Below are positions 1-64,000 of a stretch of DNA of 64,000 nt, piece by piece (position 1 is the stretch's first letter; every line of letters begins with the position of its first letter). Origin of the DNA: Novosphingobium sp. (GTDB taxonomy: Bacteria > Pseudomonadota > Alphaproteobacteria > Sphingomonadales > Sphingomonadaceae). Position numbers and translations under genes: made by a program. The notes below the pieces were generated by a model, which was not told where the DNA came from, made no database searches, and was given only the letters and a program-made list of their open reading frames with translations. The stretch is taken from positions 62,001 through 126,000 of the forward strand of contig NZ_JAUYRV010000040.1 in assembly GCF_030696665.1 (NCBI RefSeq), written 5' to 3'.

Positions 1-1
1 G

Positions 2-724
2 GCGGCGGTAGGTCCGGCTCCCACACAGGAACCTGCGGCCCTTTCGGGCGCGCTTGACCGCGCGTTCGGCCAGATGGCAGGCGCACAGAGCGGCGGTTCG
101 CTGTCGCTTTCGTTGCAGCTCCTGCTCATCATGGGGCTGCTGACGATCCTGCCCTCGCTGGTGCTGATGATGACCAGCTTTACCCGTGTGCTGATCGTGC
201 TGTCCATCCTCCGTCAGGCGATGGGCCTGCAGCAATCACCGCCCAATCAGGTGCTGATCGGTCTTTCGCTGTTCCTTTCGCTGTTCATCATGGGGCCGAC
301 GCTCGACAAGGTGAACGCCAATGCGATCCAGCCTTATGCCAGCGGCCAGATCGGCGCGGAGCAGGCGCTGGCGGCAGGCGGGCGTGAATTTCACGGCTTC
401 ATGATCCGCCAGACGCGCGAGACGGACCTGCGCATGTTTGCCGATATGGCCAAGGCCCCGCGCTTTGCCAGCACGGCGGACGTGCCCTATTCGATCCTGC
501 TGCCGGCCTTCGTTACGAGTGAACTGAAGACCGCTTTCCAGATCGGCTTCATGCTGTTCCTGCCATTTCTGGTGATCGATCTCGTCGTCTCATCCGTGCT
601 GATGAGCCTTGGCATGATGATGATGAGCCCGACGATTGTTTCTTTGCCGTTCAAGCTGTTGCTGTTCGTGCTGGTCGATGGCTGGGCGCTGCTGATGGGC
701 AGCCTTGCGGCGAGTTTCGGATGA
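2..724 (+). CDS. fliP: Flagellar biosynthetic protein FliP (5' end truncated by window edge; frame open upstream of ATG 74)
   Basis: Translation [60 protein letters not shown] is characteristic of FliP; followed by fliQ, fliR, flhB. Confidence 0.95.
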
Positions 725-996
725 TGGACGACACCGCCTCCCTCCTCTCGCTGGCAGACCGGATGCTGTGGATCACCGCGCTGGTGGCGGCGCCCGTACT
801 GCTCGCATCGCTTGCGGTCGGCTTGGTCGTCGGCGTCATTCAGGCCGCCACATCGGTGAACGAGCAGACGCTGACGTTCGTGCCCAAGCTGGCGATTACT
901 GCGCTGGTGCTCGTGCTGTTTGGGTCGGCCATGCTTGGCCTGATCGGGGATTTCACCAAGGAAATCTTCGAGCAGATAGCGATGACAGGCAAATAG
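721..996 (+). CDS. fliQ: Flagellar biosynthetic protein FliQ
   Basis: 91 aa two-TM protein, ATGA overlap with fliP, FliQ-like sequence and synteny. Confidence 0.93.
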
Positions 997-1000
997 CGCA

Positions 1001-1783
1001 GTGCTGCAACTCAACTTCGGTTTTGGCGCGCTTGAGGCCGATTTCTGGCGCTGGATGTTCGTGATGACGCGGATTGGCGCGGCGATGTTTGCTGCGCCCC
1101 TGTTTGGTGCAGCAACAGTGCCGCCGCAGGTGCGCGTGATCGTGACCGGAGCGATTGCGCTGCTGATCTGCGCGTGGACGCCAATGGCCGCGCCGCCTGC
1201 CTTGCTGTCGGTGAACGGCTTGCTGGCGACTGCCAACGAAGTGGTGATCGGCCTGGCCATCGGGTTTGCGTTGCAGCTCTCGTTCGCCGCGCCGACGCTG
1301 GCTGCGGAAATCATCGGCGGCGGCATGGGTATGTCCATCGCCACCACCGCCGATCCCGTCAGCGGCGCAAGTTCGCCCGCAATGGGGCAGTATTTCGCGG
1401 TGGTGCTGACGGTGATCTTTCTGGGCACCGGGGCGCATCTCAACTGGATTGCGCTGCTGGTCGATAGCTACGCCACGTTCCCGCCGGGCACGCCGTGGCT
1501 CGCACCGGGCCGGATGGAGCTGATCACGCAGTTTGCCGGGCAGATGTTCGTCACCGCGCTGCTGATCGCGCTGCCGGTCACGCTGATCCTGCTGCTGGTG
1601 CAGGTGACGACGGGCATCATCAGCCGCTCTGCCCCCAGCCTCAACCTGTTCTCGCTGGGCTTGCCTGCGGGCGTGCTGGCAGGCCTTGCCGCGATGATCG
1701 CCGCCGCGCCGATGCTGACCGACGTGATGGTGGAAATCTCCGCCACCGCTGTCGGCCAGGCCGCCGCGTTGATCGCGCAATAG
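1001..1783 (+). CDS. fliR: Flagellar biosynthetic protein FliR
   Basis: 260 aa multi-TM protein, GTG start, synteny fliQ-fliR-flhB. Confidence 0.92.
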   Translation: MLQLNFGFGALEADFWRWMFVMTRIGAAMFAAPLFGAATVPPQVRVIVTGAIALLICAWTPMAAPPALLSVNGLLATANEVVIGLAIGFALQLSFAAPTLAAEIIGGGMGMSIATTADPVSGASSPAMGQYFAVVLTVIFLGTGAHLNWIALLVDSYATFPPGTPWLAPGRMELITQFAGQMFVTALLIALPVTLILLLVQVTTGIISRSAPSLNLFSLGLPAGVLAGLAAMIAAAPMLTDVMVEISATAVGQAAALIAQ

Positions 1784-1796
1784 GGGGCGCGCTGCG

Positions 1797-2960
1797 ATGG
1801 CCGAGCAGGAGGGCGAGAAGTCCTTTGCCCCTACAGAGAAGCGCAAAAAGGACGCCGCCAAGAACGGCGACGTCTTGCGCTCGAAGGAACTGGCGACGGC
1901 GGTGGGCGTGGCTGTGGGTGCGGTGTGGCTGAAGTTTGCCGGGCCGTGGCTGTTCGATGCATTGCAGGACACGCTGCGTGCCTCGTTCACGCTGGATCGC
2001 GCGGCGATTGAGGATTTCACGCCGAACAAGCTGCTGATCGGCGCGTTGGTGGCAGTATTGCCGCCGGTGTTCGTGCTGGGCGCTGTCGTGCTGGCTTCAT
2101 CGGTGTTTGCGCAAATCGGCCTGTCCGATGGCCGCTGGAACATGGGCAACCTTGCGCCGAAGGCATCGCGCATCAACCCGATGTCGGGGCTGAAGCGCAT
2201 GTTCGGCACGCAAGGGTGGATCGAGCTGGGCAAGGGTCTGGCCAAGCTGGCGCTGATGGGCACGATTGCCTGGTGGTGGGGTTCGGGCGAGGTTTCGAAG
2301 CTGATCGGCCTTGGCCACGGCGACATTCACGGACAGCTGGTGCAGGCGTGGGACGCGATCACCTCGCTGGCCTTTGCGCTGGCGGCGGGGCTGGTCATCA
2401 TCGCGCTGCTGGACTTTCCGATCCTGTGGATCCGCCGCTTCTTCCGCCTGCGCATGACGCTGCAGGAGATCAAGGACGAGCACAAGGAATCCGAAGGCTC
2501 GCCCGAAAACAAGGCCGCCGTGCGCAACAAGCAGCGCCAGCTGGCGATGGGCGCGATGCAGGGCGCGATGGCCAAGGCGCAGTTCGTCATCACCAACCCG
2601 ACGCACTTCTCGGTGGCGCTGACCTATGACCCCGACCTTGCCCCTGCCCCGGTGGTGCTGGCAAAGGGGCGTGGCGAGAAAGCGTTGGCGATGCGCCAGT
2701 TGGCCGCGGAACTGGGCGTGCCGACCATCGAGATCCCGCCACTCGCCCGCTCGGTCTATTTCACCACGCGCGAAAACCAGATGATCCGCGAGGATTTGTA
2801 TGCCGCCATCGCCTCGGTGCTGGCCTTCGTCATGTCCTTGAAGCGGGGCGACAATCCGCAACTGCCGTCGATCGATTTGCCCATCCACATGCAGTTCGAT
2901 GCCGAAGGCCGTCCTGAAGCGATTGTGCAGCTTAACCGCACCGCCGCCCCGCCGTTCTAG
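1797..2960 (+). CDS. flhB: Flagellar biosynthetic protein FlhB
   Basis: Contains the autocleavage motif NPTH (VITNPTHFSVALTYD) and an N-terminal EKTEKPT-like region (FAPTEKRKKDAAKNGDV). Confidence 0.95.
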   Translation: MAEQEGEKSFAPTEKRKKDAAKNGDVLRSKELATAVGVAVGAVWLKFAGPWLFDALQDTLRASFTLDRAAIEDFTPNKLLIGALVAVLPPVFVLGAVVLASSVFAQIGLSDGRWNMGNLAPKASRINPMSGLKRMFGTQGWIELGKGLAKLALMGTIAWWWGSGEVSKLIGLGHGDIHGQLVQAWDAITSLAFALAAGLVIIALLDFPILWIRRFFRLRMTLQEIKDEHKESEGSPENKAAVRNKQRQLAMGAMQGAMAKAQFVITNPTHFSVALTYDPDLAPAPVVLAKGRGEKALAMRQLAAELGVPTIEIPPLARSVYFTTRENQMIREDLYAAIASVLAFVMSLKRGDNPQLPSIDLPIHMQFDAEGRPEAIVQLNRTAAPPF

Positions 2961-2965
2961 TCCTT

Positions 2966-4402
2966 ATGGAAAGCGCATCAGCCACAGCATCGACATCGGC
3001 AACCGCCCAGATCGTCCAGACTCTGGGCGCAGGCAGCGGCATCAACACGGCGCAGCTGGCAGAGCAGCTTGCCGCCGCGCAGTTCGCCACCCGCATTGAT
3101 CAGCTTGCGGCGAGAAACGAGAAGCTGACCGCACAGATCTCCAGCGCGTCGAACCTCAAGTCGCTGATGAGCACGCTGTCCTCATCCATCGGCTCGCTGA
3201 TCCGCACCGGCGATCTGGCGGTGAAGCCGTCCATTTCAAACGCCAATGTGGCCACCGTCAGCAAAGGCACCGCCACCGGTAGCGGCAGCTACAGCCTTGA
3301 AGTGTCCAGCTTGGCCAATTCGCAGAAGCTGCTGACACCCGCCTACACTTCGGCCACGTCCACGGTCGGATCGGGCACACTGACGCTGCGCTTCGGCACG
3401 GTATCAGGCACGTCCTTCAACGCTGACACCACGCAGGACGCGGTCGACATTGCCATCCCCAGTGGTGCGACGCTGACCGATGTGGCTGCCGCCATCAACG
3501 CTGCGGGCACCGGGGTTTCGGCCTATGTCGCCAATGGCACGTCCGGTGCGCAAATCGTGCTGCGCGGCAAGGAAGGCGCGACCAGCGGCTTTCAGATCGA
3601 GGCGACCGAGACCGTCGGCGAGGAAGGCCTTGCCAATCTGGCCTGGACGCCCGCCACGGTTGGCACCCGCCTGAAATCCACCGCAACCGATGCAGCATTC
3701 ACGCTCGACGGGGTGGACTACACGTCAAAAAGCAACACCGCCAACGACGTTGCGCCCGGCCTCAACCTGAAGCTGACCGCGACCAACATCGGCAACCCCG
3801 CAACGATCAACTTCAGCGATCCCTCCAGCGGTATCACCACCGCCATGACCGATCTGGTCGCTGCGCTGAACGAGGTGGCATCGCAGTTGAACGCCGCGAT
3901 GAACAAGGACAGCGGCGATCTGAACAATGATCCCGGCGCGCGCGCGCTGCGCACATCGCTGATTACGCTGGCCGGTTCGACGATCATGCCCAATGCCGCC
4001 ACCGGTGCGCCTGCGACGTTCTCGGACCTTGGTCTGAAGACCGAGCGCGACGGCACGTTCAGCCTCGATACTGCGCGCCTTGCCAAGACGCTGCAGGATT
4101 CACCTGATGAGGCGGGCGCGATGTGGACGACCGGACTTTACGGCGTTTATGCCTCCATCGACAAGATCGCGCGCTCCGCCTCGGCGGTCAGCGGCACCTC
4201 TCTCGGCAGTTCGATCACGCGCTATACCGCGCTGCAAAAGACGCTGACCGAGAAGACCGAAACGCTGTCCACGAAGCAGGAGGACTTCCGCCAGCGGCTG
4301 GTCCAGCGCTTCGCCTCGATGGACACGCGGGTCAGCAATTCGCAATCGACGCTGTCCTTCCTGAAGGCCCAGATCGACGCGTGGAACGGGAGTGACAACT
4401 GA
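2966..4402 (+). CDS. fliD: Flagellar filament capping protein FliD
   Basis: 478 aa; GSGINTAQLAEQLA N-terminus and coiled-coil C-terminus typical of FliD; followed by fliS. Confidence 0.9.
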   Translation: MESASATASTSATAQIVQTLGAGSGINTAQLAEQLAAAQFATRIDQLAARNEKLTAQISSASNLKSLMSTLSSSIGSLIRTGDLAVKPSISNANVATVSKGTATGSGSYSLEVSSLANSQKLLTPAYTSATSTVGSGTLTLRFGTVSGTSFNADTTQDAVDIAIPSGATLTDVAAAINAAGTGVSAYVANGTSGAQIVLRGKEGATSGFQIEATETVGEEGLANLAWTPATVGTRLKSTATDAAFTLDGVDYTSKSNTANDVAPGLNLKLTATNIGNPATINFSDPSSGITTAMTDLVAALNEVASQLNAAMNKDSGDLNNDPGARALRTSLITLAGSTIMPNAATGAPATFSDLGLKTERDGTFSLDTARLAKTLQDSPDEAGAMWTTGLYGVYASIDKIARSASAVSGTSLGSSITRYTALQKTLTEKTETLSTKQEDFRQRLVQRFASMDTRVSNSQSTLSFLKAQIDAWNGSDN

Positions 4403-4785
4403 TGCTGCATCACCGCAATGATCCATCGGAAGCCTACCGCCGCGTCGATTTCGATGCGCGGGTTTCAGGCGCGAATTCGGGCCAGTTGGTCGATCTGTGT
4501 CTTGAACAGGTTATCGGATCGATCGGCCGCGCGCTGCACGCGCAGGAACGCAGTGACAATTCGGCCAAGAGCGCCGCGCTCACCCGCGCCATTTCCGCGC
4601 TTACCGCACTGCAAATGGGTATCGATATGTCGAACCCTACAGCCAAGGCGCTGGTGCAGCTTTATCAGTCCGCACGCGGGGCGATCCTTGATTGCGTGAC
4701 ACGGTTCAACCCCACCACGCTCAAAGTGATCCGGCAGGACTTCATCGAAATCCGCGAGGCTATGCTGCGCAGCATTGCTGCGTAA
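4402..4785 (+). CDS. fliS: Flagellar export chaperone FliS
   Basis: 127 aa helical protein coupled (TGATG) to fliD; NSGQLVDLCLEQVIGSIGRA region FliS-like. Confidence 0.85.
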   Translation: MLHHRNDPSEAYRRVDFDARVSGANSGQLVDLCLEQVIGSIGRALHAQERSDNSAKSAALTRAISALTALQMGIDMSNPTAKALVQLYQSARGAILDCVTRFNPTTLKVIRQDFIEIREAMLRSIAA

Positions 4786-4822
4786 GGGCCTTCAAGACGG
4801 CAACAATTTGCAGCTACCAAAT

Positions 4823-4912
4823 CGTCATGCTGAACTTGTTTCAGCATCCATCTATCAACAATAGCTACAGTGTGGGTGGATAAATGGACCCTGAAACAAG
4901 TTCAGGGTGACG
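4823..4912. repeat. ~90-bp cloverleaf-like palindromic repeat, copy 1
   Basis: CGTC-ATGCTGAACTTGTTTCAGCAT-CCAT...ATGG-ACCCTGAAACAAGTTCAGGGT-GACG; two self-complementary 21-nt arms inverted relative to each other. Confidence 0.9.
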
Positions 4913-4949
4913 AAGTGACCCGTTCAACGTCACCCGCCTTACACAGAAA

Positions 4950-4980
4950 AAGCCCGGAGCCGGCATGAGGCTCCGGGCTT
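4950..4980. terminator. Bidirectional intrinsic terminator between fliS and cheB-like gene
   Basis: AAGCCCGGAGCC ggcatga GGCTCCGGGCTT, flanked by an A-run on + (T-run on -). Confidence 0.85.
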
Positions 4981-5038
4981 CCTTTCTACCCGCGCGAATG
5001 GGGACGGTTCGCGCGGGAAGCTGGATGCGGGAAGAATG

Positions 5039-6079
5039 TCAGCCCGTATGGCAGCAGGCGATCAGGGCCTCGCCAAGATCGCCAAGCCCCAGTTCCTTGT
5101 CAGCCGCTTCCATGTCCATTGCAGCGTTTGGCGCTTCGGCCACCATTGCGGTCTTGCGATCCTGCACGAAGGTTTTGCACCCGGCATCGCGCATCAGGCG
5201 CAGGCCCTTGGCACCATCGCGGCCCATGCCGGTCAGCACAGCGCCAGCCGCCGGGATCGCACCGCGCGCGATTGATCCGAACAGCAGGTTGGCCGCAGGG
5301 CGCACGCCGTCCACCGGATCGCGGTCGATCAGGCGCAGCTTGGCAGGTGTGCCCGGTTCAATCACCGCGTGACGCTCAGGGTCATAGGCGATGTGGATTG
5401 TGCCCGGCACAAGCGGCGTGGCATCCTTGGCGGCCTTTACCGCGCATTTCAGCTCGCCATCCATGCGTTTGATGAATGTTTCAACCACCGCCGGCTCGGC
5501 ATTGAGCGTGATGATTGTGGGCGGGCACTTTTCGGGAAAATCGCCGAGGATCTGCGTCAGCGCATCGATCCCGCCCATCGATGCGGTGATCGCAAGGATG
5601 TGGCCGTTCCATTCGAAGTTCGTTTCTGCCACCTTGGCAACCCTGGTGGTGTCACGCGGGGCGCGCCGGTCCTTGACGTTGCTGTTGGCCGCCGCCAGCA
5701 CGATCTTGCCCAACTGGCCCACGGTCTTGGCAAACTGTTCGGGCGTGGCCTTCAAAGGTTTGGGGAAGCATTCCACCGCGCCCAGCTCATAGGCCTTGAG
5801 CGAAGTTTCAGTGCCCGCCTGCGTAAGGCTGGAGAGCATGACCACCGGAATCGGGTTCGATCCCATCAGCTCTTCCAGGAATTCGATCCCGCTCATCCCC
5901 GGCATTTCCACGTCGAGCGTGACCACGTTGGGGCGCAGTTCCTTGATCTGCTCTCGGGCGTCGTTGGCACTGGACGCCGCACCGACAACCGTCACGTTCT
6001 TTGCCTGATCGAGAATATCGGCAAACAGCGCCCGCATAGCGGCGGAATCATCGACAACGAGTACGCGAGCATCATGCAT
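5039..6079 (-). CDS. cheB: CheB-like chemotaxis response regulator with degenerate methylesterase domain
   Basis: Receiver domain (VLVVDDSAAMR, VVTLDVEMPGMSG) and CheB-like C-terminal domain (TGMGRDG), but the QH motif is replaced (ITLNAEP). Confidence 0.85.
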   Translation of the reverse strand: MHDARVLVVDDSAAMRALFADILDQAKNVTVVGAASSANDAREQIKELRPNVVTLDVEMPGMSGIEFLEELMGSNPIPVVMLSSLTQAGTETSLKAYELGAVECFPKPLKATPEQFAKTVGQLGKIVLAAANSNVKDRRAPRDTTRVAKVAETNFEWNGHILAITASMGGIDALTQILGDFPEKCPPTIITLNAEPAVVETFIKRMDGELKCAVKAAKDATPLVPGTIHIAYDPERHAVIEPGTPAKLRLIDRDPVDGVRPAANLLFGSIARGAIPAAGAVLTGMGRDGAKGLRLMRDAGCKTFVQDRKTAMVAEAPNAAMDMEAADKELGLGDLGEALIACCHTG

Positions 6080-6300
6080 TTGAAGGAACCTCTTGAACTG
6101 GCGTGATTATGCCGTCCACATTCCTTTACGCGCGCAGAGCCGACCAATTCCTGTGCCGCCCCTTACGTATCTCACCCTAAGGTACGCGAAAGGCGGCCTT
6201 TGCCCTCATGCCCTATCTCTTCGAACCATGATGCCGTGTCCGATTCCCCCGGACCGGCCAAGTAGAGCCGCCTTAGTCGAGTCGGAGGAAGAGCATCTTC

Positions 6301-6573
6301 ATGTCGTCGGTCACGCCATCGATCACTTTGCCCGCGCGCTGCGATCGCGCCGCAGCCGAAGCGCTGCTGCCTGAAATGATTGCAGCACTCGGCTCCGGCC
6401 CGCTGCGGATCGATGCGCGCGAGTGCCAGCACATCGGCCAGGCCATGCTCCAGTTGCTCGTCAGCGCCCGCCAAACCGGTGAAGGCGCGGTGATCGAGCC
6501 TTCGCAGACATTGCGCGACGTGGCCCAGCTCACCGGGCTTGGCGAGGAACTCTTTTCAGGGATTCACGCATGA
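6301..6573 (+). CDS. STAS-domain protein in chemotaxis operon
   Basis: 90 aa STAS-like fold sequence; ATGA overlap with cheA. Confidence 0.75.
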   Translation: MSSVTPSITLPARCDRAAAEALLPEMIAALGSGPLRIDARECQHIGQAMLQLLVSARQTGEGAVIEPSQTLRDVAQLTGLGEELFSGIHA

Positions 6574-8789
6574 CCGCCGAAGAAATCCAGGCCATCTTCT
6601 TTGCCGAGTGCGAGGAGTCGCTCGAAGCCGCAGAGCAAGGCCTTGCGGCCTGCCGCGATGGCACGCAGGACAGCGATACCGTCAACGCGGTGTTTCGGGC
6701 AGTCCATTCGATCAAGGGCGGCGCGGGCGCGTTCGGCTATATCGCGCTGCAGGGCTTCACCCATACTTTCGAAACACTGCTTTCGGATGTGCGCGATGGC
6801 ACCGTGCCGATTACCGAACCGCTGATCGACCTGATGCTCGGCGGGCTTGATACACTGAGCGACCACGTTACCGCTGCGCGCGATAGTGGTGAGCCGCCAG
6901 AGGATGCCGCGCTGCAGGCGGAAATGACCGCTGCGATGGCGGCCAATGCGGGTGCAGCACCAGCAGCGCCAGTTGCTGCCGCTCCCCCCCCTCCTGCGCC
7001 CGCCCCTGAACCTGAAAAGGCCGAAGTGGCTGACAGTTCGGGCGACGATTTCGACTTCGACTTTGATCTCGACGCCCTGCTGGATGACATTTCGGATGAC
7101 ATGGCCCCGGCTGCTGTTGCCCCCGAAGCCCGCTGGCAAGTTCGCGTGCGGCCCCATGCTGCGGCGATGCGCAATGGCAGTGAACCGCTGCTGATGCTGC
7201 GCGAAATGAGCGAACTGGGCGGCGTTTGCGAACTGTGTGACATATCCTCGATCCCGCCCCTCGACGGCTTTGATGTCGGTACGGGGTATCTTGGCTGGGC
7301 ATTCAGCTTCCCCGCCAGCGTGGGCGAAGATGCGGTTCGCGACATCTTCGATTTCGTCGGTGACGACTGCTCTTTGGCCTTTGGTGCCCAAGCAGACATG
7401 CCGCAGGTGCAATATCCTGAACCGCCGGTACCAATTGCACCAGTGGCAACCGCACCCATTGCAGTTCCTGTTGCCGCGCCCGTGGCGGCGATGGTGCAGT
7501 CTCCTGCCTCCGCCGTTCCGGCGCCCGTCGAAGCGCCGCTTGCCCCGGACCCCGAATTGGCGCGCACGGGTTCGGCACCGCCAGCACCGCCTGCACCCGG
7601 CCAGTCAATCCGCATTGAACTGGGCAAGCTCGACAAGCTGATCGACGCTGTGGGCGAACTCGTTATCGCGCAGGCCATGATGGCACAGCGGCTGGCCGAT
7701 CAGGGCCTCGCTGTGGCCGAAGACATGACAATGATCGAAGGGCTGACCCGCGACATCCAGGAATCGGCCATGGCGATCCGCGCCCAGCCGATCGGCTCGG
7801 TGTTCAGCCGCGTGCCACGCATCCTGCGTGAACTTGCATCTTCCACCGGCAAGCACGTGAAGCTCGAAGTGTCGGGCGAGACGACCGAACTGGACAAGAC
7901 TGTCATCGAGCGTCTGGGCGAGCCGTTGACTCACCTGATCCGCAATGCGGTAGATCACGGCATCGAACAGGCGGACGAACGCATCGCTGCCGGAAAGCCC
8001 GCCGAGGGCACGCTGACGCTTTCGGCAGAGCACCGGTCTGGCCGCATCCTCATCCGCATTGGCGATGACGGCAAGGGCATCGACCGCGAACGCGTGTTTG
8101 CCAAGGCGGTCGAAAAAGGCCTGATCTCGCCCGATACGGTGATGAGCAAGGAGGAGATCGACCTGCTGATCTTCGCACCGGGCTTTTCTACCGCGCAGAC
8201 CGTGACGAATGTGTCCGGTCGCGGCGTGGGCATGGATGTAGTCCGCCAGAACGTGAAGGATCTGGGCGGGCGCATCACCATCGATTCCGAACCCGGCAAG
8301 GGCACCACATTCACGCTTACCCTGCCGCTGACGCTGGCCATTTCCGATGGTATGGTCGTCAACGTGGGTGACCAGACACTGGTCGTGCCGCTTGCCAATG
8401 TGGTGGAAAGCCTGCGCCCCGAACCCAACGAAGTTCAGGGCCTTGGTGCCAGCCGCTGCATGATAAACGTGCGCGGACGGTTCATTCCGGTGATCCCGCT
8501 CAGCCAGTCCGTAGGAGCAGCCGGTGCCTGCACCGACCCGCGCGATGGCGTGCTGATCGTGGTCGAAACCGAGGGCGCAGGCCGCGCCGCACTGCTGGTC
8601 GATGCGATCTGCGATCAACGCCAGGTCGTCATCAAAAGCCTCGACACGCATTACCGCTCGGTCGAGGGCGTGGCGGGTGCTACCATCCTTGGTGATGGCC
8701 GTGTCGCGCTGATTGTCGATGTCGACAGCCTCGTCTCGCGCAGCCTCGCGTCTGCGGGCGGCAATTCTCCGCTGGCAGAAGCCGCATGA
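6570..8789 (+). CDS. cheA: Chemotaxis histidine kinase CheA
   Basis: HPt motif AVHSIKGGAGAFGY, N-box LTHLIRNAVDHGIE, GDDGKGID, CheW-like C-terminus. Confidence 0.97.
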   Translation: MTAEEIQAIFFAECEESLEAAEQGLAACRDGTQDSDTVNAVFRAVHSIKGGAGAFGYIALQGFTHTFETLLSDVRDGTVPITEPLIDLMLGGLDTLSDHVTAARDSGEPPEDAALQAEMTAAMAANAGAAPAAPVAAAPPPPAPAPEPEKAEVADSSGDDFDFDFDLDALLDDISDDMAPAAVAPEARWQVRVRPHAAAMRNGSEPLLMLREMSELGGVCELCDISSIPPLDGFDVGTGYLGWAFSFPASVGEDAVRDIFDFVGDDCSLAFGAQADMPQVQYPEPPVPIAPVATAPIAVPVAAPVAAMVQSPASAVPAPVEAPLAPDPELARTGSAPPAPPAPGQSIRIELGKLDKLIDAVGELVIAQAMMAQRLADQGLAVAEDMTMIEGLTRDIQESAMAIRAQPIGSVFSRVPRILRELASSTGKHVKLEVSGETTELDKTVIERLGEPLTHLIRNAVDHGIEQADERIAAGKPAEGTLTLSAEHRSGRILIRIGDDGKGIDRERVFAKAVEKGLISPDTVMSKEEIDLLIFAPGFSTAQTVTNVSGRGVGMDVVRQNVKDLGGRITIDSEPGKGTTFTLTLPLTLAISDGMVVNVGDQTLVVPLANVVESLRPEPNEVQGLGASRCMINVRGRFIPVIPLSQSVGAAGACTDPRDGVLIVVETEGAGRAALLVDAICDQRQVVIKSLDTHYRSVEGVAGATILGDGRVALIVDVDSLVSRSLASAGGNSPLAEAA

Positions 8790-9655
8790 GCCTGATGGAC
8801 GCCCTTGATGCGTCGATGCCCGGGGTCAGCCCCGGCGTGTTCGACGAGGCAGACTTCCGCGCGATTTCGGAAATCACGCACAAGGAAGCCGGCATCGTCC
8901 TGTCCAGCGGAAAGGCCATGCTGGTCTATTCACGCCTCGCCCCACTGGTGCGCAACGCCAATTGCGCGACATTCGGTGCCTATGTCATCCGCATTCGTGA
9001 AGACGCGACTGAGCGCACCAAGGCGATCTGCGCACTGACGACTAACCACACCTTCTTCTACCGCGAAGCCCACCACTTTGAACACTTCGCCCGCGAAGTG
9101 CGCCCAGGCTATGTCCAGCGGCTGCAAAGCGGCGGCAAAGTGCGTCTGTGGTCGGCAGGCTGCTCCAGCGGTGAGGAAACGTGGTCCTTGCTGATGACGT
9201 TTCTGGGCGAAGACGCTTCCGCTGGCGCAAACATCGCCAAGCGCGATCTGCGTCTGCTGGCCAGCGACATTGCCACGCACGCCATCGCCAAGGCCCGCGC
9301 AGGCACCTACCGCACCGAGGATCTGAAGCCCGTACCCGATGGCTTGCGCCGCCACTGGACGCGCAGCACCGGCGAGGAATCGACCATCGCGCCCGAAGTG
9401 CAGCAACTTGCCCGCTTCCGGTCGCTCAACCTGCTGGGTGATTGGCCGATGCAGGGGCAGTTTGACACGATCTTCTGCCGCAACGTGATGATCTATTTCG
9501 ATAATCCCACCAAGGAACGGCTCGTGCATCGTTTTGCCGAGAAGCTCGCCCCCGGCGGCTGGCTTTACATCGGTCATTCCGAACGCGTGACCGGTCCGGC
9601 GCTCGATCTGCTGTCGACCCAGGGTCCAACCATCTACCGCAAGAGGGCCGCATGA
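8786..9655 (+). CDS. cheR: Chemotaxis protein methyltransferase CheR
   Basis: RLWSAGCSSGEETWSLLM and FDTIFCRNVMIYF motifs; ATGA overlap with cheA. Confidence 0.96.
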   Translation: MSLMDALDASMPGVSPGVFDEADFRAISEITHKEAGIVLSSGKAMLVYSRLAPLVRNANCATFGAYVIRIREDATERTKAICALTTNHTFFYREAHHFEHFAREVRPGYVQRLQSGGKVRLWSAGCSSGEETWSLLMTFLGEDASAGANIAKRDLRLLASDIATHAIAKARAGTYRTEDLKPVPDGLRRHWTRSTGEESTIAPEVQQLARFRSLNLLGDWPMQGQFDTIFCRNVMIYFDNPTKERLVHRFAEKLAPGGWLYIGHSERVTGPALDLLSTQGPTIYRKRAA

Positions 9656-10686
9656 CCATCCGCGTCGTTATCGTTGAAGATTCTCCCACCATGCGCGCCA
9701 TCCTGATGAACCGGCTGGGCAAGGAGCCGGACATCGAAGTTGTGGCCGCCGCCGCCAACGCCGCTGAAGGCCGCGAAGTGATCCGCGAGCTGGACCCGGA
9801 CGTCGTCACGCTCGACATCGAAATGCCCGGCATGAACGGCCTCGATTTCCTCGCCAAGATCATGCAACTGCGCCCGACCCCGGTGATCATCGTCTCCGGC
9901 TCCACGCAGAAAGGCAACGACATGAGCGCCCGTGCGCTCGCTCTCGGTGCGGTTGATTGCTACGCCAAGTCAGGCGGCGGCATGGGTCTCGACGATGCCG
10001 GAATGCTGGCACAGATGATCCGCGAGGCCGCCAAGGTCCGCTTCTCACCCCGCGCACCCGCCGCAGCACCCTCAACCATCACCCGCATAGCCGCCGAAGT
10101 GCGCGGCACGCTGGCCGATCGCCCCGCGCTGATCGCCATTGGCTCGTCCACCGGCGGCGTGGAGGCACTGCAGACGGTGCTTTCCGGCTTTCCTGCCGAT
10201 TGCCCGCCCACCCTGATCGTGCAGCACATCAACGCCCGCTTCGCGCCTGCCGTCGCACGCACGCTCGACCAGTCGTGCCCGCCCAGGATCATGATTGCCG
10301 AACCCGACATGCCGCTTCGGGATGGCCACGTCTATCTCGCGCCCGGCGATGATCGGCACCTCTCCATTGGCGGCAGCAGCACCTTCCACTGCAAGCTGCG
10401 CAGCGGCGAACCGGTCTCCGGCCACATGCCCAGCGTCGATGTGCTGTTCGCTTCGGTCGCCGAGATCATCGGTCCCCGTGCAGTCGGCATCCTGCTGACC
10501 GGGATGGGCGCTGATGGCGCACAAGGCCTGCTCTCGATGGCCCAGAAAGGCGCGCGTACCATTGCGCAGGACGAGGCGACCTGCACCGTCTTCGGCATGC
10601 CCCGCGCTGCAATCAACCTTGGTGCCGCGCGCATCGTCGCGCCTTTGGGTTCCATCGCCCGCCACGCCTTCAGCAAGGCGGCGTAA
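9652..10686 (+). CDS. cheB: Protein-glutamate methylesterase CheB (catalytic residues intact)
   Basis: Receiver plus IGSSTGGVEAL, LIVQHINARF and LTGMGADGAQG. Confidence 0.96.
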   Translation: MTIRVVIVEDSPTMRAILMNRLGKEPDIEVVAAAANAAEGREVIRELDPDVVTLDIEMPGMNGLDFLAKIMQLRPTPVIIVSGSTQKGNDMSARALALGAVDCYAKSGGGMGLDDAGMLAQMIREAAKVRFSPRAPAAAPSTITRIAAEVRGTLADRPALIAIGSSTGGVEALQTVLSGFPADCPPTLIVQHINARFAPAVARTLDQSCPPRIMIAEPDMPLRDGHVYLAPGDDRHLSIGGSSTFHCKLRSGEPVSGHMPSVDVLFASVAEIIGPRAVGILLTGMGADGAQGLLSMAQKGARTIAQDEATCTVFGMPRAAINLGAARIVAPLGSIARHAFSKAA

Positions 10687-10687
10687 G

Positions 10688-11257
10688 ATGAGCTTCGAAT
10701 CCCCCATCCCCCCAAATCCATCGGGCGCACCGCCGCTTGAACGGGTCACCGTCATGCAAGGGCAGGCCCTTGCCAGCGCCAACGCATCAATCGAATACTC
10801 CACCGTGCTCGGATCGTGCGTGGCCACGTGCCTGTTCGATCCGCAAAGCAAGGTCGGCGGCATGAACCATTTCCTGCTGTCAGAACCCCCCGCCAATCTG
10901 CCCGGCACACAAGTGGACGAACACTACGGCGTCTATCTGATGGAGCTTCTGGTCAACCAGATGCTCAGCCGTGGTGCCCGCAAAAGCAACCTCAAGGCCC
11001 ACCTTTATGGCGGGGCGAACGTCAATCGCAACATGATGAAGATTGGCACGATGAACGCCGAATTCGCCCGCGAATTCCTCCGCCGCGAAGGCATTGCCCT
11101 GATGCGCGAGGATTTGGGTGGCACCAGCGCGCGCCGTGTCGATTTCCGCCCCGCGTCGGGCCAGGTCCGCCTGCGCACGGTAGAAGACCGTTTTGCACCA
11201 CCCGTCCAACCCACCCTGCGCCCGGCCTTGTCCACTGGCGACGTCGAACTGTTCTGA
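10688..11257 (+). CDS. cheD: Chemoreceptor glutamine deamidase CheD
   Basis: TVLGSCVATCLFDPQSKVGGMNHFLL motif typical of CheD; start chosen at ATG 10688, directly after cheB. Confidence 0.93.
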   Translation: MSFESPIPPNPSGAPPLERVTVMQGQALASANASIEYSTVLGSCVATCLFDPQSKVGGMNHFLLSEPPANLPGTQVDEHYGVYLMELLVNQMLSRGARKSNLKAHLYGGANVNRNMMKIGTMNAEFAREFLRREGIALMREDLGGTSARRVDFRPASGQVRLRTVEDRFAPPVQPTLRPALSTGDVELF

Positions 11258-11278
11258 TCGGAAAAGCGAGCCTCTCCC

Positions 11279-11653
11279 ATGACTACAACCACAACCCGGA
11301 TCCTTACCGTAGACGACAGCCCATCCATGCGGGCGCTGCTCAATCACGCCCTGTCGGGCCACGGCTTCGATGTGTCGCAGGCCGAAGACGGCATGGCTGC
11401 GCTCGATTGGCTGGCGATGAACGAGGTCGATGTCGTCATCACCGATATCAACATGCCGCGCCTCGATGGCTTCGGCCTGATCGAACGCCTGCGCGAAGGC
11501 AGCCGCCATCGTGACCGCCCGATCCTCGTGCTGACAACCGAAAGCTCGGACGAGAAGAAGGCCCGCGCCCGCGCCGCCGGTGCCACCGGCTGGATCGTCA
11601 AACCGTTCGACCCCGAAAAGCTCGTCGCCGCGGTCCGCCGGGTTGCCCACTAA
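11279..11653 (+). CDS. cheY: Chemotaxis response regulator CheY
   Basis: 124 aa single receiver domain (ILTVDDSPSMR, VVITDINMPRLDG, WIVKPFDPEKL). Confidence 0.93.
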   Translation: MTTTTTRILTVDDSPSMRALLNHALSGHGFDVSQAEDGMAALDWLAMNEVDVVITDINMPRLDGFGLIERLREGSRHRDRPILVLTTESSDEKKARARAAGATGWIVKPFDPEKLVAAVRRVAH

Positions 11654-11691
11654 AAACTCCGCCCACTAAGCCAACCAAGGAGCACAGAACC

Positions 11692-12135
11692 ATGCTGCGC
11701 GAACTGATCACCTTCGAAGTCGAAGGCCAGGTTTTCGGCCTCGATATCATGGCCATCCGCGAAATCCGCGCATGGTCCCCCACCACGCGCCTGCCGCGCG
11801 TGCCCTCCTATGTCGCAGGCGTCGTCAACTTGCGCGGCACCGTGCTGCCGGTGATCGATCTGGGCGCACGCCTCGGCTGGCGCGAGACCGAGGCCACCCC
11901 GCGCCACGCCATCATCGTGACGCAGCAGGGCCAGCAGATCTCCGGCTGGATCGTCGATGCGGTGAGCGACATCGTCACGCTCGACAGCGAAACCCTGCAG
12001 CCCCCGCCGCCCACTTCGGCAGGCGATACGGTGGTGCCGTTCCTCGAAGGCCTTGCCGCGATTGACGACAAGATGGTCATGGTCCTGAACCTTGCCGCGC
12101 TGTCAGACGCCGTCGTGGTGCCCGAAGCCGCCTGA
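11692..12135 (+). CDS. cheW: Chemotaxis coupling protein CheW
   Basis: ELITFEVEGQVFGLDIMAIREIR...VNLRGTVLPVIDL. Confidence 0.95.
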   Translation: MLRELITFEVEGQVFGLDIMAIREIRAWSPTTRLPRVPSYVAGVVNLRGTVLPVIDLGARLGWRETEATPRHAIIVTQQGQQISGWIVDAVSDIVTLDSETLQPPPPTSAGDTVVPFLEGLAAIDDKMVMVLNLAALSDAVVVPEAA

Positions 12136-12176
12136 GGCTGAAAAGTCCCGGCGTTGATCCCGTCCCTTCAAAAGCT

Positions 12177-12266
12177 CGTCATGCTGGACTTGTTTCAGCA
12201 TCCATCCCTCCCCACGAACCGCAATGCGAGTGGCCAGATGGACCCTGAAACGAGTTCAGGGTGACG
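12177..12266. repeat. ~90-bp cloverleaf-like palindromic repeat, copy 2
   Basis: CGTC-ATGCTGGACTTGTTTCAGCAT-CCAT...ATGG-ACCCTGAAACGAGTTCAGGGT-GACG. Confidence 0.9.
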
Positions 12267-12293
12267 AAAACACAAGAGCAAAAGGTCCACCAG

Positions 12294-12548
12294 ATGGCAC
12301 AAGCAACACACCGCCAGATCGCCGTCGTGCTGGAAGAGCTCGCCGAAGAAGTCGAAGCCCTGGGCGCCGCCCTGTGCATGGACATGGACATCGCCATCAA
12401 GCACATGGACAAACTTCAGGCGATAGACCTCATCGCCCAGAAACAGCGCTCATTGGGCAACCTGCTGGTGGCAGAACGCCCGGCTGAGGAAATCGAGCGG
12501 ATCGCGATTGACGTACTGCGGGATCGGATGCGTTTGTCGGGGCGATAG
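12294..12548 (+). CDS. Small helical hypothetical protein at the end of the chemotaxis cluster
   Basis: 84 aa from ATG 12294, likely coiled coil; the longer GTG start at 12261 lies inside repeat copy 2. Confidence 0.6.
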   Translation: MAQATHRQIAVVLEELAEEVEALGAALCMDMDIAIKHMDKLQAIDLIAQKQRSLGNLLVAERPAEEIERIAIDVLRDRMRLSGR

Positions 12549-12557
12549 TCGAAACCC

Positions 12558-13238
12558 TCAGCGGTGTGTGATCCGCAATTTGCGGAAGTGCGCCACCGTC
12601 CCGGTTTCAACCCACAACCCGATACCACCACGCTGATCCGGTCCCAGCTTCAGGTCGCTGACGATCAACACCGGCACCGGTCGCTTGTCCAGAAACAGCA
12701 CTGCCCTGCTTCCAGACACTTCAATCCGCATCGTCGTCCACCGCCCCGGTGCGATATCTGCCGCAGTTTCGTACCGTTCCGGGCTTTCGCGCCGCAGCCG
12801 ATCAAAGCGCCATTCCGGCCACGCCACATATTGCACCGAATGGTTTCTGCGTACCTGATCTTCGGCGATGCCGTTGGTGGGACGCAGATAGATGCTTTCG
12901 AACCGGCCCTTCCCCACGCGGAACGCCAGCCCCACAAAGGCCCGCGCAAATTCCGGCGCGCCTTCGGCCAGTTCACCTTTCACCTCGACTTCGATCACAC
13001 CATCGTGAAAATCGATGGGCAGCAATGCCATGAAGTCACGGTCAGCCAACGCTTCGCGTGCGGGATCCTGCCAATACCGTCGCGGCAGTTCGATCCGCCA
13101 GCCTTGTGCATCCGTCGTCAGTTCCACGCCTTTGGCAGCAAAATCGCTAATGTTTGGACTACGCCACGGCACAGTCCCTGCGGACAGGCCGACAGCGGAC
13201 AAAACCAGAAGACACATGCGCCGCCACGTCACCCTCAT
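12558..13238 (-). CDS. Secreted protein with LamG/DUF1080-like fold (tentative)
   Basis: Hydrophobic N-terminus MRVTWRRMCLLVLSAVGLSAG; ATGA overlap with upstream serine hydrolase gene. Confidence 0.6.
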   Translation of the reverse strand: MRVTWRRMCLLVLSAVGLSAGTVPWRSPNISDFAAKGVELTTDAQGWRIELPRRYWQDPAREALADRDFMALLPIDFHDGVIEVEVKGELAEGAPEFARAFVGLAFRVGKGRFESIYLRPTNGIAEDQVRRNHSVQYVAWPEWRFDRLRRESPERYETAADIAPGRWTTMRIEVSGSRAVLFLDKRPVPVLIVSDLKLGPDQRGGIGLWVETGTVAHFRKLRITHR

Positions 13239-14332
13239 CTGTCCGATCCCGAAGTCACCGCCGCCTGAACCGCCAGAATTTCTGGCCATACGGCGAAAGC
13301 ATCGGTCTGCCGGTTGATGAAAACCAGCCCGAAACGCCCGGTTGGCAGATCGACCCACGGATAAGTGCCGAACGCACCGATGCTGGAGCTCCGGGTGCAG
13401 CGCCCTTGGACGTCCCACGTTTCGCACCAGTTGCCGAGACCGTAGTGTGCGCTTTCCAGCAAGGCCGCATTCGTTGGCAGCATCTTTGCCGCAGGCGTCT
13501 GGTCGCGCATCATTTCGGTCACGGCCTGCTCGGACAGCACGCGGCGGCCCTTGTAGATGCCCTTGGCAGCCAGCATTTCAAGGAAGCGCACATAATCGTC
13601 GGCAGTGCTTATAGCCCCACCCTGTAGCACGGGATTGCGGGTTTCGTCAGCTGGCGGGATTGCTTCACCGAACTTCAGATGTGCCCAAACCGTCCCGGTC
13701 ATGCCAAGCGGGCGTGCGATGCGGGACTGGAACACCTCTTCCCATGCCTGCCCCGTCACCGCTTCGACCACGGCACCGGCTACCTGAAACCCCGGCCCAC
13801 CATAGTTGAACACCGCGCCGGGCGTCGTGGACAATGGTCGTGCAAGCACCTCGTCAGCAGACTGGCGCAGCGTCATGCGATGGTCCTGTTTCAGGTCATA
13901 CATCTCGCCAAGGCCGCCCGCGACGCCCGATGTCTGCGCCAAAAGCTGGCGGAGCGTCAGCTTGCGCGCCCTGCCCCGTGCCCCGCGCAACCATGTGGAA
14001 ACCGGCTTGTCGAGCGAAAGCCTGCCTTCGTCCACCAGCGCCATCACTGTAGCTGCCGCCAGCCACTTTGAAGCGGACGCAATGGGATAGCGCGTGTCGG
14101 CTGAGATCTGTCCAACATCGGCCCGCACCGTTTCTTGCCCCGTCCCGCCAAACACCACAGTCACGCCCGGTGTGCCTTTGGCAATCATGGCATCGACCGC
14201 AGCCCTTGCCGCAGGTGGCAATGTGCGCGCGCCCGGTGGTTGGTGAGCAGCCAGTGGCTCGGCGCTGGCGAGCGCTGCGTTTAGTGGCAGTGTGCCTAGC
14301 AGAAATAGCGAGATCAATGTGCGTTTACGCAT
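13235..14332 (-). CDS. Serine hydrolase, beta-lactamase (class C)/penicillin-binding-like family
   Basis: Signal peptide and SxxK motif in YPIASASKWLAAATVMALVDEGRLSLDKPV. Confidence 0.88.
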   Translation of the reverse strand: MRKRTLISLFLLGTLPLNAALASAEPLAAHQPPGARTLPPAARAAVDAMIAKGTPGVTVVFGGTGQETVRADVGQISADTRYPIASASKWLAAATVMALVDEGRLSLDKPVSTWLRGARGRARKLTLRQLLAQTSGVAGGLGEMYDLKQDHRMTLRQSADEVLARPLSTTPGAVFNYGGPGFQVAGAVVEAVTGQAWEEVFQSRIARPLGMTGTVWAHLKFGEAIPPADETRNPVLQGGAISTADDYVRFLEMLAAKGIYKGRRVLSEQAVTEMMRDQTPAAKMLPTNAALLESAHYGLGNWCETWDVQGRCTRSSSIGAFGTYPWVDLPTGRFGLVFINRQTDAFAVWPEILAVQAAVTSGSDR

Positions 14333-14432
14333 GGTGCGATCCTTGGTCCGCCCACCAATCGGGCTTTCCCCGCATGTGCCATCATTCCCATATTGACGGA
14401 ATAAGCTGTAATGTCCGATCAATACGGACACA

Positions 14433-15335
14433 ATGTCCTCATTCAGCCTCGAATCGCTCTCCGGCCTAACCGCTTTCGTGGTGTCAGTAGAAACCGGCGG
14501 CTTTGCGCCTGCTGGTCGCACGCTTGGCCTTTCCGCGTCCGCCGTTGGGAAGGCCGTCGCACGGCTCGAAGCGCGCCTTGGCATGCGCCTTCTGATCCGC
14601 ACGACCCGCCGCTTGTCCATGACGTATGAAGGCGAAGAGCTTTTTGCGCGCGCCACCCGCATGATTGACGATCTGCGCGAAATCGAAGCCATGCTGGGCG
14701 ATCAGTCGCGCGCGCCTTCAGGCCGGGTCCGCATCAGCCTGCCCGCCACGCTGGGGCGGATGGTCATACTGCCCCGTCTGGCGCAGTTCACGCAAAGCCA
14801 CAGCGGCATCGAACTTGATGTTGGGCTGGATGATCGCAAGGTGGATCTGGTAGAAGGCGGGATCGACCTTGCCGTGCGCACCGGTACACTCGACAGCAGC
14901 GGCCTGATTGCCCGCAAACTGGCACCGCACAACTTCCTGCTTTGCGCATCCCCCACCTATCTGGCGCACCGTGCCGCACCGCAAACTTTGGGTGATCTTG
15001 CCGGGCATACCTGCATTCGCTTCCGCTATCCGTCTACCGGACTGCTGGAACGTTGGATGTTCGACGACACCGAACTTGATCGTGAGCTGGGCAGCGGGCC
15101 TACGCTCAACGATGGCGAAGCCGTTGTCGTGGCGGCCATCGCGGGCATGGGACTGGCACAAGTGCCTGATTATTCAGCGCGCGCCGCCTTGTCCGCCGGT
15201 CAATTGGTGGCTGTGATGCCGAACTACCGCACAATCAGGGGCGATATCTGGCTCGTCCGCCCATCCCACCGCGCCACCCCGCCACGGGTGCAGGTTCTGG
15301 CGCAGTTTCTGGTCGATATGCTGGGCCAACTTTGA
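14433..15335 (+). CDS. LysR-family transcriptional regulator
   Basis: N-terminal wHTH (LTAFVVSVETGGFAPAGRTLGLSASAVGKAVARLEARLGMRLLIRTTRRLSMT). Confidence 0.95.
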   Translation: MSSFSLESLSGLTAFVVSVETGGFAPAGRTLGLSASAVGKAVARLEARLGMRLLIRTTRRLSMTYEGEELFARATRMIDDLREIEAMLGDQSRAPSGRVRISLPATLGRMVILPRLAQFTQSHSGIELDVGLDDRKVDLVEGGIDLAVRTGTLDSSGLIARKLAPHNFLLCASPTYLAHRAAPQTLGDLAGHTCIRFRYPSTGLLERWMFDDTELDRELGSGPTLNDGEAVVVAAIAGMGLAQVPDYSARAALSAGQLVAVMPNYRTIRGDIWLVRPSHRATPPRVQVLAQFLVDMLGQL

Positions 15336-15403
15336 AAACCAGTCCCCGCCGGATTGCCACACCCCCTAGACTTCCCCCCCATCCCCGCGCAATGCTCCGG
15401 CGC

Positions 15404-16075
15404 ATGTGGCAGCTTCATCAATTCCCCCTGTGTCCCTTCAGCCGCAAGGTTCGGCTTCTGCTCAGCGAGAAGGGTGTGGCCTATGATCTCGTGCGCGAAA
15501 ATCCGTGGGAGCGGCGAGAGGGGTTTGGGGGCCTCAGCCCCGCCTATCGCACGCCCGCGATCCACAATCCCGAACGCGGCATCTCGCTGGCTGACAGCCG
15601 GGCGATCTGCGAGTACTTCGAAGAGACGGTCGACAAGACCCCGATGATCAACGGCACCGCCCCCACCCGGGCCGAAATCCGCCGTCTCGTCGCCCTGTTT
15701 GACGAAAACTTCTATGCCGATGTCACCGGCCCCCTGCTGGAAGAGCGCATGAAAAAGCGCCTCGTCTATCGCAGTTCGCCCGACAGCAAGCGCCTGCGCG
15801 ATGCACTGCGGCTGGCCGACGAACATCTCGACTATATCGACTACCTGATCGACAACCGCCCCTGGCTGGCCGGTGCCACCATGAGCCTTGCCGATCTTGC
15901 CGCCGCCGCGCAGATCTCGGTCGCCGATTACCTTGGCGGCATTGACTGGTCGGGCCACGAACAGGCGCGCGGCTGGTACTCGGTCTTCAAAAGCCGCCCC
16001 AGCTTCCGCCCCCTTCTGGCCGAACGCATGGACGTGATCCAGCCGCCCGCCCACTACGCCGACGTGAACGCCTGA
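15404..16075 (+). CDS. Glutathione S-transferase family protein
   Basis: MWQLHQFPLCPFSRKVRLLLSEKGVAYDLV...ADSRAICEYFEE; two-domain GST. Confidence 0.9.
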   Translation: MWQLHQFPLCPFSRKVRLLLSEKGVAYDLVRENPWERREGFGGLSPAYRTPAIHNPERGISLADSRAICEYFEETVDKTPMINGTAPTRAEIRRLVALFDENFYADVTGPLLEERMKKRLVYRSSPDSKRLRDALRLADEHLDYIDYLIDNRPWLAGATMSLADLAAAAQISVADYLGGIDWSGHEQARGWYSVFKSRPSFRPLLAERMDVIQPPAHYADVNA

Positions 16076-16232
16076 GCGTCAGTTCCTCCCTGGACCGGGG
16101 AGGGGGGACCATCCGCAGGATGGTGGAGGGGCACCCACGCCCCCAAAAAACCGCTGTCCTACAGACCCGCTCACGGCATAGCCTCCCGACCATGCCCCAC
16201 CCTGCTCCCTCGCCAAAAGCGCAACCCAAACT

Positions 16233-16254
16233 CCCCTCCCGCAGGCGGGAGGGG
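16233..16254. repeat. GC-rich palindrome CCCCTCCCGC-NN-GCGGGAGGGG, copy 1
   Basis: CCCCTCCCGCAGGCGGGAGGGG; same palindrome at 22946 and 36281. Confidence 0.85.
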
Positions 16255-16331
16255 CTGGTGGAGGGAATGATCCCAAACCCTGAGCCGACACGCAAAAACG
16301 GCGGAAGAACCCTCCCGCCGCTTTTTCTCAT

Positions 16332-16359
16332 GGACTGTGTAAACTGTGTAAACCTGTTC
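16332..16359 (+). repeat. 28-bp GGACYGTGTAAACTGTGTAAACCTGTTC repeat, copy 1
   Basis: Matches the reverse complement of 22673..22700 with one mismatch. Confidence 0.85.
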
Positions 16360-16363
16360 AGGT

Positions 16364-17326
16364 TCAGGCCGACTTTGCTTTCACACCGAACCGTCCGAAC
16401 TTGCGGAACTGCGTCATCCACCGATCCAGGAACAGGCCGAGCGGACGCGCGCTCACCCCCAGCGAATCGATGCCCGGCAGCGTGCCCGTGGCAAAGTTCC
16501 CGGCCTTCAGCAGCTTCCACTGGTCCGTGCTCATCGGCGCACCCGGCAGCCACCCCGTCATCGCCGCAAACGCGCCCGAAACCGCATCGGGCAGGTCCAG
16601 CCACACCGGCGAGCGGCCCGCCGCCTTGGCAATCCGGCGGTTCAACTCGCCCATCGTCACCACTTCCGGCCCGGCCAGTTCATACGTCTTGCCGCCATGC
16701 GCCAAGGGATCGGCCAGAGCATTGCCCACTGCCTCGGCCGCATCATCGACAAACACCGGCTGCAGCTTCGCATCCGGCCCGAACACAGGGAGGACTGGCA
16801 GCTTTACCAGACCACCGAACATGTTGAGGAAGTTGTCATCCTCACCAAACAGGATCGAGGGCCGCACCACGGTGGCAGACGGAAACGCCGCCAGCACCGC
16901 CGCCTCACCCTCAGCCTTGGTCCGCGCATAAGGCACATCCGACGACGCATCGGCCCCCAGTGCGGAGACATGGACGAACGCCTTCGCGCCTACGGCCGTC
17001 GCCGCCTCGGCCACGCGGCCCACGCCCTTGCCCTGCAGCGAATCGAGATCGCCCGTGAACGCACCCACCAGATTGACGACCGCATCCACACCCGTCAGCG
17101 CCTTGGCCACGGTGTTCGGCTTGGTCACATCAATCGCAACAAACTGCGTCTGCCCCAACCCGCCCAGCGTCTTGAGCCGGAATGCGCGCTCAGGATGGCG
17201 GCTGCACACCCGGACCCGCGCCCCGCGCGCCAGCAATTCCTGCGCCAGATGCGTGCCGAAGAACCCGCTGCCGCCGACGAGCGCCACCAGCATCCCGTCC
17301 AGATCGCGCGTCTTGTCATTTGCCAT
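16364..17326 (-). CDS. NAD(P)-binding epimerase/complex I NDUFA9-like protein
   Basis: Rossmann motif VALVGGSGFFGTHLAQELLARGARVRV. Confidence 0.88.
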   Translation of the reverse strand: MANDKTRDLDGMLVALVGGSGFFGTHLAQELLARGARVRVCSRHPERAFRLKTLGGLGQTQFVAIDVTKPNTVAKALTGVDAVVNLVGAFTGDLDSLQGKGVGRVAEAATAVGAKAFVHVSALGADASSDVPYARTKAEGEAAVLAAFPSATVVRPSILFGEDDNFLNMFGGLVKLPVLPVFGPDAKLQPVFVDDAAEAVGNALADPLAHGGKTYELAGPEVVTMGELNRRIAKAAGRSPVWLDLPDAVSGAFAAMTGWLPGAPMSTDQWKLLKAGNFATGTLPGIDSLGVSARPLGLFLDRWMTQFRKFGRFGVKAKSA

Positions 17327-17539
17327 GTGCAAAATCCTGCCTGTCCGCCCGCAAACCGGGCAAGTCACGCCCCGCCTTTGGCACAGCCGGGGCAAAGCTT
17401 TCAATGCCCAAACGCTGCGTATGCGGGTGCTTTACAAAAAGAGTTGGCACCAACCGGATTTGCCCCGTTGACACCCCGGCGTGCGTGCCTTAGTGGCGCC
17501 CTCCTACCCGGCGGACGGCGCTTTTGCCTTCCGCCCCGT

Positions 17540-17626
17540 GCCCAGATGGCGGAATTGGTAGACGCACCAGCTTCAGGTGCTGGCGCTCGCAAGGGCGTGG
17601 AGGTTCGAGTCCTCTTCTGGGCACCA
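17540..17626 (+). tRNA. tRNA-Leu (anticodon CAG)
   Basis: Acceptor GCCCAGA/TCTGGGC-A-CCA; anticodon stem-loop CCAGC-TTCAGGT-GCTGG; GGTTCGAGTCC T-loop; long variable arm. Confidence 0.96.
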
Positions 17627-17653
17627 TCGCTTCACAAAGCGTTGAAAACGTTG

Positions 17654-17678
17654 AAGGATCGTCGTCAAGACGGTCCTT
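17654..17678 (+). terminator. Hairpin downstream of tRNA-Leu (possible terminator)
   Basis: AAGGATCGTC gtcaa GACGGTCCTT; no strong T-run. Confidence 0.4.
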
Positions 17679-17803
17679 TCAGCGTGCCTGCTGCGATTTT
17701 CTGTTGCGATCTGGTGCACATGTCGAGCCACGCAGCGAGATATCCGCGACCAAGGGGATCGCGGCATTTGTGCTGCAATTGTGCGATCTGATACTGAAAG
17801 AAA

Positions 17804-17879
<76 letters not shown>

Positions 17880-17922
17880 ACACCGTTTTACGCCGCGACC
17901 AACGCGTGGCGTGGCGCGTCAC

Positions 17923-18429
17923 CTAGGGGGCGCGGCGCGGGTGGTCAAGCCTGCGCTTGAGGCGGTATTCAAGATGCGCAAGATTGAGGCCCGTGACGGG
18001 ATCGCGCCAGTGCCGCGCAATGCGGTTAGCGGGACCGAGGACGAAGGTGCGCTTGCGGAATTCGCGGTGGGGGATCGCCAGTCGCGCGTCGCTCCAGCAG
18101 CCACCGGACCACAGCACGATGTCGAGATCGAGCGTGCGCGCACGCCAGCGCTGGCCCTGTCGCTTGCGTCCGAACTGCGTTTCGATTGTCTGCAGCACGT
18201 CCAGCAAGGCTGGCGGATCGAGCGGCGTTTCCACCAAGGCCGCGCCGTTCGCATATTCGCGCTGTGATGGCCCGATGGGGCGGCTGCGGATAACGGGACT
18301 GACGGCAAGAACCGCAAGGCCTCCGGACGCCATCGCCTCAACCGCGGCGCGCAGAACGGCAGCGGGCGCTCCGTATTGCGGGTGCAACTGGTTGGAGCCG
18401 AGCGCAATCAGGAAACGGTGAAGTGTCAG
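17923..18429 (-). CDS. folK: 2-amino-4-hydroxy-6-hydroxymethyldihydropteridine pyrophosphokinase (HPPK); start codon apparently non-canonical (CTG)
   Basis: FLIALGSNQ...PIGPSQREYANGAALVET...GQRWRARTLDLDIVLW; conserved N-terminus lies upstream of the first in-frame ATG/GTG/TTG. Confidence 0.85.
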   Translation of the reverse strand: MTLHRFLIALGSNQLHPQYGAPAAVLRAAVEAMASGGLAVLAVSPVIRSRPIGPSQREYANGAALVETPLDPPALLDVLQTIETQFGRKRQGQRWRARTLDLDIVLWSGGCWSDARLAIPHREFRKRTFVLGPANRIARHWRDPVTGLNLAHLEYRLKRRLDHPRRAP

Positions 18430-19274
18430 ATGTCTTCTGCCAGACGCCCGTACAATTGCGGGCGGCGATCGCGGAAAAAGCCCATCCCTGCGCGGTGCGT
18501 GGCGGCGCGTTTCAGGTCGATCATGGCGTGCAGCACGCCGGTTTCAGCAGCGCCGAACTCAGCAAGGAAATCGCCCCATTCGTCGCTGATGAAGCTGTGG
18601 CCGTAGAAGCGCTGCCCGTCTTCCATGCCGATGCGGTTGGCGGCGATCACCGGCATGCAGTTTGACACCGCGTGGCCCAGCATCGCACGCCGCCACATGC
18701 GGCTGGTGTCGAGGTCTGCGTCGTAAGGCTCTGTGCCGATGGCGGTGGGATAGAACAGCAGTTCCGCGCCCATCAGCGCCATCGCGCGCGCGCATTCGGG
18801 ATACCACTGGTCCCAACACACGCCCACGCCGATGCGCGTGCCGAACACGTCCCACACCTTGAACCCGGTGTTGCCAGGGCGGAAGTAGTACTTCTCTTCA
18901 TAGCCGGGGCCATCGGGGATGTGGCTCTTGCGGTAGATGCCCATGATCTCGCCATCGGGGCCGATCATGGCGAGCGTGTTGTAGTAGTGGTGGCCGTCCC
19001 GCTCGAAGAAACTGGTAGGGATGGCTATGCCGAGCGCCTTGGCGAGCTTTTGCATCTCGCGCACCGAGGGATCATCTGCCAGCGGATAGGCGAGGTCGAA
19101 TAGAGCCTCGTCCTCGACCTTGCAGAAATAAGGGCCTGCGAACAGTTCGGGGGGCAGCACAATCTGCGCACCGCCTTGCGCGGCCTCTTCGACCAGCGCG
19201 GCAGTGGCGGCGATGTTTTCGGCCTCGCCCCCGGGGAGGGCGAGTTGCAGGGCGGCGACGGAGATGGTGCTCAT
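18426..19274 (-). CDS. aguB: Nitrilase-superfamily N-carbamoylputrescine amidase
   Basis: Nitrilase motifs: VLPPELFAGPYF, YRKSHIPDGPGYEEKYYF, GVGVCWDQWYPECARAMALMGAELL. Confidence 0.9.
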   Translation of the reverse strand: MSTISVAALQLALPGGEAENIAATAALVEEAAQGGAQIVLPPELFAGPYFCKVEDEALFDLAYPLADDPSVREMQKLAKALGIAIPTSFFERDGHHYYNTLAMIGPDGEIMGIYRKSHIPDGPGYEEKYYFRPGNTGFKVWDVFGTRIGVGVCWDQWYPECARAMALMGAELLFYPTAIGTEPYDADLDTSRMWRRAMLGHAVSNCMPVIAANRIGMEDGQRFYGHSFISDEWGDFLAEFGAAETGVLHAMIDLKRAATHRAGMGFFRDRRPQLYGRLAEDI

Positions 19275-19343
19275 GGCAGGTGACCTAAGCCCCCTGCCCC
19301 GGCAATTCAACCGTCGCCGCGCATTGTCACGTCAGACCAACGA

Positions 19344-20195
19344 TCACGGACGCTTGCGGAACAGGAGCGTCATGCGGTCGCTCTCGCCGATGGCGTTGAG
19401 CTTTGCCTTTTCGGCATCATCCTTCGCACCTGAGAGCACCGGCGGTAGTGTCCAAACACCATCCGGCCAGTTTGCGGGGTCTTTGGGATTGGCATTGGCC
19501 TCGCTCTTGCCGACGAAGGTGAAGCCGTGGACCTCCATGAACTTGATGATGTCGGCCTCGCGCAGATAACCTTTTGAGCCATCGGTGAAGGCGTAAGGCG
19601 CATCGGCCTTGGCGCGGTGCTGCTCAATGCCGATCATCCCATCGGCTTTCAGCAGATCGCGCATCTTCTTGATTTCGCTGTCTGCCACGTTTGCGCGGAG
19701 CATGTTGTGCAGTGCACGCATGACGAGAATGCGGTCGAAAGTCCCCTTCTCCCCATCGGGGATCGCGCCGAGCGAGAAGGCGCTGAACTTTTCGGCGGGC
19801 TGCTTGGCCCACTCTGCCACTTCGGCGGGGAATTTGGCGACGGCCGCCTTCGCCGCTTCCTGACGCTGGGCATTGGCGGTGCTGGCATCGGCGAAAAGGC
19901 CGACAAGTTTGCCCTTGGGGGCAAGGTATATGCCGAGCAGGCGCGAATACCAGCCGCCGCCGGGTGCATATTCGCCGACTTTCATCGCCGGGCCGACATC
20001 GAAGAACGCCAGCGTCTGGTCGGGCTTGCGATAGATGTCGCGCGCGGCATCATCCTTACGCAGCGGATCGGCGACGGCGGCGGCGAGCGCAGGATCAATC
20101 TTTGCCGCAGCGTGATCGGCGTGCTGGGCGAATGCTGGCGTGGCAAGGCTGCTTCCGGCAACGGCTGCCAGCAGGGCGAAGCTAAATCTGCGCAT
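19344..20195 (-). CDS. Exported SAM-dependent methyltransferase-like protein
   Basis: Signal peptide MRRFSFALLAAVAGSSLATPAFA; VGEYAPGGGWYSRLL glycine-rich motif. Confidence 0.75.
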   Translation of the reverse strand: MRRFSFALLAAVAGSSLATPAFAQHADHAAAKIDPALAAAVADPLRKDDAARDIYRKPDQTLAFFDVGPAMKVGEYAPGGGWYSRLLGIYLAPKGKLVGLFADASTANAQRQEAAKAAVAKFPAEVAEWAKQPAEKFSAFSLGAIPDGEKGTFDRILVMRALHNMLRANVADSEIKKMRDLLKADGMIGIEQHRAKADAPYAFTDGSKGYLREADIIKFMEVHGFTFVGKSEANANPKDPANWPDGVWTLPPVLSGAKDDAEKAKLNAIGESDRMTLLFRKRP

Positions 20196-20274
20196 GGGGG
20201 GTGATTCTCCAAAGGGCCGATGACAAGCGGGGTGCGCCTGCCTATCTCAGCGATATAGCAGGAGAATAAGGCAC

Positions 20275-20811
20275 ATGAGCGAACAGGCAACAGCCATTCT
20301 GGCAGGCGGGTGCTTCTGGTGTACCGAAGCAGTGTTTCGCGACGTGATCGGCGTGACCAACGTGGAGAGCGGATACATCGGCGGCTGGCAAGAGAACCCG
20401 ACCTACAAGCAGGTGTGCAGCGGGACGACCGGCCATGCCGAGGCGATCCGCGTCACGTTCGATCCCGATGTGGTCGGTCTGGGGCAAATCCTCGACATGT
20501 TCTTTGCCACGCACGATCCGACGCAGTTGAACCGGCAGGGCAATGATGTGGGCACGCAGTATCGTTCTGCCGTGTTCCCGCTGGACGATGCGCAACAGGT
20601 GGAAATGGAAGCGGCCATCGCACGGGCGCAGCCGGGCTGGCCGCAGCCGATCGTGACCAAGATCGAGCCGGTGTCCACGTGGTATCCGGCGGAAGACTAC
20701 CATCAGGAATACTGGGACGGCGAAGGGCAGCGCAACCCCTATTGCCTTGCCGTGATCCCGCCCAAGCTGATGAAGTTGCGCAAGAGTTTTGCCGACAAGG
20801 TTAAGAGTTAA
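20275..20811 (+). CDS. msrA: Peptide-methionine (S)-S-oxide reductase
   Basis: [18 protein letters not shown] catalytic motif; NPYC near C-terminus. Confidence 0.96.
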
Positions 20812-21938
20812 CCGGCCAGCGCGGCCAATGTGATGCGGCGGTAGATGCGTTGGAGGGTTACCAAATCTTCCATCGCCACCGCCTCGTCCTTCTTGTGCAT
20901 CGTGGCGTTGCACAGGCCGAATTCCACGACCGGGCAAACCGCGCGCAGGAAGCGGGCGTCCGATGTGCCGCCGCTGGTGGACAGTTCGGGATCAATGCCG
21001 GTTTCGGCCTTCACCGCATCGGCAATCAGCGTGGAATAGTCGCCGGGCAGCGTGATGAAGCTCTCGCCGGAAATGACGGCGCGCACCTCGCCCTTGTGGC
21101 GGCGGGCGATCTCTTCGACCATCGCGACAAGGCCTGCACCGGTGTGACGGTCATTGAAGCGGATGGAAATGCGGGCGCGGGCTTCGGCGGGGATCACGTT
21201 GGTGGCCTTGTTGCCCACCTCAAGGTCGGTCACTTCAAGGTTCGAAGGCTGGAACCATGCGGTACCCTCGTCCAGCACCAGCGCATCCAGATCGGCCAGC
21301 AGCGCGATCAGGCGCGGGATCGGGTTGTCGGCAAGGTGCGGATAGGCGACGTGGCCCTGCGCGCCGTGGCAGGTGATCCACATGTTGACCGAGCCGCGAC
21401 GGCCGATTTTCACCATGTCGCCCAGGCGGTTGACCGAGGTCGGCTCCCCCACAAGGCACAAGTCCGGCTCGGCCTTCAATTCGCGGATCAGCTCTATCAA
21501 TGGCACAGTGCCGTAGCGCGCCGGGCCTTCCTCATCACCGGTGATAATGAAGCTGAGTGTGCCTGCTTCGGCGGGGATTTCAGCCGCTGCGGCGACCATC
21601 GAGGCGATGGAGCCTTTCATGTCCACTGCGCCGCGCCCGTAGAGCAGCTCGCCCCGCCTTTCGGCCTTGAACGGGCCGGAGGTCCAGCCTTCGCCCGGGG
21701 GGACGACATCGAGGTGCCCGGCAAAGGCGAAGTGGCGAGAACCTTCCGGACCTTTGCGGATGGCGAAGAGGTTTTCGACCGGGCCATCAGGGGCCTCACC
21801 GGCAATGAAGCGGTGGATTTCGAAACCGAGAGGGGCGAGCATCGCTTCGAAGCAATCGAACACCGCGCCGGTGGCGGGGGTGACGCTTTCGCAGTCTATC
21901 AGTCGCTCGGCGAGAAGGACGGGATCAAGAGCGGACAT
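20808..21938 (-). CDS. dapE: Succinyl-diaminopimelate desuccinylase
   Basis: [43 protein letters not shown] motifs. Confidence 0.95.
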
Positions 21939-22612
21939 CAGCGGGCAGGCTCCTCGAACTGTTCGATGGTCCAGCCCTCGCTTTCCGCCGCCTCGATCCA
22001 GGCCTGCATCCAGTCGTGAGTCCAGACCGCTTCCATATAGGTCATCGCAAAGCCCGGCACAGGCACCCCGTAGGTCATGAAGCGCGAGACGACCGGGGCA
22101 TAGATAATATCGGCGGCGCAGAAGGTGCCGAACAGGAACGGACCGCCCTTGCCGAAGCGGGCGCGCGCCTCGGCCCAGAGGGTGAGGATGCGGACGATAT
22201 CGGCACGGACTTCCGGGATGATCTCCACGCCTTCCACCCGCTTGCGAATGTTCATCGGCAGGGTGCTGCGCAGGGCGAGGTAGCCTGAGTGCATTTCCGC
22301 GACCATCGAGCGGGCCATCGCGCGCGCGACGTCATCCTTGGGCCAGAAGCGGTCACGCCCGACCTTGTCGGCAAGGTAATCAATGATCGCAAGGCTGTCC
22401 CACACCACCGGCGCATCGGGGCCTTCGCCGTCCCACAGGATCGGCACTTTGCCCGAAGATGGAGCAAGATCATCGGCGCGGCGCAGGTGATCCCACTCCT
22501 CACCATAGAGTGGGACGGTGATTTCCTCGAACGCGAGGCCCGATTGCTTGGCAGCCAGCCAGCCGCGCAGGGACCAGCTGGAGTAGTTCTTGTTGCCGAT
22601 GATCAGCTTCAT
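21938..22612 (-). CDS. Glutathione S-transferase family protein
   Basis: MKLIIGNKNYSSWSLRGWLAAKQSGLAFEE; TGATG coupling to dapE. Confidence 0.9.
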   Translation of the reverse strand: MKLIIGNKNYSSWSLRGWLAAKQSGLAFEEITVPLYGEEWDHLRRADDLAPSSGKVPILWDGEGPDAPVVWDSLAIIDYLADKVGRDRFWPKDDVARAMARSMVAEMHSGYLALRSTLPMNIRKRVEGVEIIPEVRADIVRILTLWAEARARFGKGGPFLFGTFCAADIIYAPVVSRFMTYGVPVPGFAMTYMEAVWTHDWMQAWIEAAESEGWTIEQFEEPAR

Positions 22613-22672
22613 CGTGTTGGCCCCTTTGCGCTTTCGGGGCGCGTAGCCGTTCAGATTTGCTGTGTCGAGCAT

Positions 22673-22700
22673 GAACAGGTTTACACAGTTTACACGGTCC
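22673..22700 (-). repeat. 28-bp GGACYGTGTAAACTGTGTAAACCTGTTC repeat, copy 2
   Basis: Reverse complement of this interval matches 16332..16359 with one mismatch. Confidence 0.85.
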
Positions 22701-22945
22701 TGAGGGGAAAGTGTCAGGCGCTGTTCAAGGAGTTCTCGGAGGCGCTTTTCGGTCAACGCAGGCGCGGTTGTGCCGTGACGTGCGAGGACGTTGCGGGCGG
22801 TGTGGCGGGTGAGCGGGATGGGATCGCGGTGGGGCATGGCACGCAGGAGCGTGGGCTTGGGCGCGGTTTGTAGGACAGCGGGGATTGCGCCGGAATGGCG
22901 GGGTGTTGGGTTTCTGTCCCGCTATCGCGGGATGCCCACCCCCGG

Positions 22946-22967
22946 CCCCTCCCGCCTGCGGGAGGGG
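22946..22967. repeat. GC-rich palindrome CCCCTCCCGC-NN-GCGGGAGGGG, copy 2
   Basis: CCCCTCCCGCCTGCGGGAGGGG. Confidence 0.85.
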
Positions 22968-23004
22968 GGAAATCACTTTAAATCACGCTTCGCTTTGGCA
23001 TTCT

Positions 23005-23094
23005 CGTCACCCTGAACTTGTTTCAGGGTCCATCTCTCCACGCCAACGGCGGCTTGAGTGGCAGAATGGATCCTGAAACAAGTTCAGGATGACG
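23005..23094. repeat. ~90-bp cloverleaf-like palindromic repeat, copy 3
   Basis: CGTC-ACCCTGAACTTGTTTCAGGGT-CCAT...ATGG-ATCCTGAAACAAGTTCAGGAT-GACG. Confidence 0.9.
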
Positions 23095-23127
23095 AAGTGG
23101 ACGTTGGCTGGCTGTTGAGGGCAGTGA

Positions 23128-23790
23128 TTAGCCCAGCGCGTCCTGCAAAACCGCAGCGCGCAATTCCTCGATGCCCATTTTCTTTTCGGACGAAGTGACG
23201 AGGATTTCGGGGTAGGCGGCGGTGCGTTTGCGGGCAGCCGCAATGGTCTCGATGGTGACCTGCTCCAGCTCGCTGGCCTTGATCTTGTCGGCCTTGGTCA
23301 GGACGAGGCGATAGCCGACACCTGCTTCATCGAGCATCTGCATCATGTCTTCATCGACCGGCTTCACGCCGTGACGGCTGTCGATCAGCAGCAGGGTGCG
23401 CTTCAAGACCACGCGGCCGCGCAGGAAATCGCGCACCAGACGGCGCCAGATTTCAGTGACCTTGGGCGGGGCCTTGGCAAAGCCGTAGCCGGGCATATCA
23501 ACCAGACGCAAGCGGGTGGGATCACCCACTTCGAAGTAGTTCAATTCCTGCGTGCGGCCCGGCGTGACCGAGGTGCGCGCAATGGATTTGCGGCCCGTCA
23601 GCGCATTGAGCAGCGACGATTTTCCGACGTTCGACCGGCCCGCAAAGGCGATTTCCGGCACATCGGGATCGGGCAGGAATTTGAGCGCCGGGGCAGACTT
23701 GATGAATTCGACACGGCCCGCAAACAGCAGGCGTGCCTGTTCGATCATCTCGGCCTGCAGTTCGGCCGCCTGTGCTTCTTCAGGTGTCAT
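23128..23790 (-). CDS. engB: Ribosome biogenesis GTP-binding protein YihA/EngB (YsxC)
   Basis: [43 protein letters not shown]. Confidence 0.96.
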
Positions 23791-25574
23791 CGCGCTTTCG
23801 GTTTCTGGCCGGTGGTGGCCTTCTTTTCGCGCGTGGCAACGCGGTCAATGTCCTGCTGGTCCTTGTCCGTCTGCGCCTTCAGCTGCGGGTGTTTGCTGTA
23901 AAGGTACTTCTGCTGGGCAATGGTCAGCACGTTCGAGGTGATCCAGTAGAGCAGCAGGCCGGCCGCGAACGGAGCCATCACGAACATCATGATCCACGGC
24001 ATGAACGCGAAGATCTGCTGCTGCGCAGGGTCCATCGCCGCAGGTTGCAGCTTGAACTGTGCCCACATGGTGATGCCAAGCAGGATCGCCAGCACGCCGA
24101 TGGCAAGGAAGCCCGGAGGATCGAACGGGAGCAGGCCGAACAGGTTGAGAATGTGCGCAGGATCAGGCGCAGAAAGATCCTTGATCCACAGCACGAAGGG
24201 CTGGTGGCGCATTTCAATCGCCAGCGTCAGCACCTTGTAAAGCGCGAAGAACACCGGGATCTGGAGGAAGATGGGCAGACAGCCGGCGAGAGGATTGACC
24301 TTCTCCGTCTTGTACAACTCCATGATTTTCTGCTGCTGGGTCTGCTTGTCGTCCTTGTAGCGTTCCTGCAGCGCCTTCATCTTGGGCTGCAAGGCGCGCA
24401 TGGCCGCCATCGAGGCAAACTGACGCTGGGCGATGGGGAACATCACGCCGCGCACGACGAGCGTGAGCAGGATGATCGCCACGCCGAAGTTCTTGACCAG
24501 CTTGAACAGCGAATCGAGCAGCCAGAAGATCGGCTTTTCGAACCAGCGGAACCAGCCCCAGTCGATCGACAGGCTGAAGTTGGTGACGCCCGCCGCTTCG
24601 TACTTTTCAAGGACCGTGTTTTCCTTGGCGCCTGCAAACAGGCGCACGTTCTGCGACTGCTGCTTGCCCGGCGCGACCGAGACGTTGGGGAAGATCAGGT
24701 CTGCACGGAACAGGCCCGGTGCGGTCGAACGCAGCGCGCTTTCGGCCTTCGATCCGGCATCGGGGATCAAGGCTGACAGCCAATAGATGTCTGTAAAGCC
24801 GATCCAGTTGGTCGCGCCCTTGAGCGGCAAGGCTTGGCCCGGTGCTTCGGTGACGGTCGCATAATTGTTGTCGAACGTGACCGAACCATCGAGCGCCGCA
24901 ATCGGGCCGGAGTGGAGCTGCCACGTATCGAGGCTGGCCGTCTTGTCGGTGCGGCTGATCAGCGCGAAAGGCTTGACCACGACCGGCGTTGCGCCCGCGT
25001 TCGCCACAGTCTGTGTGGCAGTGACCATGTAATCCGCATCGATCGCATAGCGGATCGAGAAGGTCTGCCCGGTGGTGTTGGACCAGCGCAGGGTGACCGG
25101 CGTTTGCGGCGTCAGCTTTGCACCGTCTGCCGTCCACACTGTGTTCGCATCAGGGGCGGCAATGCCTTCGCCGACCCAGCCCATTTGCGCATAGTGCTGC
25201 GCAGGCGTTCCGGCGGGCGAGAACAGGCGCACAGGCGCGCTGCCCTTTTCCACCGTCTCGGTGTGGCGAGACAGCGTCACGTCATCGACCAGCGCACCCT
25301 TGAGGTTGATCGAGCCTTTCAGGCCCGGCGCATCGATGGGGACGCGATTGCCTGCGGCGAGTTCGGCGCGCAGATCCTTCTTTTCCAGCGCGATGTCTGC
25401 CGGGTTCAGCAGGCCGCCTTCACGGGTGGGCTTGCCGGGTTCAGCAGGAGCGGTGGCTGCCTGTTTGGGCGCGACCGCCGCTTCCGGATAGAACCAGCGC
25501 ATCGCGCCTTCCCAGCCGAGCAGCAGCAAGCCGGTGAGGACCACTGCCAGAATGACGTTGCGCTGATTCTGCAC
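23787..25574 (-). CDS. yidC: Membrane protein insertase YidC
   Basis: [22 protein letters not shown]..., conserved C-terminal 60KD_IMP region; synteny rpmH-rnpA-yidD-yidC-engB. Confidence 0.97.
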
Positions 25575-25644
25575 CGGTTTTTACGTCCTGTAAGTCTATG
25601 CCGCGCCATTCAAAAGTGAACGGCCCGGACTGAATTCGAAAGCG

Positions 25645-25854
25645 TCAGGGGACAGGGTCGTAGCCGTGCCCACCCCACGGGTGGCAGCGCAATAGCCGCT
25701 TCGTCGCCAGCCAGCCACCCTTAATCGCGCCATGCTTTTCCAGCGCTTCTATCGCGTATTGCGAGCAGGAAGGGCTGTAGCGGCAGGTGGGTGGCAGCAC
25801 CCGCGAAGGGCCAAGTTGCCAGCCGCGCGCGATGAGGATGAAAAGGCGCTTCAC
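25645..25854 (-). CDS. yidD: Membrane protein insertion efficiency factor YidD
   Basis: [48 protein letters not shown]. Confidence 0.96.
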
Positions 25855-26264
25855 TTCGCCGGACCTTTGCCGCGCCCGTGGTGGGCGCGGGGTCCGCCGC
25901 GTTTGCGGGGAGGATCGCCTTTGCCTTCGGCAGCGCGGGACAGCGCCACGGCCAGTTCATCGCGCAGTGCCGCGAAATCGCGCTCCACCCCGCCTTCGCG
26001 GCCGATCATCACGTGATCGGCACCAACGATGCCTGCTTGCGGCAAAGCCTCACGCAGAAGCGCGCGAAAACGGCGCTTCATGCGGTTGCGGACAACCGCA
26101 TTGCCGATCTTCTTGGTGACGGTCACGCCGAAGCGCATGTCCGCCTCATCGGCGGGGGCTGATTCGCGGTTCACCAACAGCACGAATCCGGGCCTTGCGA
26201 CCCGGATCCCGCGATTGGCAGCAACAAAGTCTGCCCGTTTCCGGATGGTGGCGATCCGGGTCAT
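25851..26264 (-). CDS. rnpA: Ribonuclease P protein component
   Basis: IRKRADF...[32 protein letters not shown] overlap with yidD. Confidence 0.95.
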
Positions 26265-26302
26265 CCCCGTGCCAACCTGCGCCGGAATTATGCTGTCAGC
26301 GA

Positions 26303-26437
26303 TCAGGCCGAAAGCTTCTTGCGGCCACGCGCACGGCGGGCACGCAGGATGTTGCGGCCACCAACAGTGGCGGTGCGGGTGCGGAAGCCGTGACGGCGGG
26401 CACGCACAAGATTGCTGGGCTGGAAAGTGCGCTTCAT
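26303..26437 (-). CDS. rpmH: 50S ribosomal protein L34
   Basis: [44 protein letters not shown]. Confidence 0.97.
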
Positions 26438-26603
26438 CGGTTTTCTCTTCTTTTCGAATCTGTGGACAGGCAATTGCCGCTGGAAGCAGCACGCCGGAAT
26501 CAGGGGGTGGCCGATAGGCGAAGGCCGCGGTTGCGTCAACCCTGCAGGCCAGCGCACAGCGCGTTGCATTGCCCGCTGCTGCGTTAACGTTTAGGCACGC
26601 TTG

Positions 26604-27926
26604 ATGCAGAAGGAAAACGATTCCGAAAACGCCGCCGTGCGATTGCGGTGGTGGCAGCGAGCGCCCCGCATCCCGACTTTGGCTCTGTTTGCGGTTGTGG
26701 CGCTGGCCCTGCTTGGCACTTTCTCGCTGATTCTCGCCACGGTTGAAGCCGAACGCACGCAGCGTCAGCAGGCGGCGCGGACGAGCGCGATCCTCGAATC
26801 GCTCGACCAGATCGTGCGCGCTGCGATGAGCGGGGAGACCGGGCAGCGCGGCTATTTCATCACCAGCGACACGCGCTATCTTGCGCCCTATCGCGAGGGG
26901 CAGCAGCGCTATGCCGCAGAGATGGCGCAGTTGCGGCGGCAGATGGGCAATGACCTTCCATCGGATCAAGCCGAACTCATGGCTGAAATCGCGCGATTGG
27001 GCGATGCCAAGTGGGCGGAGATGGCGGGCGTGATCGAACTGGTTGATCAGCGGCGCATCCCCGATGCCCACGCGCGCGTGCTGTCTGACGAAGGGCAGTT
27101 GGCGATGAACGGCTTGCGCCGCGCCGTGGCGAAGCTTGAGGATATCGAGCGTGTTCGCCTGTCGCAGGCCGTGCAGCAGGCGTCACAGGCCGAAGGGCGC
27201 ATCCTGCCATCGCTGGCGGCGCTGTTCGTGGTGATCGTCTGCGCGCTGGCGCTGGGCCTGTGGCAGGCCATCCGCACTGCCGAGGCAGAGGCGCTCGCCG
27301 CCAATGCTTCGGTGATTGCCGAAGCGCGGGATCGGGCTGACATTCTGGCGAAGGAACTCAATCACCGGGTGAAAAACCTGTTCGCGGTGATTCTGGCCAT
27401 CGTGAAGATGAGCGCGCGGGGAGACAAGGCTGCCGCGCCAGCAGTGGACCGTATCGCCAAGCGCATCCACGCGCTGGTGACCGCGCATGAAGTGACGCAA
27501 GGGACGGGCAAGGACCAGACCGTCGATTTTGCCGACCTGATCGGCAAGGCTATCGCGCCCTATCGCTCCTCATCGGAAAAGTGCGAACTGGACGGCGGCG
27601 AACTGGTGCTGCCGGGCAAGCATGCGGTGCCGCTGGGGCTGGTGCTGCACGAACTGGTGACCAACGCCGTGAAATACGGCGCGTGGGCGCAGCCCGGCGG
27701 GCTGGTGCGCGTGGGCTGGAGCCGCGACGGCAACCGGGCGCGCGTGCTGTGGGAGGAGATTGCCGCCGAGGGCGCCACTGTGCTGACCGAGCCGGGCGGC
27801 GAAGGTTTCGGCTCGGCGCTGATCCGCTCGTCCGAGCGCCAGCTGGGCGGCACCATCGTCCGCCGCTTTGCCGAGCGCGGGATCGTGGTGGAAATGGACT
27901 TCGCGCTGGAGGGCGGAGAAGGCTGA
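26604..27926 (+). CDS. Membrane sensor histidine kinase, CHASE3-like input, HWE/HisKA_2-type kinase
   Basis: ILAKELNHRVKNLFAVILAIVKMSAR H-box; LGLVLHELVTNAVKYGA N-box; two TM segments flanking a CHASE3-like domain (GQRGYFITSD). Confidence 0.9.
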   Translation: MQKENDSENAAVRLRWWQRAPRIPTLALFAVVALALLGTFSLILATVEAERTQRQQAARTSAILESLDQIVRAAMSGETGQRGYFITSDTRYLAPYREGQQRYAAEMAQLRRQMGNDLPSDQAELMAEIARLGDAKWAEMAGVIELVDQRRIPDAHARVLSDEGQLAMNGLRRAVAKLEDIERVRLSQAVQQASQAEGRILPSLAALFVVIVCALALGLWQAIRTAEAEALAANASVIAEARDRADILAKELNHRVKNLFAVILAIVKMSARGDKAAAPAVDRIAKRIHALVTAHEVTQGTGKDQTVDFADLIGKAIAPYRSSSEKCELDGGELVLPGKHAVPLGLVLHELVTNAVKYGAWAQPGGLVRVGWSRDGNRARVLWEEIAAEGATVLTEPGGEGFGSALIRSSERQLGGTIVRRFAERGIVVEMDFALEGGEG

Positions 27927-27945
27927 CCCCTCCCAGCCCTATTGC

Positions 27946-30264
27946 TCAACCGTGCTTGGATTCGCGCGTGGGCTGAACCATGCCCGGTGTGATGAAGCCC
28001 AGCGGACCGGGGTTCATCGCGCGTTTTTTGAGCTCGCCCTTCATGCGGGCGTATTCGTCTTCCATCTGTTCGGTCACCGTGGCGCGTGAGGCTTCGAGCG
28101 CAGCGGTGAAGTCCTCGCCCGTGACCAGATCGACATTGCCGCCGCCACGCTTGATGGCATTGAGGCCTGCGCGGCGCACCACGTCTTCCAGATCGGCACC
28201 GGTAAAACGCTCGGTCTCCCGCGCAATTCTGCCGAGGTCCACATCGCCTGCCATCGGCATGTTGCGGGTGTGAATGCCAAGGATATGCATGCGGCCTTCC
28301 ATGCTGGGCGTGCCGACATAGACCAGTTCATCGAAGCGGCCCGGGCGCAACAGCGCCGGATCGACGAGGTTGGGCCGGTTGGTCGCGCCGATCAGGATGA
28401 CCGATTGCAGTTCTTCCAGCCCGTCCATTTCGGCAAGGATGGTGTTGACCACGCGGGCGGTGACCCCGGGTTCGCCCTGCCCGCTGCCGCGCGCCGGAAC
28501 TAGGCTGTCGATCTCGTCAATGAACACCACGCAGGGCGCGACCTGGCGGGCGCGGGCGAAGAGCTTGGCGATCTGCTGTTCGCTTTCGCCGTACCATTTG
28601 CTGAGCAAGTCTGACGATTTGATCGCGATGAAGTTGGCCTCGGCCTCCTTCGCCACGGCCTTGGCCAGCAGGGTCTTGCCGGTGCCGGGCGGACCATAGA
28701 GCAGGAAGCCCTTGGCCGGACGGATACCGAGACGGTGGAACGCCTCGGGGTTCTTCAGCGGCAGTTCCACGCCTTCACGCAGCTTGTCCTGCGCTTCATC
28801 CAGACCGCCGATGTCGGCCCAGCCGATGGTCGGGGCCTGCACCATGACTTCGCGCATCGCCGATGGCTGGACGCGCTTGAGGGCCTGCACGAAATCATCG
28901 CGATCGACGCGCAAGCTGTCGAGCACGTCCTGCGGGATCGTCTGCTGTTCGAAATCGAGGCGCGGCATGATGCGGCGCACGGCTTCGATGGCAGCTTCAC
29001 GTGTCAGTGCGGCAAGGTCTGCGCCGACGAAGCCATGTGTGGTGCGGGCCAATTCCTGAAGGTCGACGTCCTCGGCCAGCGGCATGCCACGGGTGTGGAT
29101 GCCGATGATCTCGCGGCGGCCAGACTCATCCGGCACGCCCACCACGATCTCGCGGTCGAACCGGCCGGGGCGGCGCAGCGCTTCGTCGATGGCATCGGGG
29201 CGATTGGTTGCCGCGATGACCACAAGGTTGGAGCGCGCCTGCAGGCCGTCCATCAGCGTCAGCAGTTGCGCGACGAGGCGCTTCTCGGCCTCACCGTGGA
29301 CTTCGCTGCGCTTGGGCGCGATGGAATCAATCTCGTCGATGAAGATGATCGAAGGGGCCGCCTTGGTCGCTTCCTCGAACACTTCGCGCAGGCGTTTCTC
29401 GCTCTCACCATAGGCAGAACCCATGATTTCCGGGCCATTGATGGTGAAAAACGACGCATCGCTCTCGTTCGCCACCGCGCGGGCGAGGCGGGTCTTGCCG
29501 GTGCCCGGCGGGCCATGCAGCAGCACGCCCTTGGGCGGATCGACGCCAAGACGGGTGAACAGTTCAGGGTAGCGCAGCGGCAGTTCCACCATCTCGCGCA
29601 ATTGGCGGATGGTATCGCCCATGCCGCCGACGTCATCATAGTTCACGTCGGCACGGCTGCTGCGCGGCTCTTCATATTCGGGCCGCAGTTCCACCTCGGT
29701 GTTCTCATCGATGTGGACCACGCCTTTGGGCACAGTCGACACGACAGTGAGGCGGATCTGCGTGAGCGCGAAGGCCGGGGCGTTGAGCATCTGGCGCAGC
29801 TGCGGCGGCATGTCGGTGCGGTTGACCTGCTGCTGCCCGGCGGTGGCGACGAGATCGCCGGTTACCAGCGGCCGGCCCGCGAAGTTGCGCTTCAATGCCA
29901 AAGCAGGCCCCTGCAGACGCAAGTCCTTCTGCGCCGGGGCAAAGACTACGCGCTGTGCAGGGCGCGAATCGATCTTGCGCACTTCTACATGGTCGCCCGA
30001 TCCGACATCGGCATTGGCGCGCTGTAATCCGTCGAGCCGGATCAGTTCGAGGCCCTCGTCCTCTGGATAGGGCTGGATCACGCGGGCAGCGGTCGAGCGC
30101 TTCCCGACAATTTCGATCACATCGCCCTCGGTCACGCCAAGCTGGGACATGACATGACGGCTGACCCGGGCAATCCCGTGCCCGCTTTCTTCCTGCCGTG
30201 CGCCCGCCACTTGCAGGCGCATGCTGCGTGCTTCGGTCCGGTTCTCGGTTGCCGCATCTGCCAT
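27946..30264 (-). CDS. Cdc48/VCP-like double-AAA ATPase
   Basis: N-terminal Cdc48-like domain (RLQVAGARQEESGHGIARVSR) and two Walker A/B sets (GPPGTGKTRLARAVANE/IIFIDEIDSIAPKR; GPPGTGKTLLAKAVAKE/VVFIDEIDSLVPAR). Confidence 0.93.
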   Translation of the reverse strand: MADAATENRTEARSMRLQVAGARQEESGHGIARVSRHVMSQLGVTEGDVIEIVGKRSTAARVIQPYPEDEGLELIRLDGLQRANADVGSGDHVEVRKIDSRPAQRVVFAPAQKDLRLQGPALALKRNFAGRPLVTGDLVATAGQQQVNRTDMPPQLRQMLNAPAFALTQIRLTVVSTVPKGVVHIDENTEVELRPEYEEPRSSRADVNYDDVGGMGDTIRQLREMVELPLRYPELFTRLGVDPPKGVLLHGPPGTGKTRLARAVANESDASFFTINGPEIMGSAYGESEKRLREVFEEATKAAPSIIFIDEIDSIAPKRSEVHGEAEKRLVAQLLTLMDGLQARSNLVVIAATNRPDAIDEALRRPGRFDREIVVGVPDESGRREIIGIHTRGMPLAEDVDLQELARTTHGFVGADLAALTREAAIEAVRRIMPRLDFEQQTIPQDVLDSLRVDRDDFVQALKRVQPSAMREVMVQAPTIGWADIGGLDEAQDKLREGVELPLKNPEAFHRLGIRPAKGFLLYGPPGTGKTLLAKAVAKEAEANFIAIKSSDLLSKWYGESEQQIAKLFARARQVAPCVVFIDEIDSLVPARGSGQGEPGVTARVVNTILAEMDGLEELQSVILIGATNRPNLVDPALLRPGRFDELVYVGTPSMEGRMHILGIHTRNMPMAGDVDLGRIARETERFTGADLEDVVRRAGLNAIKRGGGNVDLVTGEDFTAALEASRATVTEQMEDEYARMKGELKKRAMNPGPLGFITPGMVQPTRESKHG

Positions 30265-30301
30265 GAGTTGTGAAATCCCCTTTAGCTGCCAACGACACCC
30301 G

Positions 30302-30330
30302 ATGTGGGTAGGCACATGCGGGATTTCAAA
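30302..30330 (-). promoter_or_regulatory. Candidate heat-shock (RpoH-like) promoter upstream of Cdc48-like gene
   Basis: Minus strand TTTGAAA-N15-CCCACAT, 38 bp upstream of the start codon. Confidence 0.4.
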
Positions 30331-30395
30331 CGGCGGGCAAGCAGGAAGGTTGCGTGCAAATCTTACGGGTGCGGCTGGACGACCCGGATCACAGA

Positions 30396-30427
30396 CAAAA
30401 AAAGACCCGGCAGTTGCCCGCCGGGTC
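30396..30427 (-). terminator. Intrinsic terminator on minus strand between an AT-rich intergenic region and the Cdc48-like gene
   Basis: Minus strand GACCCGGC gggcaact GCCGGGTC TTTTTTT. Confidence 0.9.
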
Positions 30428-30669
30428 GGAAAGTTTTGGGAGAGGATGCCTGAAAGGCAGGATCTGTATGCAGCGCACACAGGATTTGTGCAATTGCGAA
30501 ATGCTCTGAAATGATTGTAATTTTTGCAACTGACGCTCTAAACCGCTGATTTGGCTATGTTTGCAGGTTGTATCAAACGAAACAATACACCTCTGCCCCG
30601 TTAGCAATGGATTGCAGAGATAGGTTGCGAATCCGAATGATGCGCCGCAGCAGGCCAAATTGTAGGCAA

Positions 30670-31134
30670 TTAGCGCGCGCAGCCGCGCTGGATGTCTGGC
30701 CCGATCCGGCGAATCACGGCCAGAGGATAGACGGTGTCAGACATGCCGTCCGAGCAGGTCTGCCGCGAGACTTCCAGTTCCAGCGGCTTGCCATCGATCG
30801 TGGCCGAATAGGTCACAATCTGGCCTGAACGGCGCAAGGTGGCCGGGACAGTCAACCCATCGGGCATATCAGGCGTGGAATAGGTCAGCGTGCCATCCTG
30901 AACCTGCACCGACCAGAACGGTTCGGTGCCAAGGGCACGGAACCGCAGCGGCAGATCATCGCTGGTCGCCTGTGTTGCCATAGGGGCGGGTGGCTCGACC
31001 GGCGTCGGTGTTGCAGCGGGCCGATCGACCGAAACCGATGGCGCGGCTTGAGGCTCGGACGGCTCTGAACAGGCCGAAACCAGCGCGAGCGGGGCAAGGA
31101 CGAGAGCGAAGGAAGGCGGCAGCGGGCATTTCAT
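30670..31134 (-). CDS. Putative lipoprotein
   Basis: Lipobox-like MKCPLPPSFALVLAPLALVSACSEP; COG3650-like body (LGTEPFWSVQVQDGTLTY). Confidence 0.75.
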   Translation of the reverse strand: MKCPLPPSFALVLAPLALVSACSEPSEPQAAPSVSVDRPAATPTPVEPPAPMATQATSDDLPLRFRALGTEPFWSVQVQDGTLTYSTPDMPDGLTVPATLRRSGQIVTYSATIDGKPLELEVSRQTCSDGMSDTVYPLAVIRRIGPDIQRGCAR

Positions 31135-31172
31135 CCCCGCCGTCTTCCCCACGCCTGGCCGCAGGCCAAGCC

Positions 31173-31952
31173 TTAATGCGCCAGCAGCAGCGGAATCTGC
31201 GACCGGTCGAGCATATCGCGTGAGACACCGCCAAGCAGCAGTTCGCGCAAGCGACTGTGCCCGAACAGGCCCATGACGATCAGGCCTGCGCCAAGTTCGC
31301 GCGCGCATTCCTCGATGGTGAAGGCGATGGAGCCATTGCGTTCGCGCTCATGCGATTCGGCGTGAATGTCATGGCGCGAGAGGTAACGGGCGGCATCGGC
31401 GGCAGGGAAAGAACTGTCCTTCTCCCGCACGGTCATCAGATGGACTTCGCCAGCCATCTGCAACAGGGGCAGCGCAGCGCGCAGGGCATTCGCGCCTTCG
31501 TGGCCACCGTCCCAGGCAATCAGCGCCGGTTTGTCGAACGCCAGCATGGGCATTCCGCGCGGCACGCCCAGCACTGGCGCGCGCAGGCCCAGCGCCATTT
31601 CCTCAATTGTGGGGTCGGACAGGCTCCCTATCACGATATCCGCAAAACGTGCTGCTGCGGCGGCGGCAGTAATGCGTTCCTGATCCAGCACTTCAATATC
31701 GAACGGGACGTCCTGCGTGGCGAAACGCGCATCAAGTTCAGCCGCCAACTTGTCGTTCGCCGCACGCGCTTCCTTCAAGGCATAGGCCGAGACGGCAACA
31801 CCGCCGAACGGCTCCCAAGCGGCCATCTGGGCAAAGGGCGTAGCGATCTGGAACGTGACGTGGCCGTCGCAGGTGCGGGCGAACGCAAGTGCGGTTTCGA
31901 TCCGGTCATCAAGTTGCTCGGTAATGTCGAGCGGGCAAAGAATGGAGCGCAT
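31173..31952 (-). CDS. Universal stress protein, tandem Usp domains
   Basis: MRSILCPLDITEQLDD..., GLIVMGLFGHSRLRELLLGGVSRDML near C-terminus. Confidence 0.88.
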   Translation of the reverse strand: MRSILCPLDITEQLDDRIETALAFARTCDGHVTFQIATPFAQMAAWEPFGGVAVSAYALKEARAANDKLAAELDARFATQDVPFDIEVLDQERITAAAAAARFADIVIGSLSDPTIEEMALGLRAPVLGVPRGMPMLAFDKPALIAWDGGHEGANALRAALPLLQMAGEVHLMTVREKDSSFPAADAARYLSRHDIHAESHERERNGSIAFTIEECARELGAGLIVMGLFGHSRLRELLLGGVSRDMLDRSQIPLLLAH

Positions 31953-32108
31953 GGGGATCCTCCTGTCTTTCAATGACCCCACCCTTGCCACGGATGGTGG
32001 ACCCCACCATGATCCACGTCAAATCACGAAAGATTTCCGGCCGAAAATCCACCAGTTGCCGAAATTCATCGGACGATTAAGAGTGGCCGGGGATATTCGG
32101 GAGGATAC

Positions 32109-32753
32109 ATGGGCGTTTCGGCGGTGATTTTCGATTTTGGCGGCGTGATCACGTCATCGCCGTTCGACGCGTTCAACCGGTTGGAGGCAGAGCGCGGCTT
32201 GCCAAAGGACACCGTGCGGCGAATCAACGCGCTTAACCCTGATTCCAACGCCTGGGCCTTGTTCGAACGTGCCGAGATTGATGCAGCCGCGTTTGACCGG
32301 ATGTTTGCCGAGGAAGCCAGCACGCTGGGCCACGCGCTTGACGGTGCATCAGTGCTGGCGGTGCTGGCAGGGACCGTGCGCCCGGCGATGGTTGCGGCGC
32401 TGGATCGGTTGAAGTCAGAAGGCTATCGCCTTGGCTGCATCACCAACAACGTGCCCACCGGCCACGGCGCAGGCATGGCCCGCAGCGGCGACGCGCATGA
32501 CGAGATGGAGCGGATTTTCGCGCGGTTCGAACACGTGATTGAAAGCAGCAAGGCCGGTGTGCGCAAGCCCGATCCGCGCATCTATCTGATGATGTGCGAG
32601 AAACTTGGGCTGACGCCGGACGCATGCATTTATCTCGACGATCTGGGGGTCAACTGCAAACCGGCGGCTCAGCTGGGGATGCATGCGATCAAGGTGACGA
32701 GCGGAGAGCAGGCGCTCGCCGATCTTGGTGCAGCACTCGGCATCGCGTTCTGA
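32109..32753 (+). CDS. HAD-superfamily hydrolase
   Basis: VIFDFGGVITSSPF, KPDPRIYLMMCEKLG, YLDDLGVNCKPA. Confidence 0.9.
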   Translation: MGVSAVIFDFGGVITSSPFDAFNRLEAERGLPKDTVRRINALNPDSNAWALFERAEIDAAAFDRMFAEEASTLGHALDGASVLAVLAGTVRPAMVAALDRLKSEGYRLGCITNNVPTGHGAGMARSGDAHDEMERIFARFEHVIESSKAGVRKPDPRIYLMMCEKLGLTPDACIYLDDLGVNCKPAAQLGMHAIKVTSGEQALADLGAALGIAF

Positions 32754-32846
32754 CGCGAGTCCTTGCACCACAACGTCGGCGCGACAACAGAAACACACTT
32801 TGAGGCATACGTCATTCGACCCGTATACGGGGCCGAACACCCGATG

Positions 32847-32896
32847 ATATTACTGTCTATGCAATTGGTATTACTAGCAAAGCTGGTAAGTAATAC
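32847..32896. promoter_or_regulatory. Three TATTACT half-sites with ~21-bp phasing
   Basis: TATTACT at 32848 and 32869, AGTAATA at 32889; just upstream of ATG 32909. Confidence 0.5.
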
Positions 32897-32908
32897 GGGA
32901 CAGCGCAG

Positions 32909-33907
32909 ATGGCAGGAACGCAGGTAGGCAAGCGGATCATCGGGGCGGATTCGCCGGTGACGATCGGTTGGGAAAACCTGCCCAAAGTTGAAGGCGGGCC
33001 GTTCAAGCGGTTCTTCTTCACGTGGTTCCAGCCGGTCACGTTCTTCGCATTGCTGGCCTTCTGGTACTATGCCCCGAACGATATTGCCAAGGCTTCAACC
33101 GCCATCGGCATCGGCATCGGTTTCAAGCTGCTGCTGCTGGGCCTCGAATGGGTCAACCCGCGCCACAAGAGCTGGCAGCTGACGTGGAAGGAGCTGGTCA
33201 CCGACCTGTTCTATGTCGGGCTGGGCTATACGGTGCTGCGCATTGTGGATGGCTTCATCGGCGATGGCGCGATCATCGGCATGGTTCAGGAACAGTGGGC
33301 TATGGACAAGTTCAGCTGGTTCACCGGCCTGCCGCTGCTGCTTCAGGCGTTCCTGATCTCGTTCATGTTCGATTTCGGCCAGTACTGGATGCATCGCGGG
33401 ATGCACAACTGGTATCCGCTGTGGCTGACCCACGCGCCGCACCACTACATCACGCAGCTGAACATCAACAAGGGCGCGGTCGGCAACCCGATCGAGCTGT
33501 TCCTGATCGGCCTTGGCATTGGCGGCTTCTTCGATTTCCTGCCGCGCGCCTTCCTGCTGGCCGGAACCTTCGGCCTGACGGTAAGCATCTACCAGCACAT
33601 CAACGCGCGCTTCAACACGCCGAACTGGTGGCGCTTCCTGTTCAACACCACCGAACACCACAGCGTCCACCACTCGCGCGATTACGAAGCGAGCCGCAGC
33701 AACTATTCGGGCACCTGGATCATCATTGACCGCATGTTCGGCACTTGCGTCGACGGTGAGGCTGAGCTGCTGGGCCTTGAAGGTGGCCGCCGCATGTCGA
33801 TCCGCGAAACGATGCACTATCCGTTCACCGAAGCGTGGAAGTCGATCAAGTCAAAGTTCGGGCGCGGTAGCTTTGATGCCCCCGAAAGCGCGGTGCCGGC
33901 AGAATGA
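32909..33907 (+). CDS. Sterol desaturase/fatty acid hydroxylase family protein
   Basis: Histidine clusters HRGMH, HAPHH, HHSVHHSR. Confidence 0.93.
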   Translation: MAGTQVGKRIIGADSPVTIGWENLPKVEGGPFKRFFFTWFQPVTFFALLAFWYYAPNDIAKASTAIGIGIGFKLLLLGLEWVNPRHKSWQLTWKELVTDLFYVGLGYTVLRIVDGFIGDGAIIGMVQEQWAMDKFSWFTGLPLLLQAFLISFMFDFGQYWMHRGMHNWYPLWLTHAPHHYITQLNINKGAVGNPIELFLIGLGIGGFFDFLPRAFLLAGTFGLTVSIYQHINARFNTPNWWRFLFNTTEHHSVHHSRDYEASRSNYSGTWIIIDRMFGTCVDGEAELLGLEGGRRMSIRETMHYPFTEAWKSIKSKFGRGSFDAPESAVPAE

Positions 33908-34572
33908 GCGGGATCGCAGCGCAGAGCATCTGGCAACAGCCCGCCCCGCAACCGGTGACCCGCATGAACCTGCGCTATATCGACTGGATCTGGCATGTGC
34001 GCGACAGCGTGCCACTGCCAGATGGCCAGACCACGGACGACGCGCTGGACCGGATTGAGCCAATGCTCGACCAGATGGACACCACGCACCAGCGCGGCGA
34101 GGATACCCTGACGTTCCACCGCAAGGCGCCGACGCCGCAAGACCCGCTCTCGGTTTTTGAGGATGGCATTTTGCAGGTTGAGGAAACAACGCAAGGCCGG
34201 ACGTTGCGCTATCATCTGGTCAGCAAGGCGCTGCTGTTCTGCTTCCTGTTGCCACTGCTGTTCGTCGGCTTCGGGCAACTCACGCTTTATGTCGGCGCGT
34301 ACCAGAAGGCCGCAGCCGAGGCCAAGGAGAAGGCGGGCGGCGACAAGAAGAAAAAGGACGAGGCTAAGGTTCTCCAACTGAACCCCATCGACAAGATGCT
34401 GGGCGCGCCTGCCCCAGAAAAGCCGAAGAAGGGCGAGGAAGGTGGCCGCAAGCCATCGGCCACGGCGGCCTACGTTTTCGCCGGGATCTTCGCGTTTCTC
34501 TACGTTGTCGGACGCTTCCTTGAACCGTGGCTGGTCCGGCGGCGGTTTCGCGCGCGCCTTACAGCAGGCTGA
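33904..34572 (+). CDS. Hypothetical membrane protein
   Basis: ATGA overlap with upstream gene; two predicted TM segments. Confidence 0.7.
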   Translation: MSGIAAQSIWQQPAPQPVTRMNLRYIDWIWHVRDSVPLPDGQTTDDALDRIEPMLDQMDTTHQRGEDTLTFHRKAPTPQDPLSVFEDGILQVEETTQGRTLRYHLVSKALLFCFLLPLLFVGFGQLTLYVGAYQKAAAEAKEKAGGDKKKKDEAKVLQLNPIDKMLGAPAPEKPKKGEEGGRKPSATAAYVFAGIFAFLYVVGRFLEPWLVRRRFRARLTAG

Positions 34573-34575
34573 CGC

Positions 34576-35385
34576 TCAGCTTTCCAGCCGGTAGTGGAAC
34601 AGGCGTGCGGGGCCGTCTTCGGGCAAGAGGTAGAGGTCGCGCCCCTCAATCGCCATGCCTTCTCCGGTCAGCGGCCCGCCTCGTCCGAAGGGCCGCACCG
34701 GGCCGATTGCCCCTGCTTTGATCGAACGCACCAGCTTTTTCGAACGCCAGTCGATCCAATCGACCGTGCCGCTGAGCCAATCGAGGTTTCCGCCAGCAAC
34801 CAGATGGTCCCCGACGAATTTCATGTCCTGATACCGCGTCTGCGAAGGGTTGGGCACCACCCGCACCTTATCGCCCGTAACGGCATCGAATTCATACAGT
34901 TGCCGACTGTCCCAGTTACCCGCAACGATCCTGCGGCCTGATACGGCGACGCAGCCAAGGTGATCGTCCACGGCAATCCGTCGGCGCACCTGAAGCGTCT
35001 GGCTGTCGATCCCCACCAGCACGGCCGAACTGTTGGGACGCATTTCTGCAACCGGCACCCAGATCAGGCCATCCGCGATAGAGACGCCGCCCGGATGATA
35101 GCGCGCGCCATCGGTCAGCTCGATCTGGCGCAGAGCCTTGCCGGTGACGCGATCAAATTCGTGCAACCACGCCTTGTGGTTCGCATTGTCAACCGAAGTC
35201 GCCCAGACGCGGGTCGGCTCAAGCGCAAGGCCCTGCACATGGAAGAGGCTTCCGCCAAGCTGCCGTGCTTCCAGCAATGTTGCCTGTTCGATCAGGCTGC
35301 TGAACGGAACGGCGGCCGCCGCCGAAAGGCCTGAAATTACCAGAAACGCCGCGCCAAAGACAATCCGCGTCCGCTTTCCAAACAT
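34576..35385 (-). CDS. Exported beta-propeller-like hypothetical protein
   Basis: Signal peptide MFGKRTRIVFGAAFLVISGLSAAAA, repeated propeller-like strands. Confidence 0.65.
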   Translation of the reverse strand: MFGKRTRIVFGAAFLVISGLSAAAAVPFSSLIEQATLLEARQLGGSLFHVQGLALEPTRVWATSVDNANHKAWLHEFDRVTGKALRQIELTDGARYHPGGVSIADGLIWVPVAEMRPNSSAVLVGIDSQTLQVRRRIAVDDHLGCVAVSGRRIVAGNWDSRQLYEFDAVTGDKVRVVPNPSQTRYQDMKFVGDHLVAGGNLDWLSGTVDWIDWRSKKLVRSIKAGAIGPVRPFGRGGPLTGEGMAIEGRDLYLLPEDGPARLFHYRLES

Positions 35386-35520
35386 GCTGACGGCCCCGTT
35401 TTGCAAGGCCCCCTTTGGCCCCCCCAGCAATTGGCAGGGGGGCGTTGCAGATCAGAGTCGGTGTTTCAGCCATGTTGCACCGCAGCGTGATTTTCTGCGA
35501 TTGCGAAGTACTACGTAGTA

Positions 35521-36204
35521 TCAGACGGTCGCGAACCAGATCACGTGCTTGGCACCCTTGCCGTTTGCACGCGCGCGCACTTCCACTTCGTCCACGTTGA
35601 AGCCCGCCAGTTTAAGCCGCTGCGTGAAGTTGGGATCGCGCGCGGCGGACCAGATGGCCAGCACGCCGCCGGGGCGCAGCGCGTCCCTGGCCATGCGCAG
35701 GCCGCGCATCTTGTAGAGCCGCCCGTTGCCTTCGCGCACCAGCCCATCCGGGCCGTTGTCAACGTCGAGCAGGATTGCGTCATAGCCCGTCCCGCCGACC
35801 GAGAACGCATTGGCCGAGATCACATCGGCCACATCGGTCATCACCAGCCGCACGCGCGGATCATCAAGGCATCCAGCCTCAAGCTCTTTCATCGGCCCGC
35901 GCGCCCACTGGATGATTTCGGGCACGAGCTCAGCCACAGTCACGTGTGCATCGGCACCCAGTTTTTCCAGCGCGGCGCGCAAGGTAAAGCCCATGCCATA
36001 GCCGCCGATCAGCACGGCCTGCCGTTCGGTCTTGGCAATCCGCGCAATGCTCTGTGTGGCAAGGGCAATTTCCGAGCCGTTCTGGCGCGTGCTCATCAGT
36101 TCATTGTGGCCCACCACGATCATGAAATCGCGGTCATGGCGGTAGAGGCGCAGATCCTCGCCATCGGGCACAATCGCGGTGCCAAGAAGTTCGCGTGCGA
36201 TCAT
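35521..36204 (-). CDS. Spermidine synthase-like SAM-dependent methyltransferase
   Basis: VLIGGYGMGFTLRAALEKLGADAHVTVAELVPEIIQWARG. Confidence 0.8.
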   Translation of the reverse strand: MIARELLGTAIVPDGEDLRLYRHDRDFMIVVGHNELMSTRQNGSEIALATQSIARIAKTERQAVLIGGYGMGFTLRAALEKLGADAHVTVAELVPEIIQWARGPMKELEAGCLDDPRVRLVMTDVADVISANAFSVGGTGYDAILLDVDNGPDGLVREGNGRLYKMRGLRMARDALRPGGVLAIWSAARDPNFTQRLKLAGFNVDEVEVRARANGKGAKHVIWFATV

Positions 36205-36280
36205 GGGTGTGGCTCCGCCTGAAACATATCCCGCGCGCCGTAGGGGGTCGCGGGGGATTGCGCAACATGCCCTCCCCCAA

Positions 36281-36302
36281 CCCCTCCCGCTTGCGGGAGG
36301 GG
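36281..36302. repeat. GC-rich palindrome CCCCTCCCGC-NN-GCGGGAGGGG, copy 3
   Basis: CCCCTCCCGCTTGCGGGAGGGG, directly after the carboxypeptidase stop codon. Confidence 0.85.
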
Positions 36303-36305
36303 AGC

Positions 36306-37802
36306 TTATTTCTGGCGGCGGATGAAATCGCGCAAGTCCGCCGACAGCTTCCTGCGGTCAGCATCGCGCACGTACATCATGTGCCCGGCGTCGTAGTAGT
36401 GGAACTCCACCCGGTCCTGCGGCCAGCCGGGGCGGTTCATCGCATATTCGGCGAAGTAAAACGGCGTGGCGAAATCGTACCAGCCCTGCCCCACCCAGAC
36501 CTTGGTCTTGCTGTTCTCACGCAATGTGCGCGCAAGGCCGGGGGCGACGTTGACATAAGTGTCGCGGCCCACCCCGATGCGCCAGTCCCACGGACCGACC
36601 GGACCGATGGAAACATAGCTGCGGTCGGTCTTGTATCCCAGATCGCCGCGCAGATAGGTGTTCACCGCCGCCGGATAGCTGGCGTCGATGCCATAGAAGC
36701 TGGGATCGTTGTCCGGCTCTTCGCCCGCGTTGTCATAGTCCTTGCCGGTATAGCGCGCGTCCAACCGGCCGATGGACAGGCCCCGATCGCGTAGCAGTTC
36801 CTTGTAGAACCGCCCCGGCGTGACGCGCAGATTGGCACGTTCAAGGTAGTCTTCGGACAAGCCCGTCAGTTGCGCCAACCGCGCGCGGACGCTCGCGCGC
36901 TCTTCGGCGGGCAGGCTGTTGCCCTTCAGCAGGGCAGCGACATAAGGCCCGCTGGCAAAAGCGCGGGCCTCTGCCACCACCGCCTCGACCGTGGCAGGCC
37001 GTGGGTTCAGCTTGTTGTGATACCACGCTGCAGCCGCATAGCTGGGCAGGTTGCCCATGTGCTGCAACTCGTTGCCTTCATCCTCCGCCTCCAGCCCGAA
37101 ATCGAGCACGGCGGAAATCAGGATCACGCCGTTCAGCGCAACATCGTTGTACGCGCGGTTCAATTCGGCGGCGACGGCGGCAGAGCGGGTGGTGCCATAG
37201 GATTCCCCGCCCAGAAACTTCGGCGCATTCCAGCGATTATGCTCGTTCAGCCACAGCCGGATGAACTGGGCAATGGATTCAGCGTCCGCCTTCACGCCCC
37301 AGAATGTCTTGGGATCGGTGCCGCCCAGCGCATGGCTCCACCCTGTGCCAACCGGATCGATGAACACGAGGTCGGCCACATCGAGCAACGATTCCGGGTT
37401 GTCGGTAATGTCATAGGGCGGCGCGCCATCGTCCAGCGCATCGGGCAGGTTCACCCGCTTGGGTCCGAACGCCCCCATATGCAGCCACAAACTTCCCGAT
37501 CCGGGACCGCCGTTGAACAGGAAGAACACCGGGCGGTTCGGCTCAGCACCGTCTTTCAGATAGGTGGTCGAGAAGATCGCGGCGGTGGGTTTGCCGTCTT
37601 TGTCCTTGAGATACGTCTCGCCCGCGATGGCGGTATAGGCCACGCGTGTGCCGCCGAATGTGCCGCTGCGCTTGGCCGTGACGCGATTGGGTTCGGGAAT
37701 GGCAGTGTCAGCAGCCTTCTCGGCCGGCTTGTCAGCCGCCTGAAGCGAAGCAGGTGCCAGCAGCAAAGCGGCTATGGTTGCAAGCGATACGAAGCGCGAC
37801 AT
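36306..37802 (-). CDS. Serine carboxypeptidase (S10 family) exported peptidase
   Basis: Signal peptide; FFLFNGGPGSGSLWLHMGAFGP; GGESYGTTRSAAVA. Confidence 0.9.
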   Translation of the reverse strand: MSRFVSLATIAALLLAPASLQAADKPAEKAADTAIPEPNRVTAKRSGTFGGTRVAYTAIAGETYLKDKDGKPTAAIFSTTYLKDGAEPNRPVFFLFNGGPGSGSLWLHMGAFGPKRVNLPDALDDGAPPYDITDNPESLLDVADLVFIDPVGTGWSHALGGTDPKTFWGVKADAESIAQFIRLWLNEHNRWNAPKFLGGESYGTTRSAAVAAELNRAYNDVALNGVILISAVLDFGLEAEDEGNELQHMGNLPSYAAAAWYHNKLNPRPATVEAVVAEARAFASGPYVAALLKGNSLPAEERASVRARLAQLTGLSEDYLERANLRVTPGRFYKELLRDRGLSIGRLDARYTGKDYDNAGEEPDNDPSFYGIDASYPAAVNTYLRGDLGYKTDRSYVSIGPVGPWDWRIGVGRDTYVNVAPGLARTLRENSKTKVWVGQGWYDFATPFYFAEYAMNRPGWPQDRVEFHYYDAGHMMYVRDADRRKLSADLRDFIRRQK

Positions 37803-38061
37803 CGGAAACTCCCTTTCCAAAGGCGATAACCGCGCCTTGGGCCGCACGCAATCGGCACTTTTTGCGGCCCACACCACGCGCCCCCGCCAAGCCCACTTGC
37901 CCTTACGGCTTGGCGGATCACCGCACGGAGAGGCAATCGGACACGTTTTGACCGGGCATCAGGAACACCTCGGAGCAAATCGCGGTTGCACCGCTTAACT
38001 GATCGCTTAAAGTCTGCGCGAAAGAGGCAGCCTGAGTCTGCCCGAACGAGAGGACGAGGCC

Positions 38062-39624
38062 GTGCAGGCAATTGGGCAGTTCCATCCAAAGTATCATGCG
38101 GCGACCCATCCGGATCGCCCCGCCGTGATCATGGGCGGCAGCGGCGAGGTGGTGACTTATGCCGAGCTTGAGGCGAAATCGAACCAGTTTGCCCAGTTGC
38201 TGCGGTCACGCGGGTTGCAGATCGGCGATACCATCGCGCTGTGTCTGGAAAACCGCGCAGACTTCTTTGCATTGGCCTGGGGCGCACAGCGCGCCGGGCT
38301 GGTTTATGTCGCGGTATCCAGCCGCCTCGCCGCGCCGGAAATCGCCTATATCGCGGGCGACAGCGGCAGCCGGTTGCTGATCGGATCGGCCTATACCGCA
38401 CAGTTGCTGGACGAAGTGACAAAGCTCGCGCCCGATGTTGCGCAACTGCGCTTTGACACCGATGGCCCGCTTTCGCTGGATGCGGCACTGGCAACGATGC
38501 CGGAAACACCCATCGCCGATGAACGCGCCGGGTGCGACATGCTCTATTCCTCGGGCACCACTGGCAAGCCCAAGGGCGTGCGCATCCCCCTGCCCGAAGA
38601 CCCTGAGATTGGCGCGGTCAATTCGCTGATCGGCATTGCAAGCCAGGCCTTCGGGATCACCGGCGATGCCGTCTATCTCTCGCCCGCACCTTTGTATCAC
38701 GCCGCGCCCTTGCGCTGGTCGATGACCATTCACCGGCTTGGTGGGACAGTGGTGGCGATGGAAAAGTTCGATCCCGAACACGCGCTGCAACTGATCGAGC
38801 GCTACAGGGTGACCGACAGCCAGTGGGTGCCCACCCATTTCGTGCGCATGCTGAAACTTCCAGACGATGTGCGCACGCATTACGACACCTCTTCGCTGAA
38901 GTGCGCAATCCATGCCGCCGCGCCCTGCCCCGTACCGGTGAAGCAGGCGATGATCGCCAACTGGGGACCGGTGCTGCGCGAATATTACGCCGGGACTGAA
39001 GGAAATGGCTTTACCTTCATCACCAGCGATGAATGGCTGAAACGCCCCGGCTCGGTCGGGCGCGCGATCCTTGGCACCATCCGCATCTGCGATGACGAAG
39101 GCAATGAAGTGCCACCGCGCACCGAGGGGCAAGTGTTCTTCGAAGGCGGCAGTCCCTTCACCTACCACAACGATCCCGACAAGACCCGCGATGCCACCAA
39201 CCGCCACGGCTGGACCAGTCTTGGCGATGTGGGCTGGGTGGACGAGGACGGCTATCTGTTCCTGACAGACCGCAAGAGCTTCATGATCATTTCGGGCGGC
39301 GTGAACATCTATCCGCAGGAGATCGAGAACCTGCTCGTCACGCATCCCAAGGTGGCAGACGTTGCCGTGATCGGCGCGCCCGATCCAGACATGGGTGAAA
39401 AGGTCGTCGCCGTGGTCCAACCGCGAGACATGGCAGAGGCAGGCCCCGCGCTGGCGGAGGAACTGGCCGAATGGCTGGGGCCGCAGCTTTCACGCGTGAA
39501 GATGCCGCGCCAGATCGATTTCCGCGCCGAACTGCCGCGTGAACCCACTGGCAAGCTGTTCAAGCGGCTGCTGCGCGATGAATACAAGCAGGCCTACGAG
39601 GCTGCACAGACGGCAACGGTCTGA
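38062..39624 (+). CDS. AMP-dependent acyl-CoA synthetase
   Basis: MLYSSGTTGKPKGV A3 motif, GWTSLGDVGWVDEDGYLFLTDRKSFMIISGGVNIYPQEIE. Confidence 0.95.
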   Translation: MQAIGQFHPKYHAATHPDRPAVIMGGSGEVVTYAELEAKSNQFAQLLRSRGLQIGDTIALCLENRADFFALAWGAQRAGLVYVAVSSRLAAPEIAYIAGDSGSRLLIGSAYTAQLLDEVTKLAPDVAQLRFDTDGPLSLDAALATMPETPIADERAGCDMLYSSGTTGKPKGVRIPLPEDPEIGAVNSLIGIASQAFGITGDAVYLSPAPLYHAAPLRWSMTIHRLGGTVVAMEKFDPEHALQLIERYRVTDSQWVPTHFVRMLKLPDDVRTHYDTSSLKCAIHAAAPCPVPVKQAMIANWGPVLREYYAGTEGNGFTFITSDEWLKRPGSVGRAILGTIRICDDEGNEVPPRTEGQVFFEGGSPFTYHNDPDKTRDATNRHGWTSLGDVGWVDEDGYLFLTDRKSFMIISGGVNIYPQEIENLLVTHPKVADVAVIGAPDPDMGEKVVAVVQPRDMAEAGPALAEELAEWLGPQLSRVKMPRQIDFRAELPREPTGKLFKRLLRDEYKQAYEAAQTATV

Positions 39625-39648
39625 ACCAACAGGAACAGGGACAGGATT

Positions 39649-40941
39649 ATGGCAAGTGTTCCAGTGCTTTCGGCTGATACAGGCCGGGCCGTGATCGATC
39701 CGAAAAGCTACGGCGCGTGGGAGCCGCTGCTAGACCGGTTCGATGAACTGCGCGCGGCCAACCCCGTGGCGCGCGTGGTCGATCCCGACGATGTGCATGA
39801 ACCGTTCTGGCTGGTTTCCGGCTTTGACGAGGTGATGAAGGCGAGCAAGGACAACGCCACGTTCCTCAACAACCCGAAGTCCGCCGTCTTCACCGTGCGC
39901 GTGGGCGATGCGCTGGCCCGCTCGATCACCGGGGGCAGCCCGCATCTGGTGGAATCGCTGGTGGCGATGGATGCGCCCAAGCATCCCAAACTGCGCCGCC
40001 TGACGCAGGACTGGTTCATGCCCAAGAACCTGTCAAAGCTGGATGGCGAAATCCGCAAGATCGCCAATGAGGCCGTCGACCGGATGCTGGGCGCTGGAGA
40101 AGAGGGCGACTTTATGGCGCTGGTGGCCGCGCCCTATCCGCTCCACGTGGTCATGCAGATCCTTGGCGTGCCCCCGGAAGATGAAGCCAAGATGCTGTTC
40201 CTGACCCAGCAGATGTTCGGCGGGCAGGACGAGGACATGAACAAGTCCGGCCTGAAAAACCTTCCGCCTGAACAGATCAGCGCCATCGTGGCAGGAGCCG
40301 TGGCCGAATTCGAACGCTACTTCGCCGGACTTGCGGCGCAGCGGCGCAAGAACCCGACCGAAGACGTGGCCACCGTCATCGCCAATGCCGTGGTCGATGG
40401 CGAACCGATGAGCGACCGCGATACGGCGGGCTACTACATCATCGTCGCCAGTGCCGGGCACGATACCACGTCGGCCTCGTCCGCAGGGGCCGCGCTGGCC
40501 CTCGCCCGCGATCCAGACCTGTTCGCCCGCGCCAAGGCCGACCGCAGCCTGCTGCCGGGCATCGTGGAAGAGGCGATCCGCTGGACCACCCCGGTCCAGC
40601 ACTTCATGCGCACGGCCGCCACGGATACCGAGCTTGGGGGACAACAGATCTCTGCCGGTGACTGGCTGATGCTGAACTATGTGGCGGCAAACCACGATCC
40701 GGCGCAGTTCCCCAACCCCCGCGCCTTTGACCCGACACGCCCCGCCAACCGTCACGCCGCCTTCGGTGCCGGATCGCACCAGTGCCTCGGCCTGCATCTG
40801 GCGCGGCTGGAAATGCGGGTGCTGTTAGATGTGCTGCTGGACCGGGTGGACAGCCTTGAACTGGCGGGAGAACCGGCGCGGGTGAACTCCACCTTTGTCG
40901 GCGGGTTCAAGAAGCTGCCGATGCGGTGGAAGGCTGCCTGA
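39649..40941 (+). CDS. Cytochrome P450
   Basis: AGHDTTSAS I-helix, EEAIRW K-helix, FGAGSHQCLGLHLARLEMRVL heme-binding loop. Confidence 0.96.
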   Translation: MASVPVLSADTGRAVIDPKSYGAWEPLLDRFDELRAANPVARVVDPDDVHEPFWLVSGFDEVMKASKDNATFLNNPKSAVFTVRVGDALARSITGGSPHLVESLVAMDAPKHPKLRRLTQDWFMPKNLSKLDGEIRKIANEAVDRMLGAGEEGDFMALVAAPYPLHVVMQILGVPPEDEAKMLFLTQQMFGGQDEDMNKSGLKNLPPEQISAIVAGAVAEFERYFAGLAAQRRKNPTEDVATVIANAVVDGEPMSDRDTAGYYIIVASAGHDTTSASSAGAALALARDPDLFARAKADRSLLPGIVEEAIRWTTPVQHFMRTAATDTELGGQQISAGDWLMLNYVAANHDPAQFPNPRAFDPTRPANRHAAFGAGSHQCLGLHLARLEMRVLLDVLLDRVDSLELAGEPARVNSTFVGGFKKLPMRWKAA

Positions 40942-40969
40942 CCAACACCACAACACCGCCTTCAAAGAC

Positions 40970-41059
40970 AGCGCTCCCCCGCGAAGGCGGGGGCCTCAGG
41001 CCGCCTGACACAACCCCTGTGTAAACCTCCTGAGGCCCCCGCCTTCGCGGGGGAGCGCT
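40970..41059. repeat. 90-bp perfect 31-bp inverted repeat element between convergent genes
   Basis: AGCGCTCCCCCGCGAAGGCGGGGGCCTCAGG-N28-CCTGAGGCCCCCGCCTTCGCGGGGGAGCGCT; each arm is itself a hairpin. Confidence 0.95.
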
Positions 41060-41096
41060 TGGTTTGGGGCGGTGTGTCAGGGGTGCGGTGGCGCAA

Positions 41097-42503
41097 TCAC
41101 CCTTCCATCGCTTCCAGTTCCTTGCCCTTGGTCTCCTTGACCGAGGTCCACACGAACACCAGCGAGATCGCCGCAAACAGCGTGTAGGCCGCATACGTCA
41201 CCGGCAGTCCGATGTTCCCTGCCATCCACGGGAAGCTGGAGCTCACCGCAAAGTTCGCCAGCCACTGCGCCGCGCCTGCCACCGCCAGCGCCGATCCACG
41301 CATCTGGTTGGGGAACATTTCGCCCAGCATGACCCACATCACCGGACCCCAGCTCATGTTGAAGAACACCACATAGATGTTGGCGGCATAAAGCGCGATG
41401 GTGCCCACGCCATCGGGCAGGACCAGCGCACCATTCGCTCCGGTGGAGGCCTGCGCAAAGCACCATGCCAGCACGCCCAGCGTCACCGTCATCCCCGCAG
41501 AGCCGATCAGCAGCAGCGGCTTGCGCCCCAGCTTGTCGACCAGACCGATGGAAACGAGGCAGGCCGCAATCGACACGACGCCTGACAGAATGTTGATCTT
41601 CAGCGCGTCAGCTTCGGAAAAGCCGACCGCCTGCCACAGCACCGCACCGTAATAGAACACCACGTTGATGCCGACGAGTTGCTGGAACACGGCCAGCCCG
41701 ATGCCCACCCACACGATCGGCCGCCAGCCGCCGCCGGGCTTGCGGATATCGGCAAGGCTCGGCTGGTGATCTGCGGCCAGCGAGGCGCGGATTTCGGCAA
41801 GCTTGGTGTCGGCCGTTTCTGCACCAAACAGCTTGGCCAGCACTGCGCGTGCCTCATCATGGCGGCCCTTGGCGACAAGGAAGCGCGGGCTTTCGGGGAT
41901 CAGCAGCAGGGTGACGAGAAACAGCACAGCGGGCAGCGCCTGCACCCAGAACATCCACCGCCACGCCGGATACCCGCCCCAGAACACACCTAGCGACGAT
42001 CCAGCAGCACCTGCCAGCCAGTAGTTGGCCAGAAACGCGCCCGTGAGGCCCGAAATGATCATCACCTGCTGCGCGCTGGAAAGCCGCCCGCGAATGTGCG
42101 CAGGCGTCACCTCAGAGATATAGGCCGGTGACAGCACGCTCGCCGCGCCCACCGCCGCGCCGGCAAAGAACCGCGCAATCGCCAGCACCAGCGCAGAAGG
42201 TGCCGCGCCAGACGCCAGCGCCGAAAGCACGAACAGCGCGGCTGCCATCATCATCACCGCACGGCGGCCCCAGATATCGGCAAAGCGCCCCGCCAGAAAC
42301 GCACCCAGCGCGCAGCCCGGCAGCAGCGAGCTGACTGTCAGGCCCAGCTCTGCATCGCCCAGCCCGAAGGCGTGCTTCAGCCCGTCCTGCGTGCCGTTGA
42401 TAGCGCCTGAATCGTATCCGAACATGAAGCCGCCAATCGTGGCGACTGCAACGATCAGGCCGATGAAGCCGATGTTGACCCGATCCTGAGGCGCTTGCGA
42501 CAT
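41097..42503 (-). CDS. MFS sugar-porter family transporter
   Basis: GGFMFGYDSGAINGTQ, PESPRFLVAKGR, DKLGRKPLLLIGSAGM signatures. Confidence 0.93.
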   Translation of the reverse strand: MSQAPQDRVNIGFIGLIVAVATIGGFMFGYDSGAINGTQDGLKHAFGLGDAELGLTVSSLLPGCALGAFLAGRFADIWGRRAVMMMAAALFVLSALASGAAPSALVLAIARFFAGAAVGAASVLSPAYISEVTPAHIRGRLSSAQQVMIISGLTGAFLANYWLAGAAGSSLGVFWGGYPAWRWMFWVQALPAVLFLVTLLLIPESPRFLVAKGRHDEARAVLAKLFGAETADTKLAEIRASLAADHQPSLADIRKPGGGWRPIVWVGIGLAVFQQLVGINVVFYYGAVLWQAVGFSEADALKINILSGVVSIAACLVSIGLVDKLGRKPLLLIGSAGMTVTLGVLAWCFAQASTGANGALVLPDGVGTIALYAANIYVVFFNMSWGPVMWVMLGEMFPNQMRGSALAVAGAAQWLANFAVSSSFPWMAGNIGLPVTYAAYTLFAAISLVFVWTSVKETKGKELEAMEG

Positions 42504-42608
42504 GCTCTCTCCCAACGGCTTTTCTCATCAGCGCCTTGCGGGCACTCCCGGTGCAGCCCCGATTGATACCGCTAACGGCACAGACCGCAAGCCCCGTTAG
42601 CGCAAGCC

Positions 42609-43028
42609 TCAGCCCTCGCCGTTATCCCGCGCGTTCAGCTTGGCCCACAGGCCTTCGGTCCCCGCCTCGATGGCGTTGTTCACATATTGGGAGGCGACTA
42701 GCCAGCCCTTGAACGGGCGCAGCGTGGCAAGGCAGCCCAGCCCCAGGATCGGCACAGACGTGAGAACATGCACCCACCACGGCGGGGAATAGACCACTTC
42801 CATCCACACAACGAAGAACGTCAGCGGAAAGGCGGTGATGCACAGCGCGAAGAACGCCGGTCCATCATCGGCATTGGCAAACTGGTAATCCAGCCCGCAT
42901 CCCGGGCAGGTCTTCTGCAGCTTGAGCCAGCCGTTGAACATCGAAGCCTTGGCACAGCGCGGACATGTGCCCTTGAGGCCGGACCGGAAGATCCAGTCAA
43001 ACTTCGGATTCTGCGTGAAAAAGGCCAT
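42609..43028 (-). CDS. DUF983 family membrane protein
   Basis: Zinc-ribbon GTCPRCAKASMF...CPGCGLDYQFANADDGPAFFALCI. Confidence 0.88.
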   Translation of the reverse strand: MAFFTQNPKFDWIFRSGLKGTCPRCAKASMFNGWLKLQKTCPGCGLDYQFANADDGPAFFALCITAFPLTFFVVWMEVVYSPPWWVHVLTSVPILGLGCLATLRPFKGWLVASQYVNNAIEAGTEGLWAKLNARDNGEG

Positions 43029-43099
43029 GCCGATGCGTCCCGATTAGCTACCGGATCGCCATATGCCCCTGCCCCGCCAAGGCAAGTCCTAACGAACAG

Positions 43100-43792
43100 A
43101 TGGAACGAAAGCGGCCGTCATGCGATTGTCATTCGGTGCCAAACCCCCTCAACAGCTTCCGCGAACGGTTCCTCGATGTGCTCGCATCGATCTATCTCTA
43201 TAACGAGCATCGCGGATACACCTCGCTGGACCGGGTGCTGGACGCCGTGCGCCAGCGCTGCCCCGACAATCCCGCCTTCATCGCCGCCATCGCCAAGCAC
43301 CGCGCCGACGAGCGCAAGCACTACGTGATGTTCAAGCGCTGGTTCGAACTGCGCGGGCACATGCCGCTAGCGGTTGACAGCACCTGCGGCCACATAGATC
43401 GCTTTATCTTCAAGGTCTTCGGCTGCAGCATCGACGATCTGGACACACAAGGCGTGATCGCCAGCCCCGATGCCTTTGAAAAGCTGTGCCGCGTCATCAT
43501 GCTCACCGAACAGCGCGGCATGCGGCAGGTGGAGATCCTGCTCGGCAACCGCCACGTGCGTTCGGACAAAGCGATGAAGCGCATCTTCGAAGTGGTGGAA
43601 AAGGACGAGCCGGACCACTGGATGCCCTACGCCGCTTGGCTCGACACACAGGGCCGCGCCAAGGCAAAGTGGCGCGAACGCTGGGCCGATTACTGGATTC
43701 ACAAGTCGCTGATGCTGGTAAAGCTGCCCAGCCTGTTCCTGCGGCGCTCTACCCCGCGCATGGTCGAATGGCCGGATGCGTTGACGGGTTAG
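43100..43792 (+). CDS. Ferritin-like-fold hypothetical protein
   Basis: Helical protein with ADERKHYVMFKRWF and similar E/H motifs; start uncertain. Confidence 0.6.
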   Translation: MERKRPSCDCHSVPNPLNSFRERFLDVLASIYLYNEHRGYTSLDRVLDAVRQRCPDNPAFIAAIAKHRADERKHYVMFKRWFELRGHMPLAVDSTCGHIDRFIFKVFGCSIDDLDTQGVIASPDAFEKLCRVIMLTEQRGMRQVEILLGNRHVRSDKAMKRIFEVVEKDEPDHWMPYAAWLDTQGRAKAKWRERWADYWIHKSLMLVKLPSLFLRRSTPRMVEWPDALTG

Positions 43793-43836
43793 ACAGAGCG
43801 TTGCACCCGCGCTAACTTGCCGCCGGGGAGACAAGG

Positions 43837-44442
43837 ATGGACGGGGCAATCACAGACCGCAGGCCCAGCCTGCTATCGCGCATGGTGCGCAAAGTGCTGG
43901 TGTGGTTCTATCGCAAGCGCGGGTGGACAGCGCACGGCACGCCGCCCGCCGATGGCCGCTGCGTGATCGTGGCCGCGCCGCACACGTCGAACTGGGATTT
44001 CGTCAACTTCATCGGGCTGACCGAAGACTTGGGCCTGAAGCCGCACTTCATGGCCAAGGACAGCCTGTTCCGCTGGCCGCTGGGCGGCTTCATGCGCGAT
44101 ATGGGCGGCGTTTCGATAGACCGGAAGGCGCGGCGCAACGTGGTCGATGCGATGGTGGCAGAATTCGCCCGGCGCGACCGCTTCATGCTCACCATCGCGC
44201 CCGAGGGAACGCGCAGCCAGGTAGGCCAGTGGCGCAGCGGGTTCTATCACATCGCGCTGAAGGCGGGCGTGCCCATCGTGATCGGCATGATGGACTATGG
44301 CAACAAGACCGGCGGCCTTGGCCCGGCCATCTGGCCATCTGGCGATTATGCGGCAGACATGCGCAAGTTGTTCGAATTCTACAGCAAAGTCACACCCCGC
44401 CATCCGGGGCGCGGGTTGAAAAGCCTGCCGGAGATTGCATGA
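43837..44442 (+). CDS. Lysophospholipid acyltransferase (PlsC-like)
   Basis: AAPHTSNWDFVNF, APEGTRSQ motifs. Confidence 0.9.
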   Translation: MDGAITDRRPSLLSRMVRKVLVWFYRKRGWTAHGTPPADGRCVIVAAPHTSNWDFVNFIGLTEDLGLKPHFMAKDSLFRWPLGGFMRDMGGVSIDRKARRNVVDAMVAEFARRDRFMLTIAPEGTRSQVGQWRSGFYHIALKAGVPIVIGMMDYGNKTGGLGPAIWPSGDYAADMRKLFEFYSKVTPRHPGRGLKSLPEIA

Positions 44443-45275
44443 TGCCAGACCTGCACTTCCTCACCCACGGCCCCACACTCTGGGGCGCGCTCGGCCTCAA
44501 CGCCGCCGTGCTGGTGCTGGGAATGCTGGCGCTGTGGCGCGTGGCGGTGAAGATCGGCGATGTCAGCTTCATCGATGCGGTGTGGGGCGGCGGAATGGGC
44601 ATGCTGGCGCTGATATCGTGGCTGCACGTGCCGGGAGGCCCCGGCGCAAGGGCCAGCCTGATCGCCGCGATGGCCGCAATCTGGGCCGCGCGCTTGGCGT
44701 GGCACCTCTACACCCGCTGGCGCGGGCATGGCGAAGACCCGCGCTATGCCAAAATGCTGGGCAAGGCCAAAGCGAAGGGCGAGTTCGCCGCTGCCGCACT
44801 GAAGTTCGTCTTCGCCCCGCAAGCGCTGCTGCTGTTCATCACCTGCCTGCCCGCACAACTGGGCGTGCTGGCCAGCCCCGCCCCTGCACCGCTCGGGCCT
44901 CTGGCCCTGGCCGGAGCCGCGCTGTGGCTGGTCGGCATCGTGTTCGAGGCCGTGGGCGATGCGCAACTGAACGCCTTCCGCGCGGATCCCGCCAACAAGG
45001 GCAAAGTCCTCCAGACCGGCCTGTGGCGCTACACCCGCCACCCCAATTACTTCGGCGACGCCTGCGTCTGGTGGGGCATCTGGCTCGCCGCCGCCGACGC
45101 CGGCCTTTGGGTCGCGCTGGCCAGCGTGATCGGCCCGGTGTTCCTGACGTTCACACTGACCAAATGGTCGGGCAAACCGCTGCTGGAAAAGGGTATGGAA
45201 GAGCGGCGGCCGGGGTATAAGGCATACGTGGAGCGGACTTCGGGGTTTGTGCCTTGGTGGCCGAAGGGGGGGTAG
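44439..45275 (+). CDS. DUF1295/steroid 5-alpha-reductase-like membrane protein
   Basis: GLWRYTRHPNYFGDACVWWGIWL; ATGA overlap with upstream gene. Confidence 0.9.
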   Translation: MMPDLHFLTHGPTLWGALGLNAAVLVLGMLALWRVAVKIGDVSFIDAVWGGGMGMLALISWLHVPGGPGARASLIAAMAAIWAARLAWHLYTRWRGHGEDPRYAKMLGKAKAKGEFAAAALKFVFAPQALLLFITCLPAQLGVLASPAPAPLGPLALAGAALWLVGIVFEAVGDAQLNAFRADPANKGKVLQTGLWRYTRHPNYFGDACVWWGIWLAAADAGLWVALASVIGPVFLTFTLTKWSGKPLLEKGMEERRPGYKAYVERTSGFVPWWPKGG

Positions 45276-45527
45276 GGCTGCCAAAATCTATCGTTCAGGA
45301 AACGACGCCTTTGTCGTCGAGGATCTTGGCGTGGGCAATTTTGGTCGGGCAGGCGCGACCGTGTTGTTTGCCGGGCTTGGCGTGGCATCGGTACCGGCGG
45401 TGCTATGGCTGCGGCGGCATTGGTTTCAGGGATGAGGGTTTAGGCGGTGGTGTTCGGGAAATGGCGGCGTGACCGCACGCAGGACAGTTCAGGATCGGAA
45501 GGTATCGGCAGGAGTGGCGGCGTGTGG

Positions 45528-46175
45528 ATGAGCAATTTGCTGAGCAACCCGCATATTGGGAATAAGCAAGGGCTACGTTCGAAATTTTTCGGTCACCCGT
45601 GGCAGCCTGCCAGGTTCGAGATACCGCTTTCGCCGGCTGAAGTTCGTGCGGCGATGCAGCGCTATGCGCAAGGGCACGCACTTGAACGTAATGAATTGCC
45701 AGAAGCTGCTGCCGTATGGGATGAAAAGAGCTTCAAGAAGGTAAAAGACATTTTTACATGTGGCGGTGGGGTTTACGTCGTCAAAGGTAAGCTTGCGGAA
45801 GTCTTGTCACGTTTCGATCTTGGCGACGGCGGATTGATTCCGTTTTCGATTTTCAAAGCTGATCTGGAGACACCTTATCCCGGTGAATTTTTCTTGCTCA
45901 ATTTTGGTTGCATCAAGAACAGTCTGCTCCCGGAGCAATGTGAGGATGCGCAGAAGTTCTTTGTTGATAAGATTAGTGGATTGCAAGTCTGGAAGGTCAA
46001 TCAGCTGCGCCCTGAGGGGGAGGTTGTAGTATCCTCGCGGGCGTTAGTTGGCCCGGATTTGTGGTTCGAGGAGGCTGTCCATTACAGGATATTCGTGAGT
46101 GATGCGCTTGCTCAAGCGTTGATTGAGATCGGCATGGGAGAAGTGTTTAAGTTGAAGCGGTGCCAGATCGCCTGA
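45528..46175 (+). CDS. DUF1629/Imm11-like immunity-type protein (tentative)
   Basis: C-terminus LVGPDLWFEEAVHYRIFVSDALAQALIEIGMGEVFKLKRCQIA resembles the Imm11/DUF1629 family; visibly lower GC than surroundings. Confidence 0.5.
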   Translation: MSNLLSNPHIGNKQGLRSKFFGHPWQPARFEIPLSPAEVRAAMQRYAQGHALERNELPEAAAVWDEKSFKKVKDIFTCGGGVYVVKGKLAEVLSRFDLGDGGLIPFSIFKADLETPYPGEFFLLNFGCIKNSLLPEQCEDAQKFFVDKISGLQVWKVNQLRPEGEVVVSSRALVGPDLWFEEAVHYRIFVSDALAQALIEIGMGEVFKLKRCQIA

Positions 46176-46361
46176 ACCACATCAGTTAACCCGCGAGCCA
46201 ACAAGGAAAAGTTGACCCCCGGATCAAGTCAGGGGTCACAATGTATGGATAGCTGGAATCCGCTCAGAATCAGCCATGCCCAGTCGAAAGCGACGCGCCG
46301 GAAGCCGCCAGCGGCACTCCGAATGCGGGGTAGGATAACGGCGAACCAAGCTTACCCTTTC

Positions 46362-46451
46362 CCGTCACCCTGAACTTGTTTCAGGGTCCATTTCTCGCAA
46401 CAAGCGGCAGCTTAATCGGCAAAATGGATCCTGAAACTAGTTCAGGATGAC
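46362..46451. repeat. ~90-bp cloverleaf-like palindromic repeat, copy 4
   Basis: CGTC-ACCCTGAACTTGTTTCAGGGT-CCAT...ATGG-ATCCTGAAACTAGTTCAGGAT-GACG. Confidence 0.9.
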
Positions 46452-46478
46452 GAGTGTGTGCGTGAGCGATTTACCCCT

Positions 46479-48218
46479 TCACCCCTTCACCACAACCCGC
46501 GCCTCCTGCGGCACGCCGCGCACCGGCACCGCCCTGATCCAGCCTTCCAGCGCGTCGATGTCGGTCGGCCCGGTCACCGTGTCGGGCTTGCCCACGAAGC
46601 CCGAGAAGCCATCGCCGCCCAGCCCCAGAAAGCCGTTCACCGTCACGCGATAGGTCGCCGCCTTATCCAGCGGCTTGCCGTCCAGCGTGATCGAAACGAT
46701 GCGGTCGCCCGAAGGCCGCGCCGGGTCATAAGTGAAGACGAAGCCGGTGGAGGGGGCGAGCGCCTGTTTGGGGCCAGTGTCGTCCAGACCCTCTTCCAGC
46801 ACGGCCTTGATCTGCGCGCCGGTCATGCTTTGCGTCACCACGTTGTTGCCGAAGGGCTGGCACAAGTAGATGTCGCCGAAGGTCAGCGTGCCGTCTGCTG
46901 CGGGGACCAGCGCGGCGCGGATGCCGAAGGGGTTCATGAAGGCGATCTGCGCGCCCTTGTCGCGCGTGGCCCCAAGTTGCGCGTCGGCGATCAGGTTGCG
47001 CAAGGCATCGCCTTCAGGGCCATCGGCCTTGGGCGCTGCGCGGTCCAGCTTGCCGATGGGGCGCTGGGTATAGGCCTTCGATGCCTCTACGTACTTCGCC
47101 ACATATTCCGCCACATCGGCGCGCGGCTGAAACTGCGGGAACAGCGGCGTGTTGGCCAGCGGCCCGCGTGACGAGGTGTAGGGCACCGACTGCACGATCA
47201 CGTTCTCGGCCTTCTTCGAAACCACGCGCCCCGCCACTGGATCGATCTTCAGCGTGATATCGGTGACCAATTCGCCATAGACGCCCGCGCTGGTCAGCAG
47301 GAACGGCTTGGCCGGATTGAGCGCGGCATAATCGCAGACATAGGCCCAGTGCGTGTGGCCCGAAACGACCACGTCCACGCGGGTGTCCAGCCGGTCGAGG
47401 ATCGGGCGGATGTCTCCGGCAAAGTTCTCGCACCCTTGCGGGTTCGGCTCGCCCTTGGTCCGCCCGCCTTCGTGGATCAACACGACGATGGCGTCCGCGC
47501 CCTGCTCTTTCAACAAGGGCACAGCGGCGTTGATCGTGTCGGCCTCGTCCTCGAAGGTCAGGCCCTGAATGCCGGTGGGATTGACCAGATTGGGCGTGCC
47601 TTTCAGCGTCAGCCCGATCACGCCCACCGTGACAGCATTGCGGCCAGAGCCGAAGGTCTTGAGGCCGGTCGCCGGAAACAGCGTCGATCCATCGACGCGC
47701 TTGGTGCTGGCGGCGAGGTACTTGAACGTCGCGCCGGTGAACTTCTCCAGCGCGCAGGGTTCCTTGGGCGTGAACTTCTCGCACCCGCCGGTCTGCTTGC
47801 GCAGCAACTCCTGCTGGCCGTTGTCGAATTCGTGATTGCCCACCGCGTTGAAGTCCACCCCGATGCGGTTCATCACGCCGATGGCCGGTTCATCGAGATA
47901 GAGCGAGGACGCCAGTTGCGAGGCGGAGATCATGTCTCCGGCCGAAACCGTCATCGAGCGCGGATGCTTGGCCCGGACCGAATCGATGGCCGATGCCAGC
48001 CACGCCGCGCCGCCCGCCGGAACCGCGATCAACCCGCCCTTGCCATCGGCCACGTTGACCGATTGGCGCGGCGGTTCAAGGCTGCCGTGGAAATCATTGA
48101 GGCCAACGATGCCCACTTCAACCGGCTCTACCGGGGCATTGCTCGCCATTGGCGCGGCGCAGGCGGCCAGAAGTCCGGGCAGCAGGAGAGCAAGGACGGA
48201 ACGAAGCGGCGTGGGCAT
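46479..48218 (-). CDS. Bifunctional metallophosphatase/5'-nucleotidase, lipoprotein
   Basis: VGIVGLNDFHGSLEP, VGNHEFDNGQ, VVSGHTHWAYVC; lipobox LLAACAAP. Confidence 0.93.
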   Translation of the reverse strand: MPTPLRSVLALLLPGLLAACAAPMASNAPVEPVEVGIVGLNDFHGSLEPPRQSVNVADGKGGLIAVPAGGAAWLASAIDSVRAKHPRSMTVSAGDMISASQLASSLYLDEPAIGVMNRIGVDFNAVGNHEFDNGQQELLRKQTGGCEKFTPKEPCALEKFTGATFKYLAASTKRVDGSTLFPATGLKTFGSGRNAVTVGVIGLTLKGTPNLVNPTGIQGLTFEDEADTINAAVPLLKEQGADAIVVLIHEGGRTKGEPNPQGCENFAGDIRPILDRLDTRVDVVVSGHTHWAYVCDYAALNPAKPFLLTSAGVYGELVTDITLKIDPVAGRVVSKKAENVIVQSVPYTSSRGPLANTPLFPQFQPRADVAEYVAKYVEASKAYTQRPIGKLDRAAPKADGPEGDALRNLIADAQLGATRDKGAQIAFMNPFGIRAALVPAADGTLTFGDIYLCQPFGNNVVTQSMTGAQIKAVLEEGLDDTGPKQALAPSTGFVFTYDPARPSGDRIVSITLDGKPLDKAATYRVTVNGFLGLGGDGFSGFVGKPDTVTGPTDIDALEGWIRAVPVRGVPQEARVVVKG

Positions 48219-48388
48219 GAACGGAACGGCCTTTGTATCGGGTGCAACCGGTTGCCCTCGGCCTAGCCGATCACGGTTATGCTTTGAAGGCACCACGGCC
48301 CTCTTTCTTCGTATGCGCAGACATTGCCTGCGCTTGCCGCCATCACTACAATGGCAAAAGACCCCAGACGCAGGACGCAACGCACGCA

Positions 48389-49024
48389 ATGGCATTATCC
48401 GGCAACGAAAAAGACGCCACCCGCGCGCGGCTGGTCGATCTTGCGCAAGCGATGGTCGAGGAGCGCGGCGGCTCGGGCCTGAACCTGTCCGAACTGGCCG
48501 CGCGCGCCGGAATGTCGCAAGGGCACCTCTCACGCTATTTCGAAACGCGCGAAGCCCTGATGGAGGCGATTGCCGACCACTGGTTCCAGCCAATGGTCGC
48601 CATCATGGAAGACGTGCTGGCCAGCGACCTGCCCCCGCGCCGCAAGATGTTCGAATTCTTCGCCCGCCGCTTCGTGGCGATGCGCAAGAAGTGGGAGGAC
48701 GATCCGGTCAAGCTGCAGACCTATATCGAAGTGGGTTACGACTACTTCGAACAGGTGCGCAGCTATATCGATCTGGCCGACCACTACCTTGGCGAAATCA
48801 TCGGCGAAGGCATGAGCGACGGCGCATTTGCCGGGCTGGACATCGATGAAACGATTAGTCTGGTGAACCAGATGTGCGCTCCCTATTGCGCGCTCAACAC
48901 CATGATCATGTTCATGGAGCGCCTGAACGAGGACAAGCTGGCCCGCATCATCGACGCCGTGTTCGACGGCCTGTCCGCCACGGATCGCGGCGCGAAGGCG
49001 ATGACCGGCCTGCGCGCTGCCTGA
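48389..49024 (+). CDS. TetR-family transcriptional regulator
   Basis: LNLSELAARAGMSQGHLSRYFETREALMEAI HTH. Confidence 0.9.
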   Translation: MALSGNEKDATRARLVDLAQAMVEERGGSGLNLSELAARAGMSQGHLSRYFETREALMEAIADHWFQPMVAIMEDVLASDLPPRRKMFEFFARRFVAMRKKWEDDPVKLQTYIEVGYDYFEQVRSYIDLADHYLGEIIGEGMSDGAFAGLDIDETISLVNQMCAPYCALNTMIMFMERLNEDKLARIIDAVFDGLSATDRGAKAMTGLRAA

Positions 49025-49027
49025 AGA

Positions 49028-49360
49028 TCAGGCCTGCGCGCCAAGCAGGACTTTGCGCATGTCGCCCCGGTGGCGCACGTGCAGCACCAGCAGCGTCGCC
49101 ATCACCACCACCCCGCCGCCGATGAATGCTGCCAAGGCGTGAACCAGCGCCAGCGGCGTCCACTTCCCGCGCCAACCGCACCACAGGCCTGACAGCCCCA
49201 GCAGGGTCATGAAATCGGCGTTGAACTGCCCGGGCCAGCCGCCCGCGGCAATGTCACCGAAGAACACCGGAAAAAGATTACCGCCGTGTGCGGCCATGAC
49301 CACGCCGGTAAAAGCCACCAAGGCGCACCAAGCCGCCACCAGATAGACCCTGAACAACAC
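49028..49360 (-). CDS. Small membrane hypothetical protein
   Basis: ~110 aa with multiple TM segments; GTG start preceded by GGGGAGG. Confidence 0.6.
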   Translation of the reverse strand: MLFRVYLVAAWCALVAFTGVVMAAHGGNLFPVFFGDIAAGGWPGQFNADFMTLLGLSGLWCGWRGKWTPLALVHALAAFIGGGVVVMATLLVLHVRHRGDMRKVLLGAQA

Positions 49361-49403
49361 CAGATCGCCTCCCCTCAACCCATGAGAGAGGAAAGTTACC
49401 GCA

Positions 49404-49841
49404 TCAGGCCGCCGCGCACCAGTCGCCGCGCTTGCCCTTCCACCGCTCGGCCAGCCCTTCGGCCACCAACGGTTCGGCCAGACTGCTGCCCCGGCGCGTG
49501 ACGACGCGCAGCGCGCGGCCATAGCGGTCGGTCGGGCGGCCCTGCACTTCCAGCGTGAACGGCCCGGCATTGAGCAGTTGCACCAGCCGCCGCGTGGCCC
49601 GCGCGCCCAGTTCAGCCTCGGCCACGCAGCCGGGGTGCGAGGTTTCCGGGGTGTTGATGTCGGCAATGCGGAACTTGGTGCCCGCGTACCAGAAGGTGTC
49701 GCCATCCACCACGCAAGTGACGCGCGGCCCCGGCCGGCACACGTCAAAGCGCGCTTGCTCAACGTCGGCAGTTGGGGCGGCAAAAGCACCGTGAGGGATG
49801 GTGGAAAGGGCCACAGCGGCAAAGGGTATCCAAGGCTTCAT
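49404..49841 (-). CDS. Exported thermonuclease (SNase)-like nuclease
   Basis: VVDGDTFWYAGTKFRIADINTPET...GRALRVV; signal peptide. Confidence 0.9.
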   Translation of the reverse strand: MKPWIPFAAVALSTIPHGAFAAPTADVEQARFDVCRPGPRVTCVVDGDTFWYAGTKFRIADINTPETSHPGCVAEAELGARATRRLVQLLNAGPFTLEVQGRPTDRYGRALRVVTRRGSSLAEPLVAEGLAERWKGKRGDWCAAA

Positions 49842-49947
49842 GCGCCTGAATCTGCATGAAACGAAAGGAGAACGCGCCTCCGTATGGGCACTAAGTAGCC
49901 GCGCTCAGGGTAACGCCTTGATAACCTCTGCGTGGCATTCTTGGCGC

Positions 49948-50127
49948 ATGTTCAGCCCGCGCCTCAACACTGTGTTTGCCAGCCGCTGGAAAGCGTTGTG
50001 GTGGTCAGGGTCGATGCTGCTGTTTGCGTGGTCCGTGGTCCCATCCGCTGACGAAACCGGCCATGCCTCACACCGGCAAAAGGCAGCCCATGCCGATCCG
50101 TGGGCAAAAGACACCCCGGCAAAATAG
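49948..50127 (+). CDS. Small hypothetical protein with one TM segment
   Basis: 59 aa, WKALWWSGSMLLFAWSVV. Confidence 0.4.
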   Translation: MFSPRLNTVFASRWKALWWSGSMLLFAWSVVPSADETGHASHRQKAAHADPWAKDTPAK

Positions 50128-50203
50128 CGCGCCATAAGGCAGGATTTTTGGCGAAAGTTAACCTCTGGCAGGCAATTCTACATCCGATTCGGGGAATATC
50201 TGC

Positions 50204-50440
50204 ATGAGTTCAGAACGTCACACCACTGCGGCCTGGGTGCTGGCCATCAGCGTGATCGGCTTTGCGGCGCTTGTGTTCAACGGCGTGAGCGAGGCGCGCA
50301 AGAACCCGGATCCAGGTTCCGCCAACAGCGTCACCGTGTCGTCTGACCCCCTGCCCGTCGAAGACCCGAATGCCGAGAGCATTCCGCTGGACAAGCAGGA
50401 AGGGCCAAACGCGCCCGACGATACCGCACCTGCCGAATAG
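50204..50440 (+). CDS. Small membrane-anchored hypothetical protein
   Basis: 78 aa, N-terminal TM and acidic tail. Confidence 0.55.
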   Translation: MSSERHTTAAWVLAISVIGFAALVFNGVSEARKNPDPGSANSVTVSSDPLPVEDPNAESIPLDKQEGPNAPDDTAPAE

Positions 50441-50443
50441 GTT

Positions 50444-50758
50444 TCAGCTTCCGCGCGGTGTGTCGTCGTCGATGCCGCCCTCGCCCAGCATGCCTTCCTC
50501 GTCATCGTCGCTGCGCTCGCCCCGGAACGCGCTCATGTCGATCACGCCGCTGCTGACCATCTGGTTCATGTGATCGACCAGATCGGGCATCCCGCCTGAA
50601 TCGTCCTCGCCGCCCGGTGCACGCTCGGTTTCGCCCTGTTCGCCCAACACGCTTGTGGCGCGGGCAATGGCTTCGTCTGCAACGGTCTGGGCTTGCGCGT
50701 CGCCGTCTTCCTGTTCGGTGTTGACGGTTTCAGGTGCAATAGTTTCACGGTCGATCAC
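50444..50758 (-). CDS. Acidic hypothetical protein
   Basis: Convergent with 50204..50440; GTG start; very acidic C-terminus. Confidence 0.5.
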   Translation of the reverse strand: MIDRETIAPETVNTEQEDGDAQAQTVADEAIARATSVLGEQGETERAPGGEDDSGGMPDLVDHMNQMVSSGVIDMSAFRGERSDDDEEGMLGEGGIDDDTPRGS

Positions 50759-50825
50759 GATGCATCTCCTTGTTGAGGAGACTACGCCCTGCCTGCAAAC
50801 CCGTTCCTGCCCGCCTGTTCCGCTC

Positions 50826-51698
50826 CTATCGCGTGGGGACAGGCACATCCCCCGAATAGTCATAGAAGCCCCGGCCTGACTTGCGGCCAAGCCAGCCTGC
50901 CTCGACATACTTCTGCAACAGCGGCGCGGGGCGATACTTCGGGTCACCCGTGGACGCGAGGTAGATCTTCATGATCTCAAGCAAGGTATCCAGCCCGATG
51001 AAGTCCGCCAGTTCCAGCGGCCCCATCGGATGGTTCAGGCCCAGCTTCACGCCCTTGTCGATGTCGACGACCGACCCGGTTCCGCTGCCCAGCACAAACG
51101 CCGCCTCGTTGATGAACGGCACGAAGATGCGGTTGACGATGAAGCCCGGCTCATCCTGCGAAAGCACGATTTCCTTGCCGATAGCGGCCACATAATCGCG
51201 CACCGATTCAATCGTGGCAACCGAAGTGGCAAGGCCGGGGATGACCTCCACCAGCTTCATCAGCGGCACCGGGTTGAAGAAGTGAATGCCGATAAAGCGC
51301 TGCGGATCGGGCGAGGACACAGCCATGCGCGTGATCGGGATGGACGAGGTGTTAGAGGCCATGATCGCATGCGCGGCCAGATGCTTGCCCGCGGATTCAA
51401 AGATCTTGTGCTTGATGTCCTCGCGCTCGGTCGCCGCTTCGATCACCAGATCGGCCTCGGCCAGCGCCGCGTGATCGGAAAAGGCGTGAAGGTTGGCCAC
51501 GGTCGACGCTGCCAGCGCCGCGTCGACCTTGCCCTTCTCGACCAGCTTGGACAGGCCCTTGGCGATCTTGTCCTTGGCCTTTTCCGCCAATTCCACTGAC
51601 ACATCGCCCAGCAGCACTTTCATGCCCGCCTGCGCCGAAACCTGCGCGATGCCCGCGCCCATCTGGCCCGCACCGATGACCGCAACCGTCCTGATCAT
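50826..51698 (-). CDS. 3-hydroxybutyryl-CoA dehydrogenase
   Basis: VAVIGAGQMGAGIAQVSA, GIHFFNPVPLMKLVEVI, DEPGFIVNRIFVPFINEA. Confidence 0.95.
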   Translation of the reverse strand: MIRTVAVIGAGQMGAGIAQVSAQAGMKVLLGDVSVELAEKAKDKIAKGLSKLVEKGKVDAALAASTVANLHAFSDHAALAEADLVIEAATEREDIKHKIFESAGKHLAAHAIMASNTSSIPITRMAVSSPDPQRFIGIHFFNPVPLMKLVEVIPGLATSVATIESVRDYVAAIGKEIVLSQDEPGFIVNRIFVPFINEAAFVLGSGTGSVVDIDKGVKLGLNHPMGPLELADFIGLDTLLEIMKIYLASTGDPKYRPAPLLQKYVEAGWLGRKSGRGFYDYSGDVPVPTR

Positions 51699-51771
51699 GT
51701 GATTTCCTCGCCTGTGAATAGCTATGCAGAAAGGCGCGTAGCGAGGCGGAGGCGGCGAGTCTACCTGCGCC

Positions 51772-51819
51772 TAACGCGAGGCGCGTTCTATCCGCTAGCG
51801 CGAGGCGCGTCCTATCCGC
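51772..51819. repeat. Tandem 24-bp repeat (2 units) abutting an adenosyltransferase stop codon
   Basis: taacgcgaggcgcgttctatccgc then tagcgcgaggcgcgtcctatccgc, followed by tagcgcgaagctcc. Confidence 0.85.
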
Positions 51820-52379
51820 TAGCGCGAAGCTCCGGGCACCCACAGCGGGTCGTTGCCTGCATTGGTCGCGCGGGCCAGCACAAACAGATAGTCCGACAAC
51901 CGGTTGAGATAGGCCAGCGCCTGCGGGTTTACCGGCTCAGCCGCAGCCAGCTCCACCGCGCTGCGTTCAGCCCGTCGCGCCGTAGCCCGCGCCACATGCA
52001 CACGCGCCGCGGCTTCAGACCCGCCCGGCAGAATGAAGCTCCGCAGCGGTGGCAGGTTCTCGTTCAGCGCATCTATCGCGCGTTCCAGCCAATCCACCTG
52101 CGATGCCACCACCCGCAGCACCATTTCCGATGGCGCAAAGTCATCGCCCGGCGTGGCAAGGTCCGCGCCCAGATCGAACAGGTCGTTCTGAATGCGCTGC
52201 AAATCGCGGGCGCTCCCCTCAGCACAGGCCAAAGCTGCCAGCCCGATCAGGCTGTTCACCTCGTCCACGTCGCCAATTGCCTGCATCCGCGCATCATGCT
52301 TGGCACGGCGCGATCCATCGACAAGGCCGGTGGTGCCATCATCCCCGGTGCGGGTGTAAATCTTGTTGAGCTTTACCAT
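51819..52379 (-). CDS. Cob(I)yrinic acid a,c-diamide adenosyltransferase, PduO-type
   Basis: KIYTRTGDDGTTGLVDGSR, FILPGGSEAAARVHVARATARRAER. Confidence 0.95.
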   Translation of the reverse strand: MVKLNKIYTRTGDDGTTGLVDGSRRAKHDARMQAIGDVDEVNSLIGLAALACAEGSARDLQRIQNDLFDLGADLATPGDDFAPSEMVLRVVASQVDWLERAIDALNENLPPLRSFILPGGSEAAARVHVARATARRAERSAVELAAAEPVNPQALAYLNRLSDYLFVLARATNAGNDPLWVPGASR

Positions 52380-52401
52380 GACCGGTGCGGACCCGCGCGC
52401 T

Positions 52402-52632
52402 TCAGCGCGAAAACGCCAGCAGGATCGCCACCGTCACCACGGCCAGCCCCTGATACTTGATGCGGTTGAACATCATCTTGTTCTGCAACAGCTGGTTGGG
52501 CGATGCTCCCTCCGAAGGATCACGGTTGAGATCATCCTTCGTGCTGTTCAGAAACGCCACAATCCCGCGCACCAGCGACACAACGGTAAGCGCGACGAAG
52601 ATGAGGATGAGCGGGATCAGGAAGTAGTTCAT
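52402..52632 (-). CDS. HIG1-like twin transmembrane small protein
   Basis: 76 aa, two TM segments separated by QNKMMFNRIKYQGLAV. Confidence 0.8.
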   Translation of the reverse strand: MNYFLIPLILIFVALTVVSLVRGIVAFLNSTKDDLNRDPSEGASPNQLLQNKMMFNRIKYQGLAVVTVAILLAFSR

Positions 52633-53489
52633 GACAACTGATTTATGGCGTCGGACAGTGAAATACCAGTGTCAAATAGGCCATGACCAGACAGAGACGC
52701 GCGGACTTCGGCAGCAACCGCCCGCCCATCCTCGCCCGCGCGCCGCCTGTCCGCCAGCGCCGGGGCATCACGGCGCTTCGCCAGCTTGCGCCCGTCGCTC
52801 TCCACCAGCACCGGATGATGGTGCCACACCGGCACCGGCAGGCCCAGCAGGTGCTGGATCAACCGGTGAATATGCGTCGCCTGAAACAGGTCCACGCCGC
52901 GCGTCACATGGGTCACTCCATCGGCGGCATCATCCAGCGTCGCGGCAAGGTGATAGCTGGCCGGCGCATCCTTGCGCCACAACACCACATCGCCAAACAG
53001 TTCGGGCCGCGCCAGTTGCACACCGTGGCGCTCGTCGGTCCATTCCAGCGGCCCCGCCAAAAGTGTCGCCTGCTCCATGTCCAGCCGCCACGCCACGTCC
53101 GGACCGGGCACCGGCCCCCGCCGCAGGCACGTGCTTGGGTAAAGCGGACCGTCCGGCCCCTGCGCCACGGCAGCCGCCGCCACTTCAGCGCGAGTGCAGG
53201 TGCAGGGGTAGAGAATGCCCATCGCGCGCAATTCATTGGCGGCTGTGCGATAACTGGCAATGCGCTCGGATTGCGGGGCTACCTCGCGGTATTGCAACTG
53301 CAGCCAGTCCAGATCGTCACGGAATTCCTGCGCCAATTCCGGGCGAGACCGCGCACCATCAATATCTTCGATTCGCAGCAGAAATTCCCCGCCGTCACGC
53401 ATCGCCCGGTCGTGGGCGACGATTGCGGAATACGCGTGTCCCAGATGCAGCGGGCCATTGGGGCTGGGGGCAAAGCGGGTGACGGTCAT
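52629..53489 (-). CDS. gluQ: Glutamyl-Q tRNA(Asp) synthetase
   Basis: FAPSPNGPLHLGHAYSAIVAHDRA, KLAKRRDAPAL; short GluRS-like catalytic domain. Confidence 0.93.
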   Translation of the reverse strand: MTVTRFAPSPNGPLHLGHAYSAIVAHDRAMRDGGEFLLRIEDIDGARSRPELAQEFRDDLDWLQLQYREVAPQSERIASYRTAANELRAMGILYPCTCTRAEVAAAAVAQGPDGPLYPSTCLRRGPVPGPDVAWRLDMEQATLLAGPLEWTDERHGVQLARPELFGDVVLWRKDAPASYHLAATLDDAADGVTHVTRGVDLFQATHIHRLIQHLLGLPVPVWHHHPVLVESDGRKLAKRRDAPALADRRRAGEDGRAVAAEVRASLSGHGLFDTGISLSDAINQLS

Positions 53490-53563
53490 CGCGGCCAAGC
53501 CTAGCGCCGCTGCGCCGTGGCTGAAAGCCCGTCAAAAAGAACGCGCACACCACACAAACAAAA

Positions 53564-53586
53564 CGGCTGCCCCACTGGGGCAGCCG
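53564..53586. terminator. Bidirectional intrinsic terminator
   Basis: AAAA-CGGCTGCCCC-act-GGGGCAGCCG-CTTTT. Confidence 0.85.
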
Positions 53587-53634
53587 CTTTTGTGTCTTGC
53601 TTGGCGTTCCTTGGCCCTCGGGCCGAACCGCTGC

Positions 53635-53718
53635 TCAGACGAGCGTGGCGGTGAACATCATGCCGCTGAGACCAGCAGCAAAAATGATCGGAAGCGCGAT
53701 CGCGGTAAAGCTACGCAT
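53635..53718 (-). CDS. 27-aa single-TM peptide
   Basis: MRSFTAIALPIIFAAGLSGMMFTATLV preceded by AGGAGGTACACC; terminator just downstream. Confidence 0.65.
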   Translation of the reverse strand: MRSFTAIALPIIFAAGLSGMMFTATLV

Positions 53719-53931
53719 GGTGTACCTCCTGTTGTGGTTCACCTTTGCAGGCATTCTCCCCAGTTCGTTTTCATCCGGCAGGGTGGGCTGGAAGCATCGG
53801 AACTGACGCCCAAATACGCCGAATGACGTATGCTGCAAGTGCGAACGGGGCAACTACAGTTGCATGTAACGCAACTGTCACATTTCGGGCACCATCTGGA
53901 CAGAAAAGGCCAGTGCCACTATCGGCCACGC

Positions 53932-55491
53932 ATGAGCATCCAGCCTTCAGAATCGATCCTGATTGTCGACTTCGGCAGCCAGGTAACGCAGCTAATCGCC
54001 CGCCGCGTGCGCGAAGCCGGGGTCTACTCCGAAATCGCACCCTATACGCAGGCCGAAGCCGCGTTCCACCGGATGAAGCCCACCGGCATCATTCTGTCAG
54101 GATCGCCCGCCAGCGTGCCCGCCGATGGCTCCCCGCGCGCACCGCAAGTGCTGTTCGATTCGGGCCTGCCAATCCTCGGCATCTGCTACGGCCAGCAAGT
54201 GATGAGCGAGCAGCTGGGCGGCAAGGTAGAACCCGGCGATGCGGGCGAATTTGGCCGCGCTTTCCTCACCGTCACCGAACCTTGCGTGCTGTTTGACGGA
54301 CTGTGGGCGGAAGGCGAACGCCATCAGGTGTGGATGAGCCACGGCGACAAGGTCACCCAGTTCGCCCCCGGCTTCCGCATCGTTGCCGTGTCAGACGGCG
54401 CGCCGTTTGCCGTCATCGCGAACGATGAAAAGAAGTACTACGGCACCCAGTTCCACCCCGAAGTGGTCCACACCCCCGATGGCGGAAAGCTGATCGCCAA
54501 CTTCGTGCGCCACGTCTGCGGCTGCACCGGCGATTGGACGATGGCCGAATTCCGCAAGACCAAGATCGCCGAAATCCGCGAGCAGGTCGGCTCCAGCCGC
54601 GTGATCTGCGGCCTTTCGGGCGGCGTCGATTCGGCGGTGGCCGCCGTGCTGATCCACGAAGCCATCGGCGAACAGTTGACCTGCGTCTTCGTCGATCACG
54701 GCCTGATGCGCATGGGTGAGGCCGAGCAGGTCGTCAGCCTGTTCCGCAACCACTACAACATCCCGCTGGTCCACAAGGACGTCTCGGCCCTGTTCCTCGG
54801 CGGCCTTGCCGGGGTGACGGACCCGGAAGCCAAGCGCAAGTTCATCGGCAAAACCTTCATCGACGTGTTCGAGGCCGAAGCCCGTCAAGTCGGCGGCGCA
54901 GACTTCCTGGCGCAAGGCACGCTCTACCCGGATGTGATCGAATCGGTCAGCTTCACTGGCGGGCCTTCGGTCACGATCAAGAGCCACCACAACGTTGGTG
55001 GCCTGCCCGAACGCATGAACATGAAGCTGGTCGAACCGCTTCGCGAACTGTTCAAGGACGAAGTGCGCGCGCTGGGCCGCGAATTGGGCCTGCCCGACAT
55101 TTTCGTCGGCCGCCACCCCTTCCACGGCCCCGGCCTTGCCATCCGCATCCCCGGCGAAGTCACGCGCGAGCGCTGCGACGTGCTGCGCAAGGCGGACGCG
55201 ATCTACCTCGAAGAGATCCGCAATGCGGGCCTCTACGATGCGATCTGGCAGGCCTTCGCCGTGCTGCTCCCGGTCAAGACAGTCGGCGTGATGGGCGATT
55301 TCCGCACATACGACAACGTCTGCGCCCTGCGCGCCGTGACCAGCACCGACGGCATGACCGCCGACATCTACCCCTTCGACGCCGCCTTCCTCAGCCGCGT
55401 GGCAACCCGCATCGTCAACGAGGTAAAGGGCATCAACCGCGTGGTCTATGACTACACCAGCAAGCCGCCCGGCACGATCGAGTGGGAATGA
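53932..55491 (+). CDS. guaA: GMP synthase (glutamine-hydrolysing)
   Basis: [55 protein letters not shown]. Confidence 0.98.
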
Positions 55492-55910
55492 CACGCCTCA
55501 CCGCAGTGGCCACCATCGGCGCAATAATGCTGTTTCCAGCCAGCACGGCAATCGCTGCGCCGGCTGAGGAGCCGCCATATGTTCGCATTGCCGAGCTTGA
55601 GATCGACCCGCGCAAGCTTGACGAATACAAGCAGATCCTTGCGGTGGAGCAAGAAGCTTCGGTGCGCGAAGAGCCGGGCGTGGTCATGCTCCATTCGGTG
55701 GCGCTGAAGGATCGGCCCAACCACATCCGGCTGCTCGAAGTCTACGCCAGCCGCCGCGCCTATGAAGCGCACATCACGTCGCCGCACTTCCTGCGGTACA
55801 AGCAAACGACGGCGGACATGGTGCTGTCGCTCAACCTGCTCGACACCGATCCGATCCTGTTGTGCGCCAAGATTCCCGCCAAGGATGGGACCGCAGCCAA
55901 CTGCCAATGA
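55488..55910 (+). CDS. Exported antibiotic biosynthesis monooxygenase (ABM)-like protein
   Basis: Signal peptide; [42 protein letters not shown] overlap with guaA. Confidence 0.82.
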
Positions 55911-56106
55911 AGCAGGCCGAATGCCGGGAAGCAGGGGCAGTGGCGGCGGGAGGCCGGATGATCGCGATGAAGTGATCGCCTTTTGGCCCGCTCATCGATC
56001 CCGAGATGCCGAGAAAAAGCTGTAATTCCAACAAGCAGTTGGACACAGGACGCCAAGCGAACCTGCCAACTTTGCATGCGCGGCATTCTTCAACATCACG
56101 GCGCAT

Positions 56107-56466
56107 TCACTGGTAGCGCAAAGTGTTCTCGAACCCTTCGTTGGCCTTGGTCATCTTGGTGAGTTTTCTAAGGTTGGCCCGGACATGTCTTTCGAAACGC
56201 CGATCATCGTAGATACCCGTGACAGGATACTCGTCCTGGCCCAGCAATTGTTTGAGCCGATCGGCAAACGCGGCCTGATCATCCTTGCTTGCAACGGCCA
56301 TCAGACCTCGGCAGACCCATTCTTCAGCAGCGGCCTTGTCATAGTCGTCCTGGGCCTCATACCCCCGCCTGTCGGCTGCCGCCTGATCGAGGCGCGCTGC
56401 ATCAATGCGGCATTCCAGCCATTTGCAGACCTGTTCGCTGTTCCATGTTTTTGACGGAATGCTCAT
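56107..56466 (-). CDS. Hypothetical protein
   Basis: 119 aa ORF in moderate-GC region. Confidence 0.5.
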   Translation of the reverse strand: MSIPSKTWNSEQVCKWLECRIDAARLDQAAADRRGYEAQDDYDKAAAEEWVCRGLMAVASKDDQAAFADRLKQLLGQDEYPVTGIYDDRRFERHVRANLRKLTKMTKANEGFENTLRYQ

Positions 56467-56499
56467 GACGCTCTCTTGCCCCGGCACCGCAGCCAGTGG

Positions 56500-56820
56500 C
56501 TAGTTGCCATCCGCATCGACCATGAAAACCATCGGTTTTCCGCGAGATGTAGGCTCCCAACCGGCTTGCAGTGCTGCCTGAATTCCCCGAATCACAACCG
56601 CGTCGCTGATCTGAAGGCGGCCTCGCGGCATGCCTTTCATCAAACGCTTCGGCGGAGGAAATTCCAGCATGGCTCCGCGCTGGGTGTGCTTGCGCAGCAA
56701 CGCAATGGTCACGCCTTTCCAGCCTTCAGACTCGCTCCACTGCGGCTCGCTGCGCAGTTCCCACTCGTATTGAAGGCCGTCAACGTCGACGATACCGGAA
56801 AGCCTGTGGATGTTGGTCAT
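56500..56820 (-). CDS. Hypothetical protein
   Basis: 106 aa ORF, ATG at 56820. Confidence 0.5.
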   Translation of the reverse strand: MTNIHRLSGIVDVDGLQYEWELRSEPQWSESEGWKGVTIALLRKHTQRGAMLEFPPPKRLMKGMPRGRLQISDAVVIRGIQAALQAGWEPTSRGKPMVFMVDADGN

Positions 56821-56976
56821 GTGGCGACGCCTAGCAGATTTATGGCCACAAACCACCGCGTGGTTGCGGATTGGGTTTGAGCCTGCCGATCTTCCGGTGA
56901 CCGTCGGCACCAAACTGGCGGGAATGACGCTGGTTTCGGCTGATAAATGCATCCGCCGCTATCCGGTCACGGTCGC

Positions 56977-57468
56977 CTAAATCGCCACGAACTTCCCCGC
57001 TGCGCGGTCTTTCCTGACTTTAAGGCCGTTGAACACCTGCCCGCTCATCGCGATCCATACACCCGGCGGCGCAACCTGCGCGGTGGCGAAGGCCATGCCG
57101 AGGTTGAAGGGTGCGTCGGTTTCGGCAAAGCGGGCGGGGGAAAGTGCGCCGGTGAGGACCGTCGTCTTGCCGGGAATATCGGCCAGCGCCTTGGCGGTTT
57201 CTGTCATGGTATCAGTGCCATGCGTGATGACGACGCGGCTTTCTGGCGCCTCGCGCACGGCGGCGGCAATCAGCGCGCGGTCGGCGTCAGTGAGTTCGAG
57301 GCTGTCCTTGCGCATCAGTTCCATCACCCGGAACGGCAGGGCGACGCGCGCCTGCGCGATCAGCGCGGGGATGCCGCTCTCGACTATCTGATATTCGCTG
57401 AGCGCGTCGAAATAGGCTTTGTCGATGGTGCCACCGGTGGTCAGCACAAGGATGGGATTGTTTTGCAT
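56977..57468 (-). CDS. Single-domain L-asparaginase-like protein
   Basis: ILVLTTGGTIDK and VVITHGTDTMTETAKAL; lacks a C-terminal domain. Confidence 0.88.
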   Translation of the reverse strand: MQNNPILVLTTGGTIDKAYFDALSEYQIVESGIPALIAQARVALPFRVMELMRKDSLELTDADRALIAAAVREAPESRVVITHGTDTMTETAKALADIPGKTTVLTGALSPARFAETDAPFNLGMAFATAQVAPPGVWIAMSGQVFNGLKVRKDRAAGKFVAI

Positions 57469-57510
57469 TTCCGGGCCTATAGCCGGGTTTTCCGGGCAGT
57501 TACAGGCCGA

Positions 57511-58281
57511 TCAGGGATGCCCGCCACCCGGCGGCGGAGGGGGCATGGAGCCGGTGGTGTGGCTCGGCATCGACTGGCCGCCCGGCAATGTGCCACTGCC
57601 CGGCGCGCCGCCGGTGAAGGCCCAGCCCTGCTGCGGTGCGGGCGGTCCCATCAAGCCGCCGCTGGGGGCCACGCGAGGGGCGGATGGATCGACATTCGGA
57701 CCTGCCACTTCGCGCGGCGGACGGTCACCCGATGTGGCGAGTTGAGGGGCTTCGACCGGCACCGGAGTAACATCGATTTGCGGCGCGTCGGGAGCGATTT
57801 GCACTACGGTTTTTTCAGTGCGCGGCGCGGCTGTTGAGACAGGCGTTGCTGCGGCCAGACGCGGGTTTGGTGCAGCTTGGTGCGCTTTAGGTGCATCTAG
57901 GTGCTGTTCAGAACCCACTGCAATTTCGGCACTTTTCGGCATATCCGGCGCTGGAGTGGTCTGCTGACCGATCACGACGACCGCAGCGAGACTCGCCGCC
58001 AATGCGGCAAACCCTCCGCCAAAAATCAGACGCCGGTTGCGCGGCGGAGCGGGTTCGCTGATCGCCACTGCGGGAGCGAAAGGAATGACCTGCGCGGTGG
58101 GTGCAACCGGTTCCGGCACCGCAGCAGCTTCAGGCGCGTGAGCGAACTGCGGCTGCGCGGTGGCCTGCGCCACGATCCGCGCGGCGAGGCCCGGCGGCAG
58201 TGCGGGGCGCGGGGCGCGGGAAAGGGCCGCGTCGAGCGCGGCTTCGGTCTGTGCGGGCGAGACGGGAACCTTGCGCGCCAT
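57511..58281 (-). CDS. Putative anti-sigma factor, single TM, Pro/Gly-rich C-terminus
   Basis: TGATG coupling to ECF sigma gene; one central TM segment. Confidence 0.65.
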   Translation of the reverse strand: MARKVPVSPAQTEAALDAALSRAPRPALPPGLAARIVAQATAQPQFAHAPEAAAVPEPVAPTAQVIPFAPAVAISEPAPPRNRRLIFGGGFAALAASLAAVVVIGQQTTPAPDMPKSAEIAVGSEQHLDAPKAHQAAPNPRLAAATPVSTAAPRTEKTVVQIAPDAPQIDVTPVPVEAPQLATSGDRPPREVAGPNVDPSAPRVAPSGGLMGPPAPQQGWAFTGGAPGSGTLPGGQSMPSHTTGSMPPPPPGGGHP

Positions 58282-58961
58282 CAGGCCTGCGCCTGAAGAT
58301 CGGCGCACGAAACATCGCGCGCCTCAAGCAGTCCGCGCATCTGACGACGCGCTCTGAACAGAAGTGATTCCATAGCCTTGATATTGAGATCAAGCACCTG
58401 CGCTGCAAGGGCGTTCGAAAAACCTTCGTAATAACAGAGCACTAGCGCGGCCCGATACCGCTCTGGCAAGTCCGCCAAAGCCGCACCCACGGCAACCGCC
58501 GCTTGCTCTGCTTCGATTCGCCGGTCCGCCAGTGGCGCATCGTCCGCCGGATCGGGAAGTTCATCGACCGTCACCACACGGAAGCGGCGCTTGCGATCAA
58601 AACACAGGTTCATCACCACGCGGTGCAGCCAGCCAACCAGCCCTGCCCCGCTCGGCTGCCAGCGCGGCGCGTTTTGCCAGAGGCGGGTGAAGCAGTCCTG
58701 CGTGACGTCCTCAGCCTCTGCCGCATCGGCCAGCATGCGCATGGCCACGCGATAGAGCGCAGGCGAATGGCGTTCGACAAGGATCGAAAAAGCTTCGACC
58801 GAGCCGGTCGCGACTTCGCGCATCAGCGCTGAATCGTCGAGAGTTTCGCGGTGGATCGAGTCAGCCGGTTCCAGCAGGCCATCATCGCCCGCCAAAACTT
58901 CCGATCTCACGTCGCCGTAGAACGTCAAGGATACCTGCCGTTTTGCACCAATGCCTCTTGC
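58281..58961 (-). CDS. ECF RNA polymerase sigma factor (start uncertain, up to 59027)
   Basis: AEDVTQDCFTRLWQN (sigma2) and ALADLPERYRAALVLCYYEGFSNALAAQVLDLNIKAMESLLFRARRQM (sigma4). Confidence 0.92.
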   Translation of the reverse strand, partial: ARGIGAKRQVSLTFYGDVRSEVLAGDDGLLEPADSIHRETLDDSALMREVATGSVEAFSILVERHSPALYRVAMRMLADAAEAEDVTQDCFTRLWQNAPRWQPSGAGLVGWLHRVVMNLCFDRKRRFRVVTVDELPDPADDAPLADRRIEAEQAAVAVGAALADLPERYRAALVLCYYEGFSNALAAQVLDLNIKAMESLLFRARRQMRGLLEARDVSCADLQAQA

Positions 58962-59232
58962 GGGCTGCGCGGCCTTGCCTGCCGGTTCCCACGTGAACGC
59001 CGGATTTACCGAGTGCGCAAAAGACACAGCCGCAGATTTTTTCGCAAGGCCCGCGAAGGGTTGCCTGAGTGCCCCCGTTAGACGCGGTGGAGGCCGGACA
59101 CACGGCGCACAGCCGGACCACCTCCAACCTGTCGATCAACCCGCACGAGTCCTCCTGCGGGTCGCACACTGAATGGCCCGCGCCGACCGCACCCCGGCGC
59201 GGGCCAGCTTTTCCTGAATGGATGAGGGGTTT

Positions 59233-62200
59233 ATGGACCATCTTCGCAGCACCACTTTCCTTGCCACGCTGGCTGGAGCGCCCATCGCGCTCGCCCTGCT
59301 GGTGCCGCAGGTGGCGCGCGCAGCCACTGACATCAGCGCCGACCGGACCACGCCGGTCAAGACATCGGAGGCGGGCGACGTCTGGATCGGTGATGACGGT
59401 TCAATCACGCTGGACAATGGTGGCACGGCAGTGACCGTCGATTCCAACAATACGGTGGGGCTGGATGATGGCGGCTATATCGAGAACACCGGCGGGAACG
59501 ATGGCGATACCGGCATTCTGGTAAACGCAGGCCGCACCACCGAAATCAGCAACGCGGGCGCGATCACCGTGACCGAGGATTTTACCGCCGAGGACACCGA
59601 TTCCAACGGCATTGCCGATGGTCCCATCGCTTCTGCCAGCAACCGTTATGGCATCCACGTGGCAGCGGGCGCGGCCAGTGCCGGGTCAATCGAAAATTCA
59701 GGCACAATCAAGGTCGATGGCCTGAACTCGGGCGGGATCGTGGTGGATTCAGACTTTTCCGGCGACATTTCCAACACCGGCACGATTGCCGTGCTTGGTG
59801 ACAACAGCGTGGGCATTTCCACCCGCAATGTGACAGGCGATGTCAGCGTGGAAGGATCGGTCAGCGTGATCGGCGCGGGCGCGCAGGCGGTGGTGCTCAA
59901 TGGCGATATCGATGGCGCGTTCACCATTCAGGGCACGATTTCCCAAGCCTCGACTTACACCACCGACGACAGCACATCGCTGACGCTTTCGCGCACGGCG
60001 CTGCGCACGGGCAAGGCGGTGGTCGAAGTTACCGGCAACGTATCGGACGGCATCCTGCTGGCCGGTGTGCCTTATGATCTGAGCGATACCGACACCGATG
60101 AAGACGACGACGGCGTGGCCGATACATCTGAAATCAATGGCTCGATCTCGTCCGTGGGCAACAGCCCGGCGCTGCTGGTGGGCGGCACGGACAATATCGT
60201 GATCGGCGGCGCGGTGGCGCGCGATGGCACGTTCTCGCTGGGCATTGACGGCGCAATCACCGCCAGCAGTGTTTACAGCAATACCGATGCCTTCGCCGTG
60301 GTGATCGGCGGCAAGGGCGGCACGGTGAGCATGGCCAACGGCATCGGCGTTTCGGGCAGCGTCACCGCCACGACAGTGGACCAGAAGGCCGTGGCGATCC
60401 TGATAAATCAGGGCGCGACGGTGCCCAGCCTGACCAACAGCGGCACGATCAGCGCTACGCTCAGTTCGCCGGGCGAAGGCACCGCCTATGCCATTCAGGA
60501 TCTATCAGGCACGCTGAGCACGATTAACAACAGCGGCTTCATCACGGCTTCGGGATCGAGCACCGACGACCTGCGCGCGATTGACCTTTCAGCCAACACA
60601 TCGGGCGTGACAATCAAGCAATCGCTGAACGCCATCGACAAGGATGCGCAGGAAGAAGAGCAGGCCGAGGACGATTACGACGCCGACAGCGCCACGGTTT
60701 ATACCGCGATCACCGGCGACATTCACACCGGCAGCGGCAATGACATGCTGGATGTGGCTTCGGGCCGCATCTATGGCGACAGCTACCTGAACGCCGGGAG
60801 CGATTCCGTGCTGCTTTCTGGCGACAGCGGATATGAAGGCGACATCTATTTCGGCACCGGCACCGCCACGATGGGTATGTCGGGCACGTCATACTTCGAA
60901 GGCAACGTGGACCTTGCAGGCAGCCTTGGCACGCTGACGCTGGGCGATACCGCGCGGTTTGCGGGCACGCTGAGCAATGCCGATAACCTTGATGTGATCG
61001 TCAACGGCGGCAGCTTTGGCGCGAGCGAGGTTGCGGTGCTGCGGTTTGACAGCCTGACTGTGAATTCGGGCGGCGCGCTGAATGTCTATATCGATGGCGA
61101 GAAGGGCACGGCATCGCAGATCGTGGTGAACACCGCCAATTTCGCCAGCGGATCAAAGGTTTCGGCGACGATTTCATCGCTGGAAAACGCGGAAGGCAGC
61201 TATACCATCCTGACCGCCGGAACGCTGGAAGGATCGCCGACCTTCGATGCCACGACCACCGAACTGCCGGTGCTGTTCAATGGCGATGTGAGCGTGGTGG
61301 GCGAGACGCTGGTGCTCGACGTTTCACGCAAGACCGCAACCGAGCTGGGCCTGACGGCACCGCAGTCTGCCGCTTATGAAGCGATCTATACCCAGGCGAC
61401 AGCAGTGGAATTGCTCGGCAGCAGCCTGTTGCAGGTGGACGATGTGGCCGGGCTGCAAGGCCAGTTCAACCAGTTGCTGCCCGATTACGCAGGCGGCGTG
61501 TTCGACTTTGTCACGCGCAGCGGACGCCTCGCCTCGCGGCATCTGATGGACGACAGTTCGCTGTTCGACATCAGCAACGCGGGCGGCTGGCTTGAGCCGA
61601 TCTACTTCCGTGGCAGCAAGGATGAAACCGGCACGGCTGGCTTCAAGGTCAAGGGCTTTGGCATGTCGAGCGGGATGGAGCGGGTGACCGACATCGGCAA
61701 CGTGGGCCTGTCGTTCGCCTATACCAAGGGTGACATCGCAACCGGTGATTACCAGACCATCGATGCCAGCAACTATGAACTGGGCGCTTTCTGGCGCATG
61801 GCCAGCGGGCCGTTCTATGCCTATGCCAAGGCTTCGGTCGGGCGCGTTTCGCTCAGTTCCACACGCACCTTTACCGGCGAGGTCGATACGGCAACGCTCA
61901 GCTATTCGGCGACGGGCAGCTGGAAGGGCTGGACTGCCGGGGCGCAAGGCGGCGCTTCGTATAAGCTCGATCTGGGTAGCGGACTTTCGCTGCGCCCGAT
62001 GGCAAAGTTCGACTATTATCGCCTGAGCGAGAACGGCTTTACCGAGAGCGGATCGGAAGCGATCTATCTGGAAGTGGCCAAGCGCACATCGAGCCTGCTG
62101 ACCGGCACCGGCAGCATGACCGCATCGTGGAGCGCGGGCGAAGTGACGCGCGATGCCCGCCCGCTGACGCTGGAACTGGAAGGCGGCTACCGTTCGCGGC

Positions 62201-62409
62201 TTGCCGGGAAGCTGGGCGATACCGTGGCGAACTTTGAAGACGGGGACCAGTTCCGCCTGACGCCCGATTCCATGAAATCGGGCTGGACCGCCGAAGCGCG
62301 CGTGCTGGCGGGCGGGATGGACTATACCTGGCAGTTGGCAGGCGGGGCCGAGCAGATTCAGGGCACTGTCGATTATTCGGTGCGCGGATCGCTGAGCATC
62401 GCGTTTTGA
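59233..62409 (+). CDS. Autotransporter (type Va) with beta-helical passenger and C-terminal beta-barrel
   Basis: Signal peptide, repeated N-S/T-G-T-I passenger repeats, barrel ending in VRGSLSIAF (terminal Phe). Confidence 0.92.
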   Translation: MDHLRSTTFLATLAGAPIALALLVPQVARAATDISADRTTPVKTSEAGDVWIGDDGSITLDNGGTAVTVDSNNTVGLDDGGYIENTGGNDGDTGILVNAGRTTEISNAGAITVTEDFTAEDTDSNGIADGPIASASNRYGIHVAAGAASAGSIENSGTIKVDGLNSGGIVVDSDFSGDISNTGTIAVLGDNSVGISTRNVTGDVSVEGSVSVIGAGAQAVVLNGDIDGAFTIQGTISQASTYTTDDSTSLTLSRTALRTGKAVVEVTGNVSDGILLAGVPYDLSDTDTDEDDDGVADTSEINGSISSVGNSPALLVGGTDNIVIGGAVARDGTFSLGIDGAITASSVYSNTDAFAVVIGGKGGTVSMANGIGVSGSVTATTVDQKAVAILINQGATVPSLTNSGTISATLSSPGEGTAYAIQDLSGTLSTINNSGFITASGSSTDDLRAIDLSANTSGVTIKQSLNAIDKDAQEEEQAEDDYDADSATVYTAITGDIHTGSGNDMLDVASGRIYGDSYLNAGSDSVLLSGDSGYEGDIYFGTGTATMGMSGTSYFEGNVDLAGSLGTLTLGDTARFAGTLSNADNLDVIVNGGSFGASEVAVLRFDSLTVNSGGALNVYIDGEKGTASQIVVNTANFASGSKVSATISSLENAEGSYTILTAGTLEGSPTFDATTTELPVLFNGDVSVVGETLVLDVSRKTATELGLTAPQSAAYEAIYTQATAVELLGSSLLQVDDVAGLQGQFNQLLPDYAGGVFDFVTRSGRLASRHLMDDSSLFDISNAGGWLEPIYFRGSKDETGTAGFKVKGFGMSSGMERVTDIGNVGLSFAYTKGDIATGDYQTIDASNYELGAFWRMASGPFYAYAKASVGRVSLSSTRTFTGEVDTATLSYSATGSWKGWTAGAQGGASYKLDLGSGLSLRPMAKFDYYRLSENGFTESGSEAIYLEVAKRTSSLLTGTGSMTASWSAGEVTRDARPLTLELEGGYRSRLAGKLGDTVANFEDGDQFRLTPDSMKSGWTAEARVLAGGMDYTWQLAGGAEQIQGTVDYSVRGSLSIAF

Positions 62410-62415
62410 TGGGAT

Positions 62416-62448
62416 GCGGGGGCGGCTGGCGCTGCCCCCGCTGTTTTT
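62416..62448 (+). terminator. Intrinsic terminator after autotransporter
   Basis: GCGGGGGC ggctggcgct GCCCCCGC tgTTTTT. Confidence 0.85.
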
Positions 62449-62452
62449 CATG

Positions 62453-63769
62453 TTACGCCAGCGCATTGGCCTTGGCGATGGCGGCATAGACCGCAGCGCT
62501 GGGCTTTGGCGTGCGCACGAAGGTTACCGGATCGACCGAGGCCAGCCCGAATTTGGGCTTGTACCCGAAGATCCATTCGAAGTTGTCTATAAGCGACCAG
62601 TGGCAATAGCCAAGGACGGGCACGCCCTGGTCCATCGCCTGCTTCAGGCCCACAAGCGCCGCCGGGATGAGGGTCGCGCGCACAGCATCGCTATCGGTGC
62701 CGACGCCATGTTCGGACACCAGCACCGGGCGTCCGGTTACGGCGTGGGCATAGCGCACCGCGCCTGCAAGCGAGCCGGGCCAGACTTCGGCCCCGCCCCA
62801 GTTGACCGTTGCGCCAGCAGGCGCAGGAACACGGCCCTTGGCATCCCACATGGCGCGCTCATAATTCTGCACACCGATGAAATCATCCGCTTTGGCAAGT
62901 TCCAGCCATGCGCCGTAGAGTTCTGCGCGAATGCGATCACGGATCGAATTGCGACCGACCGCCTGATCATCCAGCATGGCAAGTGAAACGCCGACAGGCA
63001 GATTGGGGCGCACCGCCTTGATCGCCGTGCGAGCGGCGGCATGGGCGGCGAGCAGGCCTTTCTGCAAATCGGGCAGGTCTTCGATTCCCGCGACGTTGGC
63101 GCAGACAAAGCGCTTTACGCCGAGGCGGCGGGCGGCGGTTTCGATGGTGCGCTTTTGCATGTCCCACACCGGCGGGGGGAGCATCGGTTTGAGGATCAGC
63201 AGGATGTTGGGTTCGTTCAGCGTGATGACCGAATGCATCACATCGCCCATCGCCTGCGTGACGCGGGTGCAATAGCGGGCAAAAAGTTCGGTGCTTTCCG
63301 GGTTCGTCCAGCCACCTTGCGCGCTGAACCAGAGCGGCGCGGTGAAGTGGCTGTAGGTGACGATGGGGGCCAGCCCGCGCGCCCGGCAGCCTTCGATCAC
63401 GCGGCGGTAGTGGGCGAGCATCGCGGGGCTGAAACGCCCTTTCTCAGGTTCGATGCGCGCCCATTCAATGCCGAAGCGGTAGCTGTTCAGGCCAAGATCG
63501 CGCGCAAGATCAAGGTCGCGTTCCCACAACAAGAAACTGTTGGCCGCATCGCCCGATGGCTCGGCAAAGATGGTGGGCTGCTGGTTTTCCAGAAACCACA
63601 GGTCCGAGGAGGTGTTGTTGCCCTCAATCTGGTGCGGTGCGGTGGCCGCGCCCCACAGGAAGCCCGACGGGAAAGCTTTGGAAGCGGCTTTGCCTTGCGG
63701 TGTGCGGGCGATGGCGGGCGTTGCGGCCAGTGCCATGCCCCCGGCAAGGGCGGTGCGGCGATCAAACAT
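62453..63769 (-). CDS. GH1 family beta-glucosidase, putative Tat-exported
   Basis: MFDRRTALAGGMALAATPAIA, FLWGAATAPHQIEG, ITLNEPN acid/base; nucleophile region VLVSEHGVG. Confidence 0.92.
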   Translation of the reverse strand: MFDRRTALAGGMALAATPAIARTPQGKAASKAFPSGFLWGAATAPHQIEGNNTSSDLWFLENQQPTIFAEPSGDAANSFLLWERDLDLARDLGLNSYRFGIEWARIEPEKGRFSPAMLAHYRRVIEGCRARGLAPIVTYSHFTAPLWFSAQGGWTNPESTELFARYCTRVTQAMGDVMHSVITLNEPNILLILKPMLPPPVWDMQKRTIETAARRLGVKRFVCANVAGIEDLPDLQKGLLAAHAAARTAIKAVRPNLPVGVSLAMLDDQAVGRNSIRDRIRAELYGAWLELAKADDFIGVQNYERAMWDAKGRVPAPAGATVNWGGAEVWPGSLAGAVRYAHAVTGRPVLVSEHGVGTDSDAVRATLIPAALVGLKQAMDQGVPVLGYCHWSLIDNFEWIFGYKPKFGLASVDPVTFVRTPKPSAAVYAAIAKANALA

Positions 63770-64000
63770 GGACTCTCCCGTAGAAATGCTTTGATTCCAT
63801 CGTATCGGATTTTGTCCATCACGAGAAATAGCATATTGTCGGCCTGCCATCGCCTGAGCCTATGCATCGCAACCGCCAAACCTAACGGCCATTGTCATGG
63901 GCATGACAGGACTGTTGTGTGGGAGTCAGCCCCGCCAAAGCGCATTGTCACCCCGTAGCCGCCAACACGATGCGGCAGGTTTATCGAGGGGTGTCGGTCC

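Follow-up and report, generated by a model that had tools for sequence, protein, structure and literature searches.

The textbook chemotaxis enzyme CheB is a protein-glutamate methylesterase/glutaminase. A sequence-only reading of the window (the whole 64,000-nucleotide stretch of DNA analyzed here) had pointed to two CheB-type proteins, one of which, referred to here as psCheB, appeared to have lost its catalytic histidine. Can psCheB still be an enzyme and, if not, what is it kept for? Its open reading frame starts with ATG, is intact, and encodes a full-length CheB paralogue in which Pfam detects a receiver (residues 6-111, E = 1.4e-22) and a CheB_methylest domain (residues 163-338, E = 2.5e-38). 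psCheB and the second CheB are the only two PF01339 genes in the genome.

Table 1. Features of the window that bear on psCheB
Feature	Position	Strand	Basis
psCheB (receiver + pseudo-methylesterase, 346 aa)	5039..6079	-	ORF, Pfam, structure alignment, AlphaFold2
psCheB Asp288 codon (= Salmonella CheB Asp286), kept	5216..5218	-	alignment
psCheB Asn193 codon AAT, at the catalytic His190 slot	5501..5503	-	alignment + model
psCheB Ser167 codon (= Salmonella CheB Ser164, nucleophile), kept	5579..5581	-	alignment
psCheB receiver domain (residues 4-111), every phosphorylation-pocket residue present	5747..6070	-	domain search + conservation
psCheB phospho-acceptor Asp56 codon	5912..5914	-	alignment
cheA (Hpt, dimerisation, HATPase, CheW domains), presumed psCheB kinase	6570..8789	+	domain search
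cheR methyltransferase	8786..9655	+	domain search
Intact cheB, Ser166-His192-Asp288	9652..10686	+	Pfam, alignment
cheD	10688..11257	+	domain search
cheY	11279..11653	+	domain search
cheW	11692..12135	+	domain search
Small DxxxQ protein, CheT-like, 84 aa	12294..12548	+	profile search; homologue directly after psCheB in operon genera

We aligned psCheB with the solved CheB structures from Salmonella (1a2o) and Pectobacterium (6ymz) using HMMER. The segment LNAEP of psCheB falls exactly on QHMPP, which places Asn193 at the position of Salmonella His190, and D56, S167, and D288 align with D56, S164, and D286. psCheB is therefore like these enzymes in its two-domain fold, its receiver pocket, and its Ser and Asp positions, but has Asn for the catalytic His and lacks T165, which is replaced by Met, and the FGMP loop. 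The alignment bears out what had been read from the sequence: the missing His, the retained receiver Asp, Ser, and Asp, the eroded blocks (SVDVLF to AANLLF and FGMPR to AEAPN), and a complete triad in the second CheB.

The AlphaFold2 model of psCheB (mean pLDDT 90, pTM 0.88) superposed on full-length CheB 1a2o with a TM score of 0.90 at 2.5 Å. In this model, N193 lies at the end of strand 188-193, before a helix, in the place of His190. The H192 residue of the intact CheB comes after strand 187-191 in a model that is of lower confidence, and low in parts. No substitute catalytic His was seen in the alignment or in the AlphaFold2 model of psCheB. H237 was rejected as a replacement: psCheB and the intact CheB conserve it to the same degree, and Salmonella CheB has it as well.

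Orthologues of psCheB were gathered from Novosphingobium and other Sphingomonadaceae genera, and a complete Ser-His-Asp triad was found in 0 of about 109 sequences. The 69 distinct sequences comprise the states SQD (27), SND (11), SPD (6), DHD (6), GAD (5), SRD (4), and other broken forms, with no SHD, and the triad is broken in all 40 additional Novosphingobium copies. Sequencing error and chance are excluded as causes of the His loss, because these 40 copies, which come from other genomes, also lack it. Asn is only one of the residues found at the slot, which across the clade holds N, Q, P, R, G, A, D, T, or E; no new conserved His was found in the clade. His190 is gone in most psCheBs and Ser164 is also gone in several lineages, while one branch has Asp for Ser and mostly retains His (D-H-D).

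A tree computed with the catalytic columns left out separates all 40 psCheB representatives from all 46 intact CheBs by a single branch (SH-aLRT 100). Within the psCheB clade the losses differ: in one branch Ser went and His was mostly retained, in the others His went, so disabling changes probably arose more than once. The triad is intact in 45 representative CheBs of Sphingomonadaceae and in all 38 top-scoring CheBs from other families of the order and class; no broken CheB was found outside Sphingomonadaceae among these top matches, a set that could miss more diverged ones. Collectively, these comparisons strongly support a clade-wide loss of the methylesterase site. psCheB is present in 103/196 Novosphingobium genomes, nearly always with a second CheB-type match, and all 17 genomes checked contain one or more CheB-type genes besides it. 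Descriptions of an inactive CheB paralogue family or of sphingomonad CheB pairs were not found in the open-access literature. Three Novosphingobium genomes (G853, G839, and G846) carry two psCheB copies each, 63% and 73% identical to that of the window, and the second copies (L185-L187) also lack the His.

With a receiver bearing the phospho-acceptor Asp and a CheB_methylest fold, psCheB looks like a CheB, but its triad is broken. Scored against NCBIfam NF001965 (CheB, cut-off 293), the psCheB of the window falls below the cut-off (274.1 bits) and one from another genus above it (329.9 bits). Because some psCheBs pass, annotation may assign to a genome a methylesterase that is unable to work, and adaptation models drawn from gene counts would be wrong where psCheB is counted as one.

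The receiver residues D10, D11, D56, S83, K107, and P108 and the S-x-x-M-R motif are invariant in 40/40 psCheB representatives, leaving intact the phosphorylation pocket expected of a phosphate sink. In CheB, for comparison, D10 is found in 36/45 and P108 in 23/45. Of the receiver positions conserved in CheB, psCheB keeps 31/39 and newly conserves 18 others; in the effector it keeps 16/61 and gains 4, with T165 and the FGMP loop among the losses. Pairwise dN/dS within Novosphingobium is 0.085 for the psCheB receiver and 0.246 for its effector, compared with 0.128 and 0.187 for CheB. These values show that purifying selection acts on psCheB. Together with the conservation data, they mark the receiver as its most guarded part, and they indicate that the effector, probably no longer an enzyme and eroded at CheB-conserved sites, is yet not free to drift. 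The receiver of the intact Novosphingobium CheB is less canonical than that of psCheB: the Pro that follows the conserved Lys is gone, and the copy in the window has ED in place of DD.

In most genera, psCheB is the last gene of a single-strand cluster, cheA-cheR-cheB-cheD-cheY-cheW-psCheB, and a small ORF of about 83-121 aa begins within a few bases after it. Novosphingobium differs: psCheB has moved next to cheA, where it sits between that gene and fliS on the opposite strand, and the small gene has remained after cheW. No match to a sigma-54-type promoter pattern was found upstream of psCheB. A profile of the small ORF matches a homologue at practically every sphingomonad che locus, including the window's own after cheW, which has no Pfam or NCBIfam match. 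The pattern Q-x-x-D-x-x-x-Q occurs in 79/79 distinct sequences. According to PMC12654446, which cites Agbekudzi et al. 2024, DxxxQ is the phosphatase motif of Sinorhizobium meliloti CheT, a protein that binds CheR and removes the phosphoryl group from one CheY. CheT and the product of the small ORF are both small che-operon proteins with this motif, the likeness being one of motif, size, and operon place. CheZ was not found in 17/17 genomes searched, and the CheT-like protein is a candidate CheY phosphatase where CheZ is missing.

The two genes also occur together elsewhere. Four genomes of genus code g33 (G116, G222, G176, and G259) carry psCheB together with the CheT-like gene but lack the cheA-R-B-D-Y-W operon, having only another che system. 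The earlier view of psCheB as working alongside an intact CheB was thus too narrow, and its closest gene partner is the CheT-like gene. In genus code g26, which has 2.1 Mb genomes, the pair follows genes for a protoglobin receptor and for a CheA-like protein in which Hpt was not matched, and no CheY or CheB is beside psCheB. In G025 this module (L091:6094-11090) is away from the main che operon (L081), in which a CheT-like gene was not found. Sphingomonas immobilis has a reading frame (L063:8890-9756) in which a psCheB-type receiver runs straight into a CheT-like DxxxQ domain; the pseudo-esterase is missing, and there are no che genes in the 18 kb around it. No further receiver-CheT fusion was found in 401 Sphingomonadaceae genomes searched, and this single case may be what a deletion left behind in a genome that is losing chemotaxis.

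We consider it fairly probable that psCheB, a CheB paralogue, is catalytically dead and has been retained as a response regulator that would compete for phosphoryl groups or docking with CheY and CheB. The reading is based on the loss of His190 without a substitute, broken triads in about 109/109 sequences beside intact CheBs, a single clade with invariant phosphorylation-pocket residues and low dN/dS, and a che co-operonic gene with a CheT-like neighbor and no CheZ found. In this reading, psCheB would have been born by one duplication in Sphingomonadaceae and then retained. Drawing on what is established for CheB and response regulators, CheA would phosphorylate Asp56, and phosphorylation would shift the receiver away from the dead effector, as happens in CheB. 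psCheB would take off no methyl groups; its rivalry with CheY and CheB, over phosphoryl groups and over docking sites on CheA or receptors, would instead tune signal termination and adaptation. Judging from the genomic link in most genera, the CheT-like protein may dephosphorylate psCheB or act with it.

The role of phosphate sink or docking regulator put forward in the sequence-only reading fits the evidence as far as sequence comparison goes, because the receiver is under the strongest constraint, CheZ was not found, and the effector appears dead but folded. S. meliloti, an alphaproteobacterium without CheZ, likewise has an additional CheA-type receiver, the phosphate sink CheY1 (PMC8429497). 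However, CheY1 is a lone receiver, whereas psCheB retains a CheB-type domain and its sink role is only proposed. A pure sink would need no effector, yet that of psCheB stays constrained, and a likely phosphatase in the same cluster would lessen the need for a sink.

A more specific possibility, which we regard as tentative, is that psCheB and the CheT-like protein form a dedicated phosphate drain replacing CheZ, in which CheA phosphoryl groups would pass to psCheB and be hydrolyzed by the DxxxQ protein. This is suggested by the adjacency of the two genes in operon genera, by their staying together without the main operon and, in g26, apart from it, and by the L063 fusion of receiver and DxxxQ domain, itself perhaps a relic.

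The g33 and g26 arrangements also bear on a rather unlikely alternative, that phosphorylated psCheB serves mainly as an output regulator, with its receiver or its dead effector binding a target other than a receptor, such as the flagellar motor or another pathway. An intact psCheB kept without the che operon, or placed with a receptor and CheA-like protein but no CheY or CheB, would suit such a role, and Rhodobacter sphaeroides CheY6, the main motor-binding CheY, resembles a CheB receiver (PMC2829493). However, most genera have psCheB in an ordinary che operon that already holds CheY, and the orphan genomes possess another che system whose CheA could serve psCheB. It is very improbable that psCheB still acts as a methylesterase or deamidase through a rearranged active site: the fold is unchanged and Novosphingobium psCheB retains the Ser164 and Asp286 equivalents, but the His slot varies across the clade, several lineages lack Ser, one branch is D-H-D, T165 and the FGMP loop are lost too, and no new His is conserved. 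A decaying duplicate without function, which the eroded effector might suggest, is hardly credible and already contradicted by the selection data, given a frame that is still open in about 100 Novosphingobium genomes and a receiver with low dN/dS that is more conserved than that of CheB.

On the preferred reading of psCheB as a dead regulator, Sphingomonadaceae seem to have made a regulator out of CheB, with the active site broken in more than one way and the receiver tightened. psCheB is a natural test case for what the receiver and fold of CheB do once catalysis is gone, and bears on how alphaproteobacteria without CheZ end their signals.

At one locus (G038, L099:12133-16207), the CheB receiver lacks part of the acidic pair and the Lys (VENSS, CARDM), unlike the psCheB of the same genome, which keeps its pocket. 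A division of labor was rejected as the explanation since cheA and cheR also have split reading frames there, and a decaying operon or poor assembly is more likely. Elsewhere in the window's genome, a 657-aa open frame contains three CheW-like domains (G000:C40:25743-27176).
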